Shown in pieces: positions 1 through 38,696 of a stretch of DNA of 38,696 nucleotides (positions are counted from its first letter, which is position 1; each line of letters begins with the position of its first letter). Both the position numbers and the translations under genes were made by a program. This DNA is from Syntrophomonadaceae bacterium (lineage in GTDB: Bacteria > Bacillota > Syntrophomonadia > Syntrophomonadales > Syntrophomonadaceae). The notes beneath the pieces are model-generated. The model saw nothing but the letters and a program-made list of their open reading frames with translations, had not been told where the DNA came from and made no database searches. The stretch covers positions 1-38,696 of the forward strand of contig JAAYJK010000131.1 of assembly GCA_012522955.1 (NCBI GenBank). Direction: 5' to 3'.

Positions 1-31
1 GAACCGTCCCCTTGTGTTAGGAGAGATTTTT

Positions 32-1288
32 ATGTTAAGGGCATATATTGTGTCTACTGGAACTGAGCTGCTGTTGGGGAGCACGGCAGATACTAATTCG
101 CTTTTTCTGTCCCAGCGGCTTACGGAACTGGGAATAAAGGTTGAGGGCAAGGTAATAGTAGGTGATGATGGTCGGGATATTAGGGAGGCTTTTGAGCAGG
201 GGCTTAGGCGAGCGGATATGGTCATTAGCAGTGGTGGGCTAGGACCTACCAATGATGATTTGACCAAGGATATGGCATGTAGAGTGATGAACTGTCAGGC
301 GGTATTGGTAGAGGAGGAAGCAGAACGGGTTAAGGCCTATTTCATGAAAAGAGGACGCCCTATGCCGCCCAGTAATATGAAACAGGCCATGTTTCCTCCC
401 GAGGCCGTTATACTTAAGAATGATCGGGGAACTGCTCCCGGCATGTACCTGCGCAAGGATTCCAAACTGATAGCCTTGCTGCCGGGCCCTCCCCATGAAA
501 TGAGGTCCATGTATCTTAATGAGCTGGAACCGCTGCTTATTTCTGATTATGCTTTGTCCAAGCAAAGTTCTGCCCATAGAATAATAAAGGTTTTCGGGCC
601 GGGTGAATCCCAGGTGGAGGTAATATTGGGGGAACTCATTGAGAAACCCCAGGGATATAACATGGCTTTGACTGCCAAGGCGGGCGAAATTCACATAGGA
701 ATACAGGTGTTTGAACAAGAGCAAACCCGTCGCCAACAACGGCTGGATGAGATTACGGCCCAGGTTAAAGCCAGACTGGGACCACATGTTTTTGGGATAG
801 ACCAGGATAGTCTGCTTAATACCACGGTTAGCAGCTTGATACAAAAGGGTAAGACCATTGCCGTGGCTGAATCATGCACTGGGGGACTCTTAAGCAAAAT
901 CTTGACTGATCTTCCGGGGAGTTCGGCTTACTTCTGGGGAGGGGTGGTTTCTTACAGTAATGAGGCTAAACAGCGGCTACTAGGAGTAAGTAGGGATGTG
1001 CTCGATAATTTTGGAGCGGTCAGCCGGGAAAGCGCTGAAGCCATGGTTCGAGGACTGGTGGATCGATCGGGAACCGATTTGGGGGCAGCCGTTACCGGTA
1101 TAGCCGGTCCAGCTACGGGAAGTGAAGAAAAATCAGTGGGGTTGGTTTATATTGCAGTACTATATGGAAATAGCTGTACCGTAAAGGAAGTCAGACTTGG
1201 AGGACAGCGGGATATGGTCAGGACGCTGGCCGCCAAAAGCGCTTTGGATACCGTACGTCGAATATTAATGGCCGAGGAGATGGAATAA
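32..1288 (+). CDS. cinA: CinA-like protein (NMN deamidase / molybdopterin-binding fold)
   Basis: Two-domain CinA of about 418 residues. The N-terminal half is the MoCF-biosynthesis fold (STGTELLLG near the start, SSGGLGPTNDD, LPGPPHEM). The C-terminal half is the CinA domain, with AESCTGG near residue 280 and AAVTGIAGP. In other bacteria the C-terminal domain deamidates nicotinamide mononucleotide in pyridine-nucleotide recycling; the N-terminal domain has been linked to ADP-ribose pyrophosphatase activity. A GTG at 14 is in frame, but AGGAGAG at 19-25 sits 6 nt before ATG 32, so ATG 32 is preferred. The stop is one base before the ATG of thpR, so the two are translationally linked. The cinA-recA neighbourhood is conserved in Firmicutes. 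Confidence 0.95.
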   Translation: MLRAYIVSTGTELLLGSTADTNSLFLSQRLTELGIKVEGKVIVGDDGRDIREAFEQGLRRADMVISSGGLGPTNDDLTKDMACRVMNCQAVLVEEEAERVKAYFMKRGRPMPPSNMKQAMFPPEAVILKNDRGTAPGMYLRKDSKLIALLPGPPHEMRSMYLNELEPLLISDYALSKQSSAHRIIKVFGPGESQVEVILGELIEKPQGYNMALTAKAGEIHIGIQVFEQEQTRRQQRLDEITAQVKARLGPHVFGIDQDSLLNTTVSSLIQKGKTIAVAESCTGGLLSKILTDLPGSSAYFWGGVVSYSNEAKQRLLGVSRDVLDNFGAVSRESAEAMVRGLVDRSGTDLGAAVTGIAGPATGSEEKSVGLVYIAVLYGNSCTVKEVRLGGQRDMVRTLAAKSALDTVRRILMAEEME

Positions 1289-1289
1289 T

Positions 1290-1847
1290 ATGCGCCTGTT
1301 TATTGCCATCCAGGTTCCCCATTATGTTAAGCTATGCGCGGGCAAGATAAGAGAGCAACTGAGGTCAACCGGAGCAGATATTAAATGGGTAGAAGACAAT
1401 AACTATCATCTTACCTTGAAGTTTTTGGGAGAAGTCGAGGATAAGGAAGTAAGGAAATTAAGCCAGGAGCTGAATAGGGTCGCAAAAGAGAGTAAATCAT
1501 TTAACCTGTCTCTTTCCCAGCCGGGTGCTTTTCCGGGCATTAAACGGCCTCGAGTACTGTTTTTGGGCCTGTCGGGGCAGATTGATCCCGCCCTAGAGCT
1601 AGGGCAGAGAATAGATGAAGGTTTAAGGAGTATGGGTTTTAAACCCGACCATAAACGCCACTTTCATTTAACCCTGGGCCGATTTCGCTCGGACCGCAAG
1701 ATGCAAGAATTATTGCAGAGTCTGGATGATTTACCCCCCATAGATAATAGGCCTTTTCCAGTCCGGGAGCTTCATCTAATGGAAAGCCGCCTCTCCAGAA
1801 AGGGGCCAGAATATTTGGTGTTGGACCGGATAAAACTTGCTGATTAG
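1290..1847 (+). CDS. thpR: RNA 2',3'-cyclic phosphodiesterase (2H family, LigT/ThpR)
   Basis: A 185-residue 2H phosphoesterase. Both signature HxT motifs are present: HLTLKFLG near residue 41 and HLTLGRFR near residue 126. Together they form the catalytic site that opens 2',3'-cyclic phosphates to 2'-phosphates; some homologues also show 2'-5' RNA ligase activity. The length is normal. The start ATG follows the cinA stop by one base and uses GAGGAGA inside the cinA end as SD. It is probably cotranscribed with cinA, while recA has its own promoter. Its physiological substrate in bacteria is unsettled. Confidence 0.93.
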   Translation: MRLFIAIQVPHYVKLCAGKIREQLRSTGADIKWVEDNNYHLTLKFLGEVEDKEVRKLSQELNRVAKESKSFNLSLSQPGAFPGIKRPRVLFLGLSGQIDPALELGQRIDEGLRSMGFKPDHKRHFHLTLGRFRSDRKMQELLQSLDDLPPIDNRPFPVRELHLMESRLSRKGPEYLVLDRIKLAD

Positions 1848-1909
1848 TTTTTAGAATATCGGCTGGAAACCGGGATTTACAACAGGCAGATGAATTTCAT
1901 TTCTTGCTG

Positions 1910-1938
1910 TTGACAGGGGTCAAGGTTTAGGATAATAT
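1910..1938 (+). promoter_or_regulatory. Putative sigma-A promoter of recA
   Basis: A perfect -35 hexamer TTGACA (1910-1915) is followed after 17 bases by TAATAT (1933-1938). It lies in the thpR-recA gap and immediately upstream of a LexA-type box, which fits a DNA-damage-controlled recA promoter. The -10 is only 4/6, so the exact start point is inferred. Confidence 0.7.
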
Positions 1939-1947
1939 TGTAAAAAG

Positions 1948-1961
1948 CGAACATATGTTTG
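1948..1961 (+). promoter_or_regulatory. LexA (DinR) operator of recA
   Basis: CGAACATATGTTTG matches the Bacillus-type LexA consensus CGAACRNRYGTTYC at every position but the last. It begins 10 bases after the -10 hexamer, so it would cover the transcription start. This is the classical SOS arrangement in Firmicutes. The ATG at 1955 lies inside this palindrome, which argues against it being the recA start codon. Confidence 0.88.
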
Positions 1962-1975
1962 AGGAGAGTGATAAT

Positions 1976-3022
1976 TTGACTAGTAAAGAAATTAATCAAG
2001 GCAAAATAGATGCTCTGGACAGTACCATAAAGAACATTGAGAAACAGTTTGGACGGGGTGCCATTATGCGGCTGGGTGAGAACACACATATGAATGTGGA
2101 GGTTATTTCCAGCGGTTGTATGTCTTTGGATGTGGCTCTGGGAGTGGGGGGCCTGCCCCGGGGAAGAGTAGTGGAGATATTTGGACCTGAGTCTTCAGGT
2201 AAAACTACGGTGGCTCTCCATGTTGTTGCCCAAGCTCAGTCCGAGGGTGGAATGGCAGCTTTTGTAGATGCGGAACATGCTTTGGATCCTCTGTATGCTA
2301 AAAAGCTGGGAGTAGATATTAATAACCTGCTGGTAGCCCAACCGGATAGCGGGGAACAGGCTCTGGAGATAGCTGAAGCTCTGGTTAGAAGCGGTGCTAT
2401 TGATGTGGTGGTTATTGATTCGGTAGCGGCTTTGGTTCCTAAAGCTGAGCTGGATGGAGAAATGGGGGACGTGCATGTGGGTTTACAGGCCCGTTTGATG
2501 TCACAAGCCCTGCGTAAACTTACCGCCCATATAGGCCGTTCTAGAACCTGCTGTATTTTTATAAACCAAATCCGGGAAAAAGTAGGGATTATTTATGGCA
2601 ATCCTGAGACTACTACCGGGGGGCGGGCCTTAAAATTCTATTCCTCAGTTCGAATTGAGGTACGCAAGGGAGAGGCCATCAAACAGGGTACAGAACTAAT
2701 GGGTAATCGTACTAAAGCCAAGGTGGTTAAAAACAAAGTAGCCCCTCCATTCAGAACAGCAGAATTTGACATAATGTATGGCAGCGGCATCTCCAGAGAA
2801 GGAGATCTGCTAGATATTGCTGCCAACATGGATATAATTCAAAAATCAGGTTCCTGGTATTCTTATGAGGGTGAAAGGTTGGGACAGGGGAGGGAAAATG
2901 CCAAGGAATATATAAAAGGCAATCCGGAATTCTGTCTCATGTTGCAGGAGAAGATAAAAAATCTTATAATACCGAATCAGGCTGATGGCAACTCTGATAG
3001 TAATCTTGACACTATAAAATAA
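1976..3022 (+). CDS. recA: Recombinase RecA
   Basis: A full-length RecA of about 348 residues: short N-terminal helix, Walker A GPESSGKT near residues 70-77, [14 protein letters not shown] (Walker B region), the DNA-binding loop segment with INQIREKVG, and [12 protein letters not shown]. It forms ATP-dependent filaments on single-stranded DNA, drives strand exchange and triggers LexA self-cleavage. The frame also opens at ATG 1955, but that codon is in the LexA box. TTG 1976 has GAGGAGAG (1961-1968) at a 7-base spacing, so TTG is the preferred start. No recX follows; the next 370 bases hold no convincing gene. Confidence 0.97.
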
Positions 3023-3394
3023 AGTAACTACAATGAGAATAGAACTCAGGATAGAAGTGCTACCTGGTGAATGACTTGACCGTATAGACGCTTGTTTTAT
3101 CATAGATTTTTTGACATGTTGATATAGTAGGATATTGAGTATGATATATTCATACCTGATTATACATGTGAATATAGATATAAGCATAATGTCTGGAAGG
3201 GTTAAGATTTAGACAGTTCTCATGTTTATGCTGTTAAATGTGGGTTAATACCTGTGTGGGTGTAAATAGGGAAGGAATAAATGCATTCATAAGGACAGGT
3301 TCCTTCTATCAAACCGAGTTTTTTACTCGGTTTTTTTGTTTACAAGTATAGGGGTAATGTAATAATTATATTTTTATTAAAGGAGGTGACCAAT
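3023..3394 (+). other. Non-coding stretch between recA and rny
   Basis: No convincing ORF on either strand. A TTGACA at 3111-3116 with a weak TATTGA 16 bases later could be a promoter. If so, the transcript would run about 190 bases to the terminator at 3311-3337. Inside it GAAGGAA near 3273 can pair with TTCCTTC at 3300-3306, and a competing AAGGA/TCCTT hairpin overlaps that pairing. T-box landmarks are absent. It could be a small RNA or an rny leader with an attenuator; neither is shown. Confidence 0.35.
3311..3337 (+). terminator. Intrinsic terminator upstream of rny
   Basis: AAACCGAGT (3311-3319), a five-T loop and ACTCGGTTT (3325-3333) form a 9-bp stem followed by a T run to 3337. It ends either recA transcription or a short leader RNA, and it lies only about 45 bases before the rny SD, so it may act as an attenuator for rny. 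Confidence 0.85.
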
Positions 3395-4939
3395 ATAGGT
3401 AGTACAGTATTAACATTTGTTGCAATTATGCTTGCATTAGCGGTGGGAATAACCTTTGGTTATTATGCCAGGAGATTCATTGGGGAGAGCAAAATAGGCG
3501 CTGCCGAGGAAGAGGCTAATCGGATAAAAGAGGAATCTGCCAAGGAAGCTGAGGCTAGGTCTAAAGAAATCTTACTGGAAGCCAAAGAGGAGATTCATCG
3601 TAACCGACAGGAATCAGAGAAGGATATTCGTGACCGGCGTCGGGAACTGGATCGTCTTGAGAGAAGACTTATCCAAAAAGAAGAAATGATGGATAAGAAA
3701 ACGGACGTTCTAGAGACAAAGGAGCAGGTCCTTCAGGATAAGATAAGAGAAACGGAGAGAGCGGAACAGGATTTACAAATTGTTCTCTCCAATCAGCTTA
3801 AAGAACTGGAGAGGCTATCTGGATTAACTTCCGAAGCAGCCAAAGAGCTGTTGTTAAACAATGTGGAGCAGCAAATTCGTCAGGAAACGGCGGTTATGAT
3901 TAAGAATATCGAGTCTGAAGCTCGCGAAGAGGCCAATAAAAAGGCGAGAAACATAGTATCACTGGCTATTCAGAAGTGTGCTGCCGATGTAGTATCGGAA
4001 ACTACTGTGTCGGTGGTAGCGTTGCCTAACGATGAAATGAAAGGCAGGATTATTGGTCGGGAAGGAAGGAATATCAGGACTTTTGAAACCATGACCGGAG
4101 TTGATTTGATTATTGATGATACTCCCGAAGCGGTAATATTATCCTCCTTCGATCCAATAAGAAGAGAAATAGCCCGATATGCTCTGGAGCATCTGGTTTC
4201 AGACGGAAGAATTCATCCGGCTCGCATTGAAGAAATGGTTAACAAAGCCCAGAAGGAAATCGAGCAGCAATTGCGGGAAATAGGTGAAGAAGCGGCATTT
4301 GAAGTAGGAGTACATGGCTTGCATCCGGAAATCATTAAACTCTTGGGTAGATTAAGATATCGTACCAGCTACGGTCAAAATGTATTGAAACATTCAATCG
4401 AAGTGGCTCATTTAGCTGGAGTTATGGCAGCAGAGCTGGAAGTGGATGTTAATCTAGCCAAACGTGCGGGATTGTTGCACGATATTGGTAAGGCGGTAGA
4501 TCACGAAGTGGCGGGTCCTCATGTGGAAATAGGAATAGATCTGGCCAAAAAGTATCGGGAAAACAAAGATGTCATTCACTGCATAGCAGCGCATCATGGT
4601 GATATAGATCCTCAGACGATTGAAGCTGTCCTGGTACAAGCGGCTGATGCTATATCAGCATCCAGACCTGGTGCCAGGAGAGAGACCCTGGAAGCTTATA
4701 TTAAACGACTGGAAAAACTGGAAGGACTGGCCGATTCCTTTGAAGGAGTAGATAAGTCCTTTGCCATACAGGCAGGCCGGGAAATCCGGATTATTGTTAA
4801 ACCTGAGCAGATAGATGACCTGCAGTCCATAACCCTGGCGAGGGATATAGCTAATCAGGTGGAACACGAGTTGGAATATCCAGGGCAGATTAAAGTAGTG
4901 GTAATTAGAGAGACCAGGTCGGTGGAATACGCCAAATAA
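3395..4939 (+). CDS. rny: Ribonuclease Y (apparent AUA start)
   Basis: Membrane-anchored endoribonuclease that starts mRNA decay in Firmicutes. Visible in order: one N-terminal membrane helix, a long charged coiled coil to about residue 200, a KH domain ([15 protein letters not shown]) and an HD domain with the metal motif [10 protein letters not shown]; it ends [10 protein letters not shown] as in B. subtilis. The start is odd. GTG 3386 lies inside the SD AGGAGGTGA (3381-3389) and cannot use it. No ATG, GTG or TTG occurs at proper distance. ATA 3395 lies 8 bases after GGAGG and gives the same N-terminal length as B. subtilis RNase Y. The next ATG (3428) would delete half the membrane helix and has no SD. 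Confidence 0.95.
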
Positions 4940-4958
4940 GTAAAAATACGATAAGATT

Positions 4959-4993
4959 GAGGCTGCCCCTAGTTAAAAGGGCAGCCTCTTTTA
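4959..4993 (+). terminator. Intrinsic terminator after rny
   Basis: GAGGCTGCCC (4959-4968) and GGGCAGCCTC (4979-4988) form a perfect 10-bp stem with a 10-base loop, followed by a short T run. It lies 20 bases after the rny stop and separates rny from the next gene. Confidence 0.88.
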
Positions 4994-5104
4994 AGTTTAC
5001 CAGCATTAGCTATCAAGTTGTTATATTTTACAAGTCTCCTAAAAGCAGGATTTCCATTACTATTAAAGAAAAAGAAGATAGGATACATATAAGGAGAAGT
5101 GATT

Positions 5105-5602
5105 ATGCAAGATAATGCAGGATTAGACATATTTATCAGTGTACTTTTAAGATACCCCCAATTTAATGCGGTAAAATATGATGCAGCCAAGGGCAAAATT
5201 AAAATCGAAGTGGCCCTGCAGGGTGAGATTGAGAAGGATAAACAAGATGGTTTTATAACTGAAGCCAAAAAATGTGTAGCTTTATATCATAAACTATCCA
5301 GCTTGGAAACAGGTATAATAAAGATTATATTCAAGGAATATAGCCAATCTGATTTGACTTTCCTGAGCTATCACCGGGATGTACAGAGTTTAAGTGAAGA
5401 AGAGGTGGAGCTTTTTGCCGGGCTATTGCAAAAATCTTTCCATGAATTCATAATTAGGGACAGTGGAAAAATAATTGCCGAAGATGGGTTTAAGGAACAA
5501 GTTAAAGAAAATCTTTTATATAAGATAAACCGTTCAAAAACCAGTACCAATAAGTTTCTGGCCTATAGAGATCATGGCCGGGTATTGGTATTTAACAAAT
5601 AG
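5105..5602 (+). CDS. Conserved-looking protein of unknown function
   Basis: 165 residues from ATG 5105, chosen because AAGGAG (5091-5096) lies 8 bases before it; an in-frame GTG at 5099 is too close. I do not recognise a family. The protein is soluble, mixed alpha/beta, rich in Lys and Glu, with no signal peptide, no membrane helix and no Cys cluster. A central acidic helix (SLSEEEVELFAGLLQKSF) is the most distinctive part, and the C-terminus is basic. It lies between rny and ymdB, 20 bases before ymdB, and is probably cotranscribed with it. A role in RNA turnover or sporulation timing would be inference from neighbours only. Confidence 0.8.
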   Translation: MQDNAGLDIFISVLLRYPQFNAVKYDAAKGKIKIEVALQGEIEKDKQDGFITEAKKCVALYHKLSSLETGIIKIIFKEYSQSDLTFLSYHRDVQSLSEEEVELFAGLLQKSFHEFIIRDSGKIIAEDGFKEQVKENLLYKINRSKTSTNKFLAYRDHGRVLVFNK

Positions 5603-5621
5603 TACCAACGGAGGGTTATAA

Positions 5622-6407
5622 TTGAATATTCTAGTTATTGGAGATATTGTGGGAAGACCGGGCCGACGTGCCCTAAAACAGGGGTTGGCTAGAATTCAAA
5701 GGCAAGAGGATATTTCCTTCACCATAGCCAATGCTGAAAATGCTGCTGGTGGAAGAGGACTGACCAGAGCAGTAATGGATGAAATCCTAGGAGCTGGAAT
5801 CGATGTTATTACTATGGGGAACCATGTATGGGATAACAAAGATATTTTTAATTTTATAGACGATGAGTTCAGATTACTGCGCCCGGCTAATTATCCCAGT
5901 CCCTGCCCGGGACAAGGTTATCACTTATATAAAGCTGGATTTAGTAAAAATATTGGGATAATAAACCTTTCCGGAAGGGTCTTTGTTTCCAATCTGGAAT
6001 GTCCTTTCAAACTCATGGACAGCATTCTTTCGGAGGTAGAAGACCAGGCAGATATTATCATTGTTGATTTCCATGCTGAAGCAACATCGGAAAAATTAGC
6101 TTTTGCCTACTATGTGGATGGTAGGGCAACTGCGGTTCTTGGTACCCACACTCATATTCAAACCTCGGATGAGAGGATTCTCCCCCGGGGAACTGCTTAT
6201 ATTACCGATCTGGGCATGACTGGTCCCAGTGATTCAGTATTGGGAATGGACAAGGAGATTGTTATTGAAAAATTTCTGACCGGCAGACCAGCCAGATTTG
6301 AGGTAGCTTCCGGTTCAGCTCAATTACAGGGAGTTATACTGCGCCTGGATGATAATACGGATCAAGTCCTGGAAATAAAAAGGATTTCCATATTATATAG
6401 CGAATAA
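5622..6407 (+). CDS. ymdB: YmdB-type metallophosphoesterase (TIGR00282 family)
   Basis: 261 residues with the complete calcineurin-like metal site of the family: GDIVGRPGR at the N-terminus, NAENAAGGRG, GNHVWDNKD, VDFHAEATSEK and GTHTHIQTSD. B. subtilis YmdB hydrolyses 2',3'-cyclic nucleotides and affects biofilm and motility decisions together with RNase Y; here too it lies downstream of rny. The start is TTG 5622, with GGAGGG at 5610-5615. A gap of 116 bases with a separate sigma-H-like promoter follows before spoVS. Confidence 0.94.
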   Translation: MNILVIGDIVGRPGRRALKQGLARIQRQEDISFTIANAENAAGGRGLTRAVMDEILGAGIDVITMGNHVWDNKDIFNFIDDEFRLLRPANYPSPCPGQGYHLYKAGFSKNIGIINLSGRVFVSNLECPFKLMDSILSEVEDQADIIIVDFHAEATSEKLAFAYYVDGRATAVLGTHTHIQTSDERILPRGTAYITDLGMTGPSDSVLGMDKEIVIEKFLTGRPARFEVASGSAQLQGVILRLDDNTDQVLEIKRISILYSE

Positions 6408-6441
6408 ATATGTAATATTATCCAAAACTTTTTACCAAAAA

Positions 6442-6468
6442 GAAGGAATTGTTATCCTTATTTAGAAT
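6442..6468 (+). promoter_or_regulatory. Putative sigma-H promoter of spoVS
   Basis: GAAGGAATT (6442-6450) fits the sigma-H -35 element RnAGGAwww. After 11 bases, TTAGAAT (6462-6468) carries the GAAT of the -10 element; its first base does not fit. The element lies about 55 bases upstream of spoVS, a gene known to be sigma-H dependent in B. subtilis. The assignment is by motif and neighbour only. Confidence 0.7.
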
Positions 6469-6523
6469 ATATTTTTAAGGGGTAGCCTATCTGGTTTGTA
6501 AACATTTTGAGGGAGGGTATCTG

Positions 6524-6784
6524 ATGGAAGTATTAAAAGTATCAGCAAAATCTAGTCCAAATTCAGTTGCAGGGGCACTTGCAGGAGTTCTACGAGAGAG
6601 AGGCGCAGCGGAGATTCAGGCTATCGGAGCCGGAGCGATTAACCAGGCGGTCAAAGCTATAGCTATAGCTAGAGGATTTGTGGCGCCCAGTGGAATGGAC
6701 CTTATTTGTATACCTGCTTTTACTGATATAATGATTGACGGTGAAGAAAGAACTGCTATTAAGTTGATCATTGAACCGAGATAG
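6524..6784 (+). CDS. spoVS: Stage V sporulation protein S
   Basis: 86 residues, the normal size for SpoVS. The highly conserved core is present: KVSAKSSPNSVAGALAGVLRE, then AIGAGAINQAVKAIAIARG and a C-terminal KLIIEPR. The fold is an Alba-like small nucleic-acid-binding type. In B. subtilis it acts early in sporulation and septation. The SD GGGAGGG (6510-6516) lies 7 bases before ATG 6524. The gene appears to be a single transcription unit between a sigma-H-like promoter and a weak terminator. Confidence 0.97.
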   Translation: MEVLKVSAKSSPNSVAGALAGVLRERGAAEIQAIGAGAINQAVKAIAIARGFVAPSGMDLICIPAFTDIMIDGEERTAIKLIIEPR

Positions 6785-6818
6785 AGCTGCTAAAAAATAC
6801 TGCTTTTAGCATTCAAGG

Positions 6819-6842
6819 CCTGCTGTTATGGCAGGTTCTTTA
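6819..6842 (+). terminator. Possible terminator after spoVS
   Basis: CCTGC (6819-6823) and GCAGG (6831-6835) form a short stem followed by TTCTTT. A second hairpin, GCTAAAA (6789-6795) with TTTTAGC (6804-6810), lies just upstream. The T tract is poor, so termination may be partial. Confidence 0.5.
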
Positions 6843-6861
6843 ATTTGTAGGGGGTTTAAAC

Positions 6862-7791
6862 ATGAAGCTTATAGATTTACATTGTGACACCCTATCAGCC
6901 ATATTAGAAAGGCAACAAGGATTATTCAGGAATGTCTGCCATTTCGACCTGGAAAGAGCTATAGGGTGTGGTTTGAAAATTCAATTTATGGCTATATTCG
7001 TGGGTCCTCACCCCCCCTCGGTGGCCTTGGATATGGTGTGTCGACAACTGGAGTACTACCAAGAGCAGCTGCACATAAACCAAAATCAGATATATGGGCT
7101 GAAATCCATAGAAGATTTACAGCAACACTGGACTGGCGCCAAGTTAGGAACATTGCTGCATCTGGAAGGAGCAGAGGCTCTGGGGCAGGATATGCAGGTC
7201 TTACACTTTTTGTATGAATCCGGACTGAGGAGTATGGGTTTGACCTGGAACCCGGGAAATCTCTTGTCTGGGGGTATTGGAGACGGTCCGGAGGCCTCCG
7301 GTCTAACCCCTTGGGGTCGGGAAGTGGTAGAAGAAATGGAAAAAATGGGGATAATATTGGATGCGGCCCATATTTCGGTAAAGGGATTTTTTGATTTGCT
7401 AGAAATATATCATAAGCCACTGGTGGTTACTCATGCCAACAGCAAGGCTAAATGTGATCATATACGTAATTTAAGTGACACACAGTTGTTAGCCCTGAGT
7501 GAGAATGGCGGTATTATTGGAATTACCCAGGTAAACGACTTTGTCGTTAAAAAAGACCAGGCGTCGGTAGCGGATTTGCTGGATCATATAAGTCATATTG
7601 CTGAACTAATTGGGGTTAAACATATAGCTTTAGGTTCAGATTTCGATGGGGCCGACCATATAGTAATGTCTGGCATTGAAGAGTATTCAACCTGGCCCCA
7701 GCTGCTCAAAGGAAGAGGCTTTTCCGATAAGGAAATAAGCATGATATTATTTGGAAATGCCCTGACGCTAATGAAAAAAATTCTAAAGTAG
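6862..7791 (+). CDS. Membrane dipeptidase (peptidase M19, renal dipeptidase family)
   Basis: 309 residues, matching bacterial M19 zinc dipeptidases. Metal and substrate motifs are seen in order: DLHCDTL at the start (HxD), HLEGAEAL (bridging Glu), LTWNPGN, DAAHIS, VVTHANSKA and ALGSDFDG near the C-terminus. The family hydrolyses a range of dipeptides, including ones with a D-residue; the substrate here cannot be told. There is no signal peptide, so it should be cytoplasmic. The SD is a GGGGG run at about 6850-6854. A PHP phosphoesterase gene follows after 23 bases, suggesting an operon. Confidence 0.93.
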   Translation: MKLIDLHCDTLSAILERQQGLFRNVCHFDLERAIGCGLKIQFMAIFVGPHPPSVALDMVCRQLEYYQEQLHINQNQIYGLKSIEDLQQHWTGAKLGTLLHLEGAEALGQDMQVLHFLYESGLRSMGLTWNPGNLLSGGIGDGPEASGLTPWGREVVEEMEKMGIILDAAHISVKGFFDLLEIYHKPLVVTHANSKAKCDHIRNLSDTQLLALSENGGIIGITQVNDFVVKKDQASVADLLDHISHIAELIGVKHIALGSDFDGADHIVMSGIEEYSTWPQLLKGRGFSDKEISMILFGNALTLMKKILK

Positions 7792-7814
7792 GAAATAAAG
7801 AGGGGGAACCACAA

Positions 7815-8702
7815 ATGCAGCATGGAGATAGACATAGCGCGGTTGATAGTAAGAAGTTTTATACCGCTGGTGTTTATGACCTGCATACACATAGTAGCGC
7901 TTCCGATGGTGTGCTAACTCCTGCGCAGCTAGTAATCAAGGCGACTAAGCTTAAATTGACCGGGCTGGCTCTTAGCGACCACGATACGGTGGATGGCATA
8001 TCCCCAGCGGTGGACTATATCAACCTTCATCAATTGCCCCTGGATTTCATTCCAGCTATAGAAATGAATACCGAGCTGGATACTTGCGAGGTTCATATTC
8101 TTGGCTACTATATTGACTACTGCAATGAAAAACTTAAAGGACATTTAAGGCAAATTAAAGAAGCTCGAAGGGAGAGAGCTATTAAAATGGTTACGAGGCT
8201 GAGGGATATGGGGATGTATATTAATATGAACCGAGTCCAGGAGATAGCCATGGAAGATATTATCGCTCGTCCCCATATAGCCCGTGCCCTTTTGGAAAAA
8301 GGTTATGTGTCTACGGAAAAAGAAGCTTTTAATAAATATATTGCTCAAGGAAAGCCCGCATATGTTCCCCGTTATAAGTTTGAACCCCAAACTGCATTAA
8401 ATCTCATAGCTGATGCAGGAGGAGTCAGCGTTCTGGCCCATCCAGGTTTGTTAAAGAATCAAGAGATGGTGAATTTGCTTATCGAAATGGGAGTAGAGGG
8501 CCTGGAGGTATATTACCCGGAACATAGTCCCAGCCTAATAAGTAAGTATCTGGAACTCTGCGCTGACAAAAAGCTATTGATTACCGGAGGATCTGATTAT
8601 CATGGCAGCGAGGGAGTATCCCACTACTCTGAACTGGGATCATGTGTGCTTAGTTCTGAGCTGCTCAATCAGCTCAAGGGACATTTTAATCGAAAAAAGT
8701 AA
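7815..8702 (+). CDS. PHP-domain metal-dependent phosphoesterase
   Basis: 295 residues of the PHP family. Metal-binding motifs: DLHTHSSASDG near residue 23, SDHDTVDG, an E in PAIEMNTE, HILGYY, LAHPG, and SDYHG near the C-terminus. The pattern is that of stand-alone PHP proteins related to E. coli YciV/RNase AM and 3',5'-nucleoside bisphosphate phosphatases, not the polymerase-linked type. The likely role is turnover of short RNA or of bisphosphate nucleotides; the exact substrate is inferred. ATG 7815 has a GAGGGGGA SD. It is probably cotranscribed with the dipeptidase upstream. Confidence 0.92.
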   Translation: MQHGDRHSAVDSKKFYTAGVYDLHTHSSASDGVLTPAQLVIKATKLKLTGLALSDHDTVDGISPAVDYINLHQLPLDFIPAIEMNTELDTCEVHILGYYIDYCNEKLKGHLRQIKEARRERAIKMVTRLRDMGMYINMNRVQEIAMEDIIARPHIARALLEKGYVSTEKEAFNKYIAQGKPAYVPRYKFEPQTALNLIADAGGVSVLAHPGLLKNQEMVNLLIEMGVEGLEVYYPEHSPSLISKYLELCADKKLLITGGSDYHGSEGVSHYSELGSCVLSSELLNQLKGHFNRKK

Positions 8703-8739
8703 AAGATCCAGAGAATTAATTCTGTAAAGCAGGAATGAG

Positions 8740-8793
8740 ACCTATCCTTGTAGAATCAATGAGATGATTGGAAAAGTTTTGGAAAGGATAGGT
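8740..8793 (+). promoter_or_regulatory. Inverted repeat that could hide the RBS of the LysM-NlpC gene
   Basis: ACCTATCCTT (8740-8749) is an exact 10-base inverted match of AAGGATAGGT (8784-8793), the segment holding the only SD-like sequence of the next gene. The 34-base loop contains a further AATCA/TGATT pairing. In RNA the structure would block ribosome access. No known riboswitch class is recognised. Confidence 0.5.
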
Positions 8794-8800
8794 ATAATAA

Positions 8801-9838
8801 GTGAAAAAATATTGCAAGTTAGTTTTACTAGTGTTTTTCTTTGTCCTGCTTAACAGTACCATCGTTCTGGCAGCTGAAACTGTCTATACCGTTAAAGCAG
8901 GGGATTCGCTATGGAAAATAGCCAATAATAATGGTGTTAGCGTAAATCAATTGATGGACTGGAATAATCTTAAATCAGATCGATTAGATATTGGCGTTAA
9001 GCTGCGCTTGCAGGCAGAGAATAGTAGCAGTCCAAGTACTACTGCACAGCCTAGTGTGGTACCCACTGCTGCAGCTAACGGAACTTATACAGTTCAAGCC
9101 GGCGATTGCCTGAGTTTAATAGCCAAACGTCATGGAACCACCGTTAACAATTTAATGCAGCTTAATCAATTGAAGAGCAGCATGATCCGGGTGGGCCAGA
9201 AGCTTAAGGTAAACAGCAATACCGTCAGTTCAGATACCACAACTAAGGTGACCCCAGCAGTTGCAGTACAGGAAACAAGCAGTAAGCAAGCTGTGCATCT
9301 TGTGCAAGCTGGAGACTGTATAGGAGCTATAGCTCAGAAGTATTCCATGAGCAGCAGCCAGTTGATGAGTATCAACGGTTTAAGCAGTGACATGATTTAT
9401 CCCGGCCAGAAACTGCTGGTAGCAGCTAATGCCGGCAGCCAGGTATCCCGAGGGGGTACCAGCATTGATGGTCAAAAAATACTGGATTTTGCCAGTCAAT
9501 ACTTGGGAGTACCTTATTCCTATGGTGGTTCTTCACCTTCCGGTTTTGACTGCTCCGGCTTTGTCCAGTACGTTTATAAACACTTTGGATACCAACTGGC
9601 CCGAACAGCAGCTTCCCAATACCAAGAGGGCAGCCCAGTAAGCAAGTCAGAGCTTATGGTGGGAGATCTGGTATTCTTTTCTTGTAATGGCGGAGGTATA
9701 GATCATTCGGGTGTCTATGCCGGCAACAATCGCTTTATCCATTCCAGTTCACCCCGTAGCGGTGGAGTAATATATAGTTCCCTGTCCGAAAGCTATTATA
9801 CCAGGTCTTATGTAGGAGCACGCAGGATCTTAAGATAA
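8801..9838 (+). CDS. Secreted peptidoglycan endopeptidase, 3 LysM + NlpC/P60
   Basis: 345 residues. A signal peptide covers residues 1-24 (KK, long hydrophobic core, VLAAE). Three LysM repeats lie at about 28-71, 95-138 and 165-208, each beginning with a VKAGD/VQAGD motif, joined by Ser/Thr-rich linkers. The C-terminal NlpC/P60 domain (about 225-345) has the catalytic triad candidates Cys251 (FDCSGF), His302 (DHSGVY) and His314 (RFIHSS). Such enzymes cut D-Glu-to-diamino-acid bonds in wall peptides and act in growth, separation or germination. The start is GTG 8801; its SD AGGATAGG lies in an inverted repeat. Two of the LysM motifs carry a Cys (QAGDC), which is unusual for a secreted wall binder. 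Confidence 0.95.
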   Translation: MKKYCKLVLLVFFFVLLNSTIVLAAETVYTVKAGDSLWKIANNNGVSVNQLMDWNNLKSDRLDIGVKLRLQAENSSSPSTTAQPSVVPTAAANGTYTVQAGDCLSLIAKRHGTTVNNLMQLNQLKSSMIRVGQKLKVNSNTVSSDTTTKVTPAVAVQETSSKQAVHLVQAGDCIGAIAQKYSMSSSQLMSINGLSSDMIYPGQKLLVAANAGSQVSRGGTSIDGQKILDFASQYLGVPYSYGGSSPSGFDCSGFVQYVYKHFGYQLARTAASQYQEGSPVSKSELMVGDLVFFSCNGGGIDHSGVYAGNNRFIHSSSPRSGGVIYSSLSESYYTRSYVGARRILR

Positions 9839-9856
9839 AGCCGCAGGAGGATAAGT

Positions 9857-10267
9857 GTGAAAGAAAGAGATTTGGTGGAGGAATTAATAGGCCTGGACGA
9901 TACGGTTTTTGGCAGCCAGGCCTGGAAAGATATTGAGAATCTAGAATATAGTCTGGGATCGGAAGCTCTGCTGGACCAAATCCTTCAAAAGGATGAGTGG
10001 TCCAACGTGGAGATGCTCTGGGTAATTAAGTGTATGGTTTATTATTATGGTAAAAAGGATAAGCCCTTAAAGGGTATTCCAGTAGACAGAATGTTTTTAA
10101 ACATGGTGGATATACTCAGGTGTTTATACCTATTATTGGATTACGCCAACCCAGAGTTGGATAGCAATATGAGAAAATACCTCAGTGTTAAGCTGGGGGA
10201 TGCCACCTGGGGCTTGAATTCCAGAACTCGTAGTTATTTATATAAGTTGCTAGAGAAACAGCAGTGA
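9857..10267 (+). CDS. Protein of unknown function
   Basis: 136 residues from GTG 9857, with AGGAGG (9845-9850) at 6 bases. I do not recognise the family. It reads as an all-helical soluble protein, acidic at the start and with a long aromatic-rich middle (WVIKCMVYYYGKK, RCLYLLLDYANPE). There is no signal peptide or clear membrane helix. It lies 18 bases after the NlpC/P60 gene and 47 bases before a degenerate UDG-like gene, so it is likely in the same transcript. Confidence 0.75.
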   Translation: MKERDLVEELIGLDDTVFGSQAWKDIENLEYSLGSEALLDQILQKDEWSNVEMLWVIKCMVYYYGKKDKPLKGIPVDRMFLNMVDILRCLYLLLDYANPELDSNMRKYLSVKLGDATWGLNSRTRSYLYKLLEKQQ

Positions 10268-10314
10268 CACCTGGTAGACCCTAGTTTATGAGTTTTAGAA
10301 GGGAGACCTTGTAG

Positions 10315-10980
10315 ATGGCTATAGGTGGCCGCAGGGAACAAAATATTCGTTTCATTATCGAAATGGAAGACAGGATAGCCCAGTGTGCACGTTGCGCGCC
10401 TTTATTGAGTTGCATTCGTAAACCTTCCATGGGCAAGGGGGATTTGGAGCCCGACCTGATAATGGTCTTTGAAAGTGATGTTCAGATCATAGAGAACCCG
10501 GATAGGCTGCTTGAGTGCAGGGAGATGGTTAAAGCTGAATTCAATGTGAGCAAAATCTACCATACCTTTATGGTGCGCTGTCAGCCAAAAGCCTGCGTTA
10601 TACGCAATAGCACCTCTTGTTACCTACATAATAACAAATTGATTGACCGGGAATTAAGATGTTTGCTGTCGGGGAAGCCCTGCGAAGGGATTCCCATCAA
10701 ACCGGCGGATAATGATATTATCAGCTGTTTGCCATATCTCCTGGAAGAACTGGAGATCTTAAATCCCAAGATATTAATGTTGTTTGGCGAACGAGTCAGT
10801 GAATTTGTCTTGAAGGCCTATGGCATTTTTGAGGATTACACTCCCGGTGCTGCTTTTTATGATGCTGACAAGAGGCTTTTTATAACACTGCCTGAGCCAG
10901 AAGAATTTAGCCCGGAGGAGTGCAAGAGAATTGCAGAGCAAATAGCCATAAAGGAGGATCAGGGTAAGGCAGTAGATTAG
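10315..10980 (+). CDS. Degenerate uracil-DNA-glycosylase-superfamily-like protein
   Basis: 221 residues; SD GGGAG (10301-10305), then ATG 10315. The outline recalls family 4 (iron-sulfur) uracil-DNA glycosylases. C24-x2-C27 lies near the N-terminus, then DLIMVFE where the enzyme has its GEAPG strand. C89 is in VRCQPKAC, in the place of the family's KCRPP strand, and C138 begins a helix (SCLPYLLEELEIL) followed by PKILMLFG. About 33 residues with extra cysteines (C94, C102, C116, C123) are inserted between C89 and C138. The GEAPG catalytic loop and the C-terminal HPS motif are missing, so glycosylase activity is doubtful. The iron-sulfur site may survive. The family assignment is by eye and moderate. 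Confidence 0.6.
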   Translation: MAIGGRREQNIRFIIEMEDRIAQCARCAPLLSCIRKPSMGKGDLEPDLIMVFESDVQIIENPDRLLECREMVKAEFNVSKIYHTFMVRCQPKACVIRNSTSCYLHNNKLIDRELRCLLSGKPCEGIPIKPADNDIISCLPYLLEELEILNPKILMLFGERVSEFVLKAYGIFEDYTPGAAFYDADKRLFITLPEPEEFSPEECKRIAEQIAIKEDQGKAVD

Positions 10981-11290
10981 CTGAATCCCAGGGTCCAGAG
11001 AGGGCAATGGCCAAGGGGCTGTGAGCCTGGCTGAAAATAAGTAAAAGGGAACAGAAAAAAGCCTGCCGTGACAACGTAAGAGTTGTGTTGTCACGGCAGG
11101 CTTTTTGGGGGTTATTTTTAAGCTAGGATTTAGGCTAGTTTAATATAGATATGCCAAATATACTCCCCTGCAGCTGACTAATAAAAGGGGCAGAAAAGAT
11201 CCAGAGTCTATTAGCGGCAGGCCTGTCTAAGGTTCTTTTATAACCAGCTCTTGAATAAAGATTTTTAAAAGTCTTTAGGGGGCTAGATTA
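10981..11290 (+). other. Intergenic region before the P-type ATPase
   Basis: 310 bases without a gene. It holds a strong bidirectional terminator (11055-11106). The rest, including the 180 bases before the ATPase, shows no clear promoter pair; AT-rich segments around 11140-11160 are the likeliest place. Confidence 0.6.
11055..11106. terminator. Strong bidirectional intrinsic terminator
   Basis: GCCTGCCGTGACAAC (11061-11075) pairs perfectly with GTTGTCACGGCAGGC (11087-11101), a 15-bp GC-rich stem. An A run before it and TTTTT after it allow termination on both strands. It ends the 8.8-11 kb unit. Confidence 0.93.
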
Positions 11291-14005
11291 ATGCATAAAC
11301 AATGCTGGCAGGAAAAAAGCGCGGCAGAAGTCATTAGAATTTTACATAGTAATGCGGGAACTGGCCTTGATCAGGCTGCGGTGGCCCAATTGCAAGCCTT
11401 GTTTAGCAACAGGATAGAGGCAGATAAAAGAATTAATCCCCTTAAAATTCTCCTGGAGCAGTTTACCAATACTATGATACTGGTATTATTGGCCGCAACC
11501 GTAATATCAGGTATGGTAGGGGCTATGGCTGATGCCATAACCATCATGGCTATTGTAGTATTAAACGCCATACTGGGATTTGTCCAGGAATATCGGGCTG
11601 AACGCTCGTTGGCGGAAATTAAAAAATTAGCCTCAGCGCATGCCTTCGTCTTGCGCAATGGCCAGAGAATCAAAGTCAAAGCCGAAGATTTGGTGCCGGG
11701 TGATATAATATTCATCAATACTGGAGACCGAATACCTGCTGACTTGAGATTAATAGAAGACTTTAGTCTGGAATTGGATGAATCTACCTTAACCGGAGAA
11801 TCTCATCCGGTTTCCAAAAGGTCGAATATTATTCTACCCTCAGATGCTCCTTTGGCCGATCACAAAAACATGGCCTATATGGGCACGGCAGTGACTCGGG
11901 GTCGGGGGCGAGCCATAGTGGTTGAGACTGGAAGCGGTACAATTATGGGACAAATAGCGGCCATGATTAAAGATGCCGGGGTCACTATGACTCCGCTGCA
12001 GAAAAAGCTGGATGATTTGGGCAAGGTTTTGATTGCTATTTGTATTGCGGTATGCATAGTAGTGGCAGGTCTGGGTATATATCGGGGAGAGAATTTGATT
12101 ACCATGCTCTTAGCCGGGATTAGTCTGGCGGTGGCTGCCATACCGGAAGGGCTGCCTGCTATAGTAACGGTGGTTCTCGCTCTGGGGGTACAGCGTATGG
12201 CTAAGCGTAATGCTATAGTCAGGAAACTGCCAGCGGTAGAGACCCTGGGCTGTACTACAGTAATCTGTTCGGATAAGACGGGAACCTTAACGCAGAATAA
12301 GATGATAGTGAGCAGGCTAGCTTCATTGAATAGAGTTTTGGAGGTTGAGGGAGAGGGATATAAGCCTCAGGGTAGATTTCTTTTGTCCGGCCAGGCAATC
12401 GATCCCGGCAAGGATGGATCTTTTCAAAAGATTATGCAGGTTTGTCTGAACTGCAATAATTCCCTCTTGGAAAAGAAACAAGGGCAATATTCCATACAGG
12501 GAGATCCTACTGAAGGCGCTCTACTGGTTATGGCCAATAAAGCCGGTTGGCTAGAAAGAGAGCCTCTAATTAAAGAAATTCCCTTTGATTCGGAGCGCAA
12601 AAGGATGAGTGTTTTAATAAAAGATGGATCCCATTACCTGTTGTTGGTGAAAGGATCCCTTGATGTACTTTTACCTCGCTGTGGCCAGGTTATGGTTGAT
12701 GATAAAACCAGAAACATCAAGGAAGCAGATCGCCAATACATGTTGGCTCTCCAGGATGCCTGGGGAACTGAAGCCCTAAGAGTACTGGCCTTTGCCTTTC
12801 GCCAGTTGGATCATAAGGCTTTGCACCTCCAAGACCAGCAATTGGAGCAGGACCTAGTTTTTGTGGGCATATGCGGTATCATAGACCCGCCCCGACCCGG
12901 GGTGGCAGCCTCAGTAAAAAGCTGTCTTAGTGCGGGAGTAACTCCTATAATGATAACCGGTGATCACCCTCAGACTGCTGGGGCTATTGCAGCCCAGGTG
13001 GGTATAGGTAAGCCGGAAAAGGTTATAAGCGGAATTGATATAGATAGACTCTCAGATGAAGAGTTGTGCTTCCAGGCTTTAAATACCCGGGTATTTGCCC
13101 GGGTAACTCCCCATCATAAAAACAGGATTGTCAAAGTTTTAAAACAAAAGCGGCACGTGGTAGCCATGACTGGAGATGGGGTTAATGATGCTCCGGCGGT
13201 TAAGAGTGCGGATATTGGTATATCCATGGGCATTGCCGGCACCGAGGTCACCAAGGAAGCTTCCGCTCTGATCCTGGTTGATGATGATTTCTCTACTATT
13301 GTGCAGGCTATATATGAAGGAAGAGCTATTTATGATAATATTCGAAAGTTTATAAGATACCTTTTGGGATGCAATATTGGCGAGGTTTTGGTTATGTTCA
13401 TGGCATCTCTTTTGGGCTTTCCTTTGCCGCTTTTGCCCATACAAATACTATGGGTTAATCTGGTTACCGATGGATTACCCGCCATGGCCCTGGGGCTGGA
13501 GCCGCCGGAACCCGGTATCATGGATCGTAAACCACGCAAGCGGGATGAGAGCATTTTCTCCCAGCGGCTGGGATGGATAATAGCCAGCCGGGGGGTATAC
13601 ATTGCGTTCATCACTTTGCTGGCCTTTACCCTGGGCCTAGTTTATTGTCGATGGCATAACCTTCCTGAAATCGATGTCGCTCGGACTATGGCTTTTACTA
13701 CTCTGGTATTGGCCCAGCTGTTTTATGTATTCGAGTGCCGTTCTGAGCGATATTCGCCTTTTGACTTAGGTATATTCAGCAATCCGTTTCTACTGTATGC
13801 TGTAGCTTGCTCTGTTTTTATGCATCTAGCAGTGCTTTATCTGCCGGCTTTACAGCAGATATTTAATACCGTGGGGCTGGAAATATGGCAGTGGACGGTT
13901 ATACTAATACTAGCGGGAACAAAACTATTGTGGAAATATATGGTATTCCAGATCCATCACTTTCGATTCTGCCCGCCATTCAGAGAGAGTTCTACTACCA
14001 TATAG
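11291..14005 (+). CDS. Calcium-type P-type ATPase (YloB-like, P2A)
   Basis: 904 residues, a complete P2A ATPase. Order: N-terminal cation-ATPase domain, paired membrane helices, actuator TGES, M4 with PEGLPAIV (ion-site motif of SERCA-type pumps), phosphorylation motif DKTGTLTQNK with Asp328, nucleotide-binding domain, TGDGVNDAPA hinge, M6 with NLVTDGLPA, and four further C-terminal helices. It should export calcium (possibly manganese) using ATP. In B. subtilis the homologue yloB also precedes yloC (yicC), supporting orthology. The SD AGGGGGC lies 7 bases before ATG 11291. A gap of 355 bases follows, so it is probably its own unit. Confidence 0.95.
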   Translation: MHKQCWQEKSAAEVIRILHSNAGTGLDQAAVAQLQALFSNRIEADKRINPLKILLEQFTNTMILVLLAATVISGMVGAMADAITIMAIVVLNAILGFVQEYRAERSLAEIKKLASAHAFVLRNGQRIKVKAEDLVPGDIIFINTGDRIPADLRLIEDFSLELDESTLTGESHPVSKRSNIILPSDAPLADHKNMAYMGTAVTRGRGRAIVVETGSGTIMGQIAAMIKDAGVTMTPLQKKLDDLGKVLIAICIAVCIVVAGLGIYRGENLITMLLAGISLAVAAIPEGLPAIVTVVLALGVQRMAKRNAIVRKLPAVETLGCTTVICSDKTGTLTQNKMIVSRLASLNRVLEVEGEGYKPQGRFLLSGQAIDPGKDGSFQKIMQVCLNCNNSLLEKKQGQYSIQGDPTEGALLVMANKAGWLEREPLIKEIPFDSERKRMSVLIKDGSHYLLLVKGSLDVLLPRCGQVMVDDKTRNIKEADRQYMLALQDAWGTEALRVLAFAFRQLDHKALHLQDQQLEQDLVFVGICGIIDPPRPGVAASVKSCLSAGVTPIMITGDHPQTAGAIAAQVGIGKPEKVISGIDIDRLSDEELCFQALNTRVFARVTPHHKNRIVKVLKQKRHVVAMTGDGVNDAPAVKSADIGISMGIAGTEVTKEASALILVDDDFSTIVQAIYEGRAIYDNIRKFIRYLLGCNIGEVLVMFMASLLGFPLPLLPIQILWVNLVTDGLPAMALGLEPPEPGIMDRKPRKRDESIFSQRLGWIIASRGVYIAFITLLAFTLGLVYCRWHNLPEIDVARTMAFTTLVLAQLFYVFECRSERYSPFDLGIFSNPFLLYAVACSVFMHLAVLYLPALQQIFNTVGLEIWQWTVILILAGTKLLWKYMVFQIHHFRFCPPFRESSTTI

Positions 14006-14360
14006 AAGGCAGTAAAATGGGAAGGTTGGTGTCCTAATTCCATGGCTTCTGATGGTTCTTATACCATACATAAAGGGAGTAAGACAGAAAAACGAGGGCT
14101 TTATCATTGCTGCTATGGGTATTTGGGATAATATTATGCTAGTATATACTTGTAAAGGTCTTAGCTGATAATTTTGCATAATACAAAAAGGACCATCAAT
14201 ATAGCTCAACCCACAATATATAGTGATGTGGCCGGTATTTTACACAATATGATTTGATGAATTGCTAATGCACAACCCTTAGCGTATTAAATACAGATAT
14301 CCCAAAGACAGCAAAATTATCATATCTGTTATAGAATATATCGAAGAAAGGTAGTGGCTT
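14006..14360 (+). other. Intergenic region before yicC
   Basis: 355 AT-rich bases with no convincing ORF. A possible promoter lies at 14123-14150. ACAGATAT (14293-14300) and ATATCTGT (14322-14329) form an 8-bp perfect inverted repeat with a 21-base loop close to the yicC RBS. There is no obvious terminator for the ATPase gene. Confidence 0.5.
14123..14150 (+). promoter_or_regulatory. Possible promoter for the yicC-gmk-rpoZ-coaBC-metK unit
   Basis: TTGGGA (4/6 to the -35 consensus) and TATACT (5/6 to the -10 consensus) are separated by 16 bases. It would give a leader of about 200 bases before yicC. Sequence match only. Confidence 0.4.
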
Positions 14361-15239
14361 ATGGTAAGGAGTATGACCGGTTTTGGACGCAGCCAGGTAA
14401 ATGCCGAGGGTTATCAGATTAGCTGTGAGATAAGAGGAGTAAACCATCGTTTTTTAGATCCTCACATCCGCATGCCCCGCAGATATAATATCCTGGAGGA
14501 AAAAATAAAAGAAGATATTAAAGGATGCATACAAAGAGGACGTTTGGAAATAAACATTAATGTCGATAAAACCGATGATTCTCATCGCACTCTTAAGGTT
14601 GACAAAGGATTGGCATTAGCGTATTATAACTATTTGAAAGAAATAGCTGAAAATCTAAATATTTCTAAGGAAATAAGAGCTATTGACGTTTTTAGGCTTC
14701 CTGAAGTATTCAATTTGCATGACGAAGAGGAAGACCTGGACCTGGTCTGGAGCATCATGCAAAGAGCAGTTAAAGCAGCTGTGGACGGGGTCCTGGAAAT
14801 GAGGGAAAAAGAAGGTTTTAATCTAACCCAGGATATACTGGCTCGTAATGATCTGATATTATCCCAGGTTAGTGAACTGGAACAGAGGTCGCCTGGGGTG
14901 GAAGCGGAGTATCGCAACAAGTTGCAGGCACGTATTTTGGAACTTATGGACCCGGAATTGCTGGATGAGAACCGACTGTTGCAGGAAGTGGCCATATTCT
15001 CTGATAAAACCAGCATAACTGAGGAAATTGTACGCTTAAAAAGTCATGTAGAACATTTAAAAGAACTGCTGGCACTGGAGGATGCAGTGGGACGCAAGTG
15101 TGATTTCCTGGTTCAGGAGATGTTCAGGGAAATAAACACCATATCATCAAAATCCAATGATCTTAAAATGAGTCAAATCGTGGTGGATGTTAAAGCTGAA
15201 ATTGAAAAAATAAGAGAACAACTACAGAATATAGAATAG
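14361..15239 (+). CDS. yicC: YicC/YloC family endoribonuclease
   Basis: 292 residues, typical for the family, starting MVRSMTGFGRSQ and containing EIRGVNHRFLDPHIRMPR, followed by a long helical middle. The C-terminus has KSHVEHLKELL, GRKCDFLVQEMFREINTISSKS and a final coiled coil (DUF1732 region). E. coli YicC is an endoribonuclease involved in small-RNA turnover. The synteny yicC-remA-gmk-rpoZ is conserved in Firmicutes. ATG 14361 has an AAAGGTAG SD. Confidence 0.95.
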   Translation: MVRSMTGFGRSQVNAEGYQISCEIRGVNHRFLDPHIRMPRRYNILEEKIKEDIKGCIQRGRLEININVDKTDDSHRTLKVDKGLALAYYNYLKEIAENLNISKEIRAIDVFRLPEVFNLHDEEEDLDLVWSIMQRAVKAAVDGVLEMREKEGFNLTQDILARNDLILSQVSELEQRSPGVEAEYRNKLQARILELMDPELLDENRLLQEVAIFSDKTSITEEIVRLKSHVEHLKELLALEDAVGRKCDFLVQEMFREINTISSKSNDLKMSQIVVDVKAEIEKIREQLQNIE

Positions 15240-15268
15240 TGGAGGTGGGCCGGTAATACCGGATTATT

Positions 15269-15532
15269 ATGGATATAAAGTTAGTTAATATTGGTTTTGG
15301 TAATATTGTAGCCGCAAATCGCATCGTAGCTATTGTAAGCCCAGAGTCTGCTCCGATCAAACGTATTATTCAGGAAGCTAGGGAAAAAGGAATCTTAATC
15401 GATGCCACCTATGGACGTCGAACCCGAGCAGTGATTATCACCGACAGTTCTCACGTAATTCTTTCAGCAGTTCAACCGGAGACAGTGGCTAACCGTCTTA
15501 CTTCAAAAGATAGCAGCAACGACGAAGCATAA
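15269..15532 (+). CDS. remA: RemA-like regulator (DUF370)
   Basis: 87 residues with the family start [27 protein letters not shown] and the basic segment [24 protein letters not shown]. subtilis RemA forms rings that bind DNA and activates matrix and osmoprotection genes. The basic RR and the highly conserved GFGN loop are intact. It lies between yicC and gmk, the standard position. The SD is GGAGGTGGG near 15241, somewhat far from ATG 15269. Confidence 0.95.
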
Positions 15533-15563
15533 TTTTACTAGCAGCTAGCAGGATGTGTATAAG

Positions 15564-16154
15564 TTGATTAAAAGAAAAGGGATACTTTTTGTATTATCTG
15601 GACCTTCCGGGGTTGGCAAAGGAACAGTTAAAGAAGCTTTGCTCGAAACCATGGACGACATCTGTTTGTCCATATCTGCTACTACCAGAAAACCTAGGAG
15701 CAATGAGGTTCAGAGCAAGGATTACTTTTTTGTGGACTTAAAAGAGTTCCAGGAAATGATCAGTAAAGATCAACTCCTGGAATGGGCTCAAGTGTATTCT
15801 AATTGGTATGGAACTCCTCGAGACTATGTATTGGATCATTTACAAAAGGGCTGTGATGTGTTGCTGGAAATTGATATTCAGGGTGCTATGCAGGTAAAAA
15901 ATAAAATGTCTGATGCGGTATTTATTTTCCTGGCGCCACCGGATCTGGATGAACTGGCACGACGATTATGTAGCCGGGGTGAAGACTCCCAGGAAAGTAT
16001 TGATCTCAGACTGGCTACCTGTGAAGCTGAGATGGCTCACATTAAATATTATAATTATGTAGTGGAAAATAATCATGTCAAGGAAGCTTTGGAAAAAGTT
16101 CGCTCCATAATTCAAGCGGAGCGCTGTAGTGTAAATAATATTATTGTGGGGTGA
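15564..16154 (+). CDS. gmk: Guanylate kinase
   Basis: About 196 residues; converts GMP to GDP with ATP. The P-loop LSGPSGVGKGT lies near residues 10-20, then SATTRKPRSNEV (GMP-binding), a YGTP-containing segment and LEIDIQGA. The frame can open at GTG 15555, but AGGA at 15549-15552 is only 2 bases from it. TTG 15564 has a usable spacing (11) and yields the family-like start MIKRKGILFVLSGPS, so TTG is preferred. It is cotranscribed with rpoZ, 7 bases downstream. Confidence 0.96.
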   Translation: MIKRKGILFVLSGPSGVGKGTVKEALLETMDDICLSISATTRKPRSNEVQSKDYFFVDLKEFQEMISKDQLLEWAQVYSNWYGTPRDYVLDHLQKGCDVLLEIDIQGAMQVKNKMSDAVFIFLAPPDLDELARRLCSRGEDSQESIDLRLATCEAEMAHIKYYNYVVENNHVKEALEKVRSIIQAERCSVNNIIVG

Positions 16155-16161
16155 TTAATAG

Positions 16162-16344
16162 ATGATACCTCCTTCAACCAGGGAACTAATTAAAATAGCT
16201 GATAGCAAATACGCAGTGGTAGTAGCGGTTGCTAAAAGAGCTCGCAGCTTATCTGAAAAAAATAAAGATGAAGATTATCGTTTATCGACAATGGTTACTG
16301 AAGCTCTGGAGGATATACTAGGTGGAAAGGTGAAAATCAACTAG
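16162..16344 (+). CDS. rpoZ: RNA polymerase omega subunit
   Basis: 60 residues, short but normal for clostridial omega. It begins MIPPSTRELIKIADSKYAVVVAVAKRARSL and has the MVTEALEDILGGKV segment. It helps RNA polymerase assembly and stability and is one site through which ppGpp acts in some bacteria. Position between gmk and coaBC is standard. The SD GGGGTGA lies in the gmk tail. Confidence 0.95.
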   Translation: MIPPSTRELIKIADSKYAVVVAVAKRARSLSEKNKDEDYRLSTMVTEALEDILGGKVKIN

Positions 16345-16372
16345 TTTTTACACGCCATTGAGGAGGATAGAA

Positions 16373-17572
16373 ATGTCTAAGACAGTTGGCATAGGTATTA
16401 CGGGAGGTATAGCTGCTTACAAGATGGCGGATCTGGTTAGCCGCTTAAGAAAAGATGATATAGAAGTCATAGTGATGATGACTGAAAGTGCTACCAGGTT
16501 TATTACTCCTTTAACCTTTAAAACTTTGTCCAATCGAGAGGTAATTACAGATTTATGGCAGGATTCCCAGGAGTGGCCAGTTCAGCATATAGGTATTGCT
16601 GAAGAGTTGGATTTATTAGTAATTGCGCCGGCTACAGCCAATATGATAGCCAAAATGACACATGGGATAGCAGATGACTTAGTATCAACTGTGGCATTGG
16701 CCAATACGGCCCCGGTACTTATAGCACCAGCCATGAACAGTAACATGTATCAAAACCTGGTGGTCCAGGATAATTTGAAGAAGTTGAGTCTGTATGGGTA
16801 CGAGATTCTGGATCCCGCCAGTGGGGTATTGGCCTGCGGGAGCATTGGTCCAGGGCGTTTACCCGAGATAGATATTATATATCAAAAAATTATTAGAATG
16901 CTCAATCCCAAACAGGATTTGAAAGGCAAACGACTTATGGTTAATGCTGGTACAACCTGTGAAGATATTGATCCGGTAAGGTTTATTGCCAATAGAAGCA
17001 CCGGCAAAATGGGCTATATGATTGCCGAAGAAGCGGTATGCCGTGGGGCTCAGGTTATTCTGGTCAGCGGCAAATCTGATTTGACCCCGCCCTTGGGAGT
17101 AGACTATATCAAGGCCTGGGGAGCTCAAGAGATGTGTGACATTATGTTAAAGTACCAGCCTATGTGTGACATTATCATCGGTGCGGCTGCGGTGGGAGAC
17201 TTTAAGGCTTCCCGGGCAGCAAATCAAAAAATTAAGAAAATGGAAAATAAATCAGGGTCTTTGACTCTGGAACTGGTAAGCACTCCGGATATTCTTAAAA
17301 CTTTAGGACAAGCTAAAAAACCTGGCCAAGTTATGGTAGGATTTGCAGCTGAAACTCAAGATCTTATAGACAACGCTAAGAAGAAGCTGGAAAGTAAGAA
17401 CCTGGATTTCATCGTTGCTAATGATGTAACCATGGAGGGAGCAGGATTCGCTGCTGATACTAACATTGTTACCATTATTGAACGTAATGGTGAAACCCGT
17501 TCTTTGCCCCTGATGAGTAAAAAAGAGGTGGCAGCTTCCATTATCGATAGTGTTGTTAATCTATTAAGCTAA
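16373..17572 (+). CDS. coaBC: Bifunctional CoaBC (phosphopantothenoylcysteine synthetase/decarboxylase)
   Basis: 399 residues. The N-terminal CoaC flavoprotein domain has GITGGIAAYK, the catalytic His in WPVQHIGIAEE, PAMNSNMY and LACGSIGPGRLPE. The C-terminal CoaB domain begins KGKRLMVNAGTTCEDIDPVRFIANRS and has IGAAAVGDF, followed by the KI.K segment. Together they turn 4'-phosphopantothenate and cysteine into 4'-phosphopantetheine for CoA. The frame opens at TTG 16358, but AGGAGG (16361-16366) lies downstream of that codon and 6 bases before ATG 16373, fixing the ATG start. metK follows after 24 bases. Confidence 0.96.
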   Translation: MSKTVGIGITGGIAAYKMADLVSRLRKDDIEVIVMMTESATRFITPLTFKTLSNREVITDLWQDSQEWPVQHIGIAEELDLLVIAPATANMIAKMTHGIADDLVSTVALANTAPVLIAPAMNSNMYQNLVVQDNLKKLSLYGYEILDPASGVLACGSIGPGRLPEIDIIYQKIIRMLNPKQDLKGKRLMVNAGTTCEDIDPVRFIANRSTGKMGYMIAEEAVCRGAQVILVSGKSDLTPPLGVDYIKAWGAQEMCDIMLKYQPMCDIIIGAAAVGDFKASRAANQKIKKMENKSGSLTLELVSTPDILKTLGQAKKPGQVMVGFAAETQDLIDNAKKKLESKNLDFIVANDVTMEGAGFAADTNIVTIIERNGETRSLPLMSKKEVAASIIDSVVNLLS

Positions 17573-17596
17573 ATACCAATACAAGGAGATGATCAA

Positions 17597-18787
17597 TTGG
17601 CCAGATTTTTATTTACGTCTGAGTCTGTGACCGAAGGCCACCCTGACAAAATGGCAGATCAGATATCTGATGCTATACTGGATGCCATACTCGAACAGGA
17701 TCCTTATGGTCGAGTAGCGGCAGAAACTCTGGTTACCACCGGGCTAGTATTTGTGGCCGGGGAGATAACAACCAGTTGTTATGTTGATATACCTAAACTG
17801 ATTCGGGATACGGTATGCGAAATAGGATATACCCGGGCCAAGTATGGTTTTGATTGCGACACTTGTGCAGTGCTCACTTCTTTGGATGAACAGTCTCCAG
17901 ATATTGCCTTAGGAGTTAACAAGTCGCTGGAGGCCAAGCGGGGGGAGATGGATGATAGTCACATTGAAGCCATTGGAGCTGGCGACCAGGGAATGATGTT
18001 TGGATATGCCACCAACGAGACCGAGGATTTTATGCCTATGCCTATTTACCTGGCACATAAATTGGCTCACAGGTTGACTCAGGTTCGCAAGGAGGGTGTT
18101 TTGCCTTATTTGCGTCCAGATGGCAAAACTCAGGTTACGGTAGAGTATGAGGATCATCGGCCGGTAAGGATTGATACCATTGTAGTCTCTACTCAGCATG
18201 GTCCCGAGGTAGACAATGAGACCATATTTAATGATATTATCGAACAGGTGATTAAGGTAGTCATACCAGGGGGTATGTTGGATGATAATACTAAATACTT
18301 TGTTAATCCCACCGGACGTTTTGTTATTGGAGGTCCTCAGGGAGATTCGGGCCTAACCGGCAGAAAGATCATTGTTGATACATATGGAGGAATGGCACGC
18401 CACGGGGGAGGAGCATTTTCCGGCAAGGATCCCACCAAGGTGGATCGTTCCGCTGCCTATGCTGCTCGCTATGTAGCCAAAAACATCGTAGCTGCAGGAA
18501 TAGCTGATCGCTGTGAAATACAACTGGCTTATGCTATTGGTATTGCCAATCCAGTTTCTATTATGATTGATACCTTTGGTACCGGTAAATTGCCTGAAGA
18601 CCAGATTATTGCTCTGGTCCGGGCCAACTTTGATTTGCGTCCAGCTGCTATTATAAGAGATCTGAAGCTACGCCGGCCCATATACAAGAAAACTGCAGCT
18701 TATGGTCACTTTGGAAGAAATGAAGAGGAATTTACCTGGGAAAAAACTGACCTGGCTGGACAACTGAGGGAACAGGCGGGGCTATAA
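17597..18787 (+). CDS. metK: S-adenosylmethionine synthetase
   Basis: 396 residues, full length. Motifs [38 protein letters not shown] and [16 protein letters not shown] bind ATP, methionine and metals. It makes the methyl donor used by RsmB and the SAM cofactor of RlmN and YhcC encoded downstream. The start is TTG 17597 with AAGGAGATGATC, almost a perfect match to the 16S tail. No SAM riboswitch is visible in the 24 bases upstream, so expression probably follows the coaBC transcript. In B. subtilis metK is elsewhere; here it sits between coaBC and priA. Confidence 0.97.
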
Positions 18788-19102
18788 TTATTCGACCTGA
18801 AGTCGATTGTGCGCAGATGCAACAGGGCTCTCTTTAAACAAGTGGGCAACTGTTCATCTGCGGTTTGCTTATGCTGGTGCTTAACACCGATAAGTTCACA
18901 AGAAAATGAATTATCTGCCGGAAAATTGGTAATCATGCGGGCGACCACAGGTCGCCCCTACAGACCAACACCGTTAATATGGATCTCATACAGGCATATG
19001 TAGGGGCGGTCTTTGACCGCCCGTCGGGCATAGCTAAATTTTTATAATAGGTTGTGCATGGCGGTTGATAAGTTGTTGCCTGGCACCGATGGAGGTTAAC
19101 CT
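18788..19102 (+). other. Intergenic region between metK and priA (repeat-bearing)
   Basis: 315 bases without a credible gene. The right half is the dispersed repeat at 18878-19036. No clear promoter pair for priA was found; the SD GGAGG lies just before ATG 19103. Confidence 0.7.
18878..19036 (+). repeat. Dispersed hairpin repeat, copy 1
   Basis: 159 bases that recur in reverse orientation at 34842-35000. The core has two hairpins: GGGCGACC/GGTCGCCC (18939-18957) and GGGCGGTC/GACCGCCC (19004-19022). CCCCTACA (18955-18962) can also pair with TGTAGGGG (18999-19006), joining them into one larger inverted repeat. It encodes no protein. It could be a MITE-like element or a terminator/processing signal for metK. 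Confidence 0.88.
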
Positions 19103-21499
19103 ATGAAATGGGTGGAAATACTGGTTGACTTGCCCTTGCAGGAAAGTTCCGCAATTTACCACTATGCGGTACCCGATCACCTGCTGGAACAGGCTGAATT
19201 TGGTCGGCGGGTTACGGTTGAATTGGGTAACCGCAATATAGAAGGATTTATCATTAGTCAGCTCAGGTGGAGTGAAACAGAATTATCCATTAAACCGATT
19301 ATTAAAGTACTGGATCTAAGTCCAATATTCGATCAGGAATTATATGACTTAGCTCGGTGGATGGCGGATAATTACCTTTGCCCCCTATCAACTGCGTTGA
19401 AAAGCATGATACCACCGATTTTACATCGTAAACGAGGCCAATGGGTGGTTCCTCTACTCAGTAGGGAGGATATGATTAGTAAGATCCTCCATTCTAAGTG
19501 GCAATTCCAAAATATGGAGGCAATAGTGGAGGTATTATACGGGGATAGAGCCCTGAGCCTATCCGAAGCCTTAGGCTATACTGATGAAAAAACCTTGCAC
19601 TTTATGGCTGAAAGCTCCTGGATTGAAGTGGTGGGTAAGTACTCCATTAAGAATAGACCAGATATAAAGGCCATGGTATATCGATTAGCTCTAGACCATG
19701 AACAAGAGCTGGACCTGGAAAAGATAAAAAAAAAGTCACCCCGGCAGGCGGAGTTCCTGCAGTTACTAAACTCCGGCCCCATGGAGATGAGTGAAGCACA
19801 TCGCCGATTTGCCGCCAGCAGTATAAAGTCCTTATTAAACAAAGGGTATATTAGCATGGCTCACAAGGAGGTTGGGGCAGAAACCCTAGCTCTTAGCCTA
19901 AACCGGGAACAAAAGCTGGCGGTAGAAGCAATTCAAGAGGCAATTAGGTCCCATAAATATAAAGAATTTCTTTTACATGGGGTGACTGCCAGTGGCAAAA
20001 CGGAAGTATATCTGCAGGCTATACAGACTTGTTTGGACAGCGGCAGAAGCGCACTGGTATTGGTGCCGGAAATTGCCCTGACCCGACATATAATGGATCA
20101 GTTTATCCGGCGTTTTCCTAACACAGCAGTATTGCATAGCAATATGGCCGGGATGGAACGTTATGAATCCTGGAAACGGATCCGGGATGGAGAAAGCTGT
20201 TTGGTGCTGGGGACTAGATCGGCCGTATTTGCACCGCTGCTCCATCCAGGGTTAATAATAATTGATGAAGAACACGAAAACACATATAAGCAGGAAGACA
20301 ATCCCAAATATCATGCCGCCGAAGTAGCCCGCCAAAGGGCTAAATTTAATCAGGCGGTGGTTGTGTATGGCAGCGCCACTCCATCCCTGGATACTTATTA
20401 TAGAGCGGTACGGGGGGAAATAGCACTACTAGAGATCAAGGAGCGCATAGTCCAACAACATAGCCCGTTGGTTCATATTGATGATCAACGTAAAAATATA
20501 AGTTCCAAGGTTATAGGAGATTTGCTGGCGCAAAAAATACGAAGCGCCTTGGATAATAATAGCCAGTGTATTCTATTTCTAAATCGACGCGGCTATTCCC
20601 CTATTAGCATCTGCAGGCAATGCGGGGCAGTAGTCACCTGTCCATTCTGTTCGGTAAGCTTGAACTATCACCAGGATAGGCAGTTAAGTATTTGTCATTA
20701 CTGTAGTTACCAGGAGCCCAAGTTAAGTGCTTGCCGGGCCTGCGGAAGCACCTTTTTGGATTGGGCTGGCTATGGGACACAAAAAGTAGAGGAAGAAATT
20801 AAGCAGCTATTTCCACAGGCCAAAATAGCCCGCCTGGATCTGGACAGCAGTAAAGCTGTTGGAGTCCAGGAACAAGTATTACGGGGCATGAAGACCCGGG
20901 CTATTGATATTCTCATCGGCACTCAAATGGTAGCCAAAGGACTCGATTTTCCAGCTGTTTCACTTATGGCTATTCTAAATGTGGATGCCATGCTAAACTT
21001 GCCAGACTATCGGGCAGGGGAACGGGCATTTCAATTAATAGTGCAGGCTGCAGGTAGGGCGGGCCGAGGAGAATTGCCGGGGGAAGTAGTTATTCAGACC
21101 TATAACCCGGATCATCCTATTATTGGCTGGGCGGTAGCCCACGATTATGAAGCTTTTTATAAGTCGGAAATAGAGCATCGTAAATTGCTTAACTATCCTC
21201 CATTTACTAATATTATGAGGTTGGTATTAAGCAGCCGGGATGAAACCGCAGCCGATCAGGCAGCCCGGAACATCCAGCGGCAGTTATGTGACTTAATTGA
21301 TGCCCGGGAGGAGGATATAGATATTCTGGGGCCGGCTCCATGTCCTCTGTTCAAGCTAAGGAATCGTTATAGACAGCAGATAATTATAAAATGCGATAAT
21401 ATGTTATTATTAAAAAGTATAGGTGAAAGATTATTGTATCAAGGTAAGAGGAAAGGCTGTAGATTGGCCATTGATATAAATCCTTTAAATATGCTTTAA
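19103..21499 (+). CDS. priA: Primosomal protein N' (replication restart helicase PriA)
   Basis: 798 residues. An N-terminal DNA-binding region is followed by Walker A GVTASGKTEV near 293-302 and the DEEH box (IIDEEHENTYKQ). A zinc-binding Cys cluster begins at C504 (CRQCGAVVTCPFC, then CHYC and CRACGS). The motif V/VI region GTQMVAKGLDFP and QAAGRAGRG follows. It reloads the replisome at stalled forks and unwinds the lagging arm. ATG 19103 follows a GGAGG SD, and priA begins a tight cluster (priA-def-fmt-DUF116-yugP-rsmB) with gaps of 4-16 bases. Confidence 0.97.
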   Translation: MKWVEILVDLPLQESSAIYHYAVPDHLLEQAEFGRRVTVELGNRNIEGFIISQLRWSETELSIKPIIKVLDLSPIFDQELYDLARWMADNYLCPLSTALKSMIPPILHRKRGQWVVPLLSREDMISKILHSKWQFQNMEAIVEVLYGDRALSLSEALGYTDEKTLHFMAESSWIEVVGKYSIKNRPDIKAMVYRLALDHEQELDLEKIKKKSPRQAEFLQLLNSGPMEMSEAHRRFAASSIKSLLNKGYISMAHKEVGAETLALSLNREQKLAVEAIQEAIRSHKYKEFLLHGVTASGKTEVYLQAIQTCLDSGRSALVLVPEIALTRHIMDQFIRRFPNTAVLHSNMAGMERYESWKRIRDGESCLVLGTRSAVFAPLLHPGLIIIDEEHENTYKQEDNPKYHAAEVARQRAKFNQAVVVYGSATPSLDTYYRAVRGEIALLEIKERIVQQHSPLVHIDDQRKNISSKVIGDLLAQKIRSALDNNSQCILFLNRRGYSPISICRQCGAVVTCPFCSVSLNYHQDRQLSICHYCSYQEPKLSACRACGSTFLDWAGYGTQKVEEEIKQLFPQAKIARLDLDSSKAVGVQEQVLRGMKTRAIDILIGTQMVAKGLDFPAVSLMAILNVDAMLNLPDYRAGERAFQLIVQAAGRAGRGELPGEVVIQTYNPDHPIIGWAVAHDYEAFYKSEIEHRKLLNYPPFTNIMRLVLSSRDETAADQAARNIQRQLCDLIDAREEDIDILGPAPCPLFKLRNRYRQQIIIKCDNMLLLKSIGERLLYQGKRKGCRLAIDINPLNML

Positions 21500-21515
21500 G
21501 GAGGCGAAGATAAAG

Positions 21516-21974
21516 ATGGCAGTGTACCAGGTTATAACTACGCCCGATCAGGTTTTGCGCGTTAAAGCCAAAGCGGTGGGTAAAATCAATGATGGTGTAT
21601 TCCGGGTGCTGGATAATATGAAAGACACTCTTTATGCCGAAAATGGAGTGGGATTGGCGGCTCCGCAGATTGGTATTTCCAAACGACTGGTAGTCATTGA
21701 TACTGGAGACAATTATATGGAATTGATTAATCCGGAGATAATTGAAGCCCAGGGTGAGCAGGTAGGCAATGAAGGCTGTTTAAGTGTACCGGGTACAGTA
21801 GGCTTGGTGAAACGGGCAGATAAGGTTACAGTAAGGGCGTTGAATCGACTGGGAGAAGAGCAGATCCTGGAAGGCAGCGGTCTTTTGGCTCGGGCTTTTC
21901 AGCATGAAATAGACCACCTGGATGGAATACTTTTTATAGATAAGGCTATCGAGACTCATCATGAACCCATTTAA
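21516..21974 (+). CDS. def: Peptide deformylase
   Basis: 152 residues with the three active-site motifs in order: GVGLAAPQIG, EGCLSVPG (metal Cys) and QHEIDHLDG (metal His and catalytic Glu). It removes formyl groups from new proteins using a bound ferrous ion. AAGGAGGCGA overlaps the priA stop and serves ATG 21516. It is paired with fmt, which adds the formyl group, 16 bases downstream. Confidence 0.97.
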   Translation: MAVYQVITTPDQVLRVKAKAVGKINDGVFRVLDNMKDTLYAENGVGLAAPQIGISKRLVVIDTGDNYMELINPEIIEAQGEQVGNEGCLSVPGTVGLVKRADKVTVRALNRLGEEQILEGSGLLARAFQHEIDHLDGILFIDKAIETHHEPI

Positions 21975-21990
21975 AACGGAGGCTTAAGCA

Positions 21991-22923
21991 ATGAAAGTAG
22001 TCTTTATGGGAAGCTCTGACTTTGCAGTTCCTTCTTTATTGATTTTGCTGCAAGGGGGATATCAGATAATGGGGGTAGTAAGCCAGCCTGACAAAGCCAG
22101 AGGAAGAGGAAAGAAAATCAGTCCTACCCCAGTTAAAGCCAAGGCTGTGGAATTGGGACTGGAAGTATACCAGACCGATAATATTAAGTCCAGCCAAGCC
22201 TTGGATCAAATACGGCAATGGGATCCAGAAATAATCGTAGTGGCCTCTTATGGACAGATCATACCTGTGGCATTACTTGAGTATCCCCCTTATGGTTGTA
22301 TTAATGTTCATGCTTCCATCTTACCCCGGTACCGGGGGGCAGCTCCCATACATCGCGCCATTATGGAGGGGGAAGAGAGTACCGGGGTTACCATAATGTA
22401 TATGGAACAGGGTCTGGATACCGGGGATATAATAGCCCAGGAATCCGTAGATATTAGTAAAGATATGGATGGCGGAGCTCTAGAGGAATTACTAGCTCAT
22501 AAAGGAGCCGTATTACTGCTAGAGGTTATTAAAGCTATGGAAAATGGAGCAGTAAGTAGAAGCAAACAGGATGAGAGCCAAGCTACTTATGCCCATATGC
22601 TAAAGCGGGAGGATGAATGGATTGATTGGAATCGTTCAGCTAAGGAAATATTCAATCAAATTCGGGCTTTAAGCCCGGTCCCGGGCGCTTATACCCTTTT
22701 AGATGGAATTAAAATCAAGGTTTTTGCAGCCCGCTTAATAGATAAAAGTTGGCCAGGAGTATCTGGGCAGGTAGTCGCTTTAAGCAAGGAAGGCTTTGTA
22801 GTCCGGACCGGGGAGCAAGGGCTGGAGATATTGGAGGTTCAGAAAGAAGGTAAAAAGCGCACCAAGGCAGTGGATTTTTTAAGGGGTTATCGAGAATTAG
22901 AAGGTAAAGTACTGGGCCAATAA
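21991..22923 (+). CDS. fmt: Methionyl-tRNA formyltransferase
   Basis: 310 residues, normal length. It starts KVVFMGSSDFAVPSLL. The folate-binding and catalytic core is NVHASILPRYRGAAPIHRAI, followed by GVTIMYMEQGLDTGDI, then a C-terminal OB-like domain with LSPVPGAYT. It formylates Met-tRNAi with 10-formyl-tetrahydrofolate. ATG 21991 lies 16 bases after def. Confidence 0.97.
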   Translation: MKVVFMGSSDFAVPSLLILLQGGYQIMGVVSQPDKARGRGKKISPTPVKAKAVELGLEVYQTDNIKSSQALDQIRQWDPEIIVVASYGQIIPVALLEYPPYGCINVHASILPRYRGAAPIHRAIMEGEESTGVTIMYMEQGLDTGDIIAQESVDISKDMDGGALEELLAHKGAVLLLEVIKAMENGAVSRSKQDESQATYAHMLKREDEWIDWNRSAKEIFNQIRALSPVPGAYTLLDGIKIKVFAARLIDKSWPGVSGQVVALSKEGFVVRTGEQGLEILEVQKEGKKRTKAVDFLRGYRELEGKVLGQ

Positions 22924-22937
22924 GGAGGTTAAGGAGC

Positions 22938-23687
22938 TTGGAGACTAAAAAACGCATTTACATCGGTCTGCTGGCAGCTAGCCTGCTACTGGAAATGTCC
23001 CTAGCTTTTATGATATGCTACGTTATAGTCAATCGAGATATAATAATTAGTCAGATCATGTTAATAACAGTGGCAGTGCTGCTGGCGATAGTATTCTTGA
23101 TCCTGGGTATTGGTATTCTGGCTATTGTGATAATGATAATAAAGTCCAGATCCATACCCTCCCTGGAGAAATTAACTCTGTGGGCCAATGAACTGTTGTT
23201 TCCTATTACTTTGTTTATCGGTCGTTTGTTGGGGGTGGAGAAAGAAAAAATATTGAAGTCATTTATTTCCGTAAATAATTATATAGTAGCATCAAAGAGA
23301 ATACTGCCCGGAGAGAAGATACTAATGTTGCTGCCCCACTGCCTGCAGAACAGTGATTGTCCTTTTAAGATTACTATCGACATTAACAATTGTAAAAATT
23401 GTGGAAAATGTCCTATTGGTCAGTTAAGAGAATTGGCTGACAAGTATAATGCAGTATTAAAAGTGGCCACAGGAGGTACCTTGGCCAGAAAATGGATTGA
23501 AGAGGTGCGGCCCCTAGCAGTTATTGCCGTGGCATGTGAAAGGGATCTGGCCTCTGGTATACATGATACCGGGGGATTGCCGGTAGTGGGAGTACTTAAT
23601 TCCAGACCTAATGGACCCTGTTTTAATACCAATGTGTGTTTGGAGCAGGTAGACCAGGCTTTTCGAACTATAATACAAGGAGGTTGA
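22938..23687 (+). CDS. DUF116 membrane-anchored cysteine-rich protein
   Basis: 249 residues with two N-terminal membrane helices (about 8-30 and 38-68). The soluble part carries conserved cysteines: LPHCLQNSDCPFK, NNCKNCGKCPIGQL, VACERDL and PCFN. The CxxCxxCP arrangement suggests metal or iron-sulfur binding; the family's function is unknown to me. The start is TTG 22938, with GGAGG (22924-22928) 9 bases upstream. It lies between fmt and a YugP-type peptidase, an insertion relative to the Bacillus order. Confidence 0.87.
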   Translation: METKKRIYIGLLAASLLLEMSLAFMICYVIVNRDIIISQIMLITVAVLLAIVFLILGIGILAIVIMIIKSRSIPSLEKLTLWANELLFPITLFIGRLLGVEKEKILKSFISVNNYIVASKRILPGEKILMLLPHCLQNSDCPFKITIDINNCKNCGKCPIGQLRELADKYNAVLKVATGGTLARKWIEEVRPLAVIAVACERDLASGIHDTGGLPVVGVLNSRPNGPCFNTNVCLEQVDQAFRTIIQGG

Positions 23688-23691
23688 TTAT

Positions 23692-24363
23692 ATGGGATAT
23701 TTGATATTCATAATGCCAGCTCTGTTATTATCCATCTATGCTCAGTATAAAGTAAGCAATACCTTCAAAAAATATTCACAAGTACGCTCTTCCCGGGGGG
23801 TTACCGGGGCAGATGTTGCCAATACCATAGCCAGAAGAAGCAGTCTAAATATTAAGATAGAACAGGTGGCGGGCAGCCTTTCGGATCATTATGATCCTCA
23901 ATCGAAAACAGTTAGGCTATCTGAAACTGTGTATGGCAGTAATTCCATATCTGCTCTGGGCGTTGCTGCCCATGAGGTAGGCCACGCATTGCAACACCGG
24001 GATCGTTATGGCTTACTGGAGCTGAGACATAAATTGGTGCCGGTAACCAATTTTTCTTCCTCCGCTTCATTCCCCATTTTACTTGTCGGATTCTTTATGC
24101 AGAACCTGGGACTGGTTATGTTGGGAATTATATTATTTTCCGTGGTAGTACTTTTCCACCTGGTAACTCTGCCAGTGGAGATTAACGCATCTCGCCGGGC
24201 AGTAGCCTTGCTCAGTGAAAACGGACTGGTGAGCGGTGCTGAGCTGCCAGGAGTAAAAAGCGTCCTTTCGGCGGCAGCCTTAACCTATTTGGCTGCTACT
24301 CTGTCAGCAGTTTCCAATTTGCTTTATTATCTATTGATATTCACCGGCGGTGGTGAAGATTAA
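23692..24363 (+). CDS. YugP-type membrane zinc metallopeptidase
   Basis: 223 residues. A membrane helix opens the protein. The zinc motif HEVGH lies at residues 94-98 (AAHEVGHALQH), preceded by LGVAAHE. Two or three hydrophobic segments follow (about 120-160 and near the C-terminus), with the EINASRRA segment in between that supplies a third ligand in this family. It probably cleaves membrane proteins; substrates are unknown. It starts 4 bases after the DUF116 gene, and the two may work together. Confidence 0.92.
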   Translation: MGYLIFIMPALLLSIYAQYKVSNTFKKYSQVRSSRGVTGADVANTIARRSSLNIKIEQVAGSLSDHYDPQSKTVRLSETVYGSNSISALGVAAHEVGHALQHRDRYGLLELRHKLVPVTNFSSSASFPILLVGFFMQNLGLVMLGIILFSVVVLFHLVTLPVEINASRRAVALLSENGLVSGAELPGVKSVLSAAALTYLAATLSAVSNLLYYLLIFTGGGED

Positions 24364-24371
24364 AAGGCAGG

Positions 24372-25754
24372 GTGAAATTATTGGTTAAACCTTCGAATGC
24401 CGGAGTAAGTCCGGTCAGGGAGATAGCCCTGAAGCTCATTTACGATGTCAACGAAAAGGGGGCCTATGCCAACTTAGCATTAGATAAGGCCTTGTCGGCT
24501 TCTGATTTGAGCATATCAGAAAAACGTAAGGTAAGTGAAATAGTAAACGGTAGTATAAGAATGACCAAGCGCCTGGATTGGGTGCTTAATCTTTTTTTAA
24601 AACAAGAGGTGGGGAAACAGCATCCCTGGGTTCGAAACATTCTGCGCATGGCAGTTTATCAACTGCTGATGATGGACAAGGTGGCAGACTATGCCTGTGT
24701 CAACGAGGCTGTTCAATTAACTCGCTTAAAAAGCAGGCAGGAGGTTTTGGTCCGAGTAGTCAACGGTGTTCTGCGCAGTATCATTCGCAAAAAAAAAGAA
24801 ATCGAATGGCCGGAAGACCCCATCGAATACCTGGCAACCTACTATTCCCATCCCGAGTGGATAGTAGAGTTATTTCTTGATCTTTACGGTGCCAGCCAGG
24901 TAGAAAATATACTAAAGTATAATAATAGACCGGCTCCGCTGGTATTTAGGAATAATGAACTCCTGGGGTCTCGGGGGGAATTGATAAGAGCTCTGGAAGC
25001 CGAAGAGACCGTGTGTTCTCCCTCAATCAACACCCCCTGGGGAGTTAATGTTACCCGGTTAAACAATTCCATTGCCAACTTGTCCAGCTATCAACAAGGC
25101 AGATTCTATGTACAGAATGATGCTTCCATGTTGGCCGCTCCAATACTTAATCCCCAGTCCGGTGAAAGGGTCTATGACCTATGTGCCGGAGTAGGTGGCA
25201 AAACCACTCACCTGGCAGAATATATGAAAAATGAAGGAAATATCTGGGCTTATGACATTTTTGGCCCCAAGATAGACATGCTCCAGCATAACTGCCGTCG
25301 AATGGGGATCACAATAGTCCAGCCCCGGCTCCAAAGTGTATTGGAATTGGAGCCGGACCTGCCCCTGGCTAGGCGTATATTACTGGATGCCCCCTGTTCC
25401 GGTTTGGGAGTATTAAACCGGCGTGCTGATGCCAGGTTTAGAAAGGACCTAAAAGATATGGGGCAACTCTTTGGATTACAGTCCGGTTTGCTCAGAAAAG
25501 CAGTAGATTTATTGGAGCCAGAGGGCTTGCTTCTATACTCTACCTGTACCATTAACCCGCCGGAAAACCAAGAACAGATATTATCACTTTTGGAAGAAGG
25601 AAAGGTTGTCTTGGAAGGTTTTGCAGATTCCTTGTCCTTTTGGGGTTTGGATGCTGAGGATCGGGAGCAGGCCGCCCAGGGTTTATTAACCTTGCTGCCC
25701 GGTAAATATTATACCGATGGCATGTTTTATGCCTTAATGAGGAGGAAAAATTAA
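24372..25754 (+). CDS. rsmB: 16S rRNA (cytosine-967-C5)-methyltransferase
   Basis: About 460 residues. The N-terminal NusB-like RNA-binding domain (REIALKLIYDV to about 140) is joined to a Rossmann methyltransferase: CAGVGGKTTHLAE (SAM motif I), LDAPCSGLGVLNRRADARFR with one active Cys, and YSTCTINPPENQEQI with the second. It methylates C967 of 16S rRNA. The frame opens at GTG 24372, very close to the GGCAGGG SD; TTG 24381 is an equally plausible start and costs only three residues. rlmN begins 6 bases after the stop, in the same frame. Confidence 0.95.
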   Translation: MKLLVKPSNAGVSPVREIALKLIYDVNEKGAYANLALDKALSASDLSISEKRKVSEIVNGSIRMTKRLDWVLNLFLKQEVGKQHPWVRNILRMAVYQLLMMDKVADYACVNEAVQLTRLKSRQEVLVRVVNGVLRSIIRKKKEIEWPEDPIEYLATYYSHPEWIVELFLDLYGASQVENILKYNNRPAPLVFRNNELLGSRGELIRALEAEETVCSPSINTPWGVNVTRLNNSIANLSSYQQGRFYVQNDASMLAAPILNPQSGERVYDLCAGVGGKTTHLAEYMKNEGNIWAYDIFGPKIDMLQHNCRRMGITIVQPRLQSVLELEPDLPLARRILLDAPCSGLGVLNRRADARFRKDLKDMGQLFGLQSGLLRKAVDLLEPEGLLLYSTCTINPPENQEQILSLLEEGKVVLEGFADSLSFWGLDAEDREQAAQGLLTLLPGKYYTDGMFYALMRRKN

Positions 25755-25760
25755 ATAAAT

Positions 25761-26843
25761 ATGGCGTCAAACAAAGATGAATTGTTGGGCAAAGATCTGG
25801 AAGAACTAGAAAACTATATGATCTCAATAGGGCAAGCAGCTTTTCGGGCCCGGCAGATTTTTAAATGGATTTACACCAAAGAGGTTAATTCATTTTATGA
25901 TATGAGTGATTTGCCCAGAGAATTGCGAAAGAAATTGGACGCAATAGCCCAGATTTCTATTCCCCGGGTATTAAAGCAGCGGGTATCCAATGATGGAACC
26001 CGTAAATACCTGTTGGAATTGAGGGATAAAAAAAGGATAGAAGGTGTTCTCATTCCCCAGGGTTCAGGTAAAGATAGCCGCTATACAATTTGTGTATCCA
26101 CTCAGGTGGGTTGCCCCGTTGGCTGTAGTTTTTGTGCCACTGGGCAATCAGGTTTTCAAAGGAATCTGGATTATTATGAAATAATAGGTCAGATATTGGG
26201 TTCAAGGAGAGAATTAAAGAGGAAACTAAAAAGCAACGAAGAAAATATTATTAGTAATGTAGTTTATATGGGTATGGGAGAACCTTTATTAAATTATGAT
26301 GAGATGATTAAATCTATTTATATGCTTAATCATCCCAAAGCATTAGGCATTGGCCAGCGACATATAACAGTATCTACTGCTGGTGAGGTTAAGGGAATTA
26401 AACGCCTGGCCAATGAGGGCATGCAGTTAACCTTGGCCGTATCACTGCATGCCTGTGATGATATCCTTAGAAATCATTTGGTGCCATTAAACCGAAAATA
26501 TCCTCTGAGTGCATTAATAGAGGCAATAGAGTATTATATATCTGTAACTAATCGCAGAGTAACCTTTGAGTATGTATTAATGGATGAGGTCAATATAAGC
26601 AAGCAGGATGCACAGAATATGATTAGATTGCTAAAACCCCTCCTGGCCAATGTCAACTTAATTCCATACAATGAGGTTGCCGGTCTGGGTTATACTAAAC
26701 CCTCCTGGCCTAAAATACAGCAGTTTTTTGGCTGGTTGGCCGAGGGTGGATTAAATGTTACCTTAAGGGAAGAAAAAGGTTCTGATATTATGGCCGCCTG
26801 CGGACAGCTAAGGGCCGGTTATAGTAATATCTACAGGAATTAG
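25761..26843 (+). CDS. rlmN: Dual-specificity 23S/tRNA adenine-C2 methyltransferase RlmN
   Basis: 360 residues, a radical SAM enzyme with C118-x3-C122-x2-C125 (CPVGCSFC). It has YMGMGEPLLNYD, STAGEVKGI, AVSLHA and the C-terminal second Cys in ACGQL. It methylates A2503 in 23S rRNA and A37 of some tRNAs. ATG 25761 is 15 bases from the nearest GGAGG (25741-25745), which is long. An ATA at 25755 would have ideal spacing and comes directly after the rsmB TAA, but with an ATG present I keep ATG. Confidence 0.96.
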   Translation: MASNKDELLGKDLEELENYMISIGQAAFRARQIFKWIYTKEVNSFYDMSDLPRELRKKLDAIAQISIPRVLKQRVSNDGTRKYLLELRDKKRIEGVLIPQGSGKDSRYTICVSTQVGCPVGCSFCATGQSGFQRNLDYYEIIGQILGSRRELKRKLKSNEENIISNVVYMGMGEPLLNYDEMIKSIYMLNHPKALGIGQRHITVSTAGEVKGIKRLANEGMQLTLAVSLHACDDILRNHLVPLNRKYPLSALIEAIEYYISVTNRRVTFEYVLMDEVNISKQDAQNMIRLLKPLLANVNLIPYNEVAGLGYTKPSWPKIQQFFGWLAEGGLNVTLREEKGSDIMAACGQLRAGYSNIYRN

Positions 26844-26880
26844 TCGGCTTTATACCATATTTTTTAGGGAGTAATTGAGT

Positions 26881-27585
26881 ATGCATGCCACTGGAATAAG
26901 TAATATTGGTCTGGTAAGAGAATCTAACCAGGATACTTTCTTGATGGAGAGAGATATTGGTCTCTATTTGGTCTGTGATGGGATGGGAGGACACAAAGGC
27001 GGAGATGTGGCTGCCAACTTGGCTATACAAGCCATACAGCAATCTCTTGACAGCTATGATTCCCAAAATGCACTTAAATGGCTTAACCAGAGCGTTATGG
27101 AGGCTAATCAACTTATCCAGGACTGGAGCCAGAAAGACCCAGAATTATTTGAGATGGGAACTACCCTGACTGCAGCCCTGATTAATGAGCGGGAATTGAT
27201 AATTGCGCATGTTGGGGATAGCAGGCTATATCGTATCAACCAGCAGGGAATTAAGCAACTAACCCGGGATCACACTCTGGCCCAGCAGATGATAAGGGAC
27301 GGCTTGCTTGAGGGATCCAGCGATAATGCTTATAATCATATACTCACTCGAGCATTGGGCATTGAGACCAAAGTAGTAATTGACAATTTTATAGAACCTC
27401 TGGATCCTGGAGATATTATTCTCCTATGTACCGATGGTTTATCGGATATGTTGGAGGAAAGCGATATTTTTACCATCCTAGGTGAATATGGGACTGATCT
27501 GGAGGGAGCAGCCCAAAAAATGCTTGATAGTGCTCTAAAAAATGGTGGTTATGTTAATATAACGCTAATACTGATACGAGTGTAA
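26881..27585 (+). CDS. prpC: PP2C-type Ser/Thr phosphatase PrpC/Stp
   Basis: 234 residues with the PPM metal motifs: VRESNQDTF, LVCDGMGGHKGGDVAA, GTTLTAALI, AHVGDSRLYRI and LLCTDGLSDML. It reverses phosphorylation by PrkC, encoded next. The frame opens at TTG 26875, only 3 bases from GGGAG; ATG 26881 has the proper 9-base spacing and gives MHATGISNIGLVRESNQD, so it is preferred. This is the standard phosphatase-kinase-GTPase trio with prkC and rsgA. Confidence 0.96.
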   Translation: MHATGISNIGLVRESNQDTFLMERDIGLYLVCDGMGGHKGGDVAANLAIQAIQQSLDSYDSQNALKWLNQSVMEANQLIQDWSQKDPELFEMGTTLTAALINERELIIAHVGDSRLYRINQQGIKQLTRDHTLAQQMIRDGLLEGSSDNAYNHILTRALGIETKVVIDNFIEPLDPGDIILLCTDGLSDMLEESDIFTILGEYGTDLEGAAQKMLDSALKNGGYVNITLILIRV

Positions 27586-27600
27586 TGGGAGGTTAAAGCT

Positions 27601-29436
27601 TTGGTAGGCACTGTATTAGGTGGAAGATACGAATTAAGGAAAAAAATAGGCACCGGCGGTATGGCCGATGTCTATCTGGCTCATTGCGAATTACTGGATC
27701 GCATGGTAGCGGTAAAAATACTTAAGGAAGAGTTCTCTCGGGATAAGGGCTTTGTGCAGAAGTTCAAGACTGAAGCCCTGGCAGCTGCCCGCTTGTCTCA
27801 TTCCAATATCGTTAACATATTTGATGTGGGACAGGAAAATGACATCCACTACATAGTGATGGAATACATAGAGGGACAGACCTTGCAGGCAATAATAAGC
27901 GAGCAGGCACCTTTATCAGTTAAAAAAGCGGTTGATATTGCCCAGATGATTTGCCAGGGAATTCACCACGCGCATGAGCGAGGCATTATTCACCGGGATA
28001 TCAAACCCCATAATATATTAATTACGGCTGAGGGAACAATAAAAGTAGCGGATTTCGGTATTGCCCAGGCGGTTAACAAGAAAACCATAACCTTTGGCGG
28101 CGATATTGAGGGGACAGTTCATTACATATCTCCCGAACAAGCCAAAGGAGATGCGGTAAGCCCCGCTACTGATATCTATTCTCTGGGTTGTGTTTTATAC
28201 GAGATGCTTACAGGAAAACCTCCTTTCGATGCTGAAAGTATGATTACCGTAGCCCTCAAACATATTCATGATGACCCCCCATCTCCTCGTTTAATCAATT
28301 CTGTAATACCTCTGCCGTTGGAGAAAATAATACTTAAAGCTATGGAAAAGTTCCCCGCCCACCGCTATCAATCAGCCTGGGAGATGAGGGAAGACCTGCT
28401 TATGGTTCAGGATAACATGCATGCTCGGAGCAATGGGGAAGCCTTGGTTAACCAGGGTTTTATGGATCAGGAGGGGGAAGGTGATGAATTGGCAAAGAAG
28501 CGAAAGCTTAGTCCTTTTGGAATTATCTTAATAGTTGTGGCAATAATGGGTCTTCTGTCCGGCTTGGCTTATATCTTTACCTCTTCATATTTTGGAGAGG
28601 AAATACCGGTTCCCAATATAGTTGGAATGACTCTGGAAGATGCCAATAAGAACCTGCTGGACAATAACTTGACTATGAGTATTAAAGCCCGAAACTATGA
28701 TGATGAAGTACAAAAAGATCATATAATAAGTCAGAAGCCGGTTGAAGGATTCAAAGTCAAGAAGAAAGCAAAGGTAGAAGTAACGGTCAGCAATGGTCCC
28801 GAACTGGAAACAGTGCCCAGTTTAATAGGACAGAATCTGTCCGATGCCAAGCTAGCCATAAATAATGCCGGTTTTAAAGTGGGGCTGATCGATGAAAAAC
28901 ATGATCAACGCTATGGCGCAGGTATAATTATGTCTCAGGATCCTAGTTCAGGATCTGATTTAAAAAAGGGAGGCACTATTAATCTGATGGTTAGCAAGGG
29001 CAAGGCTCCGAACCGGGTAGAAATGCCGAACCTGGTGGGTATGGAGTTGGAAGCAGCTCGAGAAAAGTTAAGGGCCCAAAAACTCTTGCCCGCTGGAAAT
29101 GTTAAATGGGAGGAAAGCCAGGAATACTATAAAAATTATGTGATCAAACAGGACACTGCGGCTGGAGTCTTGGTAGACGAAGAGACTACGGTTGAACTCA
29201 CAGTAAGCCAGGGGCCAGGGCCAGTAGCCAAAACCAAGGTGATTCAATTGGTTCTACCGGAAGAAGAGGAATATTACAATGTTCAGGTAACGGTTGATGA
29301 TGATCAAGGTCAGCGTGAGGTATATAACGAATATCATGAGGCTGGAGACACCTTTAATGTGGCGGTTAATTATTTCGGGGCGGGAAGCGTAGTAGTAAGG
29401 CTAAATGGCCAGGAATTTGAAACTATTGATCTATAG
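27601..29436 (+). CDS. prkC: PASTA-domain Ser/Thr kinase PrkC
   Basis: 611 residues. The kinase domain spans about 11-270 with GTGGMADVYLA, Lys39 in AVKIL, catalytic Asp133 in HRDIKPHN and DFGIA. One membrane helix lies near 305-328. Three extracellular PASTA repeats follow (about 333-398, 399-467, 468-536), then a short beta-rich tail. In B. subtilis PrkC senses muropeptides and controls germination and wall synthesis. TTG 27601 has GGGAGG as SD. The acidic tail after the third PASTA (EEEEYYNVQV) is a distinct extra domain. Confidence 0.97.
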   Translation: MVGTVLGGRYELRKKIGTGGMADVYLAHCELLDRMVAVKILKEEFSRDKGFVQKFKTEALAAARLSHSNIVNIFDVGQENDIHYIVMEYIEGQTLQAIISEQAPLSVKKAVDIAQMICQGIHHAHERGIIHRDIKPHNILITAEGTIKVADFGIAQAVNKKTITFGGDIEGTVHYISPEQAKGDAVSPATDIYSLGCVLYEMLTGKPPFDAESMITVALKHIHDDPPSPRLINSVIPLPLEKIILKAMEKFPAHRYQSAWEMREDLLMVQDNMHARSNGEALVNQGFMDQEGEGDELAKKRKLSPFGIILIVVAIMGLLSGLAYIFTSSYFGEEIPVPNIVGMTLEDANKNLLDNNLTMSIKARNYDDEVQKDHIISQKPVEGFKVKKKAKVEVTVSNGPELETVPSLIGQNLSDAKLAINNAGFKVGLIDEKHDQRYGAGIIMSQDPSSGSDLKKGGTINLMVSKGKAPNRVEMPNLVGMELEAAREKLRAQKLLPAGNVKWEESQEYYKNYVIKQDTAAGVLVDEETTVELTVSQGPGPVAKTKVIQLVLPEEEEYYNVQVTVDDDQGQREVYNEYHEAGDTFNVAVNYFGAGSVVVRLNGQEFETIDL

Positions 29437-29449
29437 CGGGAGGAAAGAT

Positions 29450-30334
29450 ATGACTGCCCATCAGTTGAACAGCGTTATAATAAAAAAAATTGCAGGTTTC
29501 TACTATGTTCAGGATGATGAAGGCATTATATACGAGAGCAAATTAAGGGGAAAATTAAAACAAAAGGTATTAACCGGTGACCGAGTTATCATAACGGTGT
29601 TAGGCGATAATAGGGGGATTATAGAACAGGTGCTCCCACGAGACAACCAAATTCTCCGCCCCTCGATAGCCAATGTTACCATGGTGTTGATTGTCCTGTC
29701 CCAGGATCGGCCCGCACCCAGCCTCATGCTTTTGGATCGATTGCTCTTTTTAGGTTATTACAATGGTTTGCAGCCCATAGTCATATTAAACAAGTGTGAC
29801 CTACCGGAAAGCCAAGCCGCTAGTTTAATTAAAGAATATTATCCCGCTGCCGGGTTTAATTTTTTGCTATCATCGGGCAAAACCGGCTGTGGTATTGAGG
29901 AAATAAGAGAAGCAGTAGCGGGTCAGGTAGCAGTAATGGCTGGTCCCTCGGGAAGCGGAAAATCCACTTTATTAAATACCTTGGGAGAAGGACTTGAATT
30001 GAGAACCCAGGAAGTAAGCTCAAAAATCGGAAGAGGTAAGCATACCACCCGGCATGTGCAATTGTTTCCCTTGCCTACCGGTGGTTTAATTGCTGATACT
30101 CCTGGGTTCAGTGTTATTGATATGCCTAAGATTAGCAGAAAAAAACTGGCCTCATATTTTCCTGATTTTCAATCTTATACCGAGTTATGTGAGTTCAGGG
30201 ATTGTATACATTACAAGGAGAGGCTTTGCGGAGTCAAGCAGGCTCTGGAAGCTGGGAATATACCACTATCTAGATATAATAATTATATTGCCATGCTGGA
30301 AGAAGTAATTAGCCTTGAGAGGAGTTATAAATGA
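29450..30334 (+). CDS. rsgA: Ribosome small subunit-dependent GTPase A
   Basis: About 294 residues. The N-terminal OB fold is followed by a circularly permuted GTPase: NKCD (G4) precedes the P-loop GPSGSGKSTLLN (G1) and DTPGFS (G3). The C-terminal zinc motif is CEFRDCIHYKERLCGV. It checks late 30S assembly. The open frame extends back to 29405, overlapping prkC, but GGGAGGAAA just after the prkC stop serves ATG 29450. The last bases overlap the rpe start by four, so the two genes are translationally coupled. Confidence 0.96.
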   Translation: MTAHQLNSVIIKKIAGFYYVQDDEGIIYESKLRGKLKQKVLTGDRVIITVLGDNRGIIEQVLPRDNQILRPSIANVTMVLIVLSQDRPAPSLMLLDRLLFLGYYNGLQPIVILNKCDLPESQAASLIKEYYPAAGFNFLLSSGKTGCGIEEIREAVAGQVAVMAGPSGSGKSTLLNTLGEGLELRTQEVSSKIGRGKHTTRHVQLFPLPTGGLIADTPGFSVIDMPKISRKKLASYFPDFQSYTELCEFRDCIHYKERLCGVKQALEAGNIPLSRYNNYIAMLEEVISLERSYK

Positions 30335-30996
30335 TTTTAATAGCCCCATCCATATTGTCTGCTGATTTTGCCTGTTTAAAAGAGGACATTCAAAAAGTAG
30401 AAAGGGCAGGAGCGGATTGGCTTCATATAGATGTAATGGATGGTCAGTTTGTACCCAATTTAACCCTAGGGCCGCCTGTGGTAGCCGCCATCAGAAAGTA
30501 TACCAACCTTTTTTTCGATGTACATTTAATGATCGAAAGACCGGAAGGCTTAATACCAGACTTCGCCAGAGCCGGAGCAGAGCTGATCGCAGTTCATGCT
30601 GAGGCCTGCCACCATCTGCATCGAGTTATTAGCATGATCAAGGAGCAGGGAGTAAAGGCTGGAGTAGCCATTAATCCACATACTCCGGTCAACGTGCTGG
30701 AAAATATACTGGAAGAGGTTGATTTGATACTGCTGATGAGCGTAAATCCAGGTTTTGGGGGACAGCAATTTATACCCAAAGTGATTGAAAAGATAAAGCA
30801 GGTTAGGGCCATGTTGGACAGCTGTAATTCCAGGGCTTACTTGCAGGTGGATGGAGGTATTAATGATATTACCGCAGCTCAGGTAATAGAAGCCGGATGT
30901 AATGTCCTGGTATCAGGATCCTATATATTTGGAGCTCGGGATATGAGCCAGGCCATCAATACATTGCGTGAGGCCAACCCGCTTGACCATTTATAG
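30331..30996 (+). CDS. rpe: Ribulose-phosphate 3-epimerase
   Basis: 221 residues, a TIM barrel. Typical motifs are APSILSADFA, HIDVMDGQFVPNLTLGPP, FDVHLMIE, MSVNPGFGGQQFIPK and QVDGGI. It interconverts ribulose-5-phosphate and xylulose-5-phosphate in the pentose phosphate pathway, which also supplies the ribulose-5-phosphate used by RibB downstream. The ATGA overlap with rsgA indicates coupling. Confidence 0.97.
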   Translation: MILIAPSILSADFACLKEDIQKVERAGADWLHIDVMDGQFVPNLTLGPPVVAAIRKYTNLFFDVHLMIERPEGLIPDFARAGAELIAVHAEACHHLHRVISMIKEQGVKAGVAINPHTPVNVLENILEEVDLILLMSVNPGFGGQQFIPKVIEKIKQVRAMLDSCNSRAYLQVDGGINDITAAQVIEAGCNVLVSGSYIFGARDMSQAINTLREANPLDHL

Positions 30997-31036
30997 TGAA
31001 GATGATAATATAAATTAACAAAAATAATAAACGATA

Positions 31037-31150
31037 CTTTCTTCGGGGATGGGTGAAAGTCCCTATCGGCGGTTATAGCCCGCGAGCCGTTAAGGCAGGA
31101 TCTGGTGTGATTCCAGGGCCGACAGTTAAAGTCTGGATGAGAGAAGAAGG
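31037..31150 (+). ncRNA. FMN riboswitch (RFN element)
   Basis: The conserved RFN core is present: TTCGGGG-ATGGGTGAAAGTCCC, then CGGCGGTTATAGCCCGCGAGC, GGCAGGATCTGGTGTGATTCC, GGGCCGACAGTTAAAGTC and GGATGAGAGAAG. The closing stem pairs CTTTCTTC (31037-31044) with GAAGAAGG (31143-31150). It lies upstream of ribD with a terminator at 31194-31220, so high FMN should stop transcription of the rib operon. Confidence 0.97.
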
Positions 31151-31193
31151 ATAATTGGACCTGCCTTATGTGCAGGATAGTTACTCTGTGCTC

Positions 31194-31220
31194 AAAACCC
31201 GAAAAAATCTCGGGTTTTTT
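31194..31220 (+). terminator. Riboswitch-controlled terminator before ribD
   Basis: AAAACCCGA (31194-31202) and TCGGGTTTT (31210-31218) form the stem, followed by a T-rich run. A CCTGC/GCAGG hairpin between it and the aptamer may belong to the switching region. It is the expected expression platform of the FMN riboswitch. Confidence 0.9.
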
Positions 31221-31242
31221 CGTTTTTTTAAGGTGTGGTAAA

Positions 31243-32346
31243 TTGAAAAAAGCAGATATGGAATATATGCAAAGAGCTATCGAATTGGCGAGTCTGGCCC
31301 AAGGCAGGACCAGTCCCAACCCATTGGTGGGAGCAGTCATAGTCAAAGACGGAAAAATTATTGGGGAGGGATACCATAAAAAAGCCGGCACCCCTCATGC
31401 TGAAATACATGCCCTGACAGCTGCCGGGTCTGCATCCCGGGGAGCGACTCTTTATGTATCTTTGGAACCATGCTGCCATCATGGTCGAACTCCCCCCTGT
31501 ACCGAGGCGATTATTGAGGCGGGAATAAAACGAGTAGTTATTGCCACCCTGGATCCCAATCCCAAAGTAGCCGGGGGTGGTTTGCAGAAACTTCAGGAAG
31601 CGGGAATCGATGCCGAATTTGGTCTTCTGCAGCAAGCAGCCAGGGAATTAAATGAAGTATTCTTCAAATATATACAGAAGGGTCTGCCTTTTGTAGCCCT
31701 AAAGACTGCCATGACACTGGACGGTAAGATTGCGGCCAGCAGCGGCGATTCTCGCTGGATTACAGGGCCTGAGGCCAGACAGTATGTACACCATTTGAGA
31801 AATACCTATGATGCCATAATGGTAGGAATAGGTACCGTACTGGCTGACAATCCCCAGTTGAATACCAGGCTTAATGAGGGCAATGGCCGCGATCCGTTAA
31901 GAATAATAATTGATAATCAGTTGAAATTACCCCTTGGTAGCATAATCGCCTGTAGCAGCAGAGAGCAGCCCAGCTTAGTATTCTGTGGGACCGATATTGA
32001 TGAGCACAAAGCTGCAGAACTTACTCATCTGGGAGTAGAGATTATTAAAATAGAATTGGAACATGGACTGGTACCTTTGCATCAGGTGCTGACTATCCTG
32101 GCTCAGCGGGAGATTAGCAGTATACTGGTGGAAGGAGGGGCTGAGATTAATGCCTCCCTGGTTGAACAAGGGCTGGTGGATAAGTTTTACTGGTTTATTG
32201 GACCTAAGATAATAGGAGGCCGGAAGGCCCTAAGTCCGGTAGGTGGAACTGGTTTTGAATTGATGCGGGAGGCTATGGATCTTACTATACAAGATATAAA
32301 ACAGCTAGGAAGGGATATCTTAATTACGGCAGTAAGTAGTAACTGA
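31243..32346 (+). CDS. ribD: Bifunctional riboflavin deaminase-reductase RibD
   Basis: 367 residues. The N-terminal deaminase has the zinc motifs HAEIHAL and EPCCHHGRTPPC. The C-terminal reductase has TLDGKIAASSGDSRWITG and LVEGGAEINASL. It carries out the second and third steps from GTP to riboflavin. The open frame reaches back into the riboswitch, but AAGGTG lies before TTG 31243, giving MKKADMEYMQRAIELA as in homologues; this TTG is the chosen start. Confidence 0.96.
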   Translation: MKKADMEYMQRAIELASLAQGRTSPNPLVGAVIVKDGKIIGEGYHKKAGTPHAEIHALTAAGSASRGATLYVSLEPCCHHGRTPPCTEAIIEAGIKRVVIATLDPNPKVAGGGLQKLQEAGIDAEFGLLQQAARELNEVFFKYIQKGLPFVALKTAMTLDGKIAASSGDSRWITGPEARQYVHHLRNTYDAIMVGIGTVLADNPQLNTRLNEGNGRDPLRIIIDNQLKLPLGSIIACSSREQPSLVFCGTDIDEHKAAELTHLGVEIIKIELEHGLVPLHQVLTILAQREISSILVEGGAEINASLVEQGLVDKFYWFIGPKIIGGRKALSPVGGTGFELMREAMDLTIQDIKQLGRDILITAVSSN

Positions 32347-32410
32347 GGCTAAGTAGCTCAGGCCGTAAAAGCTGGGAAGGATCTGAATTACCCAAACGGG
32401 AGGTAATAGT

Positions 32411-33067
32411 ATTTTTACTGGAATTATAGAAGAAATTGGACAGGTGCAGCAGATTAAACGAGGTCAGAAATCCTTTTCCCTATCCATTAAAGCTGCAAAA
32501 GCATTGGAAGAGCTTAAACTAGGGGATAGTATAGCTGTAAATGGAGTGTGTTTAACGGTAACCGGGTATTCAGGAGCTAGCTTCGAGGCTGATGTTATGC
32601 CTGAAACCTATCAAGGTACTACCCTTAAAACCTTAAGCAGCGGCAGCCCAGTCAATTTGGAAAGAGCTTTGAGACTAAGTGATCGACTGGGAGGGCATCT
32701 GGTACAAGGGCATGTGGATGGGATAGGAACCATAATCAATAAAACTGTAGAGGATATAGCAATTTTATACCACATTGAAGCCCCGCCGGGAATATTAAAG
32801 TATGTGGTAGCCAAAGGATCAATTGCAGTAGATGGAGTTAGTCTTACTGTAGTGGAGGTTGATAAGCGTAGCTTTAGCGTATCCCTTATTCCCCATACGG
32901 CCAAATTGACCATATTGGGGTGGAAAAGAGAGGGAGAACGAGTTAATTTGGAGACTGACATAATCGGGCGCTATGTGGAAAAACTCTGGCTAGAAAGCGG
33001 AGTTAAGCAGGAGCAAAAGAAAAAAGATATCGATATTAATTACTTGGCTGAAAATGGATTTATTTAA
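32411..33067 (+). CDS. ribE: Riboflavin synthase alpha chain (apparent AUU start)
   Basis: 218 residues when read from ATT 32411. It then begins (M)FTGIIEEIGQV, the invariant start of riboflavin synthase, and carries two lumazine-binding repeats (about 1-97 and 98-195), the second with QGHVDGIGTI and SLIPHTAKLT. It dismutates two lumazines to riboflavin plus a pyrimidine. GGGAGG (32398-32403) lies 7 bases before the ATT. Upstream the frame closes with TGA at 32384. The first usual start is GTG 32444, which would remove 11 residues including the conserved FTGII segment and has no SD. Confidence 0.95.
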   Translation: MFTGIIEEIGQVQQIKRGQKSFSLSIKAAKALEELKLGDSIAVNGVCLTVTGYSGASFEADVMPETYQGTTLKTLSSGSPVNLERALRLSDRLGGHLVQGHVDGIGTIINKTVEDIAILYHIEAPPGILKYVVAKGSIAVDGVSLTVVEVDKRSFSVSLIPHTAKLTILGWKREGERVNLETDIIGRYVEKLWLESGVKQEQKKKDIDINYLAENGFI

Positions 33068-33079
33068 GGGGGCGGCAGG

Positions 33080-34276
33080 ATGTTTAACAGTGTAGAGGAA
33101 GCAATCAAAGACATAAGAGATGGGAAAATGGTTATAGTGGTTGATGATGAGGACCGGGAAAATGAAGGGGACTTGATAGTAGCAGCTGAAAAGGCTACCC
33201 CTGATGTGATAAATTTTATGGCTGTGCATGCCCGGGGGCTCATCTGTGTGCCTATGGAGGGGTCTGCTTTAGATCGGCTGGATATAAAACCCATGGTTAT
33301 GAACAACACCGACAACCACGAAACTGCATTTACAGTATCGGTAGACTATAAAACAACTACTACTGGTATTTCCGCTTATGAAAGAGCTGCTACGGTTCAG
33401 GCCCTTATCTCACCCCATAGTGTGGCGTCTGACTTTAGGCGGCCTGGGCATATATTTCCCTTAAGATATCGGGAAGGGGGCACCCTTAGAAGAACAGGAC
33501 ATACCGAAGGTTCCATTGATTTGGCCAGATTGGCCGGGCTGTATCCCGCAGCCGTAATTTGCGAAATTATGAATGCCGATGGAACAATGGCTCGGGTACC
33601 GGAATTGATGGAATTCGCCCGCAAGTTTGATATTAATATAATTACCATTGCCGATCTCATTGAATATCGGCGCCGTAGTGAAAAACTTATCCTCAGGGTG
33701 GATGATGCCCGGCTTCCAACTGCATTTGGGGATTTTAAGGCTGTAGCATATAAGTCCTTGCTGGATGAGAAAGAGCACCTGGCTTTGGTAAAAGGTCATT
33801 GGAATATCGAAGAACCGGTTCTAGTCCGGGTTCATTCGGAGTGCCTGACCGGAGATGCTTTGGGCAGCAGGCGTTGCGATTGCGGGGAACAGTTGCAAAG
33901 AGCGTTGGAAATGATTGAAGAAGAAGGTAAAGGCGTCTTGCTCTATATGCGCCAGGAAGGTCGGGGCATTGGACTGTGTAATAAGATTCGGGCCTACAAA
34001 CTTCAAGACAAGGGCGTGGATACTGTGCAGGCCAACCTGGATCTGGGTTTTGCCCCTGACTTGCGGGACTATGGAATTGGAGCCCAGATTTTAAGTGATT
34101 TGGGAATCAAGAAAATGCGCTTGATGACTAACAATCCCAAAAAGATTAAAGGTTTGGAAGGCCACAACCTGGAAGTAGTTGAAAGAGTGTCCATGGAAAT
34201 GGAAAGTGGCAAGGAAAATCACTATTATTTAAAAACCAAAAAGGAAAAAATGGGTCATCTCTTGGCCAATATGTAA
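33080..34276 (+). CDS. ribBA: Bifunctional DHBP synthase / GTP cyclohydrolase II
   Basis: 398 residues. The N-terminal RibB part (1-~200) has [12 protein letters not shown] and [15 protein letters not shown]; it turns ribulose-5-phosphate into the four-carbon lumazine precursor. The C-terminal RibA part has [20 protein letters not shown] (zinc cysteines) and [10 protein letters not shown]; it opens GTP. Both catalytic halves look intact. ATG 33080 with GGGGGCGG follows ribE by 12 bases. Confidence 0.97.
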
Positions 34277-34323
34277 TTAATGAATTGATTTAGTGAATAA
34301 CATATTAGAGGAGGTTGCTAGGA

Positions 34324-34788
34324 TTGCCAAAAGTATATGAAGGACAATTAATTGGAGAAAATTTAAAATTCGGTATTGTTGTTTCCAGGTTTAATGAATT
34401 CATCACCAATAAGCTCATGTCGGGATGTTTGGACACCCTGTTAAGGCATGGGGTGGAAAAAAGCAATATTGAGGTGGCCTGGGTACCAGGAGCATTTGAA
34501 ATACCTTTAGCGGCTCAGAAAATGAGCCAGAAGGGCTATGACTCAGTGATCTGCCTGGGTACCGTGATCAGAGGAGCAACCCCGCATTTTGAATATGTGG
34601 CTGCAGAAGTTACCAAGGGCGTAGCCCAGGTAGGTCTAAGCACAGGAATACCTGTTATTTATGGAGTTTTAACTACTGACACCATTGAGCAGGCTATTGA
34701 AAGAGCTGGCACCAAAGCAGGCAACAAGGGTTCAGATGCGGCCATGACCGGGCTGGAAATGGTTAATCTTTTTAAGAATCTGGGATAG
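34324..34788 (+). CDS. ribH: 6,7-dimethyl-8-ribityllumazine synthase
   Basis: 154 residues: [20 protein letters not shown] then [36 protein letters not shown] and GVLTTDT. It joins the RibB and RibD products into lumazine, the substrate of RibE. The frame also opens at TTG 34315, directly on the SD GAGGAGG (34308-34314), so TTG 34324 with a 9-base spacing is the better start. Last gene of the rib operon; no strong terminator follows directly. Confidence 0.97.
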
Positions 34789-34841
34789 TTTGAGCTGATA
34801 AGCTCCATCATCGTCGAGAACATTAGCGAGCATCAAAATGG

Positions 34842-35000
34842 TAGCTATGCCCGACGGGCGGTCAAAGACCGCCCCTACATACGCCTCTCTGAGTTCCATA
34901 CTTAACGTTGCTGGTCTGTAGGGGCGACCTGTGGTCGCCCGCGATGATTACCAATTTATCGAGGGATAAATCATTTTCGCGTGAATTTATTGCTAAGCAC
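34842..35000 (-). repeat. Dispersed hairpin repeat, copy 2
   Basis: 159 bases, the reverse-complement partner of 18878-19036. Both hairpins are identical in sequence to copy 1, while the middle and outer flank have drifted. On the minus strand the order is GTGCTTA flank, AAATTGGTAATCAT, first hairpin, spacer, second hairpin, GTCGGGCATAGCTA. It lies just after ribH, so it could act in 3' end formation. Confidence 0.88.
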
Positions 35001-35169
35001 ACAGATAATGTGAGTTCAGAATGGATATTATTGATTAAACCGCAGCTTAGGAATATCGGTGTTGATAACACCTTAAATTACTGGCTTTAACAAAACCCTC
35101 AATAAATGGGGGTTTACTTGTGCCGAAAAATTTTGGTGTAGCCTTGATTTCTAAATCATTGGCGTAAAG

Positions 35170-35206
35170 TCTATAATTAGATTTATGGTAAATATCTAAT
35201 TATAGA
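35170..35206. promoter_or_regulatory. 13-bp perfect inverted repeat before the DUF1646 gene
   Basis: TCTATAATTAGAT (35170-35182) and ATCTAATTATAGA (35194-35206) are exact reverse complements with an 11-base spacer. The right arm ends just before the SD AGGGGGAG. It could be an operator for a dimeric regulator or a hairpin in the leader. It has no T run, so it is not a typical terminator. Confidence 0.6.
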
Positions 35207-35225
35207 GGCATCAGGGGGAGATATA

Positions 35226-36314
35226 GTGGTTATAATAGGACTCATCGTAATACTGATTCTAGTCTTATCCTTACCGTTTCTGTTTCGTAAAGTAGAAGAA
35301 AACCTGGAACTATTTTTATTTATTATGGGTATAGGGGCAGCCATCATTTCCAGTAAAATGAACCTGGAACTGGTGCATGAAGCCCTGGTGGAACCGATTA
35401 TGATTGCTGGAGCAGTGCTTGTGGCTGGAACCCTGTTTTTCCTGTTGCGGGAACCTTTTGGCCGCTTTATGGGAAAAGTATGCATTAAGTTTCCCCTGGC
35501 CCTAGTAGTGTTCCTGGTAGTGCTGATATTGGGATTGGCCTCAAGTATAATCACAGCCATTGTAGCTTCAATAATACTGGTTGAAATAATTTTCCAGCTG
35601 CCCCTGGAGCGAAAGGATAAGATAGTGATTTGTATATTATCTTGCTATTCTATTGGCTTGGGTGCGGCCCTTACTCCAATAGGTGAACCCTTGGCTACTA
35701 TAACCATATCTAAATTAGATCAGGATTTTCTGTTTTTGATCAGGCTCTTGGGCAAGTATATTATCCCGGCAGTAGCAGTTTTTTCAATTATGGCAGCTAT
35801 TTACGTAGCCCGGGTAGCCAGACATAATGAGGGTGCGGCTGAGATAGCCGCCAGCAGTGAAGAAGGGGAAGGCTATGCTGCACTGCTGGAAGACGAGGAA
35901 GAAGTACCAGCTGATACCTGGACTGGAGTAGTTTTAAGAGCGGTTAAGGTTTATCTGTTTGTAATGGCCCTGGTGTTTCTTGGGGAAGGTTTTGAACCAT
36001 TAATTGAAAAATATATCTTGGGTCTGAGCCCTCAATTACTATACTGGGTTAATATGGTATCAGCAGTCCTGGATAATGCTACCCTGTGTGCAGCTGAACT
36101 CAGCCCGGCCATGATGGTTAACCCCCTGATCGTTGAGGCCATTCTAATGGGGCTGTTAATAAGCGGCGGCATGCTTATACCCGGCAATATACCCAATATC
36201 ATTTCAGCTTCCAAATTAAGAATAGGAAGTAAAGAATGGGCCACCTATGGAGTGCCTATCGGATTGGTATTTATGGCCATATTTTATATCTTAATGTTTA
36301 TAATCAAAGCTTGA
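35226..36314 (+). CDS. DUF1646 family membrane permease
   Basis: 362 residues with about ten hydrophobic helices and an acidic cytoplasmic loop near 205-230 (EEGEGYAALLEDEEE). Recurring motifs are ALTPIGEPLATI in the first half and MLIPGNIPNIISASKL in the second, the two-fold arrangement of ion-transporter-superfamily permeases. The family is annotated as putative cation or organic-acid transporters; the substrate is unknown. It starts at GTG 35226 with AGGGGGAG. It is flanked by a perfect inverted repeat and probably transcribed alone. Confidence 0.85.
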   Translation: MVIIGLIVILILVLSLPFLFRKVEENLELFLFIMGIGAAIISSKMNLELVHEALVEPIMIAGAVLVAGTLFFLLREPFGRFMGKVCIKFPLALVVFLVVLILGLASSIITAIVASIILVEIIFQLPLERKDKIVICILSCYSIGLGAALTPIGEPLATITISKLDQDFLFLIRLLGKYIIPAVAVFSIMAAIYVARVARHNEGAAEIAASSEEGEGYAALLEDEEEVPADTWTGVVLRAVKVYLFVMALVFLGEGFEPLIEKYILGLSPQLLYWVNMVSAVLDNATLCAAELSPAMMVNPLIVEAILMGLLISGGMLIPGNIPNIISASKLRIGSKEWATYGVPIGLVFMAIFYILMFIIKA

Positions 36315-36378
36315 TTCCCCTGCGCAAAGTTATATTACGCGGGTTTGGATGCATAAATATCCGTCTCTCAGCTTCGCA

Positions 36379-36444
36379 GGGTGATGCAACCTTAATTGTG
36401 AGGCGAAGCGGAACATCAGTAGTGCTCGAAGGGTGCAACCTTAA
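36379..36444. repeat. Short direct repeat with a nested inverted repeat
   Basis: GGGTGATGCAACCTTAA (36379-36395) is repeated as GGGTGCAACCTTAA (36431-36444). GCTTCGC (36371-36377) and GCGAAGC (36403-36409) form a 7-bp inverted repeat around the first copy. It lies between the convergent DUF1646 and minus-strand genes and may be a repeat remnant. Confidence 0.45.
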
Positions 36445-36451
36445 GTTTACT

Positions 36452-36985
36452 TTAGTTTTCCAATTGGTGCTGTACGATAATCTTGCTCAGGCGATCATGG
36501 CGAACCTGAAAAATCACTGTGTTACCATCTTTTTGACCATAGAGCATATCATAATCCTGGTTTCCAGTATTTTTGATACTAAAACGTATAAAGTTGGGAC
36601 CATATCGCTCCACAACTTGGCTGGGGGAGTCAGCCAGGGAAATATCTCGACCGGTAGAAACGCCTTCTCCGAAAATATGAACTGCGATCAGAATGTTTTC
36701 GTCTTCCGAAAAGGTAAGATACACGGGAACATTTTCTGGATGATAGATTGTGGAGCCCCCTAATTTTTCTCCTTGGGGAAAAATAGTCAGGGCTTCTTCC
36801 CAGCTAGTAATGCCAGCTATTAACTGTCCGTTATCAGTGCTAATAGCAAAGTCCTGAGCCTGCAGTTGAAGACGTTCTTCAGGATATACAGTGTCTATTT
36901 CCGGGCTGCGACTGCCTATAAACACTGCTACAGCTATTACCAGCGTTATGAGCAGACTGACATAAAGGTACTCTTTTTTAAACAA
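36452..36985 (-). CDS. Membrane-anchored protein of unknown function
   Basis: 177 residues, the only convincing minus-strand gene. A basic start (MFKKEY) and one membrane helix at about 7-23 place the rest outside the cell. The exported part is beta-rich and acidic (GKxxGGSTIYHPENVPVYLTF-like strands, then SPSQVVERYGPNF), with no cysteine. I do not recognise the family. The start is TTG (36985-36983) with GGAGG 9 bases upstream. ATTATA at 37019-37024 gives a TATAAT -10 on this strand with a poor -35. An overlapping plus-strand frame has no SD and no family features, so this strand is chosen. Confidence 0.78.
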   Translation of the reverse strand: MFKKEYLYVSLLITLVIAVAVFIGSRSPEIDTVYPEERLQLQAQDFAISTDNGQLIAGITSWEEALTIFPQGEKLGGSTIYHPENVPVYLTFSEDENILIAVHIFGEGVSTGRDISLADSPSQVVERYGPNFIRFSIKNTGNQDYDMLYGQKDGNTVIFQVRHDRLSKIIVQHQLEN

Positions 36986-37085
36986 GATATAATGCCTCCA
37001 TTCTAATACACTGTTTTTATTATAGAGTAAGTTAGCCCTGTTTAAAAACGCAAATCAACATTAAAAGACAGGATGTGGCAATGGA

Positions 37086-38042
37086 GTGAAAGAAATAGTT
37101 CAGGTTCCCAACTGGGCTGGCAAACGTTATCATAGCCTGAATCATCATCTACGGCAAAAATTTGGGCAAAAAGTATTCAAGATATCCTTGGATGCTGGAT
37201 TTAGCTGTCCCAACCGGGATGGCAGTAAATCCATCGGCGGATGTGCTTTCTGCAGCCTAAGAGGATCAGGAGATTTTGCTGGTGATCGCCAGCAAAATAT
37301 AGAAGAACAATTCGAACAGGTAAGAAGCATTATGCACCGTAAATGGGCCCAAGGGAAGTATATCGCCTACTATCAAGCTTTTACCAACACTTACGCCCCG
37401 CCGGAACAACTGGAAAGTTTATATACACTGGCTTTGCAGCAGCCTGGAGTGGTGGGACTGGCTATAGCAACCCGCCCCGATTGTTTGCCTTTGCCGGTTA
37501 TTGAACTGTTGGATGAAATCAACCGTAAGACCTATCTGTGGGTTGAATTGGGATTACAGACCATCCACTCCAGTACCGCTCGGGACATGAATATGCATTA
37601 CTGTTTCACTGACTTCCAAAGGGCTCTCACTGAGCTAAGAGCCAGGAACATAGAAACTTGTACCCATGTCATATTAGGGCTTCCGGGAGAAAATGTGCAG
37701 GATATGCGGGAGACCGGGAGAATTGTAGCCGGACTGGATATACAGGGGATAAAAATTCACCTCTTGCATCTGATGCAAGGAACCGGGCTTGCCTACCTGT
37801 ACCAGGATAATCCCTTCAGTTTTCTGGAGCCTCTGGAGTATGTGGATCTGGTAATAGACCTGTTGGAGATACTTCCACCCCGGGTAGTCATTCATCGTCT
37901 CACCGGAGACAGTCCACGTAATTTGTTGATTGGTCCTAAGTGGAGTCTGAATAAATGGGAGGTGCTGAATCTGATTGATCGGCGTTTGGAAGAGAGAAAC
38001 ACCTGGCAGGGGAAATACGCATCTTCTCTGGGAAGGTCGTAA
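37086..38042 (+). CDS. YhcC/YtqA-type radical SAM protein (TIGR01212 family)
   Basis: 318 residues. The cluster-binding segment is FSCPNRDGS followed by GGCAFC, the variant Cys spacing of the family. Also seen are YYQAFTNTYAP, ATRPDCLP, WVELGLQTIH, THVILGLPGE, and a C-terminal RLTGDSPRNLLIGPKW. Homologues are widespread radical SAM proteins of unsettled function; a tRNA-modification role has been proposed for relatives. The start is GTG 37086; its SD is weak (AGGATG about 12 bases upstream). It stands alone between a divergent unknown gene and a tRNA. Confidence 0.93.
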   Translation: MKEIVQVPNWAGKRYHSLNHHLRQKFGQKVFKISLDAGFSCPNRDGSKSIGGCAFCSLRGSGDFAGDRQQNIEEQFEQVRSIMHRKWAQGKYIAYYQAFTNTYAPPEQLESLYTLALQQPGVVGLAIATRPDCLPLPVIELLDEINRKTYLWVELGLQTIHSSTARDMNMHYCFTDFQRALTELRARNIETCTHVILGLPGENVQDMRETGRIVAGLDIQGIKIHLLHLMQGTGLAYLYQDNPFSFLEPLEYVDLVIDLLEILPPRVVIHRLTGDSPRNLLIGPKWSLNKWEVLNLIDRRLEERNTWQGKYASSLGRS

Positions 38043-38091
38043 GGCTTACCTAGCAGGGTTAACCTTCACCAAAAAGCAGGATCTAATGAGC

Positions 38092-38121
38092 TTGACAATA
38101 ACCGAATGTTTGTACTATAAT
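38092..38121 (+). promoter_or_regulatory. Promoter of tRNA-Leu
   Basis: Perfect TTGACA (38092-38097) and perfect TATAAT (38116-38121), spaced by 18 bases. It is about 30 bases before the tRNA and is the strongest sigma-A-type promoter in the window. Confidence 0.92.
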
Positions 38122-38151
38122 CAACTTTGTTGAAAACAAATCATAGCTTGT

Positions 38152-38238
38152 GCGGCAGTGGCGGAATTGGCAGACGCGCTAGATTCAGGTTCTAGTCCCG
38201 TTAAGGTGGTGGGGGTTCGAGTCCCTTCTGCCGCACCA
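38152..38238 (+). tRNA. tRNA-Leu (anticodon CAG)
   Basis: 87 bases with encoded CCA. The acceptor stem pairs GCGGCAG (38152-38158) with CTGCCGC (38228-38234), then A-CCA. The anticodon stem is CTAGA/TCTAG with loop TTCAGGT, giving CAG (38186-38188), which reads the CTG codon. A long variable arm marks class II, and GGTTCGAGTCC is the T arm. It has its own promoter and terminator. Confidence 0.98.
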
Positions 38239-38248
38239 TACGATTATT

Positions 38249-38273
38249 AACTCCTGATTTTCAGGGGTTTTTA
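38249..38273 (+). terminator. Terminator of tRNA-Leu
   Basis: AACTCCTGA (38249-38257), loop TTT and TCAGGGGTT (38261-38269) form a 9-bp stem with one G-U pair, followed by a T run. Confidence 0.9.
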
Positions 38274-38347
38274 CTTTTTCTGCACTAAAACTAAATTTTG
38301 ATAAAATTTAATGCCTGGTCTAAGGAGTTTATTTATAGACGGACTAG

Positions 38348-38696
38348 ATTATAGACTCATTAGAAATTAGCAATGATGAAAGAGAGATCTTAAACTCGAT
38401 TCACACCCTGGTATCGGTGATAAATGCTAAAGATCGCTATACCTATGGTCATTCAGAAAGGGTAACCTACTATGTACATAAAATGGCGGAAAAGATAGGT
38501 TTGAGTGAAGAAGAAATTCGCTTGCTGGATTATGCATCCTTCTTGCATGATATAGGTAAAATAGAGATAGACCGGGAAATTTTAAATAAACCATCCAACC
38601 TAAATGATGAAGAATGGGCTATAATGAAACAGCACCCCATATGGGGAAGCGATATGGTTAAGCCTTTAGCCAAATTAAGACCTATAGTTCCTATAA
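38348..38696 (+). CDS. HD-GYP domain protein, 3' truncated by window end, start unclear
   Basis: The frame encodes the first part of an HD-GYP phosphodiesterase: ILNSIHTLVSVINAKDRYTYGHSERV, then LHDIGKIEIDREILNKP and MKQHPIWGS. HD-GYP enzymes usually degrade cyclic di-GMP; the GYP part lies beyond the window. The frame has stops at 38336 and 38345 and no ATG, GTG or TTG before GTG 38417, which lies inside the first domain helix. Possible starts are ATT 38348 or ATA 38351, without a well-placed SD. AAGGAG at 38322-38327 would serve the neighbouring frame, so a frameshift or broken gene is also possible. Confidence 0.75.
   Translation, partial: MIDSLEISNDEREILNSIHTLVSVINAKDRYTYGHSERVTYYVHKMAEKIGLSEEEIRLLDYASFLHDIGKIEIDREILNKPSNLNDEEWAIMKQHPIWGSDMVKPLAKLRPIVPI

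Follow-up and report, generated by a model that had tools for sequence, protein, structure and literature searches.

REPINs, reportedly the subject of work by Bertels and Rainey in 2011, are inverted doublets of REPs (repetitive extragenic palindromes) with GTAG on the outside and a conserved spacer, and they move as a unit. In the available part of the survey of GTAG repeats (Di Nocera, 2013; PMC3733652), a palindrome of 20–40 bp with a stem of 6–13 bp carries an unpaired GTAG at one of its feet; the repeats occur as singles or as head-to-head (HH) and tail-to-tail (TT) dimers 20–100 bp apart, either homo- or heterodimers, they are sorted into families 1–24, and REPtrons are missing in some species. 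As for the transposases, the accessible sections of the 2018 TnpAREP classification (PMC6006769) give in-gene REPs as the hallmark of subclass 2.4 (RAYT group 4), state that this subclass abounds in Cyanobacteria and Bacteroidetes and is scattered in other groups, name the Clostridia only for subclass 1.1, and also cover REP-bearing genomes that are without the gene.

The window analyzed here, a stretch of 38,696 nucleotides, belongs to a Syntrophomonadaceae genome (G000; 2.53 Mb in 137 contigs, completeness 99.85%) and holds two inverted copies of one repeat. We consider it very likely that each copy is a TT heterodimer of GTAG-tagged REPs which, together with conserved flanking modules, makes up a BIME-like mosaic moved by a REP-associated tyrosine transposase (RAYT) of the subclass 2.4 type. 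The parts of the two copies and the genes beside them are as follows.

17597 to 18787, plus strand: metK, upstream of copy 1 (Pfam S-AdoMet_synt domains)
18895 to 18938, plus strand: left flanking module of copy 1 (consensus beginning TTCACACGAAAATG), common to the majority of the 24 aligned TT pairs; boundary approximate
18939 to 18961, minus strand: type A REP hairpin of copy 1 (GTAGGGGCGACCTGTGGTCGCCC), by hairpin pattern and type scoring
18962 to 18999, plus strand: spacer of the TT dimer of copy 1, GTAG feet inward, from the sequence and the alignment of TT pairs
19000 to 19022, plus strand: type G REP hairpin of copy 1 (GTAGGGGCGGTCTTTGACCGCCC), by hairpin pattern and type scoring
19023 to 19074, plus strand: right flanking module of copy 1 (GTCGGGCATAGC to GGTTGATAAG), from the alignment of TT pairs; boundary approximate
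19103 to 21499, plus strand: priA, downstream of copy 1 (Pfam PriA domains)
34315 to 34788, plus strand: ribH, upstream of copy 2 (Pfam DMRL_synthase)
34795 to 34855, minus strand: right flanking module of copy 2, decayed, from the alignment of TT pairs; boundary approximate
34856 to 34878, minus strand: type G REP hairpin of copy 2, by hairpin pattern and type scoring
34879 to 34917, minus strand: dimer spacer of copy 2, from the alignment of TT pairs
34918 to 34940, plus strand: type A REP hairpin of copy 2, by hairpin pattern and type scoring
34941 to 34985, minus strand: left flanking module of copy 2, from the alignment of TT pairs; boundary approximate

A preliminary description of this DNA had placed the two copies in opposite orientation at 18878–19036 (plus strand) and 34842–35000 (minus strand), which is borne out by ungapped blocks of 66, 41 and 47 nt aligning at 89, 95 and 81% identity. 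The repeat exceeds the 159 nt given there: similarity spans from about TTCACACG (18895) to about TTGATAAG (19072). Each hairpin has a perfect 8-bp stem and a 3-nt loop, with the same sequence in copy 1 as in copy 2, the differences between the copies being confined to the spacer and flanks; in each copy the GTAG/CTAC feet of the two hairpins point inward across 38–39 nt. Counted on the letters, the two arms within a copy are alike at 18 of 23 positions (about 20 of 25 had been proposed), and four of the five differences make up two compensated stem pairs, the fifth lying in the loop, as expected from the earlier observation that the arm differences preserve pairing. Compared with dinucleotide shuffles, copy 1 folded as RNA has a z-score of -3.8, with none of 200 shuffles equally good, and copy 2 folded as DNA a z-score of -2.8, with two of 200 equally good. 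Elsewhere in the window, an FMN riboswitch (Rfam RF00050, 111.5 bits) is found at 31035–31152 on the plus strand, upstream of an ORF at 31168, and a perfect 20-bp inverted repeat with an 11-nt loop at 11056–11106 is probably a terminator.

The preliminary description made its reading depend on further copies in the genome, and these are present in number. BLAST gave at least 47 matches to the element in G000 at E ≤ 1, a lower bound from the 40 of 134 candidates that were scored, and a hairpin pattern with its inner bases left free gave 106 matches, including at least five nested CGCCCGCCC ends counted twice; nearly all are of type A or G, and the reversed pattern has 0 matches. This contrast, together with the Watson-Crick pairing of the free inner pairs, rules out a chance origin of the hairpins. 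We fetched 77 stretches on 40 contigs, made up of pattern matches among those listed and of places found by BLAST, the last pattern matches being included only where BLAST had also found them. At a threshold of at least 18 of 23 matches to a type, with weaker hairpins dropped, 121 hairpins were scored in these stretches among the matches listed, 69 of type G and 52 of type A.

By copy number and hairpin form, the two window repeats are among about 100 small palindromic repeats of mobile type that form one family in this clostridial genome. With their GTAG foot, 23-mers with an 8-bp stem, high dispersed copy number and both HH and TT dimers, they classify as GTAG-tagged REPs in a BIME- or REPIN-like arrangement, a known kind of repeat of which this family is itself a new member. 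They resemble families 1–24, as these are set out in the available part of PMC3733652, in the GTAG foot, the 8-bp stem, the short loop and the many, mostly intergenic copies, and also in occurring as singles and as HH and TT heterodimers whose stems differ in complementary residues. Unlike those families, which the same part of the survey assigns to Proteobacteria, Cyanobacteria, Chloroflexi and the PVC group, the family in G000 is clostridial; neither “Firmicutes” nor “Clostridi-” occurs in the text of PMC3733652. Our literature searches found nothing on REPs or RAYTs in Firmicutes except one unrelated paper, nothing on extragenic palindromes in Syntrophomonas and, for the string GTAGGGGCG, no title on REPs among the matches listed.

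Within the 77 stretches, opposed pairs less than 75 nt apart comprise 24 in TT (GTAG inside) and seven in HH (GTAG outside) orientation, and every one of the 31 is a heterodimer of A with G. Under random pairing, 0.49 heterodimers per pair would be expected, and hence a probability of 3e-10 for 31 of 31, a figure that overstates the case because pairs of common descent do not count independently. Three head-to-tail neighbors (one A-A, two A-G) were left out of this count, and 59 of the 121 hairpins lie outside any such opposed pair. Inverted REP pairs are likewise a feature of the E. coli BIMEs with their Y and Z REPs, in E. coli of several subtypes; a difference from BIMEs and REPINs is that TT pairs in G000 outnumber HH pairs.

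The modules around the hairpins combine in more than one way. The left module, beginning TTCACACGAAAATG, and the right module, ending TTGATAAG, are both common to the majority of aligned TT pairs, solo G hairpins with a different left side also carry the right module, and some of the seven HH pairs have a common spacer of their own, though no movement of these as a unit was observed; the window copies are TT and not HH. Judged by these combinations, flanking modules, solos and HH pairs form a mosaic of the type described for BIMEs, and the conserved flanks of 45–60 nt on both sides could constitute a separate mobile unit. Sharing of both modules among most TT pairs, and of the right one with solo G copies, is also what a conventional MITE of about 180–200 nt would leave behind, the modules being its true ends, a DDE transposase its mover and the REP hairpins mere passengers. 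We give this explanation very little probability: by eye, the two ends do not form inverted repeats, no target duplication was seen at the two sites in comparison with diverged relatives, so that neither mark of a TIR-type MITE was found, the same hairpins occur with other flanks in HH pairs and solos and also inside RAYT genes, and REP dimers with conserved spacers are documented in the available part of PMC3733652. Class I copies have a median identity of 77%, the best pair reaching 93%, and so no recent movement was caught.

Other repeats occur near or within the mosaic. An element ending like CAGACTGTCSGAAAA lies in or directly at REP hairpins in three stretches, L088 (G000:C63:40617–40876), L092 (C75, after 283) and L096 (C76:8763–8968); it measures about 160 bp in L096. 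In L088, where GGGC flanks it on either side, it interrupts the 5' stem of an A hairpin. Presumably it resembles the REP-targeting IS elements. In L061, L089, L113, L114 and L127, a short palindrome like GGTGCCTGGCACC is found close to the right module or, in a few copies, to the left one; a strict pattern of this type has three matches in the 77 stretches, the others having been recognized by eye, and the palindrome is perhaps a further module of the mosaic. In the congener G004, tandem arrays of pieces of the element about 90–130 nt apart, as in clustered BIMEs, are found at C183:2795–3332 and C30:5177–5523. The clustered GTAGGGGCGACYTNRTGTCGCCC matches in G087 (C3:740601–754069) are mostly on one strand, with 21 in the reversed control, and are probably an unrelated kind of repeat.

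Comparison with relatives shows the presence and absence expected of a mobile type of repeat, as the preliminary description had suggested. Within 600 nt after metK or ribH, no hairpin was found in G001, G002, G003, G005 or G027 (shuffled control, 0 matches in 240 sequences); the first three are congeners, and both window sites are without hairpins in each of them. The gap between metK and priA is short in G002 and G003, and longer and unrelated in G001. In G004 the contig ends 164 nt past metK and has there a single G stem whose foot is changed, and three hairpins in a different arrangement follow ribH, so that REPs at the two sites may predate the split from G004. Target duplications, also called for in the preliminary description, were not visible at either window site, the relatives being too diverged for a clean junction.

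The preliminary description further proposed insertion at transcript ends or a role in 3' processing, a proposal close to that of an RNA element kept at the 3' ends of genes for termination or for protection of the mRNA. Copy 1 lies directly past a conserved terminator-like hairpin of metK, seen by eye and not called by the rule-based scan, which found no intrinsic terminator in 18700–19110, on the side of copy 1; copy 2 lies between ribH and another conserved terminator-like hairpin (by eye). The two copies, one after and one before such a hairpin, are therefore not equivalent as “transcript ends.” Genome-wide, with gene context taken from long ORFs and not from annotation, 80 hairpin clusters comprise 37 between co-directional genes, 21 between convergent and 11 between divergent genes, two inside small ORFs, and nine at contig edges, which remain unplaced. 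Among the 37 co-directional clusters, 24 are nearer to the 3' end of the upstream gene, and the excess of convergent over divergent sites has a one-sided p of 0.055. Placement downstream of genes is thus a weak trend, one that resembles the REP bias described in the available part of PMC3733652; a role in termination or 3' processing is not supported, and for 3' processing we found no evidence. The convergent excess, the strength of the hairpins against shuffles and the position of copy 2 ahead of a terminator-like hairpin would all suit an RNA element. We nevertheless see hardly any probability in it, considering the scan result at copy 1, the absence of hairpins at both sites in the three congeners, the 11 of 69 placed clusters that lie between divergent genes, the lack of any Rfam family at gathering score at the two repeats, and stem changes within copies that go uncompensated, as detailed below.

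In an alignment of 23 copies, substitutions per site amount to 6.3% in the A stem, 3.0% in the G stem, 10.4% in the spacer and 19.3 and 17.8% in the flanks. Some of the sequence in the outer flanks may not be homologous, and the stem rates may be lowered by the choice of 20 of the 23 copies for having both hairpins recognizable. This alignment leaves out four TT pairs whose spacers are unrelated (L057, L110 and two in L111) and takes in three copies found by BLAST, with damaged or lost A hairpins. The earlier statement that the spacers have drifted and the hairpins have not is accordingly right in degree, although the stems change as well. Among 364 ungapped stem-pair cells, 28 are changed: 21 are unpaired, six are G-T and one is compensated. 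That one compensated cell and six others come from L090, in which the A hairpin is mostly deleted and misaligned; without L090, the 21 changed cells are 16 unpaired, five G-T and none compensated.

A different picture emerges when REP types and genomes are compared with one another. The pattern placed no constraint on the three inner pairs, yet all three are Watson-Crick in 84 of 92 of the genome's own hairpins, in 13 of 16 at loci of relatives and in 48 of 51 unseeded sites of other records, 28 of these 51 being of one type, AAC/GTT. Stem centers also vary by genome, with GGGGC in G028 and AAC/GTT in several Clostridia MAGs. The preliminary description had read selection on the fold from the paired changes within a copy, and had taken free loss of stem pairing as an argument against it. 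The arm difference within a copy reflects two REP types found genome-wide, and hence is not drift inside one copy; covariation of the stems between REP types and genomes supports selection on the fold at that level. Within the family pairing is in part lost freely, the changed pairs being mostly broken, and selection on single copies as RNA structures is not supported. The simplest reading is that only hairpin-competent units spread and that the copies then decay, the fold probably being needed for spread.

The hairpins also led to candidate transposases. In a collection of 84,980 genomes, at least 117 stretches matched the A/G hairpin pattern, one hairpin per stretch being sufficient. The 117 listed include 82 from Bacillota or unsorted, three from Syntrophomonadaceae, 15 from Myxococcales/Myxococcaceae, six from Betaproteobacteria, five from one Coriobacteriales MAG, three from Fibrobacteres/Chitinispirillales, and one each from Acidobacteria and Bacteroidetes; single matches in G+C-rich genomes may be due to chance. 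Seven of these listed stretches carry a RAYT ORF, two of them cut by the start of the stretch, with two GTAGGGGCG hairpins in frame, one per strand; in most of the seven, their translations are VGANCVRPQ-like and GRPQVAPT-like peptides. An eighth stretch (L220) has a weak Y1-like ORF (E 0.0054) that ends at a hairpin. Among solved structures, a profile built from the seven RAYTs has one match, E. coli TnpArep (4er8; E 6.6e-9), and over 17 genomes it finds a remnant in G000 (C43:11532–11840; E 3.2e-30, positions 9–123 of 180 in the model). The remnant has 110 codons from its ATG, stops soon after the second hairpin and is without the last 57 of the 180 profile positions, about a third. Two hairpins lie in its frame, a decayed A (plus strand, 5 of 23 mismatches) and a G (minus strand, 1 of 23), and an A stem that lacks the GTAG foot (4 of 23 mismatches) lies upstream. 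Against NCBIfam REP_Tyr_transpos the remnant scores 27 bits (E 3.1e-6; cut-off 80), and the open reference RAYTs L321 and L222 are likewise under that cut-off. In direct scans with Pfam Y1_Tnp (cut-off 23) the remnant reaches 13.4 bits and L222 14.5; the remnant's score explains why the Pfam search missed it, and the genome-wide search missed even the RAYT of G028, despite its 25.7 bits when scanned directly.

The family member G028 has an open RAYT of the remnant's type, of 246 aa, with nine hairpins of that genome's own type, three in frame, three before and three after. RAYTs are accompanied by one hairpin inside and one at the end in G033 and by two beside the gene in G013. Neither in G000 nor in the congener G004, both fragmented assemblies, did the profile search find a full-length RAYT of the remnant's type; G004 has 158 hairpin-pattern matches, and its best profile match is only E 0.17. 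The Pfam search gave two Y1_Tnp matches in G000, L031 (319 aa) and a fragment, L032 (95 aa), neither of which was accepted as the cognate transposase, there being no GTAG hairpin on the 3.4-kb contig of the former or on the stretch of the latter. L031 (on contig C5) is an open RAYT-like gene at 81 bits against the REP_Tyr_transpos cut-off of 80, a second RAYT-like kind that adjoins an ORF resembling an IS91-type transposase (by eye), and it could act in trans on the hairpins. In 15 relatives, with a hairpin detector that recovered 68 of 77 known loci, 51 of 53 Y1_Tnp matches were covered: 47 loci are without a tagged hairpin, three have one GGAG-tagged candidate, and one, in G013, has GTAG hairpins that belong to the neighboring RAYT. 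The failure to find a full-length gene, the open L031 and the many Y1_Tnp loci without tagged hairpins speak against the RAYT reading of the REPs.

The cognate transposase was probably a RAYT whose reading frame itself contains REP hairpins, the hallmark of TnpAREP subclass 2.4, a subclass assigned here from the in-gene hairpins alone and not from a place in the TnpAREP tree. The three G-C pairs at the foot of the stem and the in-frame REPs resemble subclass 2.4 as presented in the accessible sections of PMC6006769; unlike in that subclass, no full-length tnpAREP with its cognate REP was found in G000, the gene there being a truncated remnant. Acting on single-stranded DNA, such a RAYT (HUH-Y1) would recognize the hairpin together with its GTAG foot and would copy or move REP units into intergenic DNA. 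We infer that a RAYT of the remnant's type did the moving of the REPs in G000, and that the REP population is now mostly frozen, because the sole gene of the cognate type found there is truncated.

The in-gene and genomic hairpin types can be compared in four genomes. In G000, the in-gene types A and G are those found genome-wide, and in G028 both are GGGGC. The in-gene AAC and ACC of G101 both occur elsewhere in that genome, together with a third, unrelated center (GGATT...ATCC), and G105, with ACC in the gene, also holds GCC and CGC centers. By their letters, then, the match between in-gene and genomic types is suggestive and not exclusive. G101, G102 and G105, the genomes of L222, L231 and L276, each have several hairpin families that share the GTAGGGGCG foot and differ in their centers within the one genome, and in G106 families with this foot often form closely opposed pairs. 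It is possible, if rather doubtful, that the two REP types of a genome such as G000 were set by the two hairpins of its transposase gene, as a record of founder and specificity, and that truncation of the gene left a stranded, decaying population. If true, this would explain why close dimers are of A with G only, and why the stem center changes with the transposase between genomes.

The family adds a large population of GTAG REP heterodimers in a probably syntrophic clostridial genus. It offers a natural case for comparing REPs, a truncated transposase whose in-gene hairpins match them, and the open, REP-flanked RAYT of a relative. If in-gene hairpins predict genomic REP types across genomes, the origin of REPs and their choice of target would become testable from sequence.
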